A stretch of 64,000 bases of DNA. Source: Pseudodesulfovibrio cashew. Lineage in GTDB: Bacteria > Desulfobacterota > Desulfovibrionia > Desulfovibrionales > Desulfovibrionaceae. Shown here one piece after another: positions 1 through 64,000 of this stretch. The stretch spans positions 2,209,501 to 2,273,500 of the forward strand of contig NZ_CP046400.1 in NCBI RefSeq assembly GCF_009762795.1. The letters run 5' to 3'. The notes under the pieces were generated by a model. It saw only the letters and a list, made by a program, of their open reading frames with translations, had not been told where the DNA came from and ran no database searches. How positions within the stretch are numbered: the first letter of the stretch is position 1; every line of letters begins with the position of its first letter. Made by a program: the position numbers and the translations under genes.

Positions 1-287
1 GCTGCCGCTGCGGCCAGGGAGTACATGTCCATCATTCCTTGCATGCGATTTCGAAAGTCATTTTTGACGTCGAAATTGGAGAGCATGGCCTCGACATACT
101 GCGACTGCTGGTAGTCGCGTTTGAAGAAGTTGTCTTCCAACAGGTTGCGCGAGGCCGCGCTTACGGTCGTTTCAATGTCGTCTTGCAACGTATTCGACTT
201 GGTCGTCGACAAGGCGGCCATGTCTTGCGAGCCATTCATGTCCGTCGCGAGTGCAAAGGCGGTGGAAGTATCATTACCAATTTTCAT
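1..287 (-). CDS. hypothetical protein, 3' part cut by window edge
   Basis: Reading the minus strand from an ATG at 287 gives an open frame of 95 codons that runs off the window. A good ribosome binding site (GGGAGG, a few bases before the ATG) supports the start. The visible protein begins MKIGNDTSTAFALATDMNGS, is rich in Ser, Thr, Asn and Asp, and has no signal peptide or membrane segment. It ends, as far as seen, in a Met-rich stretch followed by an Ala run. I do not recognise the family. Codon use fits the rest of the window, so it is probably a real gene, but function is unknown. Confidence 0.55.
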   Translation of the reverse strand, partial: MKIGNDTSTAFALATDMNGSQDMAALSTTKSNTLQDDIETTVSAASRNLLEDNFFKRDYQQSQYVEAMLSNFDVKNDFRNRMQGMMDMYSLAAAA

Positions 288-919
288 GGTGCCTCCCTGC
301 TGTGAAAAGGTCTAACCCACTGTGCCGCTCTATCGACACGATAGATCATATCTTCAGATCACATGAAGAAATGTTCAGATGTTTCCGGGAAAAATGGAGG
401 CCAGGATTATCCGGGAGCGTGGAAGGACAGCCATTGCGGTAGGTTTCAGGGCTGTCCGCAGTTCTGGCGAAGAGGACTATTGGGTATGCCTGGGCAGATC
501 ATCCGTATGCCGCGGGGTGATTGTTCAAGGAGTTCCTCTTTCGCATTTTTTGTCGAGTTTGTTTTCAAAAAAGAAAGTTGCGCTAGTGCCAATTTTGCAA
601 TATGTTAGTTTTGCGATTATCAATTTTGTATTTATGACAAGTTGAGGTCGCGGTTTTGTCTCTGAAAAGCTGTGGTTACCTGTGTGGGAGTATCTCTCTT
701 AAATTGCAGGATTATTTTTTATATACCGTCTCTTTTCGAGATTTTTGTTTTCGGTTGGCGTTTTTGGGTGCGGATTTTGAAATGAGGCACTCTGTATGGC
801 GGAGGAAAGCGTCCGCTTTCCGTTTGAATAGCAAGAGTTCCGGCCGGGACAGTTTCATCCCGGTCCAAGACATGAACGAAACGGAGCGCTACAAGCTCCG
901 GATTTAGGGAGAATAGAAT
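288..919. other. intergenic region between divergent genes
   Basis: About 630 bases with no convincing gene. The middle part (about 540-780) is AT-rich and probably holds promoters for the divergent flanking genes, but I could not pick out a clear -35/-10 pair. A short hairpin (GGAAAGC, 4-base loop, GCTTTCC) lies near 804-822, and an imperfect CCGGGA/TCCCGG pair follows near 842-866, in the presumed 5' leader of dgcN. Confidence 0.4.
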
Positions 920-1921
920 ATGTTTGAAGCACCATATCTGCTTTTTCTCGGGGATGCCCCGGATGGACTGGCGGCCAAGATGGCTCAGGGAATCTACGAC
1001 TGGCGGCCTGAAGCCGTGGCCGGACAGTTCCGCATGGAAGGCTGCAAGGCCGACATGGGCGTGAAGGACATGACCATCAAGGAAGCCGCCGAAGCGGGCA
1101 TCAAGACCGTAGTTGTCGGCGTCGTCAACCGTGGCGGCATCATCGGCGAGAGCTGGATCTCCGTGCTGGGCGAAGCCCTGGAGGCGGGCATGGATGTGGC
1201 CTGCGGCCTGCACAACCTGCTGCGCGACGAGCCCGCCCTGGTGGCGGCCGCCGAGAAGGGCGGCAGCAAGCTGCACGATGTTCGCGTCCCCTCGGTCAAA
1301 TATCCCATCGCTTCCGGCAAGAAGCGCACCGGCAAGCGCTGCCTCGCCGTCGGCACCGACTGCTCGGTCGGCAAGATGTACACCGCCCTGGCCATCGACC
1401 GCGAGATGAAGAAGCAGGGCTTGAAGTCCACCTTCCGCGCCACCGGCCAGACCGGCATCCTCATCGAGGGCAACGGCGTTCCGCTTGATGCGGTCGTCGC
1501 CGACTTCATGGCCGGTTCCATCGAGTGGCTGACCCCGGACAACGACGCGGACCACTGGGACATCATCGAAGGGCAGGGCAGCCTGTTCCACGCCTCCTAC
1601 TCCGGCGTGACCATGGCCCTGGTCCACGGCGGCCAGCCCGACGCCCTGATCCTGTGCCACGAGCCCACCCGCGAGACCATGCGCGGCCTGCCCGACTACG
1701 CCCTGCCGTCCCTGGAGCAGCTTCGCGACACCGCGCTGACCCTGGCTCAGTGGGTGAACCCGGACTGCAAGGTGGCCGGTATTTCCGTCAACACGCAGCA
1801 CATGTCCGAGGAAGAGGCCCTGGCCTACCTCAAGGACGTGGAAGAGAAGATGGGCATCCCGGCGGTCGATCCCTTCCGCCAGGGCGCGGGACGTCTGGTC
1901 GAGGCCCTGCAATGCCTTTAA
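920..1921 (+). CDS. dgcN: DUF1611-family D-glutamate N-acetyltransferase (DgcN type)
   Basis: The 333-residue protein is a full-length member of the DUF1611 family. It has a P-loop-like segment GTDCSVGK at residues 145-152 and conserved blocks such as VNRGGIIGESW (about 69-79) and HNLLRDEPAL. DgcN of marine bacteria, from the same family, acetylates the amino group of D-glutamate so that its partner DgcA can racemise it. The gene overlaps the next one, a DgcA-like enolase-superfamily protein, by ten bases, which is the gene pairing expected for this pathway. An RBS (GGGAGAATAGAAT) precedes the ATG. Family membership is clear; the exact substrate is inferred from the neighbour. Confidence 0.8.
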   Translation: MFEAPYLLFLGDAPDGLAAKMAQGIYDWRPEAVAGQFRMEGCKADMGVKDMTIKEAAEAGIKTVVVGVVNRGGIIGESWISVLGEALEAGMDVACGLHNLLRDEPALVAAAEKGGSKLHDVRVPSVKYPIASGKKRTGKRCLAVGTDCSVGKMYTALAIDREMKKQGLKSTFRATGQTGILIEGNGVPLDAVVADFMAGSIEWLTPDNDADHWDIIEGQGSLFHASYSGVTMALVHGGQPDALILCHEPTRETMRGLPDYALPSLEQLRDTALTLAQWVNPDCKVAGISVNTQHMSEEEALAYLKDVEEKMGIPAVDPFRQGAGRLVEALQCL

Positions 1922-2877
1922 TCCTGAGCCGTGACGTCTTCCCGCTGGCCAAGGCCTTCACCATCTCTCGGGGCTCGCGCACCGAGGCCGTGGTGGTTCG
2001 GGTCGAGGTCCATGAGGACGGTTTTTCCGGGAGGGGCGAGTGCGTCCCGTACCAGCGTTACGGCGAAACCGTGGACAGCGTCATGGACCAGATCCGGGCG
2101 CTGCCTGCGGACCTCAATCGCGCATCCCTGCAGGATCTCCTGGCTCCCGGCGCGGCGCGCAACGCCGTGGACTGCGCCCTGTGGGACCTGGAGGCCAAGA
2201 AGGCGGGCAAACCGGTCTGGCAACTGGCCGGACTCGGTGAGCCCGGTCCGCTGCAGACGGCCTTCACCCTGTCCCTGGATACCCCCGAGAACATGCTGGA
2301 GGACGCCCGCCTGAATGCGGACCGTCCCCTGCTGAAGATCAAGCTCGGCACCGAGGACGACATCGCCCGTATCGAGGCCGTGCGCGAGGGCGCGCCCAAG
2401 TCGCGCATCATCGTGGACGCCAACGAGGGATGGACCGCAGAGTCCTACGCCCGCATGGCCCCGGTGCTGGTGCGCCTGGGCGTGGACATGGTGGAGCAGC
2501 CGCTGCCCGCCGGTGACGACGACGCCCTGCTCACGCTGGAGCGCGTCCTGCCGGTCTGCGCGGATGAGTCCTGCCATGACAGGGCCTCCCTGCCCGATCT
2601 CAAGGGCAAATACGACATGGTCAACATCAAGCTCGACAAGACGGGCGGGTTGACCGAAGCGCTGGCCCTCAGGGAGGGCGCCTTGCGTGAAGGGTACAAG
2701 ATCATGGTCGGCTGCATGGTGGGATCGTCCCTGGCCATGGCCCCGGCCATGCTGGTGGCCCAGGGCGCGGACGTAGTGGACCTGGACGGTCCGCTGCTCC
2801 TGGCCGAGGACCGCCCCTTTGGATTGCATTATGACAAGGGAGACGTCTATCCCCCCGCGAGCGAGCTCTGGGGATAG
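1912..2877 (+). CDS. dgcA: enolase-superfamily racemase/epimerase (DgcA type)
   Basis: The start is the ATG at 1912, inside the end of dgcN, giving 321 residues and translational coupling. It is a muconate-lactonising-subgroup enolase protein: KIK at 142-144 carries the first catalytic Lys, metal ligands are Asp169 (VDANEGW), Glu195 (EQPLP) and Asp218 (ADES), and Lys240 in NIKLDKTGG is the opposite catalytic Lys. These are hallmarks of dipeptide epimerases and N-acyl amino acid racemases. Next to dgcN and a D-amino-acid transaminase it most likely racemises N-acetyl-D-glutamate. An L-Ala-D/L-Glu epimerase role in peptidoglycan turnover is the main alternative. Confidence 0.78.
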   Translation: MPLILSRDVFPLAKAFTISRGSRTEAVVVRVEVHEDGFSGRGECVPYQRYGETVDSVMDQIRALPADLNRASLQDLLAPGAARNAVDCALWDLEAKKAGKPVWQLAGLGEPGPLQTAFTLSLDTPENMLEDARLNADRPLLKIKLGTEDDIARIEAVREGAPKSRIIVDANEGWTAESYARMAPVLVRLGVDMVEQPLPAGDDDALLTLERVLPVCADESCHDRASLPDLKGKYDMVNIKLDKTGGLTEALALREGALREGYKIMVGCMVGSSLAMAPAMLVAQGADVVDLDGPLLLAEDRPFGLHYDKGDVYPPASELWG

Positions 2878-2921
2878 GACCGCTCTCCGTGTAAAGAATA
2901 TACGAGAAATCGAGGATTGAT

Positions 2922-3764
2922 ATGAGTCGTACAGTATACATCAACGGCGCGTTCGTGCCCGAGGAAGAGGCCCAGGTATCCATTTTCGACAGGGGTTTCC
3001 TGTTCGCGGACGCCGTGTATGAAGTGACCGCCGTGCTGGACGGAAAGCTGCTGGAGTTCGACGGCCACATGGCGCGTCTGGCCCGTTCGCTGGGCGAGCT
3101 GGAAATGGAATGCCCCCTGACTCGCGGCGAACTGCTCGAAGTGCACCGCGAGCTGGTCGAGCGCAACGGCGTGGAGCAGGGCGGCGTGTACCTCCAGGTC
3201 ACGCGCGGCGCTGCCGACCGTGACTTCGTCTTCCCCAAGAACGCACCCCAGACCATGGTGATGTTCACCCAGGCCCGTCCTCTGACCGGAGAGAAGAAGG
3301 GGCTGAAGGTCATCTCCACCCCGGACATCCGCTGGGGCCGCCGTGACATCAAGACCGTGCAGCTCCTGGCCGCCTCCATGAGCAAGATGGCCGCCAAGAA
3401 GCAGGGCAAGGACGACGCCTGGCTGGTCGAGGACGGTTTCGTCACCGAGGGCAGCTCCAACAACACCTATATCGTCAAGGACAACAAGCTGGTCACCCGG
3501 CACCTGTCCAACTCCATCCTGCCGGGCATCACTCGCGCCGCCGTGCTCAAGCTGGTGGCCGAGCTCGACATGGAGATCGAGGAGCGTCCCTTCACCGTCG
3601 AGGAAGTCAAGCAGGCCGATGAAGCGTTCATGACCGCCGCCACTTCCTTTGTGTGCCCCGTTGTGGAAATGGACGGGACTGCCATTTCGGATGGCGTTCC
3701 CGGCCCCATCGCCAAGCGCCTGAACGAAATCTACATCGAAGAAGCTCGCAAGAGCGCAATTTAA
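2922..3764 (+). CDS. dat: D-amino-acid transaminase, fold-type IV PLP enzyme
   Basis: 280 residues, typical of class IV aminotransferases. The PLP Lys is Lys144 in RRDIKTVQLLAAS, and the cofactor-binding TEGSSNN segment follows at 175-181 (Glu176). The DIK...VTEGSS arrangement resembles D-alanine transaminase more than branched-chain transaminase or aminodeoxychorismate lyase. Such enzymes interconvert D-Ala plus 2-oxoglutarate and pyruvate plus D-Glu, so this gene would feed D-amino nitrogen into D-Glu for the preceding dgcN/dgcA pair. It starts 44 bases after dgcA and is followed by a strong terminator, closing the operon. Class is secure; D-specificity rests on context and motif similarity. 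Confidence 0.75.
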   Translation: MSRTVYINGAFVPEEEAQVSIFDRGFLFADAVYEVTAVLDGKLLEFDGHMARLARSLGELEMECPLTRGELLEVHRELVERNGVEQGGVYLQVTRGAADRDFVFPKNAPQTMVMFTQARPLTGEKKGLKVISTPDIRWGRRDIKTVQLLAASMSKMAAKKQGKDDAWLVEDGFVTEGSSNNTYIVKDNKLVTRHLSNSILPGITRAAVLKLVAELDMEIEERPFTVEEVKQADEAFMTAATSFVCPVVEMDGTAISDGVPGPIAKRLNEIYIEEARKSAI

Positions 3765-3837
3765 CAATTGAAATGATGGGGGTGTTCGCCCATCCCCAAT
3801 TTGCATTGTGCCGGGCAGTCACTCCGGCTTAGAAGAA

Positions 3838-3872
3838 AGGCGGGTCCACCTGGGTGGGCCCGCCTTTTTTGT
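3838..3872 (+). terminator. rho-independent terminator of the dgcN-dgcA-dat operon
   Basis: An 11-bp stem (GGCGGGTCCAC with GTGGGCCCGCC, one G:U pair) with a 4-base loop is followed by a run of six T. It sits about 75 bases after the transaminase stop. Confidence 0.85.
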
Positions 3873-4608
3873 GATCGATCTTGGTCTCCCTCAGCAGGAT
3901 TGGCGTTGACCCTGTCCTTGACGCCTCTCCCGACGTTGCCGGGCAGCCCCAGAGGGGCAATTTTTCGCCATGCCTAAAGCGCGCTAGGTTTTGCCGGGCA
4001 TTATTTCCGAGGATGGCGTTCTCTCCCCCCCTGGAACCGTCAAAGCGGCTGGTGGAGTCGGCCCCCCCTAGTGCCGGACCGAGAGAGACTCGCCGTGCAG
4101 AAGGTCTGCTTCCCTTTGCGCTGAGCGCATATATCCAAATATTCTATTGGTGTCATCGATTATGTCTATTCAAGCATAGTTGTGTGAAATCATTATATTG
4201 TTTTGTTCGTTTGTCAGACTGTATGGCTGCGCCTAGGTTCAATATGGTTCGGAAAACCGGCTGATCGGCCGGGGCGTAATTCCTTCCGAACCATCGCAAG
4301 CCGAGGGAGCGAATGCACAGGATTCAACGTATACATCTCGTCGGGCCAGGGCTTCTGGTCCGGCGACTCTGAAGGGGGCCACATGGGCACCAGGCATGGT
4401 TCCCTTCGATCCCCGCTCCCGGGAGCTCCGTCATGCCACGCGCGGCGCGCGTCGTCCGTCTGGCTGTGCTCTGACGTCCTTTCTTCCTGTCCACCATATT
4501 GGGAACGATCGGTTCCCCGCGCTTCCGACGACTGCCGGGAGCGCTCTTCGCATTTCCTGAGAGCAACCCGCGTTCGCGGGATTAGCCATACCGTCAATGG
4601 AGGATTCG
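3873..4608 (+). other. long non-coding 5' region of the Cys-type formate dehydrogenase operon
   Basis: About 730 bases without a convincing gene. An AT-rich stretch at about 4125-4210 is the likely promoter area. Downstream the sequence is rich in potential stems: a 10-bp inverted repeat TGGTTCGGAA/TTCCGAACCA (4245-4254 and 4284-4293) enclosing CCGGC/GCCGG, a GGGAAC/GTTCCC hairpin near 4500-4516, and a tight CCCGCG-TT-CGCGGG hairpin near 4567-4581 just before the leader gene RBS. The layout suggests a structured mRNA leader; I could not match it to the molybdenum or tungsten cofactor riboswitch by eye. Confidence 0.45.
4245..4293 (+). promoter_or_regulatory. nested inverted repeat in the fdh leader region
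   Basis: A perfect outer repeat TGGTTCGGAA/TTCCGAACCA encloses a second perfect pair CCGGC (4257-4261)/GCCGG (4268-4272). It lies just after an AT-rich promoter-like stretch and about 320 bases before the leader gene. It may be an operator or an RNA structure in the leader; no factor can be named. Confidence 0.4.
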
Positions 4609-4827
4609 ATGTTCGTGTCAACCAACACGCCGTCATCCGTCCCTGTGGCCGCCTGTGCCCCGTTTGCGGGTCTCGGGCACGCCATGGATGCGGTTGTTGC
4701 CGTGGTCAGATGTCTCTGTCCCCGTTGGAAGGAGTCCGCCGTTGCCGCGCGGATGCCATTCCAGCCCGTCGGAGCATACGGCTACGCCCTGCAATGCCGC
4801 CTGGGCCGGGAAACCCGGGCCGGATGA
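4609..4827 (+). CDS. small conserved leader protein of formate dehydrogenase operon, unknown function
   Basis: A 72-residue frame starts at ATG 4609 behind a strong RBS (GGAGG, 5-base spacing) and ends 22 bases before fdhA. I do not recognise the family, but the protein matches the 76-residue leader gene of the second formate dehydrogenase operon (49671-49901). Both have PF.GLG in the first third, a shared Ala five residues on, and a C-terminal block PV...GY.L...LG.E.R with identical spacing (residues 53-70 here). Both sit about 21 bases upstream of fdhA. It lacks a Tat motif, so it is unlike the known small Tat-target proteins beside fdh genes. A role in maturation or translational control is conceivable but unproven. 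Confidence 0.6.
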   Translation: MFVSTNTPSSVPVAACAPFAGLGHAMDAVVAVVRCLCPRWKESAVAARMPFQPVGAYGYALQCRLGRETRAG

Positions 4828-4849
4828 CCCTCAAACCAAAGGAGTGGGT

Positions 4850-7800
4850 ATGAAAGTCAACAGAAGAAATTTCCTCAAACTGACCGCAGTCACCGCCGTG
4901 TCGTCGGCGTTCTGCGGGCTGGGATTCGAATCCGTGGCGCATGCCGCGGACCGGATCACCATGCTCAAGCCCAAGTGGAGCAAGCAGACCACCAGTATCT
5001 GTCCGTATTGCGCCGTGGGATGCGGCCTGATCGTCAACACCGATCTCAAGACCAAACGGGCCATCAACGTCGAGGGCGACCCCGACCATCCCATCAACGA
5101 GGGAGCCACCTGCGCCAAGGGCGCATCCATCTGGCAGTTGGCCGAGAACGACGAGCGTCCGAAACGTCCCCTGTACCGCGCTCCCTATTCCTCGGAATGG
5201 AAGGAAGTCTCCTGGGAGTGGGCGCTGGGCGAGATCGCCAAGCGGGTCAAGAAGACGCGTGACGCCAGCTTCACCGAAAAGAACGCCAAGGGGCAGGTGG
5301 TGAATCGCTGCAACGGGCTGGCCTCCGCCGGGTCGGCTGCCATCGACAACGAGGAGTGCTGGACCTACCAGGCCATGCTCCGCGCCCTCGGGCTGGTCTA
5401 CGTCGAGCACCAGGCGCGCATCTGCCACAGCTCCACTGTTGCGGCCCTGGCCGAGAGCTTCGGTCGCGGGGCCATGACCAACCACTGGAACGACATCGCC
5501 AACAGCGACTGCATCCTGGTTATGGGCAGCAACGCGGCGGAGAATCATCCCATCTCCTTCAAGTGGGTGATGAAGGCCATGGACAAGGGGGCCAAGCTCA
5601 TCAGCGTGGACCCGCGATTCACCCGTACCTCCTCCAAGGCCGACCTGTACTGCCGACTCCGCGCCGGTACCGACATCGCCGTGCTTGGCGGCATGATCAA
5701 GTACATTCTGGACAATGACCTGATCCAGAAGGACTATGTGGTCAGCCACACCAATGCCGCCTTCATCGTCAGCGACAAGTTCAAATTCGATGACGGCCTC
5801 TTCAGCGGCTACCACAAGAACGGCGACGACGCGGACTATGCCGGTTCCTACGACAAGTCCCAGTGGGCCTTCGAGAAGGACGGCAAGGGATTGCCCAGGA
5901 AGGACGAGACCCTCAAGCATCCCCGCTGCGTGTACAACCTGCTCAAGAAGCACTACGCCCGCTATACCGTTGACAAGGTGGTCAGCGTCTCCGGCATGGA
6001 CAAGGCCAAATTGCTGGAATTCTACAAGCTCTACTCGGCCACGGGCAAGCCGGACAAGGCGGGCACCATCATGTACGCCATGGGCTGGACCCAGCACACG
6101 GTCGGTGTGCAGTACATCCGCACCATGGCCATGGTGCAGTTGCTGCTCGGCAACATCGGCGTGGCCGGCGGCGGTGTAAATGCCCTGCGCGGCGAGTCCA
6201 ACGTCCAGGGCTCCACTGACCACTGCCTGCTGTGGCACATCCTGCCCGGCTACCTGGCCACGCCCAACGCGGGCCTCAAGACCTACAAGGAATACATCGA
6301 CGCCAAGGCCGGGCCTCACCTGGCAGGGGCCAAGGACCCCAAGAGCGCGGCATGGTGGCAGTACTATCCGAAATACATGGCGAGCTTCCTCAAGGCCATG
6401 TACCCCGAGGCGTCACTGGATGACGCCTACTCCTGGCTGCCCAAGGCCGAGGACGGCAAGACCTACACCTGGTTGCAGCTCTTCGAGGCCATGGACAAGA
6501 AGGAGTTCTCCGGCTTCTTCGCCTGGGGCATGAACCCGGCCTGCGGCGGGGCCAATGCAGGCAAGAACCGACGGGCGATGACCAACCTCGACTGGATGGT
6601 CAACGTCAACATCTTCGACAACGAGACCGGCTCCTTCTGGCGTGGACCCGGCATGGATCCGAAGAAGGTCAAGACCGAGGTCTTCTTCCTGCCCTGCGCC
6701 GTGTCCATCGAGAAGGAAGGCTCCATCACCAACTCCGGCCGCTGGATGCAGTGGCGCTACCAGGGGCCCGTGCCCCGGGGCGAGGCCAAGACCGACGGTC
6801 ATATCCTGACCGAGCTCTTCGACACCATCAAGGCGCTCTATGCCGAGGAGGGCGGGGCGTTCCCCGATCCCATCAAGAATCTCTCCGTGGACATGTGGAA
6901 ATCCCACGGTGAGTTCAACGCCCATCAGGCGGCCAAGCTGATCAACGGCTACTTCCTCAAGGACGTGACCATCAAGGGCAAGACCTACAAGAAGGGCACC
7001 CAGGTGCCGAGCTTCGCGTTTCTTCAGGACGACGGCTCCACCTGCTCGGGCAACTGGCTCTACTGCAACTCCTACACCGAGAACGGCAACATGGCCGCCC
7101 GCCGCAACCCGGCGCAGACCCCGGAACAGGAGAAGATCGGCCTGTTCTCCAACTGGTCCTGGTGCTGGCCGGTCAATCGGCGGATCATCTACAACCGGGC
7201 CTCCTGCGACAACACGGGCAAGCCGTACGCCCCGCAGAAGCCGGTCGTTACCTGGAACGGCAAGAAGTGGATCGGCGACGTGCCCGACGGAGGCTGGGCT
7301 CCCGGCACCAAGTACGCCTTCATCATGAAGCCGCACGGCCATGGCCACATCTTCGGTCCGGGCCGTCAGGACGGTCCCTTCCCCGAGCACTACGAGCCCA
7401 TGGAGACCCCCTTCAAGGCGCACGAACTCTCGCATCAGCTCAACAACCCCACGGCGCTTCGCTTCGCTCATGAGGCTCTGGCCGTGGCCGATCCCAAGTA
7501 TCCGCATGTGGCCATGACCTACCGCGTTACCGAACATTGGCAGACCGGCCTGATGACGCGCCACACTCCGTGGCTGCTTGAGGCCATGCCGCAGATGTTC
7601 GTGGAGATGAGCGAGGAGCTGGCCAAGGAGAAGGGTATCGCCAACGGCGAAAAGGTCACGGTTGAAAGCATGCGCGGCAACCTGTGGGCCATCGCCATCG
7701 TGACCAAGCGGATGCAACCGCTCAAGGTCATGGGCAAGACCGTCCACCAGATCGGCATGCCGTGGTGCTTCGGTTGGCAGATGCCCCACGACGGCAGCGG

Positions 7801-7897
7801 CGGTGATTCCGCCAACCTGCTGACCCCGTCGGTGGGTGATCCCAACACCGGCATCCCCGAAACCAAGGTCTTCGTGGCCAACGTCCGCAAGATGTAA
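4850..7897 (+). CDS. fdhA: periplasmic formate dehydrogenase catalytic subunit, cysteine type
   Basis: 1015 residues, full length for the Mo/W-bisPGD formate dehydrogenase alpha subunit. The start at 4850 follows AAAGGAGTGGG and opens a Tat signal (NRRNFLKLTA) ending near HAADR. A [4Fe-4S] cluster is bound by Cys51, Cys54, Cys58 and Cys88. The catalytic position in EHQARI-C-HSSTVA is Cys192 (codon TGC at 5423-5425), where many homologues, including the paralogue at 46602-49649, have selenocysteine. It oxidises formate to CO2 (or the reverse) in the periplasm and passes electrons to FdhB. No cytochrome gene follows in this operon, so electrons probably go to a soluble cytochrome c3 pool. Confidence 0.93.
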   Translation: MKVNRRNFLKLTAVTAVSSAFCGLGFESVAHAADRITMLKPKWSKQTTSICPYCAVGCGLIVNTDLKTKRAINVEGDPDHPINEGATCAKGASIWQLAENDERPKRPLYRAPYSSEWKEVSWEWALGEIAKRVKKTRDASFTEKNAKGQVVNRCNGLASAGSAAIDNEECWTYQAMLRALGLVYVEHQARICHSSTVAALAESFGRGAMTNHWNDIANSDCILVMGSNAAENHPISFKWVMKAMDKGAKLISVDPRFTRTSSKADLYCRLRAGTDIAVLGGMIKYILDNDLIQKDYVVSHTNAAFIVSDKFKFDDGLFSGYHKNGDDADYAGSYDKSQWAFEKDGKGLPRKDETLKHPRCVYNLLKKHYARYTVDKVVSVSGMDKAKLLEFYKLYSATGKPDKAGTIMYAMGWTQHTVGVQYIRTMAMVQLLLGNIGVAGGGVNALRGESNVQGSTDHCLLWHILPGYLATPNAGLKTYKEYIDAKAGPHLAGAKDPKSAAWWQYYPKYMASFLKAMYPEASLDDAYSWLPKAEDGKTYTWLQLFEAMDKKEFSGFFAWGMNPACGGANAGKNRRAMTNLDWMVNVNIFDNETGSFWRGPGMDPKKVKTEVFFLPCAVSIEKEGSITNSGRWMQWRYQGPVPRGEAKTDGHILTELFDTIKALYAEEGGAFPDPIKNLSVDMWKSHGEFNAHQAAKLINGYFLKDVTIKGKTYKKGTQVPSFAFLQDDGSTCSGNWLYCNSYTENGNMAARRNPAQTPEQEKIGLFSNWSWCWPVNRRIIYNRASCDNTGKPYAPQKPVVTWNGKKWIGDVPDGGWAPGTKYAFIMKPHGHGHIFGPGRQDGPFPEHYEPMETPFKAHELSHQLNNPTALRFAHEALAVADPKYPHVAMTYRVTEHWQTGLMTRHTPWLLEAMPQMFVEMSEELAKEKGIANGEKVTVESMRGNLWAIAIVTKRMQPLKVMGKTVHQIGMPWCFGWQMPHDGSGGDSANLLTPSVGDPNTGIPETKVFVANVRKM

Positions 7898-7907
7898 GGA
7901 GAACGCA

Positions 7908-8633
7908 ATGAACGGTAAATCATTCCTCGTCGACCTGACCCGCTGCACCGCGTGCCGCGGATGCCAGGTGGCCTGCAAGCAATGGAAGAAGCTCCCCGCC
8001 GAGAAGACGAAGAACTGGGGTTCGTATCAGAATCCCAAGGACCTCTCCTCGAAAACCATCCGGCTTGTCCGCTTCTCCGAAGTGGAAGTGGACGGTGACC
8101 TGAATTGGCTGTTCTTCCCGGAACAGTGTCGTCACTGTGTGGAGGCCCCGTGCGCCGATGTGCCCGAGAACCCCAAGGCTATCGTGCATGACCCGGATAC
8201 CGGGGCGGTGGTCTACACCGAGCTGACTGCCAAGGAGGACGGAGAGGCCATCCGCATGGCGTGCCCCTACGACATCCCCAGGGTGGACCCCGAGACCAAG
8301 GTCGTCAACAAGTGCGACATGTGCATCGACCGGGTCCAGGCCGGGAGGCTTCCGGCCTGTGTCCAGGCGTGCCCCACCGGAACCATGAACTTCGGCGACC
8401 GCGAGGACATGCTCAAGCTGGCCGAAGAGCGGCTGGCCTCGGTCAAGGAGAAATTCCCGCAGGCCATGCTGGTGGACCCGGATGAAACACGGGTCATCTA
8501 TCTGGCCTCAGCGCCTCCCGAAGACTACTATCAATATCTGGAAGCGGATGCTTCCGGTTCCATGCCTGATTCGATGACCAGAAAGCAGCTCCTGGCGAAG
8601 CTGGGAAGCCCCATCAAACGTATGCGCGCATAG
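7908..8633 (+). CDS. fdhB: formate dehydrogenase iron-sulfur beta subunit
   Basis: 241 residues starting 10 bases after fdhA, with an RBS AAGGAG. The ferredoxin-like layout has four Cys groups: CTACRGCQVAC, CRHCVEAPC, an ACPYD segment, and CDMC...CVQACPTG, enough for the usual four [4Fe-4S] clusters. It is the electron-transfer partner of FdhA, exported with it by the Tat signal of the alpha subunit since it has no signal of its own. It is close to the second beta subunit at 45850-46602 (same MNGKSF start, same CxACRGCQVACKQWK block). There is no membrane anchor gene, consistent with a soluble periplasmic FdhAB dimer. Confidence 0.92.
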   Translation: MNGKSFLVDLTRCTACRGCQVACKQWKKLPAEKTKNWGSYQNPKDLSSKTIRLVRFSEVEVDGDLNWLFFPEQCRHCVEAPCADVPENPKAIVHDPDTGAVVYTELTAKEDGEAIRMACPYDIPRVDPETKVVNKCDMCIDRVQAGRLPACVQACPTGTMNFGDREDMLKLAEERLASVKEKFPQAMLVDPDETRVIYLASAPPEDYYQYLEADASGSMPDSMTRKQLLAKLGSPIKRMRA

Positions 8634-8673
8634 AAACACCGTAGTACCATTGGTACTGGCACCTCCTCTCCAT

Positions 8674-8699
8674 GTCGGCCCGGCTCCGGCCGGGCCGAC
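8674..8699 (+). repeat. GC-rich hairpin after fdhB
   Basis: GTCGGCCCGG, six-base loop, CCGGGCCGAC: a perfect 10-bp stem without a T tract. A smaller AGTACC-ATT-GGTACT hairpin lies just before it at about 8643-8657. They may protect the mRNA end. Confidence 0.5.
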
Positions 8700-8743
8700 T
8701 CAGGCTGCAGAGAAAGGTCCGACTGCGGCGTTGCTGCAAAAAA

Positions 8744-8790
8744 GTTCAACCCCTCGCGTGCAGGAAGTACGTGAGGGGTTGAACTGTTTT
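8744..8790 (+). terminator. terminator of the fdhAB operon
   Basis: A 16-bp stem (8744-8759 with 8769-8784, one G:U pair) with a nine-base loop, followed by TGTTTTTG. An A run precedes the stem, so it could also work on the other strand. Confidence 0.85.
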
Positions 8791-8848
8791 TGATCTTGCA
8801 CTCGAATCTGTCTCAACAGCCTGCCATGGCTGACTGATCCAGAAATCC

Positions 8849-8878
8849 GGCAGGGCCTCCCCGAAGGAAGGCCCTGCC
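8849..8878 (-). terminator. terminator after dctM
   Basis: GGCAGGGCCT/AGGCCCTGCC, a perfect 10-bp stem, lies four bases beyond the dctM stop. The T-rich side is on the plus strand (CTCTTTTA), while the minus-strand tail is CCGGATTT, so it probably terminates in both directions. Confidence 0.7.
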
Positions 8879-8882
8879 TCTT

Positions 8883-10172
8883 TTATGGCGTGTAGAGTCC
8901 GGCCCATTCGGGCAGGAAGAGCGAGAGCGCCGGGATCAGCGAGATGATGATCAGGACCACGAAGTCCATGGCCACATAGGGGATGGCTTCCTTGGCTATT
9001 TCGTCCACTTCGCAGCCGACCAGGTTTGCCGCCGTGAACAGGTTCACGCCCACTGGTGGCGTCGCCTGCCCGATGGCCAGGGCAGAGATGAAGATGACTC
9101 CGTAGAAGACCGGATCGACGTGGAAGGCCGAGAGGACCGGGATGAGGATGGGCATGAGCAGATACGAGATCGAGATGGCGTCGAGGATCATGCCCAGGGC
9201 GAACAGGAGGATGTTGACCAGAACGATCATGACCACGGCGTTGGGGGATACCTTGATGATCAGCTCCGCCAGGGTGTCGATGACGCCGGTGACCGAGGCT
9301 GCCCAGGTGAAGATGCCCGCAAAGGCCACGATGAACATGATGACGGAGCTGGTCACTGCCGACTCCACCAGGATCTCGACCAGGTCGCGCCAGCCGATGG
9401 ACCGGTAGATGAGCACGGCCACGAACAGGCTGTAGAACACGGCCACCACGGCGGCTTCGGTGGGCGTGAAGATGCCGGTGTAGATGCCGCCGAGGATGAC
9501 CACCGGTGCCATGAGCGCCCAGAAGGACTGGCGCAGGGCCTTGAGCAGGTCCGACATGCAGCCCCGGCAGACCAGGCCCCGGTAGCCGCGCCGGTAGGAG
9601 ATGTACCAGGCCACCAGCATGGTCGCCACTCCGGTCAGCAGGCCGGGGATGATGCCGGCCACGAACAGGGCGGATACCGACACCGAGGTTATGTTGCCGT
9701 AGATGATGAAGGCGATGGAGGGCGGGATGATGATGGACAGGTCCGACGCGTTGGCGATGGTCGCCCCGGAAAAGGCCTTGTCATAGCCGTTGTTGAGCAT
9801 GGGGGTCAGCAGGATCATGCCCACTGCGGCGGTGGTCGCCGGGCCCGAGCCGGACATGGCGCCCCAGAACATGCAGGTGAGCACGGCCACGATGGACAGG
9901 CCGCCGGTGGCCCTTCCCACCAGCAACTCGAAGAAGTTGGCTATATGCGCGGCGATGCCCGCCCGCTGCAGGATGACTCCGGCCAGGACGAAAAAGGGAA
10001 TGGCAAGCAGCGGGAAAGAGGCGATGCCCGAGGCGAAGTTGACCCCGAGCATTTCCGCGCCGAGATCGAAGTACATGATGGTGGCCACGGCCGAGACGCC
10101 AAGAGAGGTCCCGATGGGCGCGCCGATGAACATCAGGACGAGAAAGAGGGCGAGGATAAGCAGGAATTCCAT
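8883..10172 (-). CDS. dctM: TRAP transporter large permease (DctM family)
   Basis: 429 residues, almost entirely hydrophobic with about twelve membrane segments, as expected for the 4TM-12TM large subunit that forms the ion-driven elevator. Family landmarks include the N-terminal GAPIGTSLGVSA, GSGPATTAAVG near residue 110, and TPPVGVNLFTAANL near the C-terminus. It is the last gene of a dctP-dctQ-dctM operon, four bases after dctQ, and is followed by a terminator. It imports an organic acid using the sodium or proton gradient with the DctP binding protein. The substrate cannot be read from sequence; C4-dicarboxylates are only one possibility. Confidence 0.9.
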   Translation of the reverse strand: MEFLLILALFLVLMFIGAPIGTSLGVSAVATIMYFDLGAEMLGVNFASGIASFPLLAIPFFVLAGVILQRAGIAAHIANFFELLVGRATGGLSIVAVLTCMFWGAMSGSGPATTAAVGMILLTPMLNNGYDKAFSGATIANASDLSIIIPPSIAFIIYGNITSVSVSALFVAGIIPGLLTGVATMLVAWYISYRRGYRGLVCRGCMSDLLKALRQSFWALMAPVVILGGIYTGIFTPTEAAVVAVFYSLFVAVLIYRSIGWRDLVEILVESAVTSSVIMFIVAFAGIFTWAASVTGVIDTLAELIIKVSPNAVVMIVLVNILLFALGMILDAISISYLLMPILIPVLSAFHVDPVFYGVIFISALAIGQATPPVGVNLFTAANLVGCEVDEIAKEAIPYVAMDFVVLIIISLIPALSLFLPEWAGLYTP

Positions 10173-10176
10173 GGCG

Positions 10177-10656
10177 CTACTCCTCTTCCTTCCCGGCCAG
10201 CTTGGTCATGGCGTCCCGGTAGATGCCCAGGAAGACGAAGACCGAAAGCACCGGCAACCCCAGGTAGTAGATCCAGACGGGGATATCCAGTGAGGCCGAC
10301 CGGGCCTGGAACAGGGTTATTTCATCGTAGATGGCCTGGATCATGAAATAGTCGAGGACCAGAAACAGGCCCGCCGCCAAGACGGAATAGGTCACGATGG
10401 ACGCCTTCTGCAGCGACTTGGGGAACAGGTTGTAAAACGTCACCATCCCCATGTGTCCTCCGCGCTCGAAGGCGATGCCGATGCCGATGATGGTCATCCA
10501 GACAAAGAGGTTGATGGTGATTTCCTCGGTGGCGGCCAGGGAAAAATGGAAAATGTACCGGCTCAGAACGTTGACGAAGGCGATCACCACCATGGTGGCC
10601 ATGCAGATGGCGACCAGCCAATGGTCGAGGCGAAAGCCGAAAAGTAACTTTTTCAA
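10177..10656 (-). CDS. dctQ: TRAP transporter small permease (DctQ family)
   Basis: 159 residues with four predicted membrane segments, the normal size and topology for DctQ. The typical VxLRYxF-like region appears as NVLSRYIFHFSLAATEEITIN in the second helix area, followed by GIGIAFERGGHMGM. DctQ pairs with DctM to form the membrane part of the tripartite transporter. It lies between dctP and dctM, separated from dctP by about 100 bases that hold a strong stem-loop. Confidence 0.88.
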   Translation of the reverse strand: MKKLLFGFRLDHWLVAICMATMVVIAFVNVLSRYIFHFSLAATEEITINLFVWMTIIGIGIAFERGGHMGMVTFYNLFPKSLQKASIVTYSVLAAGLFLVLDYFMIQAIYDEITLFQARSASLDIPVWIYYLGLPVLSVFVFLGIYRDAMTKLAGKEEE

Positions 10657-10701
10657 TGCTTACTCCGAAATTCGGATTCCTCAGGTGGAATCCCATGATG
10701 G

Positions 10702-10736
10702 AACCTGCCCCGGAAATACGGTTTCCGGGGCAGGTT
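10702..10736 (-). promoter_or_regulatory. stem-loop between dctP and dctQ
   Basis: A perfect 15-bp stem (AACCTGCCCCGGAAA/TTTCCGGGGCAGGTT) with a five-base loop in the gap between the binding protein and permease genes. There is no T tract on the minus strand, so it is more likely an attenuator or mRNA stabiliser that keeps dctP transcript in excess than a full terminator. Confidence 0.7.
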
Positions 10737-10759
10737 GTATGTTTCTCAGTCAGACGGGG

Positions 10760-11833
10760 TTACTTGGCGATGTCAGCCTTGGCCTTCTCGTAGACCTCGG
10801 GCCCGATCTCCTTGATCCACTTGTCGTAGACGGAGCGCGTGGCCGCGGCGAAGGCTTCCCGTTCTTCGTCGGTAAGCATGTGGACTTCCATCCCCTTGCT
10901 CTTCATGAAGGCAATGGGGTCGGGGACTTCCATGGTGTAGTTGAACTCGTTCTTGAGGATGTTGAGGGAGGTGTCGCCGTCCAGGCCAGCCCGGCTCAGG
11001 GCAATCTCGAAACGGCCGGCTTCCTGTGCGGCCTCGAGGATCGCCGCCTGGATGTCCTTGGGGAAGGCGTTCCATTCCCGCTGGTTCCAGTAGATGATGA
11101 GGGGATCGACCAGGTAGTTCCACATGGAAACGTACTTGTGGTACTGGTAGATCTGGATGGGGATCAGGACGCCGACGGGGTTCTCCTGTCCGTCGACCAC
11201 GCCCTGCTGGAATCCGGCGACGGCGTCGCCCCAGTTCATGTTGACCGGATCGGCGCCGAGAGCGCGGAAGGTGTCGATGAACAGCGGGTTGCCGACCACG
11301 CGAATGCGCAGGCCCTTCATGTCGGCGGGAGTCTTGACCGCGACCTTGGAGTTGGTCAGCTGGCGGAAACCGTTTTCGGCCCAGGCCAGGGGCTCGAGGC
11401 GCTTGGCCCTCATGGCGTCAAAGACGGCCTTGCCGGCTTCACCGTTCTTCACCTTGTCCAGATTCTCGAAATCATTCAGGAAGAACGGAAGATGAAAGAT
11501 GTTGGCTTCGGGGATGACCGGGCTGATATTGATGGTGGAATCCAGGGCGCAGTCGATGACGCCCTTGGCCACCATCTGCGAGCTCTTCAGCTGGGCGCCC
11601 TTGAGCAGAGCGGACCCGAAGTACGGTTTGACGTTGATCTGGCCGTTGGTCTTTTCCTTGACCAGTTCGGCGAACTTGGTGGCTCCCATGCCCCAGTAGA
11701 GCTTCGGGCCGACCGTCACCTGCATTTTGTATTCTTTTTTGAATCCAGCGGCACTGGCAGACACTGCCATCATCAGGACGAACACCGCCGCGAGCACGCC
11801 CACATTCTTAATCATTTGTTTGAAATTAGACAT
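10760..11833 (-). CDS. dctP: TRAP transporter solute-binding protein (DctP family)
   Basis: I chose the ATG at 11833 (MSNFKQM), preceded by GGAGAG, giving 357 residues; an upstream ATG at 11848 lacks a good RBS. A signal peptide runs to about ASAAG. The conserved DctP features are present: a motif around RIRVVGNPLFIDTFRALGADPVNMNWGD with the Arg that usually contacts the substrate carboxylate, and QGVVDGQENP. It binds an organic acid in the periplasm and delivers it to DctQM. It is the first gene of the operon. Substrate unknown. Confidence 0.9.
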   Translation of the reverse strand: MSNFKQMIKNVGVLAAVFVLMMAVSASAAGFKKEYKMQVTVGPKLYWGMGATKFAELVKEKTNGQINVKPYFGSALLKGAQLKSSQMVAKGVIDCALDSTINISPVIPEANIFHLPFFLNDFENLDKVKNGEAGKAVFDAMRAKRLEPLAWAENGFRQLTNSKVAVKTPADMKGLRIRVVGNPLFIDTFRALGADPVNMNWGDAVAGFQQGVVDGQENPVGVLIPIQIYQYHKYVSMWNYLVDPLIIYWNQREWNAFPKDIQAAILEAAQEAGRFEIALSRAGLDGDTSLNILKNEFNYTMEVPDPIAFMKSKGMEVHMLTDEEREAFAAATRSVYDKWIKEIGPEVYEKAKADIAK

Positions 11834-12481
11834 ACGCCAACTCTCCACAGCAAGAAATTACTGTCGAAGACGCTTTTCCCGGCTCGAATCAACCGGCCGG
11901 GCGCAACTGCGCTTCAACAAGAGCTATATGTAAACAAGAGGCGGGCCGTTTCCTGTCCGGTTTCATGCGGCCGGGAAACGATGCCCCGGCTACGGTAAAA
12001 CGGCGGTTGCGGCGATCAAAGCCGCTGTCGCACGGACAGTGTCTGCGGGAACTAAGATGTCCCGGCTGCCGTCCCACTCTTGGATAACCCCAATCCATCT
12101 CGAAGCGGTCAGGCGGATTTCCCGTCAAGGCCTCGGATCTATTGTGAGAATTGCGGATTTGTCCGACATGGCGTCGAGCCCCGCAAAAAATTTGAGAAAG
12201 TTCAGCACAGGTCAATCCAAAAGTCCACCCTTTAGGCGTGGGTGGAGCCCGGGGAATGTACCTCTTGAGAAAATGGTGTCTCGGGTAAAGGAGCCTGGCG
12301 TGCCTTTCTCCTGAGCCGCCTTGCCGATTTGCCAGCTCTGCATCCTCCGGTGGAACTCTCAGCGCGAATGCTCGGCTGATCGGAGGAATGAAGTTGCCGG
12401 TGCCCCTTCGGAGTCGGGGGCACCGGCAACATTTCGTTCATGCGGATCATCCGCCGAGCCTGCCTTGCATGGCAGCTCGTA
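11834..12481. other. intergenic region upstream of dctP and downstream of fruA
   Basis: About 650 bases between two minus-strand operons. It should contain the dctP promoter, but I could not define one with confidence. The only strong element is the hairpin at 12393-12430, listed separately. I see no gene here. Confidence 0.4.
12393..12430 (-). terminator. hairpin, likely terminator of the fruBKA operon
   Basis: A perfect 14-bp stem GTTGCCGGTGCCCC/GGGGCACCGGCAAC with a ten-base loop lies about 50 bases after the fruA stop on the minus strand. The tail (TTCATTCC) is only modestly T-rich. Confidence 0.65.
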
Positions 12482-14212
12482 TTACTGAGTTTCAACATTA
12501 AGGGGGCGCTTGGCGATAAAGAGCGCTCCGGCCGTCACAATGGAACCGATGACGATGGTGCCGGCATAAGCCACCAATCCGGTGACCGCATTGGGGATCG
12601 GCAGGACGAAGATGCCGCCGTGGGGAACCATGAGCGTGCACTTGAAGGCCATGGACAGGGCCCCTGTCACGGCGGAACCGATCATGATGCACGGGATGAC
12701 CCTGAACGGGTCCCTGGCCGCATAGGGGATCGCGCCCTCCGTGATGAAGGAGATGCCGAGGACAAAGGCCGCCTTGCTCGCCTCCTGTTCATCCTCGGTG
12801 AAGCGGTTCTTGAACAGGGTCGCGGCCAGGGCCAGGCCGAGCGGCGGGGTCATGCCCGCGGCCATGATCGCGGCCATGGGCGCGTAGATGTTCGAGGAGA
12901 GCAGGCCCACGCCGAAGGTGTACGCCGCCTTGTTGACCGGTCCGCCCATGTCGAAGGCCATCATCGCGCCGAGCAGGAGCCCCAGCAGCACGGCGCTGGT
13001 GCTCTGCATGCTCTTCAGCCACTCGGACAGGGCCGTCAGGACGATCTTAACCGGCGGGCCGATGACGTAGATCATCATGAGCCCCACGATCAGCGTCGAG
13101 ACGAACGGCAGGATGAGCACCGGCTTGAGCCCTTCGAGGTTCTGGGGGAGCTTGATCTTGTCGTTGAGGAACTGCGTCAGGTAGCCGGCCATGAAGCCCG
13201 CCACGATGCCGCCGAGGAACCCCGACCCGACCGTTGTGGCGAGCATGCCGCCCACCAGGCCGGGCGTGATGCCGGGGCGCTGGGCTATGGAGAAGGATAT
13301 GAACGCGCCGAGTACGGGCACGAACAGGGAGAACGCGCCTCCACCGCCGATCTGCATGAGCGCCCAGCCGAAGGTCCCTTCCTTGTCCCCTGCGTAGATG
13401 CCGCCGAAGGCGAAGGCCAGGGCGATGAGCAGGCCGCCCGCCACGACCACCGGCAGCATGTAGGAGACGCCGGTCATCAGGTGCCGGTACGGACCGCTCC
13501 GGCTGGCGGAACGCTCCTTCTTGAGCTCGGAGACCTGCTCGGCCAGTTCCTTTTTCGTGCTCGGGGCAGCGGCCAGGGCCGACTTGATGGCCTGTTCCCC
13601 CTCGTGCAGGGCGGCCTTGGTAGTGGTCTCATAGAGCGGCTTGCCCGCGAAACGGTTGGTGTCCACAAAGGCGTCGGCAGCGATGATGACCGCGTCCGCC
13701 CTGGCGATGTCTTCATCGGAGAGCACGTTCTTGGCGCCCACCGAGCCCTGCGTCTCGATTTTGATCTCGTGGCCGAGGGCCTCACCTGCCTTGCGCAGGG
13801 CTTCGGCGGCCATGAAGGTATGGGCAATTCCCGTGGGGCAGGAAGTCACGCCGATGACGAACTTGCGTCCGCCTGTGGCGGCCTCCGGAGCTGCTGTGGC
13901 CATCTCCTCGGCCTCGGTCAGCGCGGCAATGATCACCGCCCGGGTCTTGCGGATGGCCTCGCTGGTGGTCACGGCGTAGAGGGGTTTTCCCTGGAAGCGG
14001 GCCGGGTCCACGTGGATGTCGGCGGCGATGATCACGACGTCCGCCGCGTCGATGGCTGCCGACGAAAGGACGTCCTTGGCCCCTTCGGCTCCCTGGGTTT
14101 CCACTTCCACTTCGTGGCCCATGCTCGCTCCGACCTTTTTCAGGGCCTCGGCGGCCATAATCGTATGGGCCACGCCCGTGGGGCATGCGGTGACTGCGAC
14201 GATCTTGGACAT
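12482..14212 (-). CDS. fruA: fructose PTS permease, IIB'-IIB-IIC fusion
   Basis: 576 residues. Two tandem IIB domains are followed by a IIC membrane domain. The first IIB opens with [10 protein letters not shown] (Cys at about residue 9), the second with [11 protein letters not shown] (about residue 122); both keep the phosphorylatable Cys, whereas in the E. coli protein the first copy has lost it. A short linker leads to the IIC domain (about 245-570) with [18 protein letters not shown] and [12 protein letters not shown], typical of fructose permeases, and [11 protein letters not shown]. It phosphorylates fructose to fructose 1-phosphate during uptake. Last gene of the operon, 14 bases after fruK. 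Confidence 0.92.
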
Positions 14213-14226
14213 GATGTCTTCCCCCG

Positions 14227-15174
14227 TTAAAGTTGTGTGATCTCCACCTCTGATTCCAGGCTTCTGGCCTTGTCGAGATTTTCCAGGGCAGGTCCGGCCT
14301 GGGACACGGTGGCGGCGGACAGGGCCGTCGCCAATCTGATTCGTTCCTCGCGCGGGAGGTCCAGCGCCATTCCGGCGACCAGACCGCCGATCATGGCATC
14401 TCCCGCGCCAACCGTGCTGACCGCCTCGATCCTGGGCGGACGCGCGAGCAATTCCGACCCTTCCTCGACGAAGATGGCCCCACGCGAGCCAAGTGATACG
14501 GCCACGGTGGCGATGCCCTTCCGGTTCAGGCTCCGCGCCTCGTCCGCCAGTTCGTTCAGTTCGCTCACGGGTCGGCCCACCAGTTCGCCCAATTCCGCGT
14601 CATTGGGTTTCATCAGCCATGGCGCGGCATCGAGGGCGCTCTTCAGGGCCGGGCCGCTGGTGTCCACCACTGCCTTTGCTCCCTTGCTTTTGACGAGAGA
14701 AACCAGTTCCCCGACAACTTTGGGCGAAACGCCTGCCGGCAAACTGCCGGCAATGACCACGATCGCGGCTTCTTCCGAGAGTCGTGCCACGGTCGCCTTG
14801 AGCTCGGCCAGATGGCTTTCCTCCGGGGGGAGTCCCGGAAAGTTGATGTCCGTGGTGGACTGCTTTTCCGGGTCGAGCACCTTGATGCCGATGCGGGTCT
14901 CGCCCGGCACGCGGATGAACTCGTCGGTGATGCCCCGCTGGGCGAAGTAGCGCTCGAATATCCCTGCGTTACCGTCTCCCAGAAAGCCTGTGGCGGTGAC
15001 GGGCAGGTCGAACATGCGCAACAGCCCGGCGATGTTCACGCCCTTTCCTGCTGCGTCCATGCGGTATTCGGCCACGCGGTTGACTTCTCCGGCGGCAAAG
15101 CCCGGAACAGAGCATGCCATGTCGATGGCCGGGTTCATGGTGACGGTGACGATCCGTGTTCGTGTGCTGTGCAT
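14227..15174 (-). CDS. fruK: 1-phosphofructokinase
   Basis: 315 residues of the PfkB/ribokinase family. The first PfkB signature region is [16 protein letters not shown] and the second is [17 protein letters not shown] near residue 255, with the catalytic Asp in [12 protein letters not shown] at the N-terminus and TRIGIKVLD fit the hexose-phosphate kinase subgroup. It converts fructose 1-phosphate, made by FruA, to fructose 1,6-bisphosphate. It lies between fruB and fruA with gaps of 12 and 14 bases, so the three are one transcript. Tagatose-6-phosphate kinase is excluded mainly by context. Confidence 0.9.
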
Positions 15175-15186
15175 GAAGGCCTCGCT

Positions 15187-17658
15187 TTACGGCAGCTTGA
15201 GTGCCCTGACCTGGTTGTTGTCGCTGCATGCCAGGGCCTGTTGCGCCAGTTCGCGCGCCTGCTCCATGCTGATGGACCGGAGCTTCGCCTTGACCGACGC
15301 GATGCTGGGAATGACCATGCTGAGCTCTTTGACGCCCAGTCCCGCGAGGATGACCGCACCGAGCGGTTCTCCGGCGAGGCCGCCGCATACGCCGGTCCAG
15401 ATGCCCGCTCCGTCGGCGGCCCGTACCACCTGATCGATGAGCCGCAGCACGGCGGGGTGGAGGCTGTCGGCATGCATGGCCAAGGTGGGATGCACCCTGT
15501 CCATGGCCATGACGTACTGGGTGAGGTCGTTGGTGCCCACGGAGAAGAAATCCACTTCCCGAGCGAATTCAACGGCCATGACCGCCGCCGAGGGCACCTC
15601 GACCATGATGCCGATGGGCACGGGGTCGGCGCCGACTTCGATCCGCGCCTTTTCGGCCAGGCGTTTTGCGGCCTCCAGCTCGGCCAGGGTGGCGATCATG
15701 GGAAACATGATGCGCAGCGGGCCGTGTTTCGAGGCGCGGTAGATGGCGCGAAGCTGCACCAGAAAGAGTTCGGGCCGGTTGAGGCAGAGGCGGATGCCGC
15801 GCTCTCCCAGGAAGGGATTGTCTTCTGCGGGCAGGTCCAGATAGGAGACGGCCTTGTCTCCGCCGATGTCCAGCGTGCGGATGATGATGGGCAGGCCGTT
15901 GAGGTCCTCCACCATGGCCTTGTAGCTCTGATATTGCTCGTCCTCGTCCGGCGGGGTCTCCCGATCCAGGAACAGGAACTCCGTGCGCAGCAGGCCGACG
16001 CCTTCGCCGCCTCCTTCAACGGCCTTGGCCGCTTCATTGGCCTTGCCGATGTTGGCCACCACTTCGACGCGTTCGCCGTCCAGGGTCAGGGCCGGTTCGT
16101 AGCGGGTCCGGTACTCCTCATTGCGCTCCTCCTCGATTCGTTGCCGGGTCTCTTCCGCCGCAGCGATATCCGCCTGGCTGGGCTCCAGGTACAGGTTGCC
16201 GCTGTCGCCGTCGAGAATGGCCATGGTGCCGTCCTCGATCCTGAGGATGGCCGGGCCCGCGGCAACGATGGCGGGAATGCCGAGGGAGCGGGCGATAATG
16301 GCCGAGTGAGAGGTCGGGCCGCCGCTTGCGGTGCAGAACCCAAGGATGCGCGCCGGGTCGAGCAGGGCGGTGTCCGAAGGCGTGAGATCCTCGGCGGCGA
16401 GGATGACCGGCTTGTCCGTAGTGAACGGTTCGTCCTGGAGCACTCCGGCCAGATGGCGCAACACGCGCCGCCCGACGTCGCGGAGGTCCATGGCTCGTGC
16501 GGCCAGTACTTCGTCGTCGTGCTGCTCCATGGCCCGGACGCGGTCCTCAATGGCCTGCCGCCACGCATATCCGGCACTGTTGCCGTTCTTGATTCGGTCC
16601 CTGGTTTCGGCCAGGAGTTCGGGATCGTCCAGAAAGGCCTCGTGGGCGCGGAAAATGGCGGCTTGCGGCTCGCCGGAGCGGGACCTGACTTCGTTGTAGA
16701 GCAGCCGCAGATTGCTCTTTGCCGAGGCGATGGCATGGGTCAGTTCCGAAATTTCGAATTCGGGGTCCTTGGCCACGGCCTCGACCACGATGCGGCGGTG
16801 TGTGAACTGCCGGATGGGGCCGCAGGCGAGTCCGGGGGACGCGGTGCAGCCGGGAACGGTGCGCTTCACCTCGCTCGGAACCCAGCCGTGCGCCGCCTGG
16901 GCAACGCTCTTTTCCTCTTCCTTTTCACCCAGTCCCGCATCCACGGCATCCTTCAGGGCGGCCAGGGCCTGGCTGGCGTCGGCTCCCTTGCCGTGAAGCC
17001 GGATGGTTTTGCCGCTGCTCACACCGAGCTTGAGCAGTGAGGCGAGGCTCTTGCCGTTTCCTGAACGGCCGTCGTATTCGACGTAGATTTCCGATTCGAA
17101 TTGCTTGGCGATGTCCACGAAGAACGTTGCCGGGCGGGCGTGCAGCCCGTGGGGGTTGATGACCGGGACATCCACGGAGTGGTCGAAGCCGGACACGTCG
17201 AGGACCGGTCCCGGCCGCGATTTGGCCCCGGCATCGCCGCTGAGGGCGCGGGCGATGTCCGCAGGGTCATTGGTCGCGGTGAGATTCTCAACGGTCTCGG
17301 CGTCGTCGAGCACATGGGTCAGGTTGGTTAGAATCTCGATGTGTTCGTCGGACTTGGCCGCAATGCCCACCACAAGATGCACGATCTCGCCCGGGTTCCA
17401 GGTGACCCCGTTGGGCACCTGAAGTACCGCGACACCTGTCTTGAGAATGTCGTCCCTGTTTTCCGGAAGGCCGTGGGGAATGGAGATGCCGTTGCCGAGG
17501 AAGGTGTTGGCCACCTCCTCACGTCGTTTCATGCTGTCGATGTAGGCGGGTCGGATGAAGCCCTCCCGCACGAGGATTTCGCCGACCTGCTCTATTGCCT
17601 GCAACTTGCCGGAAGGTTCCGCTCCCAGAACGATATTGCCTTTGCTCATCTCGATCAT
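15187..17658 (-). CDS. fruB: fructose PTS multiphosphoryl transfer protein IIA-HPr-EI
   Basis: 823 residues carrying three PTS modules. IIA covers about 1-145 with active-site His62 in GISIPHG; HPr covers about 160-245 with His173 in GLHARPA; enzyme I covers about 265-823 with His451 in [13 protein letters not shown] and the PEP-binding blocks [14 protein letters not shown]-like ([13 protein letters not shown]) and GVCGG. It therefore takes phosphate from PEP all the way to FruA, without separate general PTS proteins. The start at 17658 has an RBS GAGGAGG. It is first in the operon. Such fusion FPr proteins are common where the PTS is dedicated to fructose. Confidence 0.93.
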
Positions 17659-17878
17659 GGATAGCCTCCTCGGGTGGCTGTCTCAAAATGTCTGCGCCCT
17701 GAGGGCAGGGGGCTTGTGATTACCGCCCCGACCGGGACCGGATTCTTCCTTCCCTCCGCCAGTCGTCCTGTTCAGGCACGACTGCGCTGGGTTTTCCACT
17801 TAGAATCAAGTGTTATGCCTCGGGGAAGGAGCGCGTACATTATATTCCTTTTTATCACACCCTACCATCCTTTGCGGT

Positions 17879-20659
17879 TCATGGCGAGGTGGAGCGCCTC
17901 CGCTTCCACTTGATGCCTTCCCACGCGGTGAGGAAAATGGCCGCCGCCCCAAAGACGTAGAGCCAGTCCTCGATTCCGATGGGAGCGAAGCCTAGGAACT
18001 GGCGTATGCCGGGCGCGTGGACCGCGAGGAAGGTTTGACCGGCCGAGAGGATGACCGCACCGAGCAGTATTCTGTTGGTGAGGATGTTGCGGTTGAAAAT
18101 CGAGACGTCCCGATATCGACGGGACAGGATATTGGCGAACTGGCAGAACGCCATGGTCAGCCAGGTCATGGCGCTGGCCCTCGCGTACTCGATGGTGCCG
18201 ATGGCGTCCTGCCCCAGGTTCAGGCCGTGGCGCTGCATGTAGAGGAAGAAGTTGCCCACGGACAGCGCCCCGATAAGGGAGCCGAGAAAGCCTATCTCGA
18301 GCCCTGTGGCCGGGTTGAGGATATGGTCCCGGCGGTTTCGGGGCGGCCTCCGCATGTCGTCTTTTGTTGGCGGATCGAAACACAGGAAAGTCAGCGGCAG
18401 AATCTCCGCGAAGAGGTCGATGGCCAGAATCTGGATCGTCAGCATGGGGATGGCGTAGTTTCCGATGGCGATGCCGACCAGGCCGAGGAGGACCGCCAGA
18501 AGCTCCGCGATGTTGGTTGTAAGGGAGGCGAGCACCACCTTGTGGATGTTGCTGTAGATGCTCCTCCCTTCTTCCACGGCGTCCACCAGGGTGGAGAAGT
18601 TGTCGTCCAGCAGCACCACCTCGGCGACTTCCTTGGCCACGTCCACGCCGGTCCGTCCCATGGCCACGCCGATGTGAGCCCGCTTCAGGGCCGGGGCGTC
18701 GTTGATGCCGTCGCCCGTCACGGCGACCACGCGCCCCTGCTCCCCGAGCAGGCGGACCACGCGCAGCTTGTGCGCCGGCTCCACACGGGAAAAGATCAGG
18801 GCGGCGTTGCTGTGCATCATGTAGGCTAGTTCCTCGTCTCCCAGGCCCGCCATGTCCTTTCCGCGCACCACGCGCACCGCGCGTTCCGAGTTCCGACCCA
18901 GCCCGATGTCCCGCGCAATGGCCGCGGCCGTGGCCGCGTGGTCGCCGGTGATCATGTATATGTCTATGCCTGCGTTGTGGCATTTTCTCATTGCCTCCCG
19001 CACGCCTTTGCGGGGCGGATCGATCATGCCTGCGAGGCCGAGGAAGACCATGTCCCGCTCGGCCTCTTCCTGCGAAATCCCTTCAGGGTCGCCGTCCAGT
19101 TGGCGGTAGGCGAGGGCCAACACCCGGAGAGCCTGGTCAGAGAAGGCTATGTTCCTGTCGTCGATGCGCTTTCTGTCTTCCCGCGTCATGGGCTGGACGT
19201 TCCCGTCCTTCCGGATGGATACGCAGACGTCGAGGATCGTGTCGGGAGCCCCTTTCATCAGTACGAAGTCGCCTTCAGGCAGCCTTCTGACCGAGCTCAT
19301 GCGTTTGCGCTCCGTATCGAAGGGGAAGCTGCGCAGTTCGGGAAAGTTCGTGGTCTCTTCGTGGTAGGCGATCCCGGCCTTCATGGACATGGCGACCAGG
19401 GCCGCCTCGGACGGATCGCCCACCGCATACCACCCCTCGTGCAGGTCGTCCGGGGGATGGATGGTGCCCGTCGACGCAAGGGTGGCGCTTCGGAAGAAGA
19501 GGTCTATTCCCCTGATGGCGTCTTCCGGCACCGGGTTGCTTGCTTCGTCCAGCACCTCGCCATCGGGCCGGTAGCCCACGCCGGTGAACTGCAGTTCCCG
19601 TTCGCCGATCCACGCCCTGGTCACGGTCATCTCATTGCGGGTGACGGTGCCGGTCTTGTCGGTACAGATGACATTGGTGGAGCCGAGGGTCTCCACGGTG
19701 GGCAGATTCTTCACCACCGCGTTTTTCCTGGCCAGGTGCTGGCTGGCCGAGGACATGGCCACGGTCAACTGCGCCGGGAGCGCCTGGGGGACGCAGGCCA
19801 CGGCCACGCCCAACGCGTAGGTCACCGCCACCAGCCAGTCCAGGCCGGACCAGAGGGCCAGCACCAGGAGGCCTCCGGAGATGGCTCCGGCCACTATGGT
19901 CAGTCGTATCGCCAGCACATTCAGTTCGTCCTGCAACGGTGAACGTACCTCGATGACGTCCTCGGTCATGGCAGCGATTTTCCCGAGCTCGGTGCGCATG
20001 CCGGTGTGGACCACGACTCCCACGCCGTTGCCGCTCGCCACGGTGGTCCCGGCGAAGGCCATGTTTATGCGGTCGGCAACGGTGAGGTCGGCGGCGAGTT
20101 TCTCGGTGTCCTTGTCGACTGGCATGGATTCGCCGGTCAGGCTGAATTCGTTGGTTCGCAGGTTGTTGGATTCGACGATGCGCAGGTCGGCGGGGATCTT
20201 GTCGCCCTGCTCAATGTGGATCACGTCGCCGGGCACCAGCGCCTGGAGCGGTATCTCGGAGAGTCTGCCGTCCCGCATGGCGCGGGCCGGGGAGAGGATG
20301 AGCGAACGGAGTTTGCGCACGATCCGGCTGGCCTTGTATTCCAGGCCAAAGCCGAGGGCCGCATCGACTATCACGATGAGGAAGATGATCGTGCCGTTGC
20401 GGTAGTTTTCCCATGAGCCTTCCACAAAGGCGAGGCAAAAGGAAATGATGCCCGCCACGATCAGAACGGCCACAAGCAGGTCCTTGAACTGCGCCAGGAG
20501 GATGGCCAGGCGGGAGCTGGGTTTGGCCGATATGAGGTCGTTGGGGCCATTGGCCGAAAGGCGGCTGGCGGCCTCCTTTGAAGAAAGCCCCTGCGTGGTG
20601 GAGTTCAGTGTGGAGAACGTCTCGTCCGCGGACAAGGCATGGAATGCGGCTTCGTTCAT
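17879..20659 (-). CDS. P2-type cation-transporting ATPase with atypical ion-site motif
   Basis: 926 residues, full length for a P2 ATPase. The phosphorylated residue is Asp334 in ICTDKTGTVT; the actuator motif is LTGES (about 174-178), and MITGDH and TGDGINDAP are present. An N-terminal cation-ATPase domain and about ten membrane helices are visible. The fourth-helix motif is PQALP (291-295), not PEGLP, so the cation-binding Glu is Gln; helix 6 reads AIDLFAEILP in place of the usual N..TD pattern. Helix 5 keeps N-A-E (TTNIAELL). Transported ion is therefore uncertain. The RBS is weak. It stands alone on the minus strand between fruB and the kinase gene. Confidence 0.85.
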   Translation of the reverse strand: MNEAAFHALSADETFSTLNSTTQGLSSKEAASRLSANGPNDLISAKPSSRLAILLAQFKDLLVAVLIVAGIISFCLAFVEGSWENYRNGTIIFLIVIVDAALGFGLEYKASRIVRKLRSLILSPARAMRDGRLSEIPLQALVPGDVIHIEQGDKIPADLRIVESNNLRTNEFSLTGESMPVDKDTEKLAADLTVADRINMAFAGTTVASGNGVGVVVHTGMRTELGKIAAMTEDVIEVRSPLQDELNVLAIRLTIVAGAISGGLLVLALWSGLDWLVAVTYALGVAVACVPQALPAQLTVAMSSASQHLARKNAVVKNLPTVETLGSTNVICTDKTGTVTRNEMTVTRAWIGERELQFTGVGYRPDGEVLDEASNPVPEDAIRGIDLFFRSATLASTGTIHPPDDLHEGWYAVGDPSEAALVAMSMKAGIAYHEETTNFPELRSFPFDTERKRMSSVRRLPEGDFVLMKGAPDTILDVCVSIRKDGNVQPMTREDRKRIDDRNIAFSDQALRVLALAYRQLDGDPEGISQEEAERDMVFLGLAGMIDPPRKGVREAMRKCHNAGIDIYMITGDHAATAAAIARDIGLGRNSERAVRVVRGKDMAGLGDEELAYMMHSNAALIFSRVEPAHKLRVVRLLGEQGRVVAVTGDGINDAPALKRAHIGVAMGRTGVDVAKEVAEVVLLDDNFSTLVDAVEEGRSIYSNIHKVVLASLTTNIAELLAVLLGLVGIAIGNYAIPMLTIQILAIDLFAEILPLTFLCFDPPTKDDMRRPPRNRRDHILNPATGLEIGFLGSLIGALSVGNFFLYMQRHGLNLGQDAIGTIEYARASAMTWLTMAFCQFANILSRRYRDVSIFNRNILTNRILLGAVILSAGQTFLAVHAPGIRQFLGFAPIGIEDWLYVFGAAAIFLTAWEGIKWKRRRSTSP

Positions 20660-20910
20660 GGCATGCTCGGTTTTCCGGATTACGGTTTATTCGACCATAG
20701 CATGACTTGGCGAAATCGTGTGCCATAAAAATCGTCGATGGTCATAACGAGCATGTGGGTTGCTCCCTGTTGCTGGGCCAGAAAGAAGCACACGGCAAGA
20801 CCACTGACTCCTGCCTGCAAGGGGTCGGCAACGTGGCGTGCCGGGCCGAGGGTCTTCGGAATTCTTCGGCTTTACGCTTCCGGTCGATGTCTCCAGTTGC
20901 GTCGATGAGC

Positions 20911-23331
20911 CTATCTCCATCGGACTCTGTCGCGTTTCATGGGGTTCACGACTGGCGGCATCAGGCCATCGAGAACTCCGAAAAGCGATTTGATGTCGAT
21001 GGGTTTTGGCAGGTATTCATTCATCCCCGCGTCCATGAATACCTCCTTGTCGCTTTGCATGGCGCAGGCCGTGACCGCCACGATGGGGATGTCGCGCATC
21101 GCCTCTCCGGCCATGCCGGTCCGGATTGCCTTTGTAGCCTCGACACCACCCATGACCGGCATGTGGACGTCCATCAGAACGATGTCGAAATCGGACTCGG
21201 CGAGGGCCTTGATGGCGAGGCTCCCGTTTTCGGCGACCTGAACGGCGCAGTTCCGCTTCGCGAGGACGCGTTTCAGAAACAGGCTGTTTACCGACTCGTC
21301 TTCAACCACGAGCACGCGGCGGAGATCCTCCCCGGTTTTTTCACACGATTTAATGTATTGTCGTTCATTGAGTCCGGGCGCATCCAGCCCGAAGGGCAGG
21401 CAAAAGTGGATGGCCGTGCCTTTGTCGGGCTCGCTCTCCACGCAGAGGGTGCCTCCCATGAGCCGCACGAGGTTTCTGACGATGGAAAGCCCCAGCCCAG
21501 CCCCCTGGTACTCCCGGGTGAAACTGCTGTCGGCCTGGGTGAAGGCGTTGAACAGGTGGTCGAACATGTCCGGCCTCATGCCCACGCCGGTGTCGATCAC
21601 CGAGAAGAGAACTCTGGCCTTGTCCGGGACGAGTTGCGACAGGGGAGTGACCTCCACCCGGATGGACCCGGCGGGAGTGAACTTGATGGCATTGCCCACC
21701 AGATTGTTGAGTATCTGTTGCGTCTTGATGCTGTCTCCTATCAGGTTGGCCGGGGTCGCGGGGGACATGTCGATATGAAAGGAAAGCCCGGCCTGCCGGA
21801 TCGCCATGCCGAACAATGTCTCCAGGGAATCCATCAGGAACCGCAAGTCCAGCTCCTCATTGAACACGTCGACGCGGCCCGCCTCGATTTTGGAAAGGTC
21901 CAGGATGTCGCCGAGGAGCTGCGTCAACCTTCGGCATGAGGCTATGCCGGACTCGACGCATTCCGTTTGTTCTTCGGTCAGGGGAGTCTCCCCAAGCAGG
22001 TGGAGCATTCCCATCATCCCGTTGAGAGGGGTTCGGATTTCATGGCTCATGTTGGCCAGGAAGTTCGATTTGGCCTTGCTTGCGGATTCCGCCGCCTCCT
22101 TGGCGAGGCGCAGGGACTCCTCGGTCTGCCTCCTGGCCGTGATGTCCGTGAGGATGATCTGGTAGCATTGGTCGTCCCGGTTCAGCCTGATGGTGGCGGC
22201 GACGTATATTCTGGGGCCGTCCAACTGCGTGAGGCTCATTTCCCGGCGGACGATGCCTGCGGGGGAATTTCGTATCCAGGTCCGGATTTTCTTTGGGGTC
22301 AGACCGGTCCCGTGGTCGAGCCGGTCGGAAAGGGACATTCCCGCAAGTATTGTATGCGAGGCCGCGCCGAAGAGCTCCCCGGCCGCATGGTTGGCGTCGG
22401 AGATGACCAGTTCGCTGTTCACAAGCAGGATGCCCTCGCCAGCGTGATCGAAGAGATGGCGGTATTTGTGTTCCGACGCCACAAGGGCGGCCTCGGCCAT
22501 CTTGCGCGCCGAGACATCACGGACAAAGGTGTCGATGAGGATCTTCTCTCCGGGGCGGCTTCGTCGGGCTCGGACGTTCATGGCCAGCCATGCTTTCCCG
22601 TGTTGCAGATGATGGGCCTCGAACTCGAAGTTCAGCACCTCTCCCGTTGCAAGGAGTTCGTGCAGCAATTGCCGCCTGTCGCGTTGATGCACGTAGAGAG
22701 TCTTGTCGAGGCCGTTGTATTTCTGCAGAAATTGCTTCGGTGTTTCGGCCCCGAGGATGCGCGCCATCTCCGCGTTTACGAAGTATAGGTGGCCGTCGTA
22801 GTCGGAAACCATCGTCCCCACCGGGAAATTGTCGAAGAGACGCCGGTACGAGTTCTTTGCGCCAGGGGCATCCTGGCAGGAAAAGCCGAGCCAGGACTTC
22901 ATGTCGGCATGGCGGAGCGCACGATGGAAAACGTTCCTCAACTGATAATCGACCAGTGCGCCGTCGACGATGATGCTGAATATGCGAGGGTGGGCCAACC
23001 GTGCGCCGGAAGAGGCTTCGCCCTCTCCGCACACGATGACGACCTGCGCGTCATTTCCCCGCGCCGACGAGTGATCGATGAACTCGATCGGTGTCATGTC
23101 CGGGAGTTGCATCCCGATGAGCATCATGATGCAGGGCATCCCTTCCGAGAGCTCCAGCAGTTCTTCTCCGCTGGCCGCGAATAGGATGCTCACGTCGAAC
23201 TCCCGCGCCATGGAGGCGATGCTCGCGGCCGCTTTCGCACTGCATCCTGCCACGAGAACCGTTTTATCTGTCCTTTGGTGCCAGTCCCGGAGACCTGTTT
23301 GCCCGCATGTCGAACAAGAATGAGTATTCAT
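20911..23331 (-). CDS. hybrid sensor histidine kinase with PAS domains and C-terminal receiver
   Basis: 806 residues from the ATG at 23331 (RBS AAAGG); an ATG five codons upstream is possible. Domains: an N-terminal receiver-like domain (about 23-140) whose phosphoacceptor position reads LIGMQLPDM, so it appears to lack the Asp; two PAS domains (about 160-275 and 285-400); HisKA with His430 in NMSHEIRTPLNGMMGMLH; HATPase with GVGMRPDMF and GAGLGLSIV; and a C-terminal receiver with DIVLMDVHMPVMGG. There is no membrane segment, so it senses a cytoplasmic signal. It starts 20 bases after the chemoreceptor gene and probably works with it. Target regulator unknown. Confidence 0.88.
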   Translation of the reverse strand: MNTHSCSTCGQTGLRDWHQRTDKTVLVAGCSAKAAASIASMAREFDVSILFAASGEELLELSEGMPCIMMLIGMQLPDMTPIEFIDHSSARGNDAQVVIVCGEGEASSGARLAHPRIFSIIVDGALVDYQLRNVFHRALRHADMKSWLGFSCQDAPGAKNSYRRLFDNFPVGTMVSDYDGHLYFVNAEMARILGAETPKQFLQKYNGLDKTLYVHQRDRRQLLHELLATGEVLNFEFEAHHLQHGKAWLAMNVRARRSRPGEKILIDTFVRDVSARKMAEAALVASEHKYRHLFDHAGEGILLVNSELVISDANHAAGELFGAASHTILAGMSLSDRLDHGTGLTPKKIRTWIRNSPAGIVRREMSLTQLDGPRIYVAATIRLNRDDQCYQIILTDITARRQTEESLRLAKEAAESASKAKSNFLANMSHEIRTPLNGMMGMLHLLGETPLTEEQTECVESGIASCRRLTQLLGDILDLSKIEAGRVDVFNEELDLRFLMDSLETLFGMAIRQAGLSFHIDMSPATPANLIGDSIKTQQILNNLVGNAIKFTPAGSIRVEVTPLSQLVPDKARVLFSVIDTGVGMRPDMFDHLFNAFTQADSSFTREYQGAGLGLSIVRNLVRLMGGTLCVESEPDKGTAIHFCLPFGLDAPGLNERQYIKSCEKTGEDLRRVLVVEDESVNSLFLKRVLAKRNCAVQVAENGSLAIKALAESDFDIVLMDVHMPVMGGVEATKAIRTGMAGEAMRDIPIVAVTACAMQSDKEVFMDAGMNEYLPKPIDIKSLFGVLDGLMPPVVNPMKRDRVRWR

Positions 23332-23351
23332 GGTTTGGCCTTTCATCCACG

Positions 23352-25241
23352 TCAGTATTTGACGTATTCATTGTGTCCGGTCGCGAGAGCAGGTGCCGTC
23401 CCGCAGTATTCCCCCTCGGGGAGGGACAGCTCGAGACGGTGGGCAACCTGTACGGCATGCGGCAGCGGGGCGTCGGATTCAGCACCGTCATCGCCGTTGC
23501 CGATCCGGAAGAAAGCGATAGCGTCTTGCAGGGAAGTGGCCTGCGCCGAAAGCTCTTCGGAAGTGGACGCCATCTGCTCGGCGGCAGCGGCGTTCTGCTG
23601 GACGACCTGGTCGAGCTGGCGCATGGCGGTGCTTATCTGTTCGGCGCCGGTGCTCTGTTCCTCGCAACTGGCGGCGATCTTCTGGACCAGTTGGGCCGTT
23701 TCCTGGATATCGGGTATGAGTTGGGTCAGGACCGCGTCGGCCTCGTCGGCGATGCTGACGCTCCGGGCCGACAGCTCGCTTATTTCGCCAGCCGCCAGGC
23801 GGCTGTGCTCGGCCAGCTTGCGGACTTCCGCTGCGACCACGGCGAACCCCTTGCCGTGCTCTCCGGCCCGGGCTGCCTCGATGGCGGCGTTGAGCGCCAG
23901 GAGGTTGGTCTGTCGGGCAATGTCCTCTATGATGGAGATCTTTTCTGCGATCTCCCGCATTGCGGTGGTGGTCTGGGACATGGCCTCGCCGCCCTGGCGG
24001 GCCTTCCTGGCTGCCGCTTCGGCGATTTTTTCCGTTGCCTGCGCGTCATCGGTATTGCTGTTGATGGTCATCGCCATCTGGTCCATGGTCGAGGCCACCT
24101 CCTGCACGCTGGAGGCCTGTTCCGTGGCCCCCTGGGCAAGGAGTTCCGACGTGGCAGACAACTGACTGCTGCCGCAGACCACGTTTTCGGAGGAAAGCTG
24201 CACGGACGACAGCACCTTGCGCAACCGGCCCGTCATGGCGTTGAGGGAGTTCCCCAGCGTGCCGATTTCATCCTGCTGCCGAATGTCCATGTCTCGTGTC
24301 AGATCGCCCCGGGCCATCCCTTCGGCGAAAAGGATTCCGTCCCGGATGGAGCGACTGATCGCCGGAGGAATGGTGAGGGCGGCGAGGCAGGCGATGAGGA
24401 GCGCCAGCCCTCCGACCGAGGCTACTGCGATCTCGGTCCGGGAGGTCTCTTCCTCCATGATCGTCTGTTGCCGTGACAGGAAGTCGTCGCACAGGGCGAT
24501 GACCTTCCTGGCCGAGGATACGAGGGCCGCGTCGGTCTCCGTTAGCGAGGTGGAGGTCTGTTGGTATCGGGAAAGGGTGTCCCGGGCCGTTTCGATTGCG
24601 GCGGCAAACCGTTCCATCGAACCAGGTTCGGATGTCTCCACGGCCTCGAATGCTGCCAGCTCCGTGCCGGCGGTTTCACCCATCGCGTCCGCCCCGCTCA
24701 GGACGTTGTGAACCGCACGCGTGAAGGCGACGGCATGCCTTTCCAGAGCGCCGAATGATCGGGCCTGTTCCGTGTCGCCCGCATCGATGGCCCTTTCCTG
24801 CGAAGTCGCCGCGAGGTTCGTGAGTTCCTCTGCACTCCGCGTCAGGGCTGCTTCCTCTGCGGTTTTCTGTCTCGTCAGTTTGGTGAGAGCGGCAAATGCG
24901 CCTGCATAGTCTTTGCCGGAGGCGACTACCTCGGCCAATGCTGCCAGGTCTTTGGGTACTGTTGTTCTCTGTCTCATTTCCTCAGCAATGGACAGGAGTT
25001 GCGAGATGTTGTTTTCCACTCTCTCTATGTAGGCCTTGTCGCCGCGTATTATGTAGTTCTTTTCCTGTCGTCGGCTTTCGAGAAGAAGTTTGACCATGCC
25101 GTTGGCGTCTCTCACGCCAAGGACCAGGCCGGTTGTCTGCCGCATGGTGAACCAGGCCACGGAACCCAGGCCGAGGATCAGAATCGTTAGCAGGGAGAAG
25201 CTGACATACAGCTTCGTTCTGATGGTCATATTCGCAAACAT
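23352..25241 (-). CDS. methyl-accepting chemotaxis protein
   Basis: The ATG at 25241 (RBS AAGGAGA) gives 629 residues. A membrane helix near residues 8-30, a long helical periplasmic sensor domain (about 35-270) and a second helix near 275-300 lead to a HAMP domain and a signalling tip with [20 protein letters not shown], the CheA/CheW-binding hairpin. The sensor contains [11 protein letters not shown], seen in helical bimodular-type sensors. The C-terminus has no obvious CheR-docking pentapeptide. It is upstream of, and probably cotranscribed with, the hybrid histidine kinase. Ligand unknown. Confidence 0.9.
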
Positions 25242-25896
25242 CGCGCGTTCTCCTTGGAAGAGGGGCGGTGCCGCCATTGCCTGATACGGTCACAGCCCCT
25301 AGATTTTCGTCCGGACAGTATGTTCGAAGACGTTTGAAAAACAGGCAAAAAGCAACAACCATGCCACGATTTTTTGCTTGCGAGTTACAAGTAATAATAT
25401 GAAATATAATGTTTTTTTCTTGCAAGCGTCTTGCCGATATTCGTTTATTTGATTGCGCGATCGCGCTGCATGGCGCAAAAGTCCGTATGTGCCGAAATCG
25501 GGAGATGCCTCTCGTCGAACGTGTGAGCCTCCTTTGGTTCGAGGAAGGGCCTTTTACTTCCGAGAGCCATTTTGGGAGCGGTTGTCAGTCGAAGGTTGGA
25601 GCGGGCCGCACACGAAATGCCTGAATGAATGACGTCTGTTTTCATCTATTGGTGCATCCCCCGGTACTCGCATTGCTGGTTCAGCCGTTTCGGTTTTCGA
25701 GCTGGGCAGGAGCAGCCCCCAGAGGTTCTGCGAAAGTACGTCAAGAGAGTGGGGGGAGGGCGCGATTCGGCGCAAAGGGGTGAGGGGCAGCGGGAGGTGC
25801 TCGATGGTCCGGCGGAGAGGCGGATTTTCCGCAGGGAACTGCTCTCGGAGAACGAATGCGCTACCGGATCGAGGTGCAGCGTGGGGATAAAGCGAA
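25242..25896. other. intergenic region upstream of the chemoreceptor gene
   Basis: About 650 bases. An AT-rich segment at about 25370-25430 is the likely promoter region for the chemoreceptor gene on the minus strand. The rest is GC-rich without a supported gene; short frames there lack ribosome binding sites. Confidence 0.4.
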
Positions 25897-25923
25897 AAGG
25901 GCTGCGGTAATACCGCAGCCCTT
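25897..25923 (-). terminator. terminator of the cysteine desulfidase-ridA operon
   Basis: A perfect 12-bp stem AAGGGCTGCGGT/ACCGCAGCCCTT with a 3-base loop; on the minus strand it is followed by TTCGCTTTA after CCCTTTT. Confidence 0.85.
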
Positions 25924-25984
25924 GTTCATGAGTGGCCTGTATGGGAGGAGAAAGGTGCTCTAGGGATCAGATCCCTTGTCTTGG

Positions 25985-26371
25985 TCAGGAACGCACCCTG
26001 GCCACGCATTTTATTTCGACCAGGCCGCCAAGGGGCAGAGCGGCGACCTGGATGGCAGCACGGGCGGGTTTGTGATCGCCCATGAAGTCCGCATACAACT
26101 TGTTGAGGCTCTGGAATTCGCCCATGTCCACCAGGAACACGTCCACGCTGACGATGTCTTCCGTGCAGCACCCGGCGGCGTCCAGGATGGCCTTGAGGTT
26201 GTCCAGTGACTGCTGGGTCTGGGCGTTGAAGCCTTCGGCCAGGGTCATGGTTTTCGGGTTGAGGCCGAGCTGGCCGCTCACGTAGAGCATGCCGTTGGAA
26301 ATAGCGGCCTGGGAGTAAGGGCCCACGGCGGCCGGGGCGTCTTCGGTGGCGATGAAGGTGATGTCGCTCAT
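25985..26371 (-). CDS. ridA: RidA family reactive intermediate/imine deaminase
   Basis: 128 residues, the normal size of the RidA/YjgF/UK114 trimer-forming family. Conserved features are GPYSQA (17-22), SGQLGL, and KPARAAIQV with Arg104, equivalent to the catalytic Arg of RidA, plus the LVEIKCVA strand with Glu119. RidA hydrolyses 2-aminoacrylate and related imines released by PLP dehydratases and cysteine desulfhydrases. Here it directly follows an L-cysteine desulfidase-type gene by 13 bases, so it probably clears the aminoacrylate made by that enzyme. Confidence 0.9.
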   Translation of the reverse strand: MSDITFIATEDAPAAVGPYSQAAISNGMLYVSGQLGLNPKTMTLAEGFNAQTQQSLDNLKAILDAAGCCTEDIVSVDVFLVDMGEFQSLNKLYADFMGDHKPARAAIQVAALPLGGLVEIKCVARVRS

Positions 26372-26384
26372 TGTCTATACCTCG

Positions 26385-27719
26385 TTAATTGGAGTGGTTC
26401 TCGTCCGCCTTTCGGGCTTCGGGAGAGGTTGAGCACGCAGTCGGTGCGGAAACTTGTTGGTTCATGAGCCGGATGATGACCGCGTCCACAGCTGCGAAGC
26501 CCACGCCGGAGAGTTCTCCCACAGCCTTGGCGTTGCTCGTGAATCGCGGCCCTATGATGCCCTGCTGGGAGGAGAGTCCCTTGCCCTTGGTGGCAAGGAG
26601 CATGCCCAGGTACGCTTCGCTTGCGGCGGTGCCGACCTTGAGGGCGCAGGTGCCCTTGGCTCCGTCGCAGATCATGCCCAGCACGGAAGAGAGAACATAG
26701 GCCGACGCCTGCTCCGCCTGCTCCGCGCTGCCCTTGGCCAGCCGGGTAAGCGCTGCGGCGGCTCCGGCTCCTGCCGCGATGGAGCATCCGCAGACAGGGG
26801 TAAGGCGTCCGGTTTTTGCCTTGATGGCGCCGGTCACCAGGTGGGACAGGGCAAGGGCTTCGGCCAGCTCCCTGTCGGAGCGATTCCAGGTCTTGGCCGC
26901 GAGGGCGGGCGGGATGATGGCCGTCAGGCCGTGGTTGCCGCTGCCCGCGCTGCTCATGACGGGCCACTTGCCGCCGTCCATGCGCACGTCGGCTGCGGCC
27001 GAGGACCAGGCCCGGATCATGGCCGGAAGGTCGGCCTCGCGCATGTTGGCCGCGGCCACATACCCGGCGGCCAGGCCCCAGGGGCGTTCCAGGCCCTGCT
27101 TCGCCACATTAAGATTCATTTCCGCGCCTTGCAGCAGGAAGGTTTCGAGCTCGTCGTCGATGGAGCCGGCCAGTTCCCACATTTCCGAGAACTCCATGCG
27201 CATGAGCGTAGCGAGGTAGGACGGGAGTCGGCCGGAACCGCTGTCCCCTTCCTGCCCCTCGAACACGGTGTTGCGGTTGTGGGTGATCTCCACGATCTGG
27301 TCGTGGGCGTAGGCGACGACCGAAGTCACGCTTTCACCCTGGCGGAGCATCTCCACTTCGGCGTAAACGTTGGGAACGTCGTTGACGACCTCCTGGGTCA
27401 GGCAGCCCGAATCGAGCATCTCGGTGGCCTTGTTGATGGCGGATTCGTCTATCCCTTCAAGGGATTGAAGCCCCTTGTCTGGGTCGCCGCCCAAGGCGCC
27501 CAGCGCGGCAGCCAGCAGGTTGCCGCTGAGCCCTGGAGTGCCTGGGATGCCCACGGACTGGCCATTCTTGTAGATATTGGCCGACAGGCGGAGGTGAATA
27601 TGCTTGGGCGGTCCGGCCAGATGCCTTGCGCCGGCACTGGCCGCAAGAGCCACCGCACCGGGCTCGGTGCACCCGAGAGCGGGCTTGACCTCATTGGCGA
27701 AAAATACGTGCAGATCCAT
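26385..27719 (-). CDS. cyuA: L-cysteine desulfidase family protein (UPF0597/CyuA-like)
   Basis: 444 residues, typical for the iron-sulfur L-cysteine desulfidase/CyuA family, which is related to the alpha chain of L-serine dehydratase. Conserved Cys sites are ALGCTEPGAVALAA (Cys17), PVCGCSIAAGAGAAA and MICDGAKGTCALKVG, expected to hold a [4Fe-4S] cluster; SSAGSGNHG is another family block. The family splits L-cysteine into pyruvate, ammonia and sulfide. The next gene encodes RidA, and the divergent neighbour is an ATC hydrolase that makes cysteine, which supports this substrate. The gene symbol follows E. coli naming and is tentative; serine dehydratase activity is the alternative. Confidence 0.75.
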   Translation of the reverse strand: MDLHVFFANEVKPALGCTEPGAVALAASAGARHLAGPPKHIHLRLSANIYKNGQSVGIPGTPGLSGNLLAAALGALGGDPDKGLQSLEGIDESAINKATEMLDSGCLTQEVVNDVPNVYAEVEMLRQGESVTSVVAYAHDQIVEITHNRNTVFEGQEGDSGSGRLPSYLATLMRMEFSEMWELAGSIDDELETFLLQGAEMNLNVAKQGLERPWGLAAGYVAAANMREADLPAMIRAWSSAAADVRMDGGKWPVMSSAGSGNHGLTAIIPPALAAKTWNRSDRELAEALALSHLVTGAIKAKTGRLTPVCGCSIAAGAGAAAALTRLAKGSAEQAEQASAYVLSSVLGMICDGAKGTCALKVGTAASEAYLGMLLATKGKGLSSQQGIIGPRFTSNAKAVGELSGVGFAAVDAVIIRLMNQQVSAPTACSTSPEARKADENHSN

Positions 27720-27913
27720 GGCTGTCCTTTTATTTCAATACGTTATAGAGATCGAATCTCGTCGGGATCTCGGTTGTTGTTTTGAAAGCATTTTCAAGTA
27801 TGATGCCAACTTCGTACCGTTGCCAATCGGTATGTATCCTGCAGTGAATCGAACAGATCAACAGACATTCAACGGAAAGACCGTTGTTATCCATTAAAGA
27901 GAAGGAGAATCCA

Positions 27914-28393
27914 ATGAGTGAAGAAAAGCTTCGCAAAGAGCTCTACGCCGCCAACACCAATCGGGCCATCATCTACAAGCTCGTCTTCGACGCCATGGTC
28001 GAGGAGTTCGGCATGGAAAAGGCCAAAGAGGTCATGAAAAAAGGTATTTACCGACGCGGTGAGCAGATCGGCGCCAACTTCAAGCAGTTCGCTCCGGGCA
28101 ACTTCGAAGGTCTTCGCGACGCCTTCCTGGGCGGCATCCCCGACGACGGAAAGATGTTTGCTCCCACCGTTACCCGCTGCGACGAGGGCGGCCTGGACAT
28201 CGAGTTCGACAACTGCCCCCTGAAGAACGCCTGGATCGATATGGGCCTTTCTGATGAAGAGTGCGCCACTCTTTGTGAAGTTGCCGGAATCATTGACTAT
28301 GGAACCTTCGAAGGTGCTGGTTTCCATTTTGAGATGACCGCTCTTCCCGAGGGCAGCAAGGACAAGTGCTACCTGAAGGTCCGCTCCAAGTAG
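27914..28393 (+). CDS. L-2-amino-thiazoline-4-carboxylate (ATC) hydrolase family protein
   Basis: The ATG at 27914 follows AAGGAG and gives 159 residues. The protein matches the ATC hydrolase family as I know it: KKGIYRRGEQIG, FLGGIPDDGKMFAPTV, the CPLKNAW block, MGLSDEECATLC and the FEGAGFHF segment. Family members convert ATC, an intermediate of DL-ATC degradation, toward L-cysteine. It is divergent from the cysteine desulfidase-like gene with 194 bases between, and is followed by its own terminator. Many family members are annotated only by homology, so the true substrate may differ. Confidence 0.7.
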   Translation: MSEEKLRKELYAANTNRAIIYKLVFDAMVEEFGMEKAKEVMKKGIYRRGEQIGANFKQFAPGNFEGLRDAFLGGIPDDGKMFAPTVTRCDEGGLDIEFDNCPLKNAWIDMGLSDEECATLCEVAGIIDYGTFEGAGFHFEMTALPEGSKDKCYLKVRSK

Positions 28394-28417
28394 TTAATTC
28401 CCAGTCACAGATAAATG

Positions 28418-28460
28418 CGGGAATCGGTTTGGCGTCATGCCACCGGTTCCCGTTTTTTTT
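28418..28460 (+). terminator. terminator of the ATC hydrolase gene
   Basis: CGGGAATCGGT/ACCGGTTCCCG (one G:U) with a small inner TGGC/GCCA stem, followed by eight T. Confidence 0.88.
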
Positions 28461-28469
28461 CAACTTTGA

Positions 28470-28516
28470 TTTCTCATTATCAGTGAGAAGTTCTCATTTT
28501 GACGAGAAATCTCATT
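28470..28516 (+). promoter_or_regulatory. enhancer-like cluster of TTCTCA/TGAGAA repeats
   Basis: Contains TTCTCA-N7-TGAGAA (28471-28489), the perfect 13-base palindrome TGAGAAGTTCTCA (28484-28496), and GAGAAATCTC with ATT (28504-28516). It lies about 200 bases before a sigma-54 promoter, the usual place for an activator-binding site. The same half-sites occur before the sigma-54 activator gene at 35168-35239, so that protein is the obvious candidate to bind here. Confidence 0.65.
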
Positions 28517-28685
28517 CGATCTTGATAAATTCACAATAATGTCACAGCCGGGAATGAGAATGATTTTTCAAGGGGGGAGAAAAACCCTTTGGTACATAAT
28601 AGAGACCGAGAAATGTTGCGTCCCGAGTGGGTTTTTGCCAATGTCCGGGGGCTCAGGAACGGTTCGCAGCCAAAAGTGAGGCGTA

Positions 28686-28701
28686 TGGCATGCGGATTGC
28701 T
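28686..28701 (+). promoter_or_regulatory. sigma-54 (-24/-12) promoter of the liv-type operon
   Basis: TGGCATGCGGATTGCT matches the sigma-54 consensus TGGCAC-N5-TTGCW with exact GG-to-GC spacing (one mismatch). It is about 105 bases before the binding-protein start codon, leaving a leader of about 90 bases, and about 190 bases after the TGAGAA repeat cluster. Confidence 0.75.
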
Positions 28702-28805
28702 GAGGACAGTCATGAGAGAGAGGCGGAGTACGCCCCCCGGAGGGGCGTTCCCGGATTATCGGGGCCGCCCTGTTGGAAGAAACAGTATTCTTACCGGGAG
28801 GTAGT

Positions 28806-29924
28806 ATGAACATGAAGAAAGTGCTCGTGGCAGCCGTGACTCTGGCAGCCATGCTGATGGCGTCGGTGGCTCAGGCCGACAAAGTGATCAAGTTGGGTTA
28901 CACCCTGCCCCTGACCGGAAGCCACGCGCAGTACGGCGAGCTTTTCCGCAACTCCGCCAAGATGCAGTTGGAGGAATTCAACAAGTCCGGCAAGCTCAAG
29001 GGCGCGACAGTGGAGATTCAGTTCGAGGATTCCAAGTCCGACCCCAAGGAAGCCATCAACATTGCCCGCAAGTTTGTGGACGACGAGCAGATCGTCGGTG
29101 TGCTGGGTGACTTCACCTCCACCGTGTCCATGGCCTGTGGCCGCGTTTACGCCATGGAAGGCATGCCTCAGCTTTCCCAGACCGCGTCCCACCCCGACTT
29201 CACCAAGGTTGGCAAGTACCAGTTCCGCAACATCACCACCCAGGCTTTCGAAGGTCCCTTCGTGGCCAAGTGGGCCAAGAGCCTTGATTTCAGCAAATTC
29301 GCAATCATCGCCATCCAGAATGACTGGGGCATCTCTGCGGCTGAGAACTTTGCCGAGGCCATCAAGGGTCTGGGCGGCGAAGTCACCGGCATCGAATACT
29401 TCAACCCGGGCAACCGCGACTTCCGTTCCATTCTGACCAAGGTCGTTCGCGAGAAGCCCCAGGCCATCTACCTCTGCATGATGTATGAAGAGGGCGCCAT
29501 GGTTCTGCAGCAGCGTCACCAGCTCGGCATCGACGTGCCTGTTTTTGGAACCTCTTCCCTTTACTCCCCCAAGCTGCTCGAGCTGGCCGGTGATGCCGCC
29601 AACGGCATGTACCTGTCCACCACCTTCATGCCCGACAGCCCCGAGGAGCACGTTGTCCACTTCGTGACTGAGTACGAGAAGCGCTACAACTCCGCTCCGA
29701 GCATGTTCGCTGCCCAGGCTTATGACGCTGTGGGCATCATGCTGGATGCCGTCGCCAAGGTGGGACCGGAAGTTACCCGCGATTCCCTGCGTGACGCTCT
29801 CGCCGCCACCAAGGACTACCCCGGCGTGACCGGTTCGACCACCTTCGACCCCGAGACCCGCGAGCCGGTGAAGGGGCTGGCCAGGATGCAGGTCGTCAAC
29901 GGCGCATACAAGCTCGTGAAGTAA
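28806..29924 (+). CDS. livK: branched-chain amino acid-type ABC transporter binding protein
   Basis: The ATG at 28806 follows GGGAGGTAGT and gives 372 residues. A signal peptide (MKKVLVAAVTLAAMLMASVAQA) is followed by a type I periplasmic binding fold: LGYTLPLTGSHAQYGE, the VLGDFTST segment, QLSQTASHPDF and AAQAYDAVGIMLDA. It delivers an amino acid-like ligand to LivHMGF. The ligand need not be Leu/Ile/Val; this family also carries other amino acids, amides and aromatic acids. First gene of the operon, driven by the sigma-54 promoter at 28686. A hairpin after it probably raises its expression over the permease genes. Confidence 0.88.
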   Translation: MNMKKVLVAAVTLAAMLMASVAQADKVIKLGYTLPLTGSHAQYGELFRNSAKMQLEEFNKSGKLKGATVEIQFEDSKSDPKEAINIARKFVDDEQIVGVLGDFTSTVSMACGRVYAMEGMPQLSQTASHPDFTKVGKYQFRNITTQAFEGPFVAKWAKSLDFSKFAIIAIQNDWGISAAENFAEAIKGLGGEVTGIEYFNPGNRDFRSILTKVVREKPQAIYLCMMYEEGAMVLQQRHQLGIDVPVFGTSSLYSPKLLELAGDAANGMYLSTTFMPDSPEEHVVHFVTEYEKRYNSAPSMFAAQAYDAVGIMLDAVAKVGPEVTRDSLRDALAATKDYPGVTGSTTFDPETREPVKGLARMQVVNGAYKLVK

Positions 29925-29954
29925 TCGGAGTCTCAGCCGGTACATGAGTATATC

Positions 29955-29978
29955 CGGCGGGGCCTCCGGGCCCCGCCG
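29955..29978 (+). promoter_or_regulatory. stem-loop between livK and livH
   Basis: CGGCGGGGCC-TCCG-GGCCCCGCCG, a perfect 10-bp stem with a stable tetraloop and no T tract, in the gap between binding protein and permease genes. Likely an attenuator or 3' protective structure, like the one between dctP and dctQ. Confidence 0.7.
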
Positions 29979-30005
29979 ACACCCAAACGACAGGAAATTT
30001 CCCCC

Positions 30006-30917
30006 ATGGATACGTATTACCTGATGCAAGTCATCAATGGCCTGAGCGTGGGCATGATCTACGCACTGATCGCCATCGGCTTCACCCTCATTTTCGGTGT
30101 GCTCAATGTGGTCAACTTCGCCCACGGAGAGATGTACACCCTCGGCGCCTTTGCCGGTCTGGTCTGCATCAACGCCTTTGGCTCACCCCTGGCCATTGTA
30201 ATCCTGGTCGCCCTGGCGGGTGGTGCCATAGCCGGCATAGGTTTGGAGAGAATCGCCTTCAAACCCTTCAGGCGCTTCCAGGATGAAGCATCACTCAAAT
30301 CACGCGCCATGCGCGAGGCGACGTTGTTATCCTCGCTGGCCGTTTCCATCATCATCAAGGAACTGATCCAGCACTTTTTCGGTGCGGAGATGCAGACCAT
30401 CCCCGGCCAGTACCTGCTGAACAATCCCATTCCGGTGGGGCCGCTTTCCCTGTCTTCGGGGCAGTTCCTGATCCTGGGGTCCTCCATCCTGATGCTCGGC
30501 GGGCTGCAGTACGTGCTGTACCATACCCGTACGGGGCTTTCGATCCGGGCCATTTCCAATAACCCGCTGGGTGCGAAATACGTGGGCCTTTCCGTCGACA
30601 AGACCATCATCGCCACCTTTGCCGTGGGCAGCATGCTCGGCGGCGCGGCCGGCATCATGGTCGGCCTGTATTACGGCGCCATTTTCCCGTCCATGGGCTT
30701 CGCCCCTTCGATCAAGGCCTTCGTCGCCATGGTCATGGGCGGTCTCTCCAGCATCCCCGGTGCGGTCATCTGCGCATTGATCCTCGGCGTTTGCGAGGCG
30801 CTGGCCACGAACTACCTCACGCAGGGCTGGAGCGACATGGTCGCCTACAGCTTTTTGATCATCACCCTTATCTTCTTCCCGCAGGGCATCTTCGGCGCAC
30901 GCCGGGAACGTGTCTAA
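30006..30917 (+). CDS. livH: branched-chain amino acid-type ABC transporter permease LivH
   Basis: 303 residues with about eight membrane helices. Family signatures: NGLSVGMIYALIAIGFTLIFGVLNVVNFAHGE at the N-terminus and GGLSSIPGAVICALILGVCEAL, the loop that docks the ATPases. It forms the membrane channel with LivM. The gene starts with ATG at 30006 after AGGAAATTTCCCCC and ends 16 bases before the start of livM. Confidence 0.9.
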   Translation: MDTYYLMQVINGLSVGMIYALIAIGFTLIFGVLNVVNFAHGEMYTLGAFAGLVCINAFGSPLAIVILVALAGGAIAGIGLERIAFKPFRRFQDEASLKSRAMREATLLSSLAVSIIIKELIQHFFGAEMQTIPGQYLLNNPIPVGPLSLSSGQFLILGSSILMLGGLQYVLYHTRTGLSIRAISNNPLGAKYVGLSVDKTIIATFAVGSMLGGAAGIMVGLYYGAIFPSMGFAPSIKAFVAMVMGGLSSIPGAVICALILGVCEALATNYLTQGWSDMVAYSFLIITLIFFPQGIFGARRERV

Positions 30918-30933
30918 CATCAAGGACTGCACC

Positions 30934-31950
30934 ATGACAGACACCAATATGAAAGCACATCCGATGCGCGCCAAGCTACTGACCGCAGCCATTCTCCTGC
31001 TGGTCCTGGCCGTGGTGCCCGCCGCGCTGTCCGCCATCGGCAAGAGCTACTACATGCAAGTGGCCAACTCGGCCCTCATCTTCTGCATCCTGGCCGCGAG
31101 CATGAACCTGATCACGGGCACGGCAGGGCTGCTTTGCCTGGGACATGCCGCCTTCTTCGGCATCGGCGCGTATACCGCCGCGCTGCTCGCCTCCAATTAC
31201 GGTCTGCCTTTCCTGGTCACGCTGCCCCTGAGCGGGCTGGCCGCCGGGCTGGCCGGTGCGATGGTGGCCCTGCCCACCATGCGGCTGATCAGCATCTACT
31301 TTGCCGTGGCCACGCTGGGCGTGGGCGAGATCATCCACGTGACCCTGCTCAACTGGGTTTCGGTAACGCGCGGCCCCATGGGCGTGCAGATATTCGAGCC
31401 CATAACCATCTTCGGTTACAAGTTCACCAGCCTGCTCTCCATCTACTATGTGACCGCGGTGCTGGCGTGCATTTCGATCTACCTGATCTGGCGCATGACC
31501 AACTCCTACTTCGGCAACGCCCTGCGCTCCGTGCGCGAGGACGACCAGTGCGCCGAGGCCATGGGCATCAATGTGATCAAGCTGAAGATTCAGGCCTTTG
31601 CGGCGAGCACCTTTTTTGCGGGTATTGCCGGCGCCATCATGGCGCACAGCGTGGGATACATCAGCCCCGACAGCTTCCAGTTCAGCGAATCCATCCTGAT
31701 TCTGGCCATGGTCGTGGTCGGCGGTCTGGGCTCCCTGCCCGGCGGCATTCTGGGAGCGCTGCTGCTCATTATGCTGCCTGAGGCCGCCCGTGGATTGGGT
31801 GACATGCGCATGGTCGCCGTGGGCGTAGTCATGTTCCTGTCCATCCTGCTGTTGCCCAAGGGCATTCTGGGTGAGGTCTCGGCCATTCAGATGGCCAGAA
31901 GGCAGTTCAACGCGGCCTGGAACGGCCGCCAGTCCGTGGGGTGGAAATAA
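30934..31950 (+). CDS. livM: branched-chain amino acid-type ABC transporter permease LivM
   Basis: I chose the ATG at 30934 because AAGGA stands seven bases before it; a GTG at 30910 overlapping livH is possible but has no RBS. This gives 338 residues with about nine or ten membrane helices. LivM signatures are LNLITGTAGLLCLGHAAFFGIGAYTAALL (here SMNLITGTAG) and GGLGSLPGGILGALLL. It pairs with LivH. The stop codon shares a base with the livG start (TAATG), so translation is coupled. Confidence 0.9.
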   Translation: MTDTNMKAHPMRAKLLTAAILLLVLAVVPAALSAIGKSYYMQVANSALIFCILAASMNLITGTAGLLCLGHAAFFGIGAYTAALLASNYGLPFLVTLPLSGLAAGLAGAMVALPTMRLISIYFAVATLGVGEIIHVTLLNWVSVTRGPMGVQIFEPITIFGYKFTSLLSIYYVTAVLACISIYLIWRMTNSYFGNALRSVREDDQCAEAMGINVIKLKIQAFAASTFFAGIAGAIMAHSVGYISPDSFQFSESILILAMVVVGGLGSLPGGILGALLLIMLPEAARGLGDMRMVAVGVVMFLSILLLPKGILGEVSAIQMARRQFNAAWNGRQSVGWK

Positions 31951-32720
31951 TGTCGGATACCATTTTGGAAACAAAGGGGCTGACACGCCGCTTCGGCGGG
32001 CTCGTCGCCGTGGACAACGTGGACATGGTCATGCGGCCGGGTGAACTGGTGGGGCTTATCGGCCCCAACGGCGCGGGTAAGTCCACCTTCTTCAACTGCC
32101 TGACCGGATTTTATCCGCCCAGCGAAGGGGAAGTCCGGTTCATGGACAAGCCCATTACCGGACTTAAGCCGTATCAGGTTGCCAAGCTCGGCATCGGCCG
32201 CACCTTCCAGAACCTGCGGATCATGCCCAACATGACGGTGTTCGATAACGTGTCCATCGGTGCCATAGGCTCTCTGGGACATTCGCTGCGGCGGGCGATC
32301 TGGCCGTTCGAATGCGCCCGGGACCGTGAGGTGAGCGAGCGCACCTGGGAGATCCTCTCCCGCGTGGGGCTGGACTCCCTGGGAGCCGAGCTTGCCGCCA
32401 ACCTGTCTTACGGCAAGCGGAAATATCTTGAGATAGCGCGCGCCCTGAGCACCGACCCGGAACTGTTGATTCTGGACGAACCCGCTGCCGGACTCAACGA
32501 ACAGGAAACCGGCGAACTTGCCGAGTTCATCCAGACCCTCAATGCTGAAGGGCTGCCCATCCTGTTGGTTGAGCATGACATGGGGCTGGTCATGGGGATC
32601 TGCCACAGGGTCATGGTCCTGGCCCTGGGCAAGAAGATTGCGGACGACACGCCGCAGGCCATTCAGAAGGACCCGGCCGTCCTCGAGGCCTACCTGGGAG
32701 GGGAAGAATGTCAGTTTTAA
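31950..32720 (+). CDS. livG: branched-chain amino acid-type ABC transporter ATPase LivG
   Basis: 256 residues. Walker A GPNGAGKST (about 40-48), signature LSYGKRKYLEIARAL, Walker B LLILDEPAAGLN and the switch His in LVEHDMGLV are all present. The signature begins LSYGK rather than LSGGQ, which is normal for LivG. It energises import with LivF. The start at 31950 overlaps the livM stop. Confidence 0.92.
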   Translation: MSDTILETKGLTRRFGGLVAVDNVDMVMRPGELVGLIGPNGAGKSTFFNCLTGFYPPSEGEVRFMDKPITGLKPYQVAKLGIGRTFQNLRIMPNMTVFDNVSIGAIGSLGHSLRRAIWPFECARDREVSERTWEILSRVGLDSLGAELAANLSYGKRKYLEIARALSTDPELLILDEPAAGLNEQETGELAEFIQTLNAEGLPILLVEHDMGLVMGICHRVMVLALGKKIADDTPQAIQKDPAVLEAYLGGEECQF

Positions 32721-33427
32721 ATGTCAACAACCTTCACGTGGCCATGGGCGTCCAGCAGATACTGCGGGGCGTGGAGATCAAGGTTGAGGAGAGAGGCATC
32801 GTGACGGTGCTCGGGTCCAACGGGGTCGGCAAGACCACGCTCATGCGGGCCATCTCCAACATCTATCAGGTGACGGAAGGGGAAATCCTCTTCAATGGTC
32901 AGGATATCACCAACATCGGCTCCGACAAGGTGGTCCGGGAGGGCCTTTGCCAGGCTCCCGAAGGACGGCAGATCTTCGCCAACATGAGCGTGGAGGAAAA
33001 CCTGCTCCTCGGCGCCTACCATCAGGACAAGAAGCACTTCAAGCAGGACAGGGAATGGGTTTTCGAGCTTTTCCCCATCCTCAAGGAACGGCTCAAGCAG
33101 CAGGCCGGAGCCATGTCCGGCGGCGAGCAGCAGATGCTGTGCATCGGCCGTGCGTTGATGGGCCGCCCGAAGCTCCTGTTGCTGGACGAGCCCTCCCTCG
33201 GGTTGGCGCCGCTGGTCATCAAGTGCATCTTCGACCTGATCGTCAAGATTCGCGAGGCCGGTACCGCCATCCTCATCGTCGAGCAGAACGCCAAGGCCGC
33301 CCTGGCCGTGGCCGACTACGCCTACATCATGGAAGGCGGACAAATCATCATGCAGGGTAGCGCTGCCGAGCTTGCCAAGGACGATCGTCTTGAGGCCGCC
33401 TACCTGGGCGGGCATGCCCACGTCTGA
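32708..33427 (+). CDS. livF: branched-chain amino acid-type ABC transporter ATPase LivF
   Basis: 239 residues with Walker A GSNGVGKTT, signature MSGGEQQMLCIGRAL, Walker B LLLLDEPSLGLAP and VEQNAKAAL, the LivF form of the switch region. It overlaps livG by 13 bases and is the last gene of the transporter operon. An unpaired Cys in QMLCIGRAL replaces the usual Ala, which is not expected to matter. Confidence 0.92.
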   Translation: MSVLNVNNLHVAMGVQQILRGVEIKVEERGIVTVLGSNGVGKTTLMRAISNIYQVTEGEILFNGQDITNIGSDKVVREGLCQAPEGRQIFANMSVEENLLLGAYHQDKKHFKQDREWVFELFPILKERLKQQAGAMSGGEQQMLCIGRALMGRPKLLLLDEPSLGLAPLVIKCIFDLIVKIREAGTAILIVEQNAKAALAVADYAYIMEGGQIIMQGSAAELAKDDRLEAAYLGGHAHV

Positions 33428-33457
33428 TTCTTTGCCCTTATCCCCACCTCCTAAATT

Positions 33458-33492
33458 GGACGCCCCGGAAAGCCTGGCTTTTCGGGGCGTCC
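33458..33492. terminator. bidirectional terminator between livF and the sigma-54 activator gene
   Basis: A 17-bp stem with one G:U pair (GGACGCCCCGGAAAGCC/GGCTTTTCGGGGCGTCC) lies between two convergent genes. Only short T-rich flanks are seen (AATTTAG on the minus side). Confidence 0.72.
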
Positions 33493-33524
33493 ACGTTGTG
33501 GCTGTAAGAAAGGGAAGGGCGGGC

Positions 33525-35153
33525 TCAGCCTACGTCGTAACGGTAGGCTTCGAGCAGTCCGTATTTTTTGATCTTGCGGTAGAGGGTGGCCACGCTGATG
33601 CCCAGCTCCTGCGCCACGCGCTTTTTCCCGTCGAGAGTTGCGCCGTGCCGGGAGAGGGCCTGAATCAGCGCTTCCTGCTCCGAGACCTCCTTGTCCCAGT
33701 CGTTCCGGGGCCGTGCGCCCGAGACCGGGATGCCATGCCGTCCCGGTGCTTCCGGTTGATGAACGACCGCTCCGCCGGGGGAGATCGTACTGGGGCAGTG
33801 CCCGCCGTTCAACGGCTCCCACGGTGCGAAATTGTGTCGGCCAAGTGAGTTGTCTGCGGCATTGAATCGTTCCGCCAGGGTGGCCAGGTTCAGGCTGCGC
33901 CCCTTGCGAAGGTTGATGCCGTATTCGACGAAGTTCTTCAGTTCGCGCACGTTGCCGGGCCAGGAGTATTCGATGAAGCGGCGCATGAGCTCCGGTGCGA
34001 CCGGGGGCGGCGTTTCGCCCCTGCGGCGGGCGTAGAGGCGGACGAAATGGTTGACGAGCAGCTCCACGTCACCTTCCCGATGGCGCAGGGAAGGCACGTG
34101 CAGGGGGATGACCGAGAGCCGGTAGTAGAGGTCCTGCCTGAATTTGCCTGAGCGCGCACGCTCGGCCAGGTCGACGTTGGCGGCCGCGATGATGCGCACG
34201 TCGAACTCGTGCTCCTTGCGTCCGCCCAGGCGCATGACCTTGCGTTCCTGGAGAACGCGCAGAAGCTTGACCTGAAGGGCCAGGGGGAGCTCGGCGATCT
34301 CGTCCAGGAAGAGGGTGCCGCCGTCGGCGTGTTCGAACAGACCGGGCTTGCCGCCTTTCTGCGCCCCGGTGAAGGTTCCCGAGGTATAGCCGAACAGCTC
34401 GCTTTCGATGATGGATTCCGGGATGGCTCCGCAGTTCACCGCCACAAAGGGTTCCGACGCGCGCAACGAGAGGTCGTGGATGGCCTGGGCCGCCAGCTCC
34501 TTGCCCGTGCCGGATTCTCCCTGGAGCAGCACGGTGGAGTCCAGGGGGGCGCAGCGGATGATATCGTCCTTGAGGGCTCGCATGGCGGAACTCTCGCCCA
34601 CCAGGCGCTCGAGGCCGGCGGTTTCGGGCTCGTCGCCCGATCCGCCCAGGGCGGTGAGCATTCGGGCGTTGGCCTCGCAGGTCTGTACCAGGAACAGGGT
34701 GATGGTTTCCGCGATGTCCGGCGCCTTTTCCTTCAGGATGACGCATTGCTCCTTGTTGAAGGCCACGGCCTGCACTGCCGCCACCACTCTGTCGCGCACG
34801 GTGATGGGCGCGGTGTAGTTGGAAAGATCGCGACAGGTGAGTCGCTGGGAGCATTCGTGGCAGGTGTCGTTGTCGCGCGGGTTGGCCACCATGGTTGCCC
34901 TGCCGCTGACCAGGCTGTAGCCGATGGCCGTATCTCTGGGGCTGACACAGCCCACGGCGCTTTCGTAGGCTCCCGACCCGGCCACGCACAGATACTCCGA
35001 GTTGATGACGAAAAGATCGATCCCGATCAGCCGGGTAAGAATTTTCACGAGCCGCTGCAGCTCATGGCAGGCGTCGAGAACGCCGAGAACCACGGCATTT
35101 CTTGGTTCCGACGAGAGTACCCAGTTTGGAGCGTATGTTGTCTTTGGTGCCAC
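33525..35153 (-). CDS. sigma-54-dependent transcriptional activator with Cys-containing sensor domain
   Basis: 542 residues from GTG at 35153 (RBS GAGG). An N-terminal GAF/PAS-like sensor (about 15-170) contains DTCHECSQRLTC (Cys98, 101, 107), a possible metal, cluster or redox site. The AAA+ domain has Walker A GESGTGKE (212-219) and Walker B GGTLFLDEIAELP; the sigma-54 contact loop reads GTFTGA (259-264) instead of the usual GAFTGA. A Fis-type helix-turn-helix closes the protein (KRVAQELGISVATLYRKIKKY). Convergent with the liv-type operon, it most likely activates the sigma-54 promoter at 28686 and possibly its own gene through the TGAGAA repeats. Confidence 0.88.
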   Translation of the reverse strand: MAPKTTYAPNWVLSSEPRNAVVLGVLDACHELQRLVKILTRLIGIDLFVINSEYLCVAGSGAYESAVGCVSPRDTAIGYSLVSGRATMVANPRDNDTCHECSQRLTCRDLSNYTAPITVRDRVVAAVQAVAFNKEQCVILKEKAPDIAETITLFLVQTCEANARMLTALGGSGDEPETAGLERLVGESSAMRALKDDIIRCAPLDSTVLLQGESGTGKELAAQAIHDLSLRASEPFVAVNCGAIPESIIESELFGYTSGTFTGAQKGGKPGLFEHADGGTLFLDEIAELPLALQVKLLRVLQERKVMRLGGRKEHEFDVRIIAAANVDLAERARSGKFRQDLYYRLSVIPLHVPSLRHREGDVELLVNHFVRLYARRRGETPPPVAPELMRRFIEYSWPGNVRELKNFVEYGINLRKGRSLNLATLAERFNAADNSLGRHNFAPWEPLNGGHCPSTISPGGAVVHQPEAPGRHGIPVSGARPRNDWDKEVSEQEALIQALSRHGATLDGKKRVAQELGISVATLYRKIKKYGLLEAYRYDVG

Positions 35154-35167
35154 GATTACCTCAATTT

Positions 35168-35239
35168 GAATTTCTCATTGCTAGATACGTTAGGGTGATA
35201 ATTCTGTAAAGACAAATGCCTCATGGTGAGAAATTCTTA
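35168..35239 (-). promoter_or_regulatory. inverted GAATTTCTCA/TGAGAAATTC sites before the sigma-54 activator gene
   Basis: GAATTTCTCA at 35168-35177 and its exact reverse complement TGAGAAATTC at 35227-35236 are 49 bases apart; the second site extends to a near-palindrome TGAGAAATTCTTA. The first site is almost against the RBS of the activator gene, a position suited to autorepression. The half-site matches the cluster at 28470-28516. Confidence 0.6.
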
Positions 35240-35800
35240 CTGCCGGAAGTCGAATTTCGATGACCTTCGCTTCGACTGCCTGGTTGCCTTGAAACCATCT
35301 CATTTCAAGGTCGGTTGGAAATTCCCCGGCAGGGTTTTTGGGGTGCTCCAAAAATAATAACACCAAGCTCCATTTGGGCGATTTTTTCTGGGCGTAAATA
35401 GGAATGTAGCGGATAATAGTTGTTTGAACTGTTGAATAGTCGAGAATGGTAACAAATTATAGAATATTATCCATAAATACCCCCTGATTAGCACGCCTCA
35501 ATAATCAGTGTGCTGTTGGTGCTTGAGGAGGGGGAAAGAAAATCATTGGATTTTTTGCTGGAGAAAATTTTCACAAGCTCTTGACCGGCTATAGCGGGAC
35601 TGATAGTCCATCTACAAAATCATGCTTTCTGGGTATATTCAATCGAGGTGGTCAGATGTCTGACCTGTGAGCCGAAAGCACCTTGTTAAAGTTGCAAAAT
35701 CGGCTTGCCGGTTCTTTGGTGAACCCGGACGTGCGTGGTGCCGTGCGCCTTTCACGTCCAGCCTAAATGCGTTTTAATTTTAGGGTAAGGTGTATTTTTC
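35240..35800. other. long AT-rich intergenic region upstream of the nqr operon
   Basis: About 560 bases, AT-rich at about 35330-35560. It should hold the nqr promoter. A TTGACC at about 35582 has no convincing -10 partner. A TTTTTGG/CCAAAAA hairpin lies near 35334-35353. The nqrA RBS (AAGGTG) is rather far from its ATG. I see no gene. Confidence 0.4.
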
Positions 35801-37141
35801 ATGATAAAACTCAAGAAAGGACTCGACATTCCCCTCGCGGGCGAGCCTGCAGCGGATTTCCTGGAAGGGAATCCACCGCGTACCGTGGCCGTCCTGGGTG
35901 GGGACTATGTCGGCATGAAGCCGACCATGGCCGTTTCCGAAGGTGACACGGTCAAGCTCGGCCAGTTGATCTTCACAGACAAGAAGATCGACGGCGTCGT
36001 CTTTACGGCTCCTGGGGCAGGCAAGGTCGTTGCCATCAACAGGGGGGACCGCCGGGTGCTGCAATCCGTGGTCATCGAGCTGGATGAAACCGCCGGTGCC
36101 GTGGAATTCCCGGCGTACAAATCGGACCAGTTGCTCGGCCTTGACCGACAGGCCATTGTCGATAATCTGGTCAACTCGGGCATGTGGACTGCATTTCGCA
36201 CGCGCCCGTTCAGCAAAACCCCGGCTCCGGATTCGGTCCCGCATTCCATCTTCGTTGCTGCGATGGACACGAATCCGCTGGCCGCTAACCCTGTTCCGAT
36301 CATCTGGAAGAATCCGGAAGCCTGGCAGGACGGTCTCAGGGTATTGACCCGGCTGACCGAAGGCGACGTTCACGTCTGCAGCGGCGACGGCGATCCCCTG
36401 CCGACGATTCAGGAAACGAAGAACCAGGTCTTTGCCGGACCGCATCCGGCCGGACTGGTCGGGACCCATATCCATTTCCTCGATCCTGTGGGAACGGAAA
36501 AGACGGTCTGGCATCTCGGCTATCAGGATGTCATCGCCATCGGAAAGCTCTTCACCACGGGGCAGCTCTACACGGACAGGTACGTCTCTCTGGCCGGCCC
36601 CATGGTCAAGCGGCCGTGCATCCTCAAAACCCGCCTGGGCGCGTGTCTGTCGGACGTGCTGGCCGGAGCGCTTGTTCAGGGTGATGTTCGCACCATTTCG
36701 GGATCGGTCCTTTCCGGCCATACGGCCGAGGGCCCCCTGGCCTTCCTCGGACGCTTCCACAACCAGGTTTCAGCCATCGCCGAGGGCGGTGATCGCGAAC
36801 TGCTGGGTTGGATGAAGCCGGGTTCGGACAAGTTTTCGGCCAAGCCCGTCTTCCTGTCCTCCCTGAAGAAGGGGAAGCGCTTTACCATGAGCACGCTCCT
36901 TGGCGGCAGCCATCGGGCGATTTTCCCGACGGGTGCTTTTGACCAGGTCATGCCGCTGGACATTCTCCCGACCTATCTTGTGCGGGCCCTTGCCGCCATG
37001 GATACGGACGAGGCCCAGAATCTCGGTTGCCTGGAGCTCGATGAGGAAGATCTTGCCCTGCTGTCCTTCGTGGACTGCGGCAAGAACGATTTCGGGCACA
37101 TGCTGCGCGAAGCTCTCACTCTTATCGAGAAGGAAGGATAA
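35801..37141 (+). CDS. nqrA: Na+-translocating NADH:quinone reductase subunit A
   Basis: 446 residues. The N-terminus [16 protein letters not shown] and the blocks [48 protein letters not shown] are diagnostic of NqrA and separate it from the related RnfC, which would carry CxxCxxC ferredoxin motifs missing here. NqrA is the cytoplasmic peripheral subunit of the sodium pump, likely near the quinone site. It is the first gene of nqrABCDEF, followed by nqrB after six bases. Confidence 0.93.
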
Positions 37142-37147
37142 GGTCTT

Positions 37148-38344
37148 ATGAGTCTGCTTAATAAAATACACAATGCTGTCACTGGAGACGGAAAGTACAA
37201 GAAGTACTATCCGCTCTACGAGATGGTGGACACCTTCCTGCTCTCTCCCAAGGAGACCAGCTCGGGAGCGCCGCATGTGCGCGATGCCATCGATCTCAAA
37301 CGCGTCATGATAATCGTGGTCTTCGCCCTGATCCCCTGTTTCTACATGGCCATGTGGAACACCGGATATCAGGCCAACAGCGCATTGGCGGCCATGGGCC
37401 TCGATGCGGGCACCGGCTGGCGCTGGAGCGTGATGAAGCTCTTCGGCCTCGCCGCGGACCCCACGAGCTACTCTGCAAATATCATTCTGGGGGCGTTGTA
37501 CTTCTTCCCCATTTATATCGTGTGCAACATCGCGGGCGGCTTCTGGGAAACCTTGTTCGCCATCGTCCGCAAACATGAAATCAACGAAGGCTTCCTGGTC
37601 ACCGGTTCGCTCATTCCGCTGATCGTGCCTCCGCAGATCCCGTTGTGGCAGGTGGCCCTGGCCACCAGCTTCGGCGTGGTCATCGGCAAGGAGATCTTTG
37701 GCGGTACCGGCAAGAACGTCTTCAACCCGGCGTTGCTGGCTCGTGCCTTCCTCTTCTTCGCCTACCCGGCCGCGATTTCGGGTAACGGCGTTTGGGTCGC
37801 CGTGGACGGCGTCTCCGGCGCAACTCCCCTGGCGCTGGCTGCCGAGGGCGGCATCAACGCCGTCATGGCCAAGTACTCCTGGTGGGATTGCTTCATCGGC
37901 ACCATTCCCGGGTCGATCGGTGAAACCTCGACCCTGGCCTGCCTCATCGGCGCGGCCGTGCTGCTGTTCACCGGCATCGCCTCCTGGCGGATCATGTCGG
38001 CCATCCTTGTGGGCTCCATTGCTACGGCAATCGTGTGCAACGCGGTTGGCGGAGTGACCAACCCCATGGTCCAGATCAGCCCGCTGTGGCACCTCGTCAT
38101 GGGCGGCCTGGCATTCGGTGCGGTCTACATGGCCACTGACCCGGTGTCGTCGTCGATGACACCCAAGGGGCAGTACTTCTACGGGGCACTCATCGGGATA
38201 ATGATCATCCTGATACGGACATTCAACCCGGCCTACCCCGAAGGCGTCATGTTGGCGATTCTCTTCGGCAACGCCCTTGCGCCCACCATCGACTACTTTG
38301 TCATGCGGGCCAATATCAAGCGGAGGAAGGTGCGTAGTGTCTAA
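37148..38344 (+). CDS. nqrB: Na+-translocating NADH:quinone reductase subunit B
   Basis: 398 residues with about ten membrane helices. The covalent FMN attachment motif is DGVSGATPLAL with Thr226, in agreement with the SGAT motif of known NqrB. NPALLARAFLFFAYP and VSSSMTPKGQ are also conserved. NqrB carries the FMN and riboflavin and provides the sodium channel. It ends inside the start of nqrC (8-base overlap). Confidence 0.93.
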   Translation: MSLLNKIHNAVTGDGKYKKYYPLYEMVDTFLLSPKETSSGAPHVRDAIDLKRVMIIVVFALIPCFYMAMWNTGYQANSALAAMGLDAGTGWRWSVMKLFGLAADPTSYSANIILGALYFFPIYIVCNIAGGFWETLFAIVRKHEINEGFLVTGSLIPLIVPPQIPLWQVALATSFGVVIGKEIFGGTGKNVFNPALLARAFLFFAYPAAISGNGVWVAVDGVSGATPLALAAEGGINAVMAKYSWWDCFIGTIPGSIGETSTLACLIGAAVLLFTGIASWRIMSAILVGSIATAIVCNAVGGVTNPMVQISPLWHLVMGGLAFGAVYMATDPVSSSMTPKGQYFYGALIGIMIILIRTFNPAYPEGVMLAILFGNALAPTIDYFVMRANIKRRKVRSV

Positions 38345-39107
38345 CGATTCCACTAAAAAAGTCTTTGGGGTGGCCTTTACCCTGTGCCTGGTCTGCTCGC
38401 TGCTTGTGGCGGCCGCAGCCGTCGGGTTGAAGCCCATCCAGGAGGCTAACAAGGTTAACGAACGCAAGGAAAACATCCTCAAGGCAGCGGGCATCTACAA
38501 TGAAGACGAGTCCGTTGACGAACAATACAAACAGATTGAATCCAAGGTGGTGGACCTGGCCACCGGAGAATATGTCGATGTGGACGCTGTGGCCTTTGAT
38601 CAGCGCAAGGCGGCCAAGGACCCGGAAGCCAGCATCGTGATTCCTCCGGCGGAAGATCAGGCGGGTATCGGACACCGTTCCAAGCTCGCCAATGTCTACC
38701 TGCTCAAGGAAGACGGCCAACTGAAGCGCGTCATCCTGCCCATCCACGGAAAAGGGTTGTGGTCGACCATGTACGGCTTCATCGCCCTTGGCCCGGACCT
38801 CAATACCGTCAAAAACTTCGGTTTTTATGAACACGGCGAAACTCCCGGATTGGGCGGCGAAGTCGACAACCCCGACTGGAAGGGCCTGTGGATCGGCAAA
38901 AAGGTCTATAATGATCAGGGCCAGGCCGTCATTGACGTCATCAAGGGCAACGTGAGCGCCGACGATCCCAAGGCCGCCTACAAGGTGGACGGATTGGCCG
39001 GAGCCACGCTCACCGGGCGCGGCGTCACCAACCTGGTGCAGTACTGGCTGAACACCGGCGGCTTCGGTCCCTACCTGAAGCGACTCGCCACGGAGAGAGG
39101 TGAATAA
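38337..39107 (+). CDS. nqrC: Na+-translocating NADH:quinone reductase subunit C
   Basis: The start is GTG at 38337 with an RBS GGAGGAAGG, giving 256 residues. One N-terminal membrane helix (about 9-30) precedes a periplasmic FMN-binding domain. The attachment motif is [10 protein letters not shown] (221-230) with Thr226 as flavin acceptor; the first residue is Ala instead of the common Ser. [15 protein letters not shown] is another family block. ApbE, encoded downstream, is the enzyme that attaches this FMN. Confidence 0.92.
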
Positions 39108-39108
39108 T

Positions 39109-39726
39109 ATGTCTAAATTCAAAGAAGCATTATTCAAGCCGCTTCTGGAGAACAACCCCATTGCCGTCCAGATTCTCGGAATTTGTTCGGCTCTGGCCGT
39201 TACCACCAAGCTTGAGACGGCATTCGTCATGAGCCTGGCGGTGACCTTCGTCACCGCGGCCTCCAACGCCTCGGTCAGCGCCATCCGGCGGCATATCCCG
39301 TCGAGTATCCGCATCATCGTGATGATGACCATCATCGCGACGCTGGTTATTATCGTTGACCAGTTCCTGAAGGCGTTCGCCTACGGGGTCAGCAAACAGC
39401 TGTCCGTGTTCGTCGGCCTGATCATCACCAACTGCATCGTCATGGGCAGGGCGGAGGCTTTCGCCATGCAGAACAATCCCACGATAAGCTTTGCCGATGG
39501 TCTCGGTAACGGCATCGGTTACGGATTGATTCTCATGACCGTCGCCTTCCTGCGTGAGTTCTTCGGCTCGGGCAAGGTCTTCGGACTGGGGATCATGAAG
39601 CTGACGTCGGAAGGCGGGTGGTACGAACCCAACGGGCTCATGCTGTTGCCCCCCAGCGCCTTCTTCATCATCGGGCTGCTGATTTGGTCCGTGAACGTTT
39701 ACGAATCGCGGAAGAACAAGCGCTAA
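39109..39726 (+). CDS. nqrD: Na+-translocating NADH:quinone reductase subunit D
   Basis: 205 residues from ATG 39109, two bases after the nqrC stop; a GTG at 39100 is a weaker choice. Six membrane helices are expected. Family blocks: [37 protein letters not shown] and [12 protein letters not shown]. NqrD and NqrE are homologous inverted-topology subunits that share an intramembrane iron centre; the conserved Cys in GICSALA and TNCIVMGR are seen. Confidence 0.92.
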
Positions 39727-39744
39727 GCCTGAAAGGAGTGAGCT

Positions 39745-40353
39745 GTGGAACATCTCATAAACATATTCGTTAAATCGATATTCATCGAAAACATGGCCCT
39801 GGCGTTCTTCCTGGGCATGTGCACCTATTTGGCCGTGTCCAAAAAGGTCGCCACGGCCCTGGGCCTTGGTGTCGCCGTTGTCGTGGTCATGACGATCACG
39901 GTGCCGGTCAACAACCTGCTCTACAACTACTTCCTCCGGGAAGGAGCCCTGTCCTGGGCCGGCTTCGGCAATGTGGACCTGACCTTCGTCGGGCTGATTT
40001 CCTACATCGGCGTTATCGCGGCCATCGTCCAGATCCTGGAGATGGCATTGGATAAGTACGTGCCCTCGCTCTACAACGCGCTGGGCATCTTCCTGCCGCT
40101 GATCACCGTCAACTGCGCCATCTTGGGAGCTTCTCTCTTCATGGTGGAGCGTGACTATGATTTTGCCGAATCCGTGACCTTTGGTCTGGGTTCCGGCATC
40201 GGTTGGGCGCTGGCCATCGTGCTTTTGGCCGGTATCCGCGAGAAAATGAAGTATTCGGATGTCCCGGAGGGACTGAGCGGACTCGGCATCACGTTCATCG
40301 TGGTCGGGCTGATGTCCTTCGGGTTCCTGTCGTTTTCTGGCATCCAGATGTAG
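39745..40353 (+). CDS. nqrE: Na+-translocating NADH:quinone reductase subunit E
   Basis: 202 residues from GTG 39745, with a strong RBS (AAAGGAG). Six membrane helices. Conserved [15 protein letters not shown] and [14 protein letters not shown] contain the Cys pair that, with the NqrD pair, binds the intramembrane iron centre. It follows nqrD by 18 bases. Confidence 0.92.
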
Positions 40354-40417
40354 GTGTTTTCGGACGCCTGACGCGTCCTTCATTGACCAAACGTCAAATT
40401 ACGGGAAGTGAAGTATT

Positions 40418-41644
40418 ATGGTTGAGATCATACTCGGCGTGGCTATGTTCACCGGAGTGGTGCTTTCACTGTGCGTGTTCATTTTGCTCGCCAGAGCCAA
40501 ACTTGTCCCAAGCGGCACAGTAAAAATCGAAATCAACGGAGATCCGGAGAAGACCATCGAGGTCCGCCCCGGTGCAAAACTCCTCAATGTGTTGGCCGAA
40601 AAGGAAATCTACGTCCCCTCCGCATGCGGTGGCGGCGGCTCCTGCGGCCAGTGTACCTGTAAAGTCTTCGAGGGCGGAGGCGGCATCCTGCCGACCGAAA
40701 CCTCGCATATCAGCAAGCGCGAAGCCCGCGAGGGCAAGCGTCTCTCCTGCCAGGTGAACGTCAAGCAGGACATGAAGATCGAGGTCCCCGCGGAAATCTT
40801 TGATATCCGTAAGTGGGAATGCACGGTCAAGTCCAACATCCCGCGCGCGACCTTCATCAAGGAGCTCACCCTGCAGTTGCCGGAAGGCGAAAACGTCGAC
40901 TTCCGCGCTGGCGGCTACATCCAGATCGAGGCCCCGGCGCACACGGTCCACTACAAGGACTTCCAAGTCGGCGACAAGTTCAGGGAAGACTGGGACAAGT
41001 TCGACCTGTGGCGTTACACCTCGGTCGTCAAGGAACCCATTGTCCGTGCGTATTCCATGGCCAACTATCCCGGCGAGAAGGGCATCATCATGCTCAACGT
41101 GCGCGTGTGTCCTCCGCCGCCGTTCGCCCCGGATGCGCCTCCCGGACAGATGTCCTCGTTCATCTATGGCCTCAAGGAAGGTGACAAGGTCACCATCTCC
41201 GGTCCCTATGGCGAGTTCTTCGCTCGGGATACCGATGCGGAAATGATCTTCATCGGTGGTGGCGCGGGCATGGCCCCCATGCGTTCGCACATCTTCGATC
41301 AGCTCAAGAGGCTCGCCTCCACACGCAAGATCAGCTACTGGTACGGCGCTCGAAGCCTGCGGGAGATGTTCTATGTGGAAGAGTTCGACAAGCTGGCCGA
41401 GGAGTGCCCGAACTTCACCTGGCATGTTGCCCTGTCCGATCCTCAGCCCGAGGATAACTGGACCGGATACACCGGGTTCATTCACCAGGTCCTCTTTGAG
41501 AACTACATCAAGGACCATCCCGCTCCGGAAGACTGCGAGTTCTACATGTGTGGGCCGCCGATGATGGCCTCCGCCGTGGAAAACATGCTGCTTTCCCAGG
41601 GCGTGGAAGAAGAAAACATCATGTACGACAACTTCGGCGCTTAG
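40418..41644 (+). CDS. nqrF: Na+-translocating NADH:quinone reductase subunit F
   Basis: 408 residues. An N-terminal membrane helix (about 4-26) is followed by a [2Fe-2S] domain with Cys70, Cys76, Cys79 and Cys111 ([12 protein letters not shown]), an FAD domain with [11 protein letters not shown], and an NADH-binding domain with [12 protein letters not shown] and a MCGPPMM block ending in DNFGA. NqrF is the electron input of the pump. All motifs are intact. Confidence 0.94.
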
Positions 41645-41676
41645 TCCGGGTTGTCTGCAACACTACATGAATACAC

Positions 41677-41704
41677 GGGTCGGAGAGCGGGTGCTCTCCG
41701 ACCC
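41677..41704 (+). promoter_or_regulatory. stem-loop between nqrF and apbE
   Basis: GGGTCGGAGAG-CGGGTG-CTCTCCGACCC, a perfect 11-bp stem with no T tract. It probably lowers readthrough from the pump genes into the maturation genes. Confidence 0.65.
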
Positions 41705-41766
41705 CTGCTTGGCCCCGATGGGGCGGCACAGGACCACCTCAGGTGATCCGCAACAAAAGGATGACG

Positions 41767-42804
41767 ATGATGAAGAGGCCCATGGCCTCCCTGAATGCAT
41801 ACGCCGGGTTGCTCGTCCTGCTGCTTCTTGCAAGCGGGTGTGCGAACGACCCGCAACCTGTGCGCTTCCAAGGAAAGGCTCTTGGCACCACGTATTCCAT
41901 AGTGGCGTATGGCCTGCACGACGGTCTCACCTCTGACGCCGTGTATAAGGGAATCGGACAGGAGGTGGCCGGAGTAAATGCGGCCATGTCCCTGTTCGAC
42001 CCCGATTCGGAGTTGTCGCGCTTCAACGCCTACGACAAAACCGACTGGTTTCCGGTGTCGCGCAGGTTGGCCCAGGTCGCCGAAGTGGCCAGACAGGTCC
42101 ACCTCATGACGGGTGGTGCGTTCGATATCACCATCGCTCCCCTGGTGGACTTGTGGGGCTTCGGCAAGGCGCAACGCGTCGATGTCGTGCCGCCTGAGCA
42201 GGCCATTGCAACGGCCATGGCCTTGGTCGGTGAAGACCGTATCGAGGTCCGTCTAGACCCTCCGGCCCTCAGGAAAGGCGATCCGAAGATGTCTCTCGAC
42301 CTCGGCGCCATAGCCAAGGGCTACTGCGTTGACGCGGTCGGCGACTGGCTCGACAGTCAGGGAGTGACCAGCTTCATGGTCGAGATCGGTGGAGAAATAC
42401 GAACCCGTGGGAAAAAGCCGGACGGCTCGCTCTGGCGAATCGCCGTGGAAAAACCGGTGACCATGGAGCGCTCCGTACAGGCCATCATCTCGTTTACGGA
42501 TAAGGCAATGGCCACATCCGGCGACTATCGGAACTATTTCGAGGAGGATGGCATTCGCTATTCCCATATCCTCGACCCGACAACAGGTCGCCCGATCAGT
42601 CATTCGCTTGTTTCGGTGAGCGTAATGGATGATACTTGTGCCCGAGCGGATGCGTTGGCCACCGGCCTGATGGTGCTTGGCCCCAAGCGAGGAATCGAGG
42701 TAGCTAAAAGGGAAAATCTGTCGGCATTCTTTCTCGTGAAGACAGCCGACGGGTTTGCTGAAACGGCGACCGGCGATTTTCCTCAACATGAAACATTGAA
42801 ATGA
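41767..42804 (+). CDS. apbE: FMN transferase ApbE, lipoprotein
   Basis: 345 residues from ATG 41767 (RBS AAAAGGA); nearby ATGs at 41761 and 41770 are possible. A lipoprotein signal ends at the lipobox LLASGC. ApbE motifs include LGTTYSI, MSLFDPDSELSRFN, DLGAIAKGYCVDAV, VEIGGEIRTRG and YSHILDPTTGRPI. ApbE attaches FMN from FAD to Thr of NqrB and NqrC in the periplasm with Mg2+. Its place inside the nqr cluster supports this. Confidence 0.92.
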   Translation: MMKRPMASLNAYAGLLVLLLLASGCANDPQPVRFQGKALGTTYSIVAYGLHDGLTSDAVYKGIGQEVAGVNAAMSLFDPDSELSRFNAYDKTDWFPVSRRLAQVAEVARQVHLMTGGAFDITIAPLVDLWGFGKAQRVDVVPPEQAIATAMALVGEDRIEVRLDPPALRKGDPKMSLDLGAIAKGYCVDAVGDWLDSQGVTSFMVEIGGEIRTRGKKPDGSLWRIAVEKPVTMERSVQAIISFTDKAMATSGDYRNYFEEDGIRYSHILDPTTGRPISHSLVSVSVMDDTCARADALATGLMVLGPKRGIEVAKRENLSAFFLVKTADGFAETATGDFPQHETLK

Positions 42805-42815
42805 GGATTTAACTC

Positions 42816-43001
42816 ATGGAATTACTTATATTAACAGCGGTTATTTTTGTCGTTGCCTTTACCGGACTGGCGCTTGGCGTCATGTTCAAGAGAGGTTGCA
42901 TCCGGGGATCTTGCCAGGGTTCCATCCAGGCCGGTGACGGATCCGGTTGCCGATGTGGCAAGTATAACTTTGAAAAAAAGTGTACTGATAAAAAGCATTA
43001 A
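42816..43001 (+). CDS. nqrM: NqrM, NQR maturation protein
   Basis: 61 residues: one N-terminal membrane helix (about 3-22) and a Cys-rich tail with Cys at CIRGSCQG, GCRCG and KKC. This matches NqrM (former DUF539), needed for assembly of the NQR complex, probably by delivering iron to the NqrD/E site. It follows apbE by 11 bases, with GAGGA as RBS. Confidence 0.88.
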   Translation: MELLILTAVIFVVAFTGLALGVMFKRGCIRGSCQGSIQAGDGSGCRCGKYNFEKKCTDKKH

Positions 43002-43036
43002 TCAACGCTTTCGGAATAGAAGCCAAGGAGAACCGT

Positions 43037-43495
43037 ATGACAAATGTCCAAACTGCCCGGGATGTTATTGACCAAGTGAAGGCGTTTCACAGGAAGTTGG
43101 GTGATCTGTATCAGGGGTTGTCTGACACGGTGGAAAAAGAGCGGGTCAAGATCCTGCTGGAATACATGAGCCGTCACCATGACAACCTGGCTTATATCAT
43201 GGATGAATACGAGGAAGGTCTTACCGAAAAGGTGTTGAACACGTGGTTCATGTACGTCCATGAGGAATGTGACCTTTCCCCGTTCTTCGATGCCAATCTC
43301 GGTCCGGATACGACCGCGCAGGAAGCCATCCTTGTCGCCCTGGATCTGGATAAGTGCCTTATGGAGACCTATGAGGCCATGCTGGCCCAGGAAGTCCCCG
43401 ACGAAGTGAGCGAAGTGTTTGAGCGGTTGCTGGAGTTCGAGAAAAAGGAAAAGATCAAGCTGGCCAAGACCTCGCTTATGATCGAAGACATGTAA
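43037..43495 (+). CDS. unknown helical, possibly ferritin-like protein
   Basis: 152 residues, RBS AAGGAG. The sequence is almost fully helical and acidic, with segments such as VEKERVKILLEYMSRHH and FERLLEFEKKEKIKLAK. Spaced Glu and His residues (ExxxxxxxxxxH-type pattern) would fit a four-helix ferritin-like fold, but I cannot confirm metal ligands. It has no signal peptide. It lies at the end of the nqr cluster, 35 bases after nqrM and before the operon terminator, so it may be cotranscribed and could serve iron handling. Function unknown. Confidence 0.6.
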   Translation: MTNVQTARDVIDQVKAFHRKLGDLYQGLSDTVEKERVKILLEYMSRHHDNLAYIMDEYEEGLTEKVLNTWFMYVHEECDLSPFFDANLGPDTTAQEAILVALDLDKCLMETYEAMLAQEVPDEVSEVFERLLEFEKKEKIKLAKTSLMIEDM

Positions 43496-43548
43496 ATACC
43501 GTGTTTGTGTTTCCCGCCGCACCGGCGGGTCATACCTAGACGTTGCCA

Positions 43549-43582
43549 GTGCCCCGCTCTTTGGAGTGGGGCACTTTTCGTT
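43549..43582 (+). terminator. terminator of the nqr operon
   Basis: GTGCCCCGCTC/GAGTGGGGCAC (one G:U pair) followed by TTTTCGTTTG. A smaller CCCGCCG-CAC-CGGCGGG hairpin comes just before, at about 43513-43529. Confidence 0.82.
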
Positions 43583-43748
43583 TGCCTACCGGTATCCTTT
43601 ATGGAGTGTCTGGCAGCCTGGCAAATGGAATTGGAGGAAGTGCGGGAGCTAGTCAGGCGGTTGTGTCTCGAGGGTGCGCTCGTTTCGGCTTTGTAACTCG
43701 CCGGGGCGACACAGGAGCTTTCATCTGTCCCCTGCCGAGAGGCGTCGC

Positions 43749-44954
43749 TCACTCGACGTGGAGCCTTTTGGTCATGAGCAGGAATGTGGGCAAGAGGCAC
43801 AGTCCTCCCAAAATGGCGGCAAGCTCGAAGGCATCCGCCATGGTTCCGTATTCCGCCGCAAAGCCGGCCAGCCCAGGACCGAGAACAAAGCCCAGATTTG
43901 CCACGCCCAAAAAAATGCCCATGGTGCTTCCCTTGGCGAATCCCATGTCGGCGGCAAGTGACATGGACGCCGGCAGGGAGAGCGCCGAACCGAGTCCCAT
44001 CACCACGCCCAGGCAGGCGAAAGCCCACAAGGGGATCGGCTGCCCGAGGCCAAAGACGCACGCCGCGCACAGTCCCATTCCGAGGAATGTCAGGCCGGTC
44101 CGGTCGCGGATATCCGCCCATCGGCTTGTTACGGGTATGCCCAGAAGGATCACGATGTTGGGCAGGGTGAACAGGATGCCTGCGGCGACACCGCTCAAGC
44201 CCAGATGCTCATTGATGAGCCTGGGCAGGAAGGTGACGATCACCGAGGAGCCAAGGGTCCGGCCAAAAACGGCCAGCAGCAGGGCAATGAACGCGAAATC
44301 GCGCCAGGGCGGGCCTCCTGCCTTGGCCTGCTTTCCCGGCGTGGCCGATGAGACTGCTCCGCCTCTAAGACACAGCAGAAATGTCAGGCCCATGCTCACG
44401 GCGGGCAAGGCGAGCGTCAATGTGCCGATGCCTCCGTCCATGTTGCCGGTCAGTCCGCCTGCCAATGGCCCCAGAATGAATGCCGCGTACAGATAGGTGT
44501 TGTACGCGCCAAACAGGCGGCCACGGCGGTCGGGCGGGGCGCATTTTCCCAGGAGGGACATGCTTACGGGTTTGACTATGCCGACGCAAAACCCCAGTCC
44601 GATTTGGATGAGCCCGAGGGCTTCCCGTGTTGGATAGGCCGAGTAGAGAGCGGGAATGGCGGCCCCGGCGCAGGTGGCCGTGAGAAGAAGCGGCATGGCT
44701 CCGATATAGTCGGCCCCGTAGCCTGCGAGAGGGGCAAGGATGAGCCGCGCCAGAAAATACCCGGAGAAAGCGAGGCCGAGCCAGGATGTCGACAGTCCCG
44801 AGGCCCCGGCGTTGGCGGACAGGGCAAACGAGAACGCGCCGACTCCGAACGTGGAGAAGAACGCCGCCCAAAGCATGGATTGAGCTGTTCGCCGTTGGGC
44901 TTTGGAAATGTCATTCCAACAATCCTGCCCGAAAAAATTGAGGTGCCTTATCAC
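43749..44954 (-). CDS. MFS transporter
   Basis: 401 residues with twelve predicted membrane helices. The loop 2-3 region reads GLAFSGYFLARLILAPLAGYGADYIG, a major facilitator pattern, and the second half repeats it at RWADIRDRTG. The start is GTG at 44954 with GAGGAG upstream. An unusual N-terminal extension (HLNFFGQDCWNDISKAQRR) precedes the first helix. The substrate cannot be told; efflux of small compounds is typical for such 12-helix proteins. It stands alone. Confidence 0.85.
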   Translation of the reverse strand: MIRHLNFFGQDCWNDISKAQRRTAQSMLWAAFFSTFGVGAFSFALSANAGASGLSTSWLGLAFSGYFLARLILAPLAGYGADYIGAMPLLLTATCAGAAIPALYSAYPTREALGLIQIGLGFCVGIVKPVSMSLLGKCAPPDRRGRLFGAYNTYLYAAFILGPLAGGLTGNMDGGIGTLTLALPAVSMGLTFLLCLRGGAVSSATPGKQAKAGGPPWRDFAFIALLLAVFGRTLGSSVIVTFLPRLINEHLGLSGVAAGILFTLPNIVILLGIPVTSRWADIRDRTGLTFLGMGLCAACVFGLGQPIPLWAFACLGVVMGLGSALSLPASMSLAADMGFAKGSTMGIFLGVANLGFVLGPGLAGFAAEYGTMADAFELAAILGGLCLLPTFLLMTKRLHVE

Positions 44955-45047
44955 GCCGAGATCTCCTCACAATAGGGCTTTTCTCTTACGTGTTTTCGAT
45001 GCGTACTTCCAGTGTATTGTTGGGTGAGTAGGCGGATGAGTCAAGAA

Positions 45048-45083
45048 GAGGCCCCACGCAGATAGCACGCTGCGTGGGGCCTC
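45048..45083 (-). terminator. second hairpin downstream of the Sec formate dehydrogenase operon
   Basis: A perfect 14-bp stem GAGGCCCCACGCAG/CTGCGTGGGGCCTC with an 8-base loop; the minus-strand tail TTCTTGACTC is modestly T-rich. Confidence 0.6.
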
Positions 45084-45269
45084 AAGAAACTCCGTTAGCC
45101 ATGTGACGCAAGGTCCGGCGCGTCTGCTTACGGAGGTGTTCCTATCAGTCTGTTCAAAATCCTCGCCATCCTTGCTCAAGTCCCTGCATGTGGTCGACAT
45201 ACGGCCCTGATTCCTTCTTGCGCCTCTCCTGCGAGCATTTTGAGCAGTCTGATAAGCCGGGCAGGATAA

Positions 45270-45301
45270 ACCCGGGGCGGGTGAGGTGCCCCGCCCCGGG
45301 T
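45270..45301 (-). terminator. terminator of the Sec formate dehydrogenase operon
   Basis: A 12-bp perfect stem ACCCGGGGCGGG/CCCGCCCCGGGT with an 8-base loop, about 110 bases after the cytochrome stop; the minus-strand tail is TTATCC. Confidence 0.7.
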
Positions 45302-45408
45302 GTTAGTGTGTTTCAGTACGATTTCGCCATACTCTGGCCGGACCCCGACCTTCATTCATATCAATGAGTTCGGTATCTGGTGCGTTGTACGGCTTTCCTC
45401 TTGTCGCC

Positions 45409-45825
45409 CTAGTACAAACCTTCAGGGTGGCAGGAGGAGTTTGCACAACCCGTCATGTCCTTGTCGCCAGAGAATTCTTCCTCATGGCAGGAGAGACAGG
45501 AGGTCCGTCCCGGGTTCTTCACATGCATCGCACGGAAGTAGGACTTGGGACCCTGGGCGTCGGGCGCGGTGTCGGTGTGACAGTTCGCGCAGGACTCGGG
45601 TTCGTCCTTGACCGTGTTTTTATGGTGACAGGTGAAGCAATCGATACCTTCATGACTGGAATGGTTGAAGACCACTCCCAGGTCACGCTTGCTGTTTCCC
45701 TTGATGACATTGATCTCAAGGTCATCGTCAGGAGCATCGATGGACGACACCAGTTCTGACTGGGCAAAGGCCAACACTGCGGTAAGACAAACACACAGCA
45801 GGGACATGATGAATGCTTTTTTCAT
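45409..45825 (-). CDS. tetraheme cytochrome c3, formate dehydrogenase associated
   Basis: 138 residues with a signal peptide (to about AFAQS). Four heme-binding motifs are seen: CFTCH (63-67), CANCH (79-83), CLSCH (110-114) and the longer CANSSCH (127-133), the mix of CX2CH and CX4CH known from class III cytochromes c3. Histidines in FNHSSHEG (54, 58) and elsewhere can be the distal heme ligands. It is 24 bases after fdhB, so with FdhA and FdhB it forms an FdhABC3-type enzyme that passes formate electrons to the periplasmic cytochrome network. Confidence 0.9.
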   Translation of the reverse strand: MKKAFIMSLLCVCLTAVLAFAQSELVSSIDAPDDDLEINVIKGNSKRDLGVVFNHSSHEGIDCFTCHHKNTVKDEPESCANCHTDTAPDAQGPKSYFRAMHVKNPGRTSCLSCHEEEFSGDKDMTGCANSSCHPEGLY

Positions 45826-45849
45826 GATATTTCCTTTATGTATGCTTGG

Positions 45850-46602
45850 TTACGCTTTTGCCTTGGAAGCGAAACGGCCGACGAGCAACTCGCGGCGGTT
45901 GACGCCTCCCTTGGCCAAAGCCTTTTTCGCCAGCTTGCTGCCATCGGCTGATGCGAGCAGGTTGCCGTTATAGCTTTCCGGCGGAGCGGCGCACAAGTAG
46001 ATGACTCGAACAGACTCGGGGTCTGCCAGGTAGGCATCAGGGTTGGTCTTCTTGACTTCCGCCAGGCGTTTTTCCGCAAGCGCGAGCATGTCCTCACGGT
46101 TGCCGAAGTTCATGGTGCCGGTGGGGCAACTCTGAACACAGGCGGGCAGACGGCCGACTTGCACACGGTCCAGGCACATGTCGCACTTGAACCATTCTCC
46201 GCTTTTTTCGTCCATGCGAGGCACGTTGTACGGGCACAGCTCTTCACTGGTCACTTTCGCGCCAATGCCTGCCGTGCGGCTGTTCATGACAACGGCCCCG
46301 GTGTCGGCGTCCTGCTTGATGCCTTCATTGCAGTACATGTTTCCAATGTACTTGCAGGGAGGCTCAAGGCAGTGACGGCACTGCTCCGGGAAGAAGTACC
46401 ACTGCAGCTTGCCTTCGGCATCACGGTCTTCGTTGAAACGGACAAGACGGATGGTCTGAAAGGACAAGTCCTGCGGGTTCTGGTGGGAGCCGACATTGCG
46501 GGTTTTTTCAGCAGGGAGGTTCTTCCACTGCTTACAGGCAACCTGGCAACCACGGCACGCGGTACAAAGGGTCAAATCAACAAAAAAGCTTTTGCCGTTC
46601 AT
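45850..46602 (-). CDS. fdhB: formate dehydrogenase iron-sulfur beta subunit (Sec operon)
   Basis: 250 residues. The start ATG shares a base with the fdhA stop codon (TAATG). Cys groups CTACRGCQVAC, CRHCLEPPC, CPYN and CDMC...CVQSCPTG can hold four [4Fe-4S] clusters. It is clearly paralogous to the beta subunit at 7908-8633 but has an insertion around YIGNMYCNEGIKQD. It links FdhA to cytochrome c3. Confidence 0.92.
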   Translation of the reverse strand: MNGKSFFVDLTLCTACRGCQVACKQWKNLPAEKTRNVGSHQNPQDLSFQTIRLVRFNEDRDAEGKLQWYFFPEQCRHCLEPPCKYIGNMYCNEGIKQDADTGAVVMNSRTAGIGAKVTSEELCPYNVPRMDEKSGEWFKCDMCLDRVQVGRLPACVQSCPTGTMNFGNREDMLALAEKRLAEVKKTNPDAYLADPESVRVIYLCAAPPESYNGNLLASADGSKLAKKALAKGGVNRRELLVGRFASKAKA

Positions 46603-49600
46603 TATTTATCCCCTTCCTTCCACTTGCGCAGGTTGACCATGAACGCCTTGTATTCGGGAATACCGGTGTTCGGATCGCCAACGTTGGGTGTTACAATGTT
46701 TGCGGAGTCGCCACCGTCGACAGGCATTACCCAGCCGTAGTGCCAGGGCATGCCCACCATATGAACGTCATTGCCGTCGATCTTGTACGGCTGGATGCGT
46801 TCGGTGACCATTGCGATTGCCCATAGGGAACCACGGACGCTTTCGATGGTGACTTTTTCACCGTTCTTGATGCCGCGAAGTTCAGCCAGTTGCGGGCTGA
46901 TCTCGACAAACATCTGCGGTTCGGCTTCCACCAGCCAGTCGCACCAGCGGGTCATGGACCCTGTCTGCCAGTGCTCGGTCAGGCGGTAGGTGGTACCGAC
47001 GAACGGGTAGCGCGGATCGCAAACAGCCTTCTCTTCTCCCTTGATCTGAACCGCAGTCGGGTTGTGGAGCGTGCTCGAGAAGGGATGTTCTTTGACGGGA
47101 CATTCCAAGGGCTCGTAGTACTCGGGCAGCGGTCCATCAGCGCGGCCGGGGCCAAAGAGCTGGCCGAAGCCGTGCTTGCGCATGATGAACGGATGCTTGG
47201 TGCCGGGAGCCCAGCCGCCGTCGGGAACGTCGCCTTCCCATTTCTTGCCGTTCCATTCGATAACGGTTCGTTCCGGGTTCCAGGGCTTGCCCTGTAAATC
47301 GACGGATGCCCTGTTGTAGAGGATGCGTCGGTTGACGGGCCAGCACCAGGTCCAGTTCGGGAACAAGCCGATCTTCTCCTGCAGAGGAGTCTGAGCGGCG
47401 TTGTGGCGTTCGGCCTTGTTCTCCGTGTCACTCACGGAGTTGCAGTAGAGCCAGTTGCCGGATGTGGTGGAGCCGTCGTCCTGGAGGTAGGCAAAGCTCG
47501 GGACCTGCTGTCCCTTCTTGAACTCCTTGCCCTTGATCACAGTGTCCTTGGTGAACCAGCCGTTGATGAGCCTTGCAGTCTGCTGTGCGCTGAACTCCAT
47601 GTGACCATGGTCATTCTTCACACACATATTTTCAAAGCTCAGGCGGGTGATCGGTTCGGGGTAGGCTCCGCCTTCTTTCTCATACAGTTCGACCATCTCT
47701 TCCCACAGTTCGTGGAAGTAGTGGCCGTCGGTGAGCACGCCGTCTTTGGGTTCCGGACCGGCATAGCGCCACTGCATCCAGCGGCCGGAGTTGGAAACCG
47801 AGCCTTCCTTTTCGATTGCGGTGGCGCAAGGAATGAAGAAGGTTTCGGTCTTGACCTTGCTCGGGTCCATTCCGGGACCTTTCCAGAAGCTGGAGGTTTC
47901 GCAGTCAAAGACGTTGACGTTCACCATCCAGTCGAGCTGGGCAATGGCCTTGCGGGTTTTCACGGAGTCGGAGCTGGAACATGCAGGGTTCATTCCCCAG
48001 ATCCATGCGCCGGTGAATCCGCCATTGTACATGCGATCAATGAGCGGAATCCAGGAGTACTCGCTTGCCTTGTGGTTTTCCAACTTGGGCAGGTAGCTGT
48101 AGGCGTCCTTCGGATCGTCATCGGAGTACATGGCCTTGATCAGGCTGGCCGAGTACTTGGGATAGTTCTGCCACCAGTTCGCACTCATCGGGTCCTTGGT
48201 CACGGGCGCGAACTTCTTGTTGTACTGGTCAAGCGTGTCCAGTCCGGCAAGGGGGGTCGCGATGTATCCCGGGAGGATGTGGTAGAGGAGGGCGTAGTCG
48301 GTGGAGCCCTGAACGTTGCACTCGCCGCGCAGCGCGTTGACGCCGCCGCCGGCGATGCCGATGTTGCCGAGCAGGAGCTGGATCATGGCCATGGCGCGGA
48401 TGTTCTGCACGCCTACGGAGTGCTGAGTCCAGCCCATCGCATACATGATGGTGCCTGCTTTTTTCGCAGTACCCGTCGCGGAATACAACTCGTAGAGTTC
48501 GGTCAGTTCTTCGGGAGAGATACCCGACATTCTTGAGACCTTGTCCAGCGTATACCGTTCGTAGTGCTTCTTCACGATCTGGAAGACGCAACGCGGGTGT
48601 TGCAGGGATTTGTCCATCTTGGGGACGCCGTTGGCGTCGTTTTCGAATGCCCACTTTGACTTGTCATAAGAGGCAGTCTTCGGATCAAACCCGGAGAAGA
48701 GGCCATCCTCGAATCCGTAATCCTTGCCAACGATGAAAGACGCGTTGGTGTAATCACGCATGTAATCGAGGAAATAGCGCTTATTATCGATAATAAACTT
48801 AATCATACCGCCGAGAACGGCGATATCAGAGCCGGAACGAAGCGCATAGTACTTGTCGGAACGTGCGGACGTACGAGTGTACCGCGGATCAACATGGATG
48901 ATCTTTCCGCCCTTGGCTTGCGCTTTCAATGCCCATTTGAAGGAAATGGGATGGTTTTCGGCAGCATTGCTGCCCATAATCAAAATACAATCACTGTTCT
49001 GTAAATCATTCCAGTGGTTGGTCATCGCACCGCGTCCGAACGACTCTCCCAGAGCCGCAACAGTTGCGCTGTGTCAGATACGAGCCTGATGTTCGAGGTA
49101 TACGATTCCCTGGGCACGCATGAATGCGTGCATTGCGTAACACTCTTCGTTGTCCAGCGCTGCGGAGCCGAGGGAGGCTACGCCCATGTTGCGGTTGACA
49201 ACCTGACCTTTGTCGTTCTTTTCCTGGAAGGATTTATCACGGGATTCTTTTGCAAGCTTGGCGATGCGTTTTTTGCACCAGTCCCAGCTTTTTTCTTCCC
49301 ATTCTCCGGAGTAGGGGGCGCGGTACAGGCACTTGCCGGTACGCAGCTTGTTTTCGGTCATCTGGATGGAGCTTGCGCCCTTTGCACAGAGAGAGCCTTC
49401 GTTGATGGGGTGGTCGGGGTTACCTTCCACGTTGATGGCTCTTTTGGTCTCCAAAGAAGTAGTGACTACCAACCCGCAACCAACAGAGCAGTAGGCACAG
49501 ACAGAAGTCGTTTCCTTGCTCCATTCGGGTTTCATTTGGGCAATCTTTGCGACCGCTGATTTCTTGCATCCCGCACCGAGGCCGGAAAAGGCCACGCTAA

Positions 49601-49649
49601 GAGCGGTTGCTGAAGACAGCTTCACAAAGTCACGGCGATTAAGTTTCAT
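46602..49649 (-). CDS. fdhA: periplasmic formate dehydrogenase catalytic subunit, selenocysteine type
   Basis: One gene of 1016 codons that looks split because an in-frame TGA occurs at 49074-49076 (codon 192). The TGA stands exactly where the paralogue at 4850 has Cys192, in EHQARI-x-HSATVAALGESFGRGAMTNHW, so it encodes selenocysteine and the product is 1015 residues. A Tat signal (NRRDFVKLSS) and [4Fe-4S] Cys51, Cys54 and Cys58 are present. The frame stays open on both sides with no frameshift. It oxidises formate with a Mo or W bis-MGD centre. Needs SelA, SelB, SelC and SelD from elsewhere in the genome. Confidence 0.93.
49042..49076 (-). promoter_or_regulatory. selenocysteine TGA codon with SECIS-like hairpin
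   Basis: The recoded TGA is at 49074-49076. Just after it on the minus strand, nucleotides 18-32 form GGCTCT-GGG-AGAGTC (49042-49056; six pairs with one G:U and G residues in the loop), at the distance expected for the SelB-binding apical loop of bacterial SECIS elements. A competing small stem CGCAA-CTG-TTGCG lies between. Folding was done by eye only. Confidence 0.7.
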
Positions 49650-49670
49650 TCCGTAATCCTTGATGTGTTG

Positions 49671-49901
49671 TTATCGTCCACGAATCTCACAGCCGAGCAC
49701 TGTAAGGAGCCTGTAACCGGAGAGCGCCACAGGAGGCTCATGAAGAGCCATGTCGTCGCCAAAAGAGGCTGGAGCCCAGGTTACGACCTGGACATGCAGC
49801 GTTTCGGCATACTCCTCACACGCTTCAAGAGACACACCAAGCCCTCCAAAAGGAAGATCAGCTGTGCTCCGCGCTGTTGTGGGTTTTTCGTCGAGTGCCA
49901 T
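49671..49901 (-). CDS. small conserved leader protein of Sec formate dehydrogenase operon, unknown function
   Basis: A 76-residue frame from ATG 49901 with a strong RBS (GGAGG, 6-7 bases before), ending 21 bases before fdhA. It parallels the 72-residue leader gene at 4609-4827 in the Cys operon: PF.GLG (17-22), Ala27, and the C-terminal block PV...GY.L...LG.E.R (57-74), all with matching spacing; the middle is variable with a five-residue length difference. No signal peptide, membrane helix or Tat motif. I know no named family with this pattern. Conservation in both operons argues that it is a real protein. Confidence 0.6.
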   Translation of the reverse strand: MALDEKPTTARSTADLPFGGLGVSLEACEEYAETLHVQVVTWAPASFGDDMALHEPPVALSGYRLLTVLGCEIRGR

Positions 49902-50285
49902 ACTGCACCTCCATAACCATTGCTTTCGCACTCCATGTGCGAAAGGCATTGATGGATATGAAGAATTCGGGAGGGCGGCAAAGGGAAACGACTTTCCCGA
50001 GGTTAAGCACTATCTTTTGTTGTGCTTAACCCGACGTGATGTCTGGGTTCTTTGGAGTAAGCATTTGGAGGGGGATGGGAGGTTGAGGAAGCTGATTGAA
50101 TTGGCGTGGGGTGGATTCGCTCTGGCAATCGCTTCGGACGCACCGCAGGGAAAGGATTTTCCCTGCTATCGACCAAGGCATCGCCAATTGTCTCGTCTCC
50201 GGCGCCTGGATTCGTAGTGCCTTTTTTCGAGTTATCCGTTGTGGGAAAGGCTCAGGTCCGATTCAATTGCAACCGGAGGCACTGG
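49902..50285. other. intergenic region upstream of the Sec formate dehydrogenase operon
   Basis: About 380 bases. It contains the promoter side of the fdh operon, the inverted repeat at 50001-50031 listed separately, and a GGGAAA-CGAC-TTTCCC hairpin at 49983-49998. No gene is supported in the rest. Confidence 0.4.
50001..50031 (-). promoter_or_regulatory. 10-bp inverted repeat upstream of the Sec fdh operon
   Basis: GGTTAAGCAC-N11-GTGCTTAACC, a perfect dyad about 100 bases upstream of the leader gene start. The arm-to-arm spacing (21 bases, two helical turns) suits a dimeric regulator. No T tract is present, so a terminator is unlikely. Confidence 0.5.
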
Positions 50286-50792
50286 TTACCCTTTTTGTCC
50301 TTTAAACAAAGGATTCCTGTTCATGGGGCACACTTCGACCTGGCATTTCTTGCAGATGCGGCCCACCAGTCCAAGGGTAAACCCGGCGTTCAAAGCAAGG
50401 TAGATCACGAGCAGTGTGGTATCCGCGGCAAGCCAGTATATGGGGATGCCTGCGGTCCCTAGTACGGCAAACAGGACGATGAGCAACTCGCCTGTGCTGA
50501 GTGCGCCCTTTTTGGGAATGACGAAGTTTTTTACCAGTGATGCCGGCACGAACAGGCAGTCGTCGGCAACGAAAAGATGCGGACAGCGAGAACAGACGGT
50601 ATGGCGCATGAGCATGAAATAGCTGATCAGTGCATATGCCACATACGCCACGGCCAGCACCAGGCTTGTCTTGGCAATGCCATATGCCCCCAGAAGGGCG
50701 GACACATAGAAGAGTGTCCGCAGGATCAGTTTTTCTCCCGAGCCGAAAGTGCAAACATTCTCGCAGGAGATGTGGGATGGCTTCTTATCCAT
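50286..50792 (-). CDS. unknown membrane protein with Cys pairs
   Basis: 168 residues with about four membrane helices in two pairs (about 25-62 and 100-142). Cys-rich segments flank them: SCENVC near the N-terminus, CSRCPHLFVADDC in the middle loop and CKKCQVEVCPMN at the C-terminus, suggesting metal or cluster binding on the cytoplasmic face. I do not recognise the family. It is the last of three minus-strand genes (TetR, ABC1 kinase-like, this one), 28 bases after the ABC1 gene. Confidence 0.6.
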   Translation of the reverse strand: MDKKPSHISCENVCTFGSGEKLILRTLFYVSALLGAYGIAKTSLVLAVAYVAYALISYFMLMRHTVCSRCPHLFVADDCLFVPASLVKNFVIPKKGALSTGELLIVLFAVLGTAGIPIYWLAADTTLLVIYLALNAGFTLGLVGRICKKCQVEVCPMNRNPLFKGQKG

Positions 50793-50820
50793 GATGGTTG
50801 CTCCTTCTGATGTTTTTTAC

Positions 50821-52119
50821 TTAGCATTCGTATTGATTATGTAGTGAAATCCGGCATTTAAGCTGCTCGAAAATGCGCATGAGGCCGTATCGGGTTCGAT
50901 CGAGGAAGAGGATATCGGGGTTCATGATGAAATACTTGCGGTACTTGAACATGGAGCGGATAGCCTCTTTGCCTTCCTTGATATATGCGGGGTGGGCATT
51001 GAAGTCGAAGTACTCTTCTTCGAACATGCGCCCAAGCCACTTGCCGAAGGTGTAGGCGCATTCGTGGATGGCCTCTTCCGTCTTTCGGTCGAGGTCCCCG
51101 TTGACCATTTCCATCTCTCTCAGGGCTTCGAAATATTTTTCCTTGGATCCCTGCATGATAATCTTGGGCAGCCGCTGGTACTGCCGGACGAAATCGGGTG
51201 TGAAACGTTTTATGCAGCCAAAATCAACCAGGCCGATGGTCAGATCTTCACCAATGAGGTAGTTCCCCGGGTTTGGATCGGCATGGATGCAATTCAGTTC
51301 ATAGAAACTGTGCAGAAAGATGTTGTTGAGATCTTGGGCCACCGAATCACGGGCCTCTTGAGATGGGCCAGTTGCAAGCCAGTGGTTCAGTGCCTGTCCC
51401 TCCAGAAAAGACATACATAGGACGCTCTCTGTGCAGAGGTCTTCGTGGACCTGCGGCATTCTGACGTCTTCCAGGCACAGATTGTCGTGGAAGAAGCGGA
51501 TGTTCGCGGCCTCTGCCAGGTAGTCGGTTTCCTCGATGAGCCGGTTTTGGATTTCATGTATGGCCGGTTCCAAGGCCTTGTTGCCGGCAAAGGGCTTCAA
51601 CAATCCGCGCAAGAGTCGGATGTCATCCCAAATCGTTCGGCGAATGGCAGGGTATTGAATCTTCAGAGCAAGCGGTTTGCGGTCAAAGCTCATGGCCCGG
51701 TGGACCTGTCCGAGGCTTGCTGCGGCAAAGGCCGTGGAGTCGAACGAGGCGAACACCTTCTCGGGTTGCTCACCATACGCGGTGGATAGGACCTTGCGGG
51801 CCAGGGACCGGTTCATGGGTGGGACGTCCGTGTAGGACTTCTCCAGTTCCCGCCTTATCTCCGGCGGGAAGATGTCCAGTTCCAGGCTCAGCATCTGGGC
51901 GATCTTGAGGGCCGTTCCCTTGAGGCGGCACAAACCCGCGAACAGATCCTCCGCGCACTTTTCTGACATTGATCGCCGCGCTTCGTCCCTGTCCTCCGCC
52001 GCAATAAATGGTTTCCTTGCGGTGTACTTGAGGTAGTTCCCACCTATGCGCGCGGCCGTGCCGCCGTATGCGATTCCCCGGGCGAGGCGTCCCTTGGGCG
52101 TTTCATCGCGTGACGTCAT
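50821..52119 (-). CDS. ABC1/UbiB-type atypical kinase
   Basis: 432 residues of the ABC1/ADCK/UbiB family. Hallmarks: the Ala-rich nucleotide loop AAAS at 132-135, Lys153 in LALKIQYP, the HADPNPGN catalytic segment and the metal Asp in LVDFGCIKRF. The family KxGQ motif reads KIAQ (72-75), a Gly-to-Ala change. In quinone-making bacteria UbiB helps ubiquinone synthesis, but ubiquinone is not expected in this organism, so the role may be in another lipid pathway. Its start overlaps the end of the TetR gene, so the pair is cotranscribed. Confidence 0.82.
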   Translation of the reverse strand: MTSRDETPKGRLARGIAYGGTAARIGGNYLKYTARKPFIAAEDRDEARRSMSEKCAEDLFAGLCRLKGTALKIAQMLSLELDIFPPEIRRELEKSYTDVPPMNRSLARKVLSTAYGEQPEKVFASFDSTAFAAASLGQVHRAMSFDRKPLALKIQYPAIRRTIWDDIRLLRGLLKPFAGNKALEPAIHEIQNRLIEETDYLAEAANIRFFHDNLCLEDVRMPQVHEDLCTESVLCMSFLEGQALNHWLATGPSQEARDSVAQDLNNIFLHSFYELNCIHADPNPGNYLIGEDLTIGLVDFGCIKRFTPDFVRQYQRLPKIIMQGSKEKYFEALREMEMVNGDLDRKTEEAIHECAYTFGKWLGRMFEEEYFDFNAHPAYIKEGKEAIRSMFKYRKYFIMNPDILFLDRTRYGLMRIFEQLKCRISLHNQYEC

Positions 52120-52843
52120 GGCTCATGAACTCGTCTTTAAGGCGATTGAATGTGTCCCGCTCTTCCATGATCATTTCGACCCGACTCAGGATGTGGGACT
52201 TGAACATGAACGAAGCCAGACTGGTGATCTTGTCCAGTACTCCAGCCTTGAGCATGGTGTAGCCCAGGTCGAGACTTTTATCGATGAACACGGTCGTGTT
52301 CGTGAATTGCTCGGAATCGTCCCTGAGCCAATATAGCGTCACAGCCACGAAATAGTCCCAGATGCAGTGATAGACCAGTTCCTTGAGCATCAGGTCAGGC
52401 AGCTCACCGGATTCGACCGCTGCTTCGAATTGCTCCTTTACGATATCCAGAAAGCGCGAGCGGATGGCCCGCATCCCCTTGTCCACAGGGATTGGACGGA
52501 AAAAGACAGAGGAAAAGGTCTCGTCAACGAATTCCCGATCACCGAGATAGCCTTCCAGAATGGTCTCCATCAGCAACTGGAGGCGTTCGCGAAGGTCAAA
52601 CTGATCGTAGTCTTCCACCTTTGCCATCGACCTCTCCGCTGTGTCCAGGGCCTCCGAGTAATACCCGTGTATCAAGGATTCCTTGGTGGGGAAGTAGTTG
52701 TATATGGTCGCATCCCCTATCCCTGCCTTTCGGGCCACGGCCCGCATGGTCATGGATCGATACCCCTTCTCAATCATCAAATCCACGGCGGCGTCCAAAA
52801 TGGCCCGTCTGTTTTCAGCTTTTTGTTTTACCCCGATCTTCAT
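52103..52843 (-). CDS. TetR family transcriptional regulator
   Basis: 246 residues. The N-terminal helix-turn-helix is typical: RRAILDAAVDLMIEKGYRSMTMRAVARKAGIGDATIYNYFPTKESL, followed by a helical ligand domain. It is the first gene of the operon with the ABC1 kinase and the membrane protein and probably represses it; an AATCAT-N5-ATGATT repeat just upstream is a candidate operator. The ligand is unknown but is likely a hydrophobic compound, as usual in the family. Confidence 0.88.
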   Translation of the reverse strand: MKIGVKQKAENRRAILDAAVDLMIEKGYRSMTMRAVARKAGIGDATIYNYFPTKESLIHGYYSEALDTAERSMAKVEDYDQFDLRERLQLLMETILEGYLGDREFVDETFSSVFFRPIPVDKGMRAIRSRFLDIVKEQFEAAVESGELPDLMLKELVYHCIWDYFVAVTLYWLRDDSEQFTNTTVFIDKSLDLGYTMLKAGVLDKITSLASFMFKSHILSRVEMIMEERDTFNRLKDEFMSHDVTR

Positions 52844-52869
52844 TGCGAACCTCGTTTGCTATCTATTAA

Positions 52870-52886
52870 AATCATTTTTTATGATT
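52870..52886 (-). promoter_or_regulatory. candidate TetR operator
   Basis: AATCAT-TTTTT-ATGATT, a perfect 6-bp inverted repeat about 27 bases upstream of the tetR start, in an AT-rich stretch that probably includes the promoter. Confidence 0.5.
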
Positions 52887-53120
52887 TTTATGTATAGCAA
52901 TTTCACAATAGGGTCAACCCGGTTCTGCCGTTGTCGAGAATTCTTCACAAAGAACGCCAGGAGAGCCTGCCTTTGGCTGGGAATGTCGAGATGTAGTAAA
53001 GACCTTGGTCGTCTGGTGGGGGGGCGGTGTGGCTAAGATGGGGTGTCTATGATGACGAAATTATTGGGTTAAGAAAATCAGTCCGATTTCTCCGAATCGA
53101 TTCGGTGCCCATCGAAGTGA

Positions 53121-53160
53121 AAAGTAAAAGCCCCGCAATGACATGAGTCGTTGCGGGGCT
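53121..53160 (-). terminator. terminator of the dms-like operon
   Basis: A 14-bp stem (AGCCCCGCAATGAC/GTCGTTGCGGGGCT, one G:U pair) with a 4-base loop; on the minus strand it is followed by TTTACTTTTC. Confidence 0.85.
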
Positions 53161-53229
53161 GGGCTGTCCTGAGAGCCAGGGGTGTAATTAAAGGGAGCGC
53201 TAACGATCCGCTCCATTTCTTATGGGTTC

Positions 53230-54021
53230 CTAATACAACCCGCCCATGTTGATCGCCGTGTGGAGCGTGTCGGCAAAGAATCCGGCACGGCCGATCAGTT
53301 CGCCGGCGAGGGCAAGGAACGGGAGCCAAACGGGGATGCTCTTCGTCTTCCAGATGACGGCCAGGCAGGCCGCCAGGATGCCGATGTGCGCCCAGTAGAA
53401 GCCTGAAGCGAACCAGGCTTCACCGGTCATGCGCATGACTGTCCCGCCGGAGGCCCAGACGCAGGGCGCGATCAGATAGAGGACGAGGCCGACCACGAGC
53501 GCACTGGTGAAGATGCGGGCCATGAGAGGCTGCCGTTCCGGGCTGGCGAACCACCCCCCGAACCCGGCACCGAGGATGACGGCGGAGGTCAGGAAGAAGG
53601 CGGCGGGCAGGGCGTTGTTCAGCGCGGGCAGTGCCGGGGGCGCATAGGTCATGCCTGCGGAGGAGATCAGGCCGAGGCCAAGGGCCGCGCCGATCCAGGC
53701 CGGGGCGGATTTGGCGGCGACTCCGGCAGAGAGCACGGCGATGGCGGCCACGCCCATGAAGAGGCCCGCGAAGAGCACCTCGCGGCTGAGCCAGGCGGTA
53801 CCAAGATGCACCAGCGCCCTGGGAGCGCCTGTCGGATGGCCGAGGTGAAACAGGGAACCGAGCAGGCCAAGGGCCATAAGCCCGGCGATCATGAGCCACT
53901 CCTTCCTGGCGTCGGTGTCCGGGGTGCCGGACACGGTGCGCACGGCGCGCATCATGGTCAGGCCGATGGCGGCCTGGGACAGGACGGTGAAAACGACAAG
54001 TGGGAATTCCATGGACTGCAT
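53230..54021 (-). CDS. dmsC: DmsC-like membrane anchor subunit
   Basis: 263 residues with about eight membrane helices, as in the DmsC anchor of DMSO reductase-type enzymes. Family blocks include GSLFHLGHP (with the conserved His), LSREVLFAGLF and WFASGFYWAHIG. The start at 54021 has GAGGAGG upstream and follows the dmsB stop by two bases. It anchors the catalytic and iron-sulfur subunits and passes electrons from menaquinol. Confidence 0.85.
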   Translation of the reverse strand: MQSMEFPLVVFTVLSQAAIGLTMMRAVRTVSGTPDTDARKEWLMIAGLMALGLLGSLFHLGHPTGAPRALVHLGTAWLSREVLFAGLFMGVAAIAVLSAGVAAKSAPAWIGAALGLGLISSAGMTYAPPALPALNNALPAAFFLTSAVILGAGFGGWFASPERQPLMARIFTSALVVGLVLYLIAPCVWASGGTVMRMTGEAWFASGFYWAHIGILAACLAVIWKTKSIPVWLPFLALAGELIGRAGFFADTLHTAINMGGLY

Positions 54022-54023
54022 GT

Positions 54024-54584
54024 CTACCTCCTCACCATCTTCGGCATTTTGGGCAGGATGAAGCGGGTAGACGGATTGAGCCGCTCCATTTTGGGATATC
54101 CCGCCGGGTATTGGATCTGGTTCGTCTGCTGCTTGGTCGCCAGATCGATCAATTGCAGGGCCTTGGTGGGGCAGGCCTGCACACAGGCCGGTTTCAGGTC
54201 CGCGTCGAGCCGTTCATGGCAGAGGCTGCATTTCTCGGCCCGCTTCTCCTCGGGGTTGTACTTGGGTGCACCGTAGGGACAGGATCGGATGCAGTTGCCG
54301 CAGCCGATGCATTTCTCCTGGTGATGGACGACCACGCCGTCCTCTTCACGCTTGGTGTAGGCGTTGACCGGGCATACGTTGAGACATTCCGGGTTTTCGC
54401 AGTGATTGCAGGACAGGGAAAGGAACGCACGCTCACGGTGCGGATAGATTTCCTCGGACAGGGGGTAGACCTGTCGCCAAACAACGCCTTCCACCTGGTG
54501 ATAGTAGTTCCGGCAGGCCATGGCGCAGGTGAAGCAGCCGATGCACAGCTCGGTATCAACCAAAAACGCGTATTGTTTTTTCAT
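54024..54584 (-). CDS. dmsB: DmsB-like four-cluster ferredoxin subunit
   Basis: I chose the ATG at 54584 (MKKQYAF) because the RBS AAGGAG is seven bases before it; an ATG at 54590 is too close to the RBS. 186 residues with four Cys groups: CIGCFTCAMAC, CNHCENPEC...C, CIGCGNCIRSCPYG and CSLCHERL...CVQACPT. It is the electron-transfer subunit between the membrane anchor and DmsA. Confidence 0.88.
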   Translation of the reverse strand: MKKQYAFLVDTELCIGCFTCAMACRNYYHQVEGVVWRQVYPLSEEIYPHRERAFLSLSCNHCENPECLNVCPVNAYTKREEDGVVVHHQEKCIGCGNCIRSCPYGAPKYNPEEKRAEKCSLCHERLDADLKPACVQACPTKALQLIDLATKQQTNQIQYPAGYPKMERLNPSTRFILPKMPKMVRR

Positions 54585-54595
54585 TGTCATACTCC

Positions 54596-56842
54596 TTAGG
54601 CCCTTTCGATGTCGGCGAACTGGTCATGGATGGCCACGCCGGGGGCGCCGGCCTTGTACGCGCCCATGTCGGCGGATTCGTCGTCAACAAGGTTCTGGAC
54701 GTTGAAGTCCGAGCCCCTGCCGAACCAGGCCTCGTAGATGAGCAGGCAGTCCTCGGCCACATTGTCGGTCAGCTTGACCCGGGCCTTCTGCTCGCCCACC
54801 TTGTTGAAGACGCGGACCATGTCGAGGTCGGTGATGCCCTTCCCGGCCGCGGCCTTGGGATGCATGTAGACGAACGGCTCCTTGTTGTATTCCTTCATCC
54901 AGTCAAGGTTGACGAACTGGGAATGGATGCCGAACTTGGTGTGGGGCGTGAGCAGGCGGAACTTGTCGTAGCTCTTCCGGCCTTCCTTGAATTCCGGCAG
55001 CGCCTTGTGGCCATGCTCGGCGCACAGGTCCGACCTGAACTCGTACTTGCCGGATGGGGTGCCGAATTTCATATCGTGCCAGGAAGCGGAGGACGCGAGC
55101 TTGGCCTTGGCCGGACCTTTTTGCAGGTCGGTCCAGTCGTTGATGCCGAAGAGATCGTGGATTCCCTGGTTGAATTCCTTGGCCATCCATTCCTTGCCGT
55201 CGATTTCGGTGGGCAATGTGCAGGAGCCGGGGGAGAGCTCGTTCATCTTCTTGGATAGCGCTGCTCCGATCTCGAGGTTGGATTTGGCCTCGTGCAGGGG
55301 CTTGATGGCCTGCTCGTTTATGCTCAGCCAGTAGTGCCAATACGAGGCGTTCACGGTCCATTCCTCGAACAGGGTGGTGACCGGCAGGACGATGTCCGAG
55401 TTGGCCACGGTCTCGTTGAAGAACTGGTCCACGGTGACGACCATCTCCAGCGTGTCGAACGCCTTTTGCAGTTTCGGCCGGTCGAAATCCTGCCCGAACG
55501 GGTTCTTGCAGGAGACCCACAACATCCGGATGGCCGGGTCCTTGGTGTCCAGAATGGCCTGGGCTGTCTTGTTGATGTTGACGGTCCGGTCGGAGTAGTT
55601 CGTCTTCTGGTCGGCAGTCAGGTCGAATTCGCCCTTGGCCGCTGCGCCGACAAAGCCCACCGACCCTTCCGGCTGCTTCTGGATGAAGGCGTTGTAGTTG
55701 AAGCCCCAGGTTTGCAGGTGGCCATAGCGGGCGCCGCCGCCTTCCTTGCCGATGTTGCCGGTCATGGCGACCAGGGCGTCGATGGAGCGGACGGACGCGC
55801 CTCCGTTGGTGTGGCGCTGCATGCCGTAGCCGATCCAGATGGTGGCCGGATCGGCGGTGGCGAACTCCTCGGCCACTTCCCTGATCTCCTGCGCCGGGAT
55901 GCCGCTCTGCTCGGCGGCCCATTCGACGGTAACGTTTTTTCGCAGATAGTCGGCGAATTCGTTGAAGCCATGGGCATGGCTCTCGACGAAGTCCTTGTTG
56001 ACCAATCCCTTGTCCAGGATGTGCCGCGCCATGCCGAGGGCCAGCGCGCCGTCACTGGCGGTCTTGGGCTGCCAGTATACATCGCCCTTGGCTGCCGTCT
56101 GGGTAAAGACCGGGTCGATGACCACGACCTTGGCCCCTCGGCGTTTGGCCTCCTGGATGAACTTCATGGTGTGCACGGAGCACCAGGCGGGGTTCGCGCC
56201 CCAGACGATGACGTATCGGGCCTTGACCATGTCTTCGGGATCGTTGCACCACATGTTGCCCATGTCGTAGTTCTGGGCATCAATGCCGGCGGGCCAGCAG
56301 GGCGTGCCCACGAAACGGGTGGTGTATCCCAGAGAGGACATCAACCCCTCGACTCCGTAGTTGGTGATGCCGAAGTTGCCGGAATACTTTGTCATGCCAA
56401 GACCAAGCAGACTGCCGTCCTGTTTCTTGAGTTCCAGGATTTTCTTGGCGATCATGTCCATGGCTTCATCCCAGGAAACGCGGCGCCACTTGCCTGTGCG
56501 GCGGCCGTCCTGGACCATGGGATATTTGACGCGGTCCGGGCTGTAGGGGCGGCGGGTGTAGGAATACCCCTTCACGCACAGGCCGCCGTCGGTGAACGTC
56601 GATTCGGGCGCGCCCTCGACGAACTGGAGGACGCCGTCCTTGACGTAGCTCTTGATGCTACAGGTGTCGTAACAGTTTCGGGGGCAGGCGTTGCGGAACA
56701 CCTGGAATTCGTCCGGGTTGAACGCAGCCGCCTGGGCGGTGCCGGGTACCAGCAGCCGACAGGGCAGCATGGCGGCCGCACCGGCCGCCGTCATGCCTTT
56801 CAGAAACCGCCGCCTGCTCAGGGTCTGTTTTTTACTAGCCAT
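54596..56842 (-). CDS. dmsA: DMSO reductase-family molybdoenzyme catalytic subunit
   Basis: 748 residues with a Tat signal (SRRRFLKGMT). A [4Fe-4S] site is formed by ACPRNCYDTC and CVKG. Bis-MGD pterin contacts such as WGANPAWC and GHKALPEF/LTPHTKFGIHSQF are present. The exact Mo ligand cannot be fixed by eye; a Cys occurs in VGTPCWPAG. With B and C subunits and a TorD-like chaperone this is a DmsABC-type respiratory enzyme, but polysulfide, thiosulfate or another S/N-oxide is possible. The operon order is torD-A-B-C. Confidence 0.82.
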   Translation of the reverse strand: MASKKQTLSRRRFLKGMTAAGAAAMLPCRLLVPGTAQAAAFNPDEFQVFRNACPRNCYDTCSIKSYVKDGVLQFVEGAPESTFTDGGLCVKGYSYTRRPYSPDRVKYPMVQDGRRTGKWRRVSWDEAMDMIAKKILELKKQDGSLLGLGMTKYSGNFGITNYGVEGLMSSLGYTTRFVGTPCWPAGIDAQNYDMGNMWCNDPEDMVKARYVIVWGANPAWCSVHTMKFIQEAKRRGAKVVVIDPVFTQTAAKGDVYWQPKTASDGALALGMARHILDKGLVNKDFVESHAHGFNEFADYLRKNVTVEWAAEQSGIPAQEIREVAEEFATADPATIWIGYGMQRHTNGGASVRSIDALVAMTGNIGKEGGGARYGHLQTWGFNYNAFIQKQPEGSVGFVGAAAKGEFDLTADQKTNYSDRTVNINKTAQAILDTKDPAIRMLWVSCKNPFGQDFDRPKLQKAFDTLEMVVTVDQFFNETVANSDIVLPVTTLFEEWTVNASYWHYWLSINEQAIKPLHEAKSNLEIGAALSKKMNELSPGSCTLPTEIDGKEWMAKEFNQGIHDLFGINDWTDLQKGPAKAKLASSASWHDMKFGTPSGKYEFRSDLCAEHGHKALPEFKEGRKSYDKFRLLTPHTKFGIHSQFVNLDWMKEYNKEPFVYMHPKAAAGKGITDLDMVRVFNKVGEQKARVKLTDNVAEDCLLIYEAWFGRGSDFNVQNLVDDESADMGAYKAGAPGVAIHDQFADIERA

Positions 56843-56877
56843 ATTCTCCTCCTCTCAATCTCCGTTGAAAGTTTCCT

Positions 56878-57432
56878 CTACGATTTAATGAGTCCGGCTT
56901 CAGCCTGTGCCGACTTGAGCCACCTGGTCAGGGCCTCCACCGCCAACATCACCGGCTCGCTGACGCCGGACTGTTCCTGCACTGCGGCGGCGAAGCATGG
57001 AATCCAGCCGTTCATGTGCTCGCCGATGAACCAGGCCTTGAGTCGCTCGACTGCTTCGTCCGCGTCTTTCTCGCAGCCGAGAGCCGTGACGGCGTCCAAC
57101 TCGAAGGCGAGATGGTCGTCAGGCGTGGCGTTCATGTCGGGAACTTCGAGGCCGAGGGCGCGATACGCCTCCCGCACCTCAAGGGTTGCTTTTCCCATGA
57201 GCTGGGGTTTCTCCGCATAAGCAGAGGCATAGGGTGGAGCCGGGATGGCGGCAGGACCGACAAACAGACGGTTGAAGTCGTATTCGACTTCGCGCCAATC
57301 CGTTTCTCCGGTCATGGGCAGGTTGAAATGCCGACTGATGCCGGCTGATGCCGTGCGCAGGTCTTCGGCATCGACGGATGCGAAAAAGTCCCGCAGCGCG
57401 GACGCTTGTTCGGAAAAAATTACGTTATCCAT
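56878..57432 (-). CDS. TorD/DmsD-family molybdoenzyme chaperone
   Basis: 184 residues from ATG 57432 (RBS GGAGG); an upstream ATG has no RBS. The helical protein has the TorD family motif YDFNRLFVGPAAIPAPPYASAY and DDHLAFELDAV. Such chaperones bind the Tat signal of the matching molybdoenzyme and help insert its cofactor. It is directly upstream of dmsA (35 bases). Confidence 0.85.
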   Translation of the reverse strand: MDNVIFSEQASALRDFFASVDAEDLRTASAGISRHFNLPMTGETDWREVEYDFNRLFVGPAAIPAPPYASAYAEKPQLMGKATLEVREAYRALGLEVPDMNATPDDHLAFELDAVTALGCEKDADEAVERLKAWFIGEHMNGWIPCFAAAVQEQSGVSEPVMLAVEALTRWLKSAQAEAGLIKS

Positions 57433-57527
57433 GTGTAAAACACCTCCACATGCCAATATACAGATCTGACGATTAGTCAGTAGTATTTTTGAGAGGTGGG
57501 ATAACAGACGGGAAAATGGGGATAGAA

Positions 57528-57547
57528 TGGGTATGTGTGTCTACCCA
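57528..57547 (-). promoter_or_regulatory. TGGGTA-N8-TACCCA site before the dms-like operon
   Basis: A perfect 6-bp inverted repeat immediately after the LuxR-type gene and about 95 bases upstream of the chaperone start. TACCCA also occurs twice, 11 bases apart, before the LuxR-type gene (58901-58917), so that regulator may bind both. Confidence 0.45.
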
Positions 57548-57548
57548 A

Positions 57549-58883
57549 TCAAAGGGGAACTCCCTGGGTCTTGAGATGAGCGTAGAGGCTTACACTCTTG
57601 CCATGCAGGCCGAGCTTGCGGCGAATGTTTTTTCTGTGAGTTTGCACGGTTTCGAGCGAAATGTTGAGGCTGCCCGCGATGTCCTTGGACGGGTACCCGG
57701 CTTGGATGAACTGGCACACGCGTGTTTCCATGTGGGTCAGTTTGAGCAGGAGCGGGTCGGTGGCTTTGCTGCCGGGGGCCAGCCGTGTCAGCTGATCCCT
57801 GACCACGGTGATGTATCCCTTGCGGATGGCGGCGTCTTCTTCGTTCTCTATCCTGTCCAGGGCGGGGATTACCTGGTTGTTCACCTTGGTGGAGACTTCC
57901 TTGAGCAGCTCGTCCCGTTCCTTGTCGATGCTCTGCAGCACATTGCGCAGAGTAATGTTCATCTCCTCGAGGTGTTCCTTTTCCTTGCGCAACGCCTCGG
58001 TCCGATCGGAAACCACCCGTTCCAGAGCCTCGCGCTGGGTGGCGTGGGCGGTGACGTTGGTCAGCATGATCATGTATTCGTCGCTGGCCATGCTGACATT
58101 GCCGATGGGCGTGATCTGCAGGCGGTACACCGAATCGTTGTCAAAGGGGCTCGTTTCGCACGAAATACCGATCGGATAGTACTTGAGCATATCTTCCATG
58201 GATTGCCCCTCCATGGACAGGGCTTCCCAGACGGGCCTGCCCAGAACGGTTTGATCCGAGGTTACCGCCTCCACCGCCTTGTTGACGTTTGTGACGATAC
58301 CGCCGTTGTCCACCACGAGGATGAGGTCGGAGGTGGAGTCGAGGATGTTCTCGTAGCGGCATTTCTGCAACGTAAGGAGTCTGTTGGCTTCGTCCAGTTT
58401 CCGGGAAGCGATGTCGGGCAGGGTGCGGGTCCAGTCCCTGACGAAGAGCACCTCGAGTGCGTCGCCGTAGAGCTTGATGAACCGGCGGGCCTGCACCTTG
58501 CTTTCGTAAGACCCCTCCATTTTTTCTATGACGTCGATGAGGCTTTGGATGAAGGTTTTGAAACAGCCCAGGTACATATCGGCGGTGATGCCGCGCATGC
58601 GGTGCCGCCGTGCCGATTCGATCTGGCGCTGTCCCCAGTCATCCTCGTGTCGGATGAGCCAGGAGAAATCCGGGGCCGTGAACCCCTTATCCCAATGCTG
58701 CCGCATGGGTGCCAGAAAATCGCTGAGTGCCAACAGGCAGTCGTCCCGCTTGGCGGTCGTGTGCTCCAGATACCCGGCCTGCTCCATGCGGACGGACCAG
58801 CGTTCGAGGAAGAACGCCTCCTCGTCCACAAGCGATTCGATCATGTCCCAGTAATATTTTTGCTGCTCGCTTCGGCTCTTCAT
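57549..58883 (-). CDS. PAS-domain LuxR-type transcriptional regulator
   Basis: 444 residues: an N-terminal helical sensor (about 1-165) of unknown type, a PAS domain (about 175-290, ILDSTSDLILVVDNGGIVTNVNKA), a coiled-coil linker (about 290-340) and a C-terminal LuxR-type HTH (SKDIAGSLNISLETVQTHRKNIRRKLGL). It stands just upstream of the torD-dmsABC-like operon in the same direction and is a likely regulator of it. No receiver or ATPase domain. Confidence 0.82.
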   Translation of the reverse strand: MKSRSEQQKYYWDMIESLVDEEAFFLERWSVRMEQAGYLEHTTAKRDDCLLALSDFLAPMRQHWDKGFTAPDFSWLIRHEDDWGQRQIESARRHRMRGITADMYLGCFKTFIQSLIDVIEKMEGSYESKVQARRFIKLYGDALEVLFVRDWTRTLPDIASRKLDEANRLLTLQKCRYENILDSTSDLILVVDNGGIVTNVNKAVEAVTSDQTVLGRPVWEALSMEGQSMEDMLKYYPIGISCETSPFDNDSVYRLQITPIGNVSMASDEYMIMLTNVTAHATQREALERVVSDRTEALRKEKEHLEEMNITLRNVLQSIDKERDELLKEVSTKVNNQVIPALDRIENEEDAAIRKGYITVVRDQLTRLAPGSKATDPLLLKLTHMETRVCQFIQAGYPSKDIAGSLNISLETVQTHRKNIRRKLGLHGKSVSLYAHLKTQGVPL

Positions 58884-58900
58884 GGTGACTTTATCCTTTA

Positions 58901-58917
58901 TACCCAGTGGCTACCCA
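58901..58917. promoter_or_regulatory. TACCCA direct repeats upstream of the PAS-LuxR gene
   Basis: TACCCA at 58901-58906 and 58912-58917, one helical turn (11 bases) apart, within 18-34 bases of the LuxR-type start and in the gap shared with the divergent secreted-protein gene. Confidence 0.4.
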
Positions 58918-58955
58918 TATCTTGCAATATACGCCAACAGGGATATTATCAAGGC

Positions 58956-59369
58956 ATGAATAGACACTTTCGGAACACAAACCTTCTGGTGCTCGGCTTT
59001 CTCTTGCTTCTCTGCTCGATTTCCTTCTCCGTCCCCGCCTTGGCGGCCGAGAGTGGAGTCGCATCCGATGCCGAGCTCGAGGTCAGCGGGGAGTTGCGGG
59101 TTGGCCAGCCTGTTACAGCCGCTTTCGATCTCAAGGGATACAGGATTTCCACGGGGGCATACGCGTCCATCAACGTGCGATTCGAGCAAAAGCCTGACGG
59201 TATCGATCCCAAGGTCAAAACCGGGTACCCGAAAACAATTCTGTTCTTCAACACTCCTGGCGCCTACCGCATCACTTTCATCCTCAATGAAGTCAGCAAG
59301 CCGAGCTGTGGTGGGGTGAACGCCAAGCCATTGCTGGAAAAAACCATCGAACTTCTGATCTCCGAATAG
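58956..59369 (+). CDS. secreted protein of unknown function
   Basis: 137 residues from ATG 58956 (weak RBS AAGG). A signal peptide (MNRHFRNTNLLVLGFLLLLC to about ALAAES) is followed by a beta-rich domain with a Gly-Ala pattern (GELRVGQPVTAAFDLKGY; FFNTPGAYRITFILNEV) and one Cys. The pattern resembles small periplasmic immunoglobulin-like domains but I cannot name a family. Divergent from the PAS-LuxR gene. Confidence 0.6.
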   Translation: MNRHFRNTNLLVLGFLLLLCSISFSVPALAAESGVASDAELEVSGELRVGQPVTAAFDLKGYRISTGAYASINVRFEQKPDGIDPKVKTGYPKTILFFNTPGAYRITFILNEVSKPSCGGVNAKPLLEKTIELLISE

Positions 59370-59382
59370 CTGCCAAGCGGCA

Positions 59383-59661
59383 GTGTCAGACGTTACGCCC
59401 GCCGACGAGAAGCTGATCTGGGCGCACTTCCTCCTCGGCGACTCCCACTGGTACGCCGCCGAGTTCGACGGCAAGGACACGTTCTTCGGCTACGCGGTCC
59501 TGAACGGCGACATGATGAACTCGGAGTGGGGATACTTCTCGCTGGCCGAGCTGACAGAACTCAGGGTGGGGCCGTTCGTGGTCTGCGTCGAGGACGGATG
59601 GCGGGTGCGTGAGTTTAAGGAGGTCATGTCGGAACGGCACGGAGGGGGATGGAATGGCTGA
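59383..59661 (+). CDS. DUF2958-like protein, first of two tandem copies
   Basis: 92 residues from GTG 59383, without a clear RBS, so the start is uncertain. The core (WAHFLLGDSHWYAAEFDG, FFGYAVLNGD, SEWGYFSLAEL) matches DUF2958, a small domain of unknown function often found on plasmids and integrative elements. It overlaps the next gene, a diverged copy of itself, by eight bases. Confidence 0.65.
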   Translation: MSDVTPADEKLIWAHFLLGDSHWYAAEFDGKDTFFGYAVLNGDMMNSEWGYFSLAELTELRVGPFVVCVEDGWRVREFKEVMSERHGGGWNG

Positions 59662-59968
59662 CGGGTTCCGGCGGCACGAGTCAAAGATGCCCAGGCTAGG
59701 CGAGACAGATGGCGTCCCCCTCAAGGACAAGGAGATATGGTTGCACTTCTTCCGGTTAGAATCGGACTCTCACTGGATGGCGGCAGAGACCAACGGCAGG
59801 GGGCTGTACTTCGGCTGCGTCGTCCTGGGCGGCGACTTCGATGACGCCGAGTGGGCCTACTTCACCCTTGCCGAGATGGGGATCGCGCCGGGGTTGATGG
59901 TCCTGTGCCGCAAGGCCGTGAAGCGTTTCGAGGATGTTACTGTAGAAGTATGGAAGGGATCACCATAA
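59654..59968 (+). CDS. DUF2958-like protein, second copy
   Basis: 104 residues from ATG 59654 (purine-rich GGAGGGGG just upstream). It repeats the pattern of its neighbour: WLHFFRLESDSHWMAAETNG, YFGCVVLGGDFDDAEWAYFTLAEM. The two copies are diverged, so the duplication is not recent. Function unknown; linked to mobile or accessory DNA. Confidence 0.62.
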   Translation: MADGFRRHESKMPRLGETDGVPLKDKEIWLHFFRLESDSHWMAAETNGRGLYFGCVVLGGDFDDAEWAYFTLAEMGIAPGLMVLCRKAVKRFEDVTVEVWKGSP

Positions 59969-60066
59969 AATATAAATCTAATGTGTTAATAGTGTATACG
60001 ATGACATCAAATATTTCCTGGTCTTTGTCCTCAGAGCGTTGCCCAAAAGCTCTAGGGTTGGGAGAA

Positions 60067-61383
60067 CTATTTGGATAGTGAAGAAAGAAGTTTTTTTGAA
60101 AGATTCATTGTCGCGGTGGTTTTGCGTTTAGCTGAGGTGTCTAGTAGTTTTTTTACCGTAGGATTGGCTGGTTGATATTGAGATAAATTATATTTTTCAA
60201 CAAGACTAAACCAGCGATCCCTAGGTTTGTCATACCATGAAAGTTTTTCCAAAATACGCCCATCAGAAGGGAAGCATTGATTGAAAAAATAAGTCCATTG
60301 GCTTTCAGAGAGGCGATCTAAAATTGTCGTTGCGGAATGTTCAGCGCCCCATGAGTGGCCCCAGCTATTGCCCAAATAGACAGAGAATACAGCAGTCATG
60401 CATTTAGCAAAAGCGGGCTCTGGTATGGTTGATCCCATTGATGCTAATGCGGAAGTGGGGGCTGGCTCATTATGGAAATTGTTCATGCCATCATGTGCTG
60501 CGAGAATTTTATTAGCTGCACGCAAGAATGAATGTGAGCGTAAAGATTCTGGAACAAAATCGAATCCATTTACTTTGATGAGTGCCTTCTTAAGGCCGAT
60601 GGTGGCAATCTCATTTCCTTCAGAATACACATTTCTATAGGTGTGTCCTACTTGCCACTTCTCTGAATTGCGTAGTTCCTGCCAGATGATAGGTAAAATG
60701 ATATTAGTATTTCCTATCGCATGTTCAAGCTCTGCACTTTTAGCTGTTTTAAGCTTGGATAAAAGAATGCTTAATGTGGTTTTTTTATAAAAATATGGAG
60801 ATGATTGTAGTACATCGATTTCAGGATCACTGATCTTAAATGTGTAGTTGGACATCCGGTCACGAAAACTAACAAACTCATCTGGTAGATCGGATTTTGG
60901 ATGTCCTAATACGGCTTCGATTGAACTTCTAAGACAAAGGATGGCTTCTTGCTGATTCATTCCCTCGTCTTCAGCTAACTCTTGGTCTGAACTGGCGAAA
61001 TGCATTACCGTATCTAAGCTATGTTTCAATCGCATAGCCTGCGTTTGATCTATGATGCCAAGCTCTTGAGCGAGAGTAATTGCTTCATGGGATGAAATGT
61101 CCTCGGCGGAGGACGATTCATCAAGATCAGGTCGATCAAGCATTTCGCCTATGAAATCCATGCCCAGCGAGGACAGTTGCCTCTTAAGATTCGTTAAAGC
61201 TTTGGTTAGTACGAAGGTACTAGCCATTTCATAACTTCCAGCTTCAAGTGCCTGGACAATCTGTTGGGAGTCACGTGGGCTTAGCTGCTTAGAATACGAA
61301 AGGAGCGCTACCGGTTCGTTTGCATTACGAGGGATCGCCAACGCTGATCCTGTGCCCCAAAGAGCAATTTCATTTTTGGCCAT
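60067..61383 (-). CDS. unknown helical partner protein of the DAC-domain gene
   Basis: 438 residues, ATG 61383, two bases after the stop of the DAC-domain gene, so translation is probably coupled. It is AT-rich with codon use unlike its neighbours. The N-terminus MAKNEIALWGTGSALAIP is followed by mostly helical, acidic sequence (EDISSHEAITLAQELGIIDQTQAMRLKHSLDTVM), and a C-terminal half with YSEGNEIATIGLKKALIKVNGFDF and several Trp. No membrane helix and no motif known to me. As the second gene of a nucleotide-signalling cassette it could be an effector or a regulator of the cyclase. Confidence 0.65.
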   Translation of the reverse strand: MAKNEIALWGTGSALAIPRNANEPVALLSYSKQLSPRDSQQIVQALEAGSYEMASTFVLTKALTNLKRQLSSLGMDFIGEMLDRPDLDESSSAEDISSHEAITLAQELGIIDQTQAMRLKHSLDTVMHFASSDQELAEDEGMNQQEAILCLRSSIEAVLGHPKSDLPDEFVSFRDRMSNYTFKISDPEIDVLQSSPYFYKKTTLSILLSKLKTAKSAELEHAIGNTNIILPIIWQELRNSEKWQVGHTYRNVYSEGNEIATIGLKKALIKVNGFDFVPESLRSHSFLRAANKILAAHDGMNNFHNEPAPTSALASMGSTIPEPAFAKCMTAVFSVYLGNSWGHSWGAEHSATTILDRLSESQWTYFFNQCFPSDGRILEKLSWYDKPRDRWFSLVEKYNLSQYQPANPTVKKLLDTSAKRKTTATMNLSKKLLSSLSK

Positions 61384-61385
61384 GA

Positions 61386-62417
61386 TTATTCTACCTTACA
61401 CTCGATGCTTCCGTCTTGTGACTTCATAAGAACTGCTTTCAATTGATTGGGGACTAATTCTGATAAACCTAAGTAAGTCCTCTTTCTGGCTCCACCATAG
61501 ATTTGTTCCTCTTTGTCCTGATCATTAGTCGATTTGTAGAAAATTCCATAAGCAATAATATTACCAGCTGTGTCCAATAAGGTGATTCCATCACAGGATA
61601 GCATTCCGTCTAGTAGTAAAATTTGTGATTGCAGTATGTTGTGAGAGTCGATGTCATGAATTTTCTTAAATTCTTGAGCTTTATCTACTATTGAGAGAGG
61701 TTCCCGTAAAAAGATGCCTTTCGAAATCTCTTTAGGTACTTTGTTGCCATGCTTGACTATCGCAATCAGAGTTCCGTGGTTCGTTTTGAGTATCCTTTGC
61801 AATTCCCTTTTTAACAGGGCAGCGACCTCGTCCGCAATATCATCCACAACGTCACTGGCAGCTACGTCTATGAGGTTTCCAATTGGAATATCCGGATTTG
61901 TTATGTCCTTCTCCGGTGATAGCGATACAATTTTAGTGTTGCCGTGATTTCCCCCGATTAAAACCACGTTTTCAGATAGTTGCGTCGCATACACTATCGA
62001 AGTGTCGAGCTCTGGATCTAAAAATACGTCTGTGGTTGAAACCGAAAGAGGGTTTTGATTTGTCCAGATTAGGCCATATGATATTTTTTTGTCTGTTGAG
62101 TTGCGTTCTATGTATATAGCCCATCCGCCAATGGCGAGTGGAGCACATCTTTTTAAGGCTAGTTTGATGGAAGAGGCATCCAGTGTGCCAGAAGCAATAG
62201 GCAGAATCTTACCCGAAGCACTCACTTGACGCATAATCTCAATGTTTTCACAGAGGAAAACATCCGGAGTTAGGCTGTGTCCTTCTTCTTTATATGTAGC
62301 CAGTGAAGATATGAGTTGAACAATGGCATCATTTGTCAGGGCACAGGGGATATTTTCTGCGGTACAGAAATTATGGATCACTCCCTGCAGATATTCTTTA
62401 AAGCTGACCGTCGTCAC
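61386..62417 (-). CDS. protein with N-terminal sensor-like domain and diverged diadenylate cyclase (DAC) domain
   Basis: 343 residues, GTG at 62417 with GGAG upstream. The C-terminal part aligns by eye with DAC domains of DisA/CdaA: GTLIAI (215-220), ISKGIFL, CDGITLLD (Asp276-Gly, where DGA is usual), GGARKRTYLGLSE (309-320, where GTRHRAAVGISE is usual) and SQDGSIE (333-339). The order and spacing fit, but the key residues are altered (DGI, RKR). The N-terminal part (about 75-190) resembles the sensor domains that accompany DAC domains in conflict-system surveys. It would make c-di-AMP or another dinucleotide if active. AT-rich, in tandem with an unknown gene, beside tRNA-Thr: signs of horizontal origin. 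Confidence 0.65.
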   Translation of the reverse strand: MTTVSFKEYLQGVIHNFCTAENIPCALTNDAIVQLISSLATYKEEGHSLTPDVFLCENIEIMRQVSASGKILPIASGTLDASSIKLALKRCAPLAIGGWAIYIERNSTDKKISYGLIWTNQNPLSVSTTDVFLDPELDTSIVYATQLSENVVLIGGNHGNTKIVSLSPEKDITNPDIPIGNLIDVAASDVVDDIADEVAALLKRELQRILKTNHGTLIAIVKHGNKVPKEISKGIFLREPLSIVDKAQEFKKIHDIDSHNILQSQILLLDGMLSCDGITLLDTAGNIIAYGIFYKSTNDQDKEEQIYGGARKRTYLGLSELVPNQLKAVLMKSQDGSIECKVE

Positions 62418-62641
62418 TGTATCTCCACGTTTTGAGAATCCTATAAATAACTGTCATGTCAGGTGGTTGGCGTTAAAGAAGGTCCTTTTTCGTATATGAC
62501 GATAGTTTTAAAGTTGTGCTAATTCAAGTTTTATTACTGAGATTGTTGTAAAAAGAATTTTTCGAGGTGTTCGAGTACGTCCCATGAAGCTGATGTAGAT
62601 ATACACCTCAACTACCCCAGGGTCTCCCCCTGTCCCCAAAT

Positions 62642-62662
62642 GTATACCAGAGCGTATACCAG
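62642..62662. repeat. GTATACCAG direct repeats beside tRNA-Thr
   Basis: GTATACCAG at 62642-62650 and 62654-62662, one repeat every 12 bases. Located just downstream of tRNA-Thr and before the AT-rich cassette. Tandem GTATACC repeats like this flank integrase genes of elements inserted in tRNA genes, so it may be a leftover attachment region, but no integrase is present. Confidence 0.45.
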
Positions 62663-62667
62663 GGCAC

Positions 62668-62700
62668 AAAAAAAGCACTTACGACTTGTCGTAAGTGCTT
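62668..62700 (-). terminator. terminator of tRNA-Thr
   Basis: AAGCACTTACGA-CTTG-TCGTAAGTGCTT, a perfect 12-bp stem; on the minus strand it ends in a run of seven T. Confidence 0.88.
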
Positions 62701-62708
62701 GATTTCGT

Positions 62709-62784
<76 letters not shown>

Positions 62785-62905
62785 GAAACGGGAGATGATT
62801 TTTATACCGGAGAGTGAGGAGTGGTCAAGGAAAAATGCTGCGTTGCGTCCGCCGATGTGGAGCGTGCAGGGTTTGGCGCGACGGTATTGTTCTTGGAAAG
62901 GGGTG

Positions 62906-64000
62906 TTAATTCAATGCGAGCAGAAGGTTTGAGTAGCTGTCGACCGTGACTGTGGCGGAGGGTGGGATAACTATGGTTGAAGTGTATTCCACCACGATGG
63001 CAGGGCCCTGGAAGTGGTTGCCTGGTTGGAGGCGGGCTCGGTCGATGACGGCAGTGGCGTGAGGCTTGCCGTCGAAGATCGTCCGGGTCGTGCCGAGCCG
63101 GGCGCCCTTCGGAAGGTATGGGCCTGCATCGGGGGCGGTTGCGAAGTCCGGCTTGATCTGGCTGCCTCGGCTGCGAAGTCGGACGTTGACCACCTCGACG
63201 CCTTTATCCGGGTTGCGATGGCCATAGCGCTTTTCGTGCAGCGATTGGAAACTCTCCACCGGGTCGGGGCCGAAGGGGACGATTATTTCGAAGGATTGGC
63301 CCGCGTAGCGCATGTCCAGATACCGCTGGTGGCGGACATCGTCGGAGCGTATGCCTTCGGAGGCGAGCTCTTCGAGAGCCTGGGCTTCCAGTTCCGCGAA
63401 AAGGACCTCCAGTTCTTCCTTTGCCAGACTGTCGGCCTGTCGCATGATGGTGCGCGAGTAATCCTTTACCACGTCTGCCATGAGCATGCCCGTGGCAGAG
63501 AGAATGCCGGGATTGACCGGGATGAAGACTCGTTCCATGCGCAGCAGCCGGGCCAGGGCCGCGCAGTGCATGCCGCCTGCCCCGCCGAAGGAGAGCAGGG
63601 TGAATTCACGGGGATCATGGCCTTTTTCCACAGAGATGACTCGAATGGCGCGCTCCATGTTCGTGTTGGCCACGGCCAGCACGCCTTCGGCCAGCTCAGC
63701 AGGGGCCATGCCCAGCTCTTTTGCCAGGGATTCCACCCCCTGGCGCGTGCTGGGTTCGTCCAATTGCATGCCGCCTCCCAGGAAATGCTCCGGCACGATG
63801 CGCCCGAGGTAGAGGTTGGCGTCGGTGACGGTGACCCGCTGCCCCCCCTGCCCATAGCATATCGGGCCGGGAGTCGCGCCTGCGCTCTCAGGCCCGACGG
63901 TCAGAGAGCCGCCTGCATCCAGCCCGGCGATGGACCCTCCTCCCGCGCCTACAGTGTGGATGTCGATCATGGGCACTTTCACCGGGTAGCCGGAAATCGC
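62906..64000 (-). CDS. hydantoinase A/oxoprolinase family protein, N-terminal part outside window
   Basis: The last 364 codons of a gene that continues past the window edge. GGGSIAGLDAGGSLTVGPESAGATPGPICYG and FGGAGGMHCAALA are typical of the HyuA/5-oxoprolinase family, and the C-terminal part (SRGSQIKPDF, GPAIVVEYTSTIVIPPSATV) fits the family end. These ATP-dependent enzymes open hydantoin or pyroglutamate-type rings; a HyuB partner would normally be adjacent, outside the window. Specificity unknown. Confidence 0.85.
   Translation of the reverse strand, partial: AISGYPVKVPMIDIHTVGAGGGSIAGLDAGGSLTVGPESAGATPGPICYGQGGQRVTVTDANLYLGRIVPEHFLGGGMQLDEPSTRQGVESLAKELGMAPAELAEGVLAVANTNMERAIRVISVEKGHDPREFTLLSFGGAGGMHCAALARLLRMERVFIPVNPGILSATGMLMADVVKDYSRTIMRQADSLAKEELEVLFAELEAQALEELASEGIRSDDVRHQRYLDMRYAGQSFEIIVPFGPDPVESFQSLHEKRYGHRNPDKGVEVVNVRLRSRGSQIKPDFATAPDAGPYLPKGARLGTTRTIFDGKPHATAVIDRARLQPGNHFQGPAIVVEYTSTIVIPPSATVTVDSYSNLLLALN

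Follow-up and report, generated by a model that had tools for sequence, protein, structure and literature searches.

TIGR02811, the "formate dehydrogenase region TAT target" family, comprises proteins of about 70 aa that are encoded beside fdh genes, have a conserved C-terminus and carry a full twin-arginine signal. In the SecM, VemP, MifM and TnaC systems, a small frame with a short conserved tail precedes a regulated gene, and in Rhodobacter the small gene of CutF (DUF2946), whose C-terminus is conserved at the stop codon, lies directly upstream of cutO, which encodes a Tat-exported metalloenzyme; both arrangements are taken from the account in PMC9973294. For the REMPs FdhE, TorD, DmsD, NapD and FdhM, the Tat signal of a molybdoenzyme is the established or supposed point of action, as outlined in PMC10609526 and PMC4148689. 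Proofreading of the FDH Tat signal by FdhE is presented in PMC10609526 as likely, not as demonstrated. According to the binding results given in PMC3316669, the parts of a Tat signal that TorD and DmsD recognise are its H and C regions and not its N region, and removal of the positive charges abolished the binding of ssTorA to TorD.

The window analysed here, a stretch of 64,000 nucleotides of Pseudodesulfovibrio cashew (contig NZ_CP046400.1, positions 2,209,501 to 2,273,500), contains two small genes, here called leaders, each placed directly before an fdhA gene.

Leader genes in the genome of P. cashew

Leader copy 1 (4609..4827, + strand) encodes 72 aa and ends 22 nt before fdhA copy 1 (4850..7897, +), and leader copy 2 (49671..49901, - strand) encodes 76 aa and ends 21 nt before fdhA copy 2 (46602..49649, -). 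An earlier sequence-only reading had described two frames of these lengths, each with a strong ribosome-binding site and ending 21-22 bases before fdhA, and this description held: both frames translate, the second solely on the minus strand, and GGAGG lies a few bases 5' of each ATG. Copy 1 carries an N-terminal block, PFAGLGHAMDAVVAVV (P18-V33; 4660..4707, +), which mimics the h/c region of the FdhA signal, and 15 conserved C-terminal residues, GYALQCRLGRETRAG (4780..4824, +), which run to the stop codon. The 22-nt spacer (4828..4849, +) holds the AGGAG Shine-Dalgarno (SD) sequence of fdhA. The downstream FdhA belongs to class I, has Cys instead of Sec at the active site, and begins with the Tat signal RRNFLK...AFCGLGFESVAHAA (4850..4948, +, the end being an estimate); fdhB copy 1 (Fer4_11) follows at 7908..8633 (+). 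The corresponding blocks of leader copy 2 are PFGGLGVSLEACEEYA (P17-A32; 49806..49853, -) and the conserved 15-residue tail GYRLLTVLGCEIRGR (49674..49718, -). Its fdhA is likewise of class I, with a TGA, taken as Sec, as codon 192 for the active site, and is accompanied by fdhB copy 2 (Fer4_11; 45850..46602, -) and an adjoining class III cytochrome c gene (45409..45825, -). A further molybdopterin oxidoreductase with a Tat signal is encoded at 54596-56842 (-).

The two window leaders share 20 identical residues in 70 aligned positions (E 2e-5, in one single comparison). Whole-genome searches started from either of them found a third copy (E 1.8e-4 and 1.6e-5; G000:C1:1477378-1477584, -), placed 24 nt before a third fdhA. 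Since a whole-genome search with FdhA yields three fdhA genes of this kind, every one of them (3/3) has a leader. The Cys form (copy 1) and the TGA/Sec form (copies 2 and 3) of one FdhA class thus stand side by side in one genome. A link of the leader to selenocysteine was considered and rejected, since leaders precede Cys as well as Sec FdhA.

Distribution of the leader family and linkage to fdhA

A first profile of three sequences gave matches in 27 of 59 genomes from the family, and fdhA lay directly downstream in all 32 inspected loci (31, those of the window included, plus one from Desulfovibrio sp. A2). A profile of 32 rows, named A2, was then used at the levels of family, order and phylum. 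Within the family, 117 of 247 genomes matched at E<=0.01, and 105 of them at 1e-6 or better (a count read by eye from tables and loci); two of the 12 weaker matches were inspected (G015 and G137, the latter as L076), and in both the match was the FdhA signal itself. The order-level search matched 93/150 genomes, and four further families of the order contributed 32 genomes, likewise counted by eye, at 1e-6 or better. Only 11/297 genomes matched at the phylum level; the six matches outside the order were weak (E 7.6e-4 to 9.3e-3) and covered just a part of the profile, within positions 3-62; FdhA-like Tat signals account for at least two of these six (L077, L078). Absences in these searches are soft, as only part of the first-pass candidates was scored in many genomes (e.g. 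19-39 of more than 100).

From the profile matches we picked, not exhaustively, 131 distinct full-length loci of the Desulfovibrionales, partial matches being excluded. The leader is directly followed by fdhA in 131/131, with a gap of 20-74 nt (median 26; 20-45 nt in 125/131), and no free-standing copy occurs among these loci. The signal of the downstream FdhA shows the class-I F-x-G pattern at all 131 loci, in 101 of them as AFGGLG. An N block, a linker of bounded length, a tail and a class-I fdhA next to it, which together define the family, are found in both window copies and 129 other loci. Scans against Pfam-A and NCBIfam gave no fitting model for the leader proteins, and no description of the gene was found in the open-access literature searched. 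The proposal of a small protein family, made from the two window copies, is therefore borne out by conservation upstream of fdhA in relatives, the place where the pattern was to be sought, and lack of conservation elsewhere is excluded. Broken frames among relatives, named beforehand as evidence against it, are rare yet present: L091 has lost its tail, and the match at G303:C40 contains two TGA codons, whereas all other listed family and order matches are free of internal stops. Collectively, the leaders are a real small protein family of the Desulfovibrionales, undescribed in the open-access literature searched and strictly tied to one class of FdhA.

Anatomy of the leader protein and selection on it

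The leader has two short conserved blocks with an unconserved linker between them whose length is bounded; the second block is a tail of about 15 residues that reaches the stop codon. The N-terminal block has the consensus PFxGLGxxLxxVxxRA; among the 131 members, P is kept in 125, F in 130, G, L and G in 131 each, and A at F+14 in 101. After the linker come, in order, G (131), Y (101), L (126), L (98), L (121), R (114), E (123), I/T (125), R (112) and G/A (131), and the last residue before the stop is R, S, G or Q in 127/131. The distance from F to the C-terminus varies only between 53 and 63 aa. The motifs PF.GLG and GY.L...LG.E.R, first noticed in the two window copies, are thus features of the family; the "PV" before the tail is unconserved, and the "following Ala" (F+9) is not shared, this position being Ala in 34/131 and Pro in 33/131.

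Selection was analysed in 36 independent pairs, which were chosen for open frames and equal length and are hence uninformative on broken frames. The dN/dS ratio was 0.32 in the N block, 0.58 in the linker and 0.11 in the last 16 codons, compared with 0.09 at the start of fdhA; for the whole leader it was 0.38. The dS values of 0.38-0.44 were similar throughout and about equal to those of fdhA. With a tail almost as constrained as FdhA, a drifting middle and unconstrained synonymous sites, the target of selection is the protein, and an RNA element is not needed to account for the pattern. The leader gene codes for a protein under selection, and its linkage to fdhA in 131/131 loci together with these ratios shows that the family is not a product of chance. 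A clear SD precedes an in-frame start in no more than 97/131 loci, and such a site precedes 24/266 out-of-frame starts.

AlphaFold2 with alignment A2 predicted helices at 27-36 and 59-70 and no fold (mean pLDDT 72.6, pTM 0.27), as expected of two motifs on a tether. No conserved RR is present in A2, and an RR within 30 aa before F occurs in 19/131 leaders; twin arginines followed by a hydrophobic region, as in Tat substrates, are not found, and no Sec signal is evident by eye in the same alignment. The suggestion that the leader is a small structural subunit of the mature enzyme fits the operon position and the strict linkage, but the leaders show no export signal (no conserved RR with a hydrophobic stretch), and a profile search of the PDB (see below) met FdhA chains and no such small chain; we regard this explanation as quite improbable.

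The N block mimics the Tat signal of FdhA

The N block reproduces the stretch of the FdhA signal that begins with the last hydrophobic residues and extends to the cleavage region, with the same spacing and without the twin arginines, as illustrated by L013 (leader PFAGLGFDLAPVAARA, FdhA AFGGLGFDLSPTAAQA). The remark that these proteins lack a Tat motif was thus right for the twin arginines, but the N block itself copies the second part of that Tat signal. F, G, L and G align between the two, each kept in 130-131 of 131 leaders and in 127-131 of 131 FdhA signals. The resemblance emerged from searches not aimed at it. The leader profile also matches, through positions ~9-44, the FdhA signals just downstream in the genomes (E 2.0e-6 in G252). 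Searched against 177,635 PDB sequences, it gave 12 listed matches, 11 of which are FdhA chains, presumably those of D. vulgaris Hildenborough (6SDR), at residues 21-46 (E ~0.07), and the twelfth is EryAI (E 0.81); the E-value is weak alone, and what counts is that the matches are FdhA.

The variable positions also agree more within a locus than between loci. Own-locus agreement over F+5..F+15 was 2.45 of 11 positions, compared with 1.96 on swapping and 2.21 for the top of 1000 swaps, and 32 of the 33 leaders with P at F+9 face a signal with P there, both results being affected by the phylogenetic non-independence of the loci. A partial Mantel test given FdhA relatedness yielded r 0.31 (0/999 permutations). 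Among 65 sister pairs, 46 were informative, with 17 for, 7 against and 22 tied, a result that is weak alone and not decisive; scoring by BLOSUM gave 23 for and 14 against. The weaker core LGxxLxPVxAxA is common to class-II signals and to signals outside the order, so this core is a general feature of FdhA signals and F.GLG is a feature of class I. Similarity reaching past F+14 into mature FdhA was also considered and found little support from column expectations. Taken together, it is nearly certain that the leader family is real and that its N block mimics the FdhA Tat signal. The mimic is probably the leader and not the reverse, since class-I signals keep F.GLG where no leader is present.

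In the genus of the window, many class-I FdhA signals end in GLG(L/A)GC, a Cys replacing the AxA site (L002, L003; 49649-49560, -). This ending may perhaps reflect altered processing or lipid anchoring, the motif not being a canonical lipobox.

Leaders accompany one class of FdhA

We next consider the genes that have no leader. In a sample of 29 fdhA loci from 14 genomes, picked mostly for a weak or absent leader profile, 12 loci were of class I (signal AFxGLG) and 17 of class II (signals such as ..LAQLGVNLTPVKAYA). Six of the class-I loci had a leader, one had a leader without its tail (L091) and five had none; no leader was present at the 17 class-II loci. In 15 copy-rich genomes, 36 of 37 class-I fdhA genes had a leader of their own (counted by eye), and a profile check upstream of the 12 class-II genes found none. 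Overall, a full-length match occurs at 0/29 class-II loci, where matches are merely partial; the leader as a generic fdh marker is rejected on this ground, class-II FdhA being about 55% identical. Neighbouring class-I fdhA genes each with a distinct leader of their own are seen in G013:C12, G044:C3 and G021:C8 (L213, L214, L216, L242).

The leader is therefore found directly before class-I fdhA only, with some losses; class-I genes without it also occur at G038:C25 and at L076 of G137. Since such genes exist, FdhA as such does not depend on the leader. In a tree built from 55 FdhA sequences, class II lies on one side (17 rows, 0 with leader), and class I comprises 38 rows, 32 with and 6 without leader, the latter scattered. 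Three changes of leader presence are needed on this tree, and we read the history, as far as these sequences tell, as probably one gain with several losses. At L091 the N block is intact and the tail is replaced, and the relatives L092 and L093 have no leader; the L091 leader is caught in decay. A reading of the whole family as a decaying copy of the 5' end of fdhA, or as a frame kept purely for translational coupling with a peptide of no role, could draw on these loci and on the match of the N block to the signal, but two findings contradict it, the selection result (a dN/dS of 0.38 overall and 0.11 in the tail, with a dS like that of fdhA) and a tail that is no part of the FdhA signal, and it is hardly credible.

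RNA structure, spacers and codons

The region around the fdhA start was analysed in 129 loci. No hairpin masking the ribosome-binding site was found; the fdhA SD was unpaired at 0.41, compared with 0.35 in shuffled sequences, its openness fell below the shuffle in just 37/129 loci, and the fold was hardly above shuffled (mean z -0.36). Because the SD is, if anything, slightly more open than in shuffles and the fold hardly stronger, a switch of the SecM or CutF type is unsupported. The SD begins a median of 15 nt past the leader stop codon (14-16 nt in 62/129). The leader-fdhA spacer exceeds the class-I fdhA-fdhB spacers, which are 6-14 nt in 9/12 cases and -1, 54 and 150 nt in the others. This contrast is not absolute, since 10 of all 29 computed fdhA-fdhB spacers, two of them class I, are 46-150 nt, with three spurious.

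Rare Arg codons occupy the last leader position at a frequency of 0.49 (of 82), compared with 0.22 in fdhA; pausing at a rare last codon is weakened as an explanation by a control of 617 long ORFs, where the frequency was 0.35 among 46 Arg last codons. RNA explanations, whether pairing near the fdhA start or codon-level constraint, were thus tested and are unsupported.

Candidate partners

The H and C regions read by TorD and DmsD are the part copied by the leader N block. A mimic without twin arginines could bind weakly, given that charge removal abolished the ssTorA-TorD interaction. The PF04216 (FdhE_N) profile found nothing in 18 genomes, and TIGR01562 detected an FdhE relative in 20/21 genomes, all below the curated cut-off; replacement of FdhE function by the leader is therefore rejected. 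The form of the relative that accompanies class I scores more strongly than the one beside class II genes. Some leaders, and also some class-I fdhA genes without leader, have FdhD, FdhE and MobA-like genes nearby. Class-II loci (e.g. L095-L099, L102-L110) have a more divergent FdhE relative close by (TIGR01562 E ~1e-6 to 1e-14). An IS1595-like transposase frame adjoins fdhE in two genomes (L240:3793-4734, L237:4465-5388) and in one of them sits between fdhE and the leader.

A cis-acting leader and its rivals

The leader suggests a new way to time or guide FdhA assembly. Our preferred reading, to which we give a probability of roughly 0.4, is that the leader acts in cis on its own fdhA through a chaperone of the FdhA signal. 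The N block would serve as bait for the protein that holds the FdhA signal during cofactor insertion, FdhE being the leading candidate. Its end lies 38-48 residues from the C-terminal residue at the ribosome centre, and the ribosome tunnel is assumed in PMC9973294 to hold some 30 residues, which would place the N block just outside the tunnel; judging from these lengths, the bait may clear it at about the time the tail and the stop codon are being read. The tail could slow or tune termination, or simply keep the chaperone near. Initiation of fdhA translation 20-45 nt downstream would then be matched to free chaperone, or, alternatively, the chaperone would already sit on the mRNA by the time the FdhA signal appears. 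The tunnel geometry and the placement of the SD and spacer favour a cis leader with the chaperone as its signal, and the strict cis linkage together with the anatomy argues that it probably acts on its own fdhA, whichever of the three roles named in the sequence-only reading (synthesis, maturation or regulation of formate dehydrogenase) it may have. Speaking against this reading are the unmasked fdhA SD, a tail almost devoid of Pro, the in-frame starts with SD at just 97/131 loci, the class-I genes that have no leader and the weak binding that might be expected of a mimic without twin arginines. The most specific form of the proposal, a new class of regulatory leader in which the nascent bait lets the ribosome read the level of free dedicated chaperone before the costly W/Mo-Se FdhA is made, is doubtful.

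A close rival, almost as likely as the cis leader, is a free accessory protein that acts in trans. The finished protein of about 70 aa would remain in the cytosol and compete with or replace the FdhA signal, its target being a chaperone or immature FdhA, thereby blocking premature Tat export, and the tail would bind a second partner. The mimicry and the selection fit this explanation equally well, and the good ribosome-binding site that many leaders have of their own (97/131, as given above) and the FdhD, FdhE and MobA-like genes near some copies speak for it. One copy of such a protein would, however, be expected to serve several paralogues or to move away sometimes, whereas 36/37 class-I fdhA genes in the 15 genomes own one and 131/131 leaders are adjacent to fdhA; in addition, no fold is predicted.

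It is unlikely that the gene is a classical arrest leader, on which ribosome stalling would open a hairpin hiding the fdhA start, although place, size and a conserved tail at the stop codon are similar to those of SecM and CutF. The SecM arrest motif contains IRAG, and leader tails end in IRAG in 3/131 and in TRAG in 11/131, but an AG end occurs in just 16/131 and IRGR in 75. The precedent of CutF before Tat-exported CutO, as described in PMC9973294, is likewise set against the lack of a conserved structure or masked SD in the 129 loci and a dS that is not lowered in the tail.

If true, the bait reading would amount to translation-coupled quality control of Tat cargo, of which we know no counterpart. 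The W and Mo formate dehydrogenases found in this group are under study as enzymes that reduce CO2, and the leader touches the question of how their production is coordinated with the insertion of cofactors and with Tat export. A gene carrying a copy of the next product's export tag points to a recognition step and is simple to mutate, and the mimicry marks the signal residues that matter: F, G, L and G.

Comparison with known systems

The leader resembles TIGR02811 proteins in size, fdh neighbourhood and conserved C-terminus and differs in lacking their twin-arginine signal; the TIGR02811/NCBIfam search gave no match for P0001 and P0003 at E<=1 and three unrelated weak ones among 32 members. 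It shares with CutF the position directly before the gene of a Tat-exported metalloenzyme and the conservation at the stop codon. Unlike CutF, the leaders have no DUF2946 (32 members scanned; a single unrelated match at E 0.22), a CxxxC metal motif in just 2/131, a tail that is not Pro-rich (Pro in the last 15 residues of 1/131) and, at 129 loci, no RBS hairpin of the kind used by CutF and SecM switches. With SecM, VemP, MifM and TnaC the likeness lies in the short conserved tail of a small frame before another gene, but the signal-like block of the leader copies the signal of the downstream protein, and no RNA switch was found. REMPs bind the signal, whereas the leader resembles it, and no Pfam or NCBIfam match connects the two. 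There is also the likeness to the later half of the FdnG-type FdhA Tat signal, F-x-G-L-G-x-x-L-x-P-x-x-x-R-A in the same spacing, from which the leader differs in having neither twin arginines nor an n-region, in carrying Pro for Ala before F in 125/131 and in its conserved tail, a feature of the leader that FdhA signals do not share.
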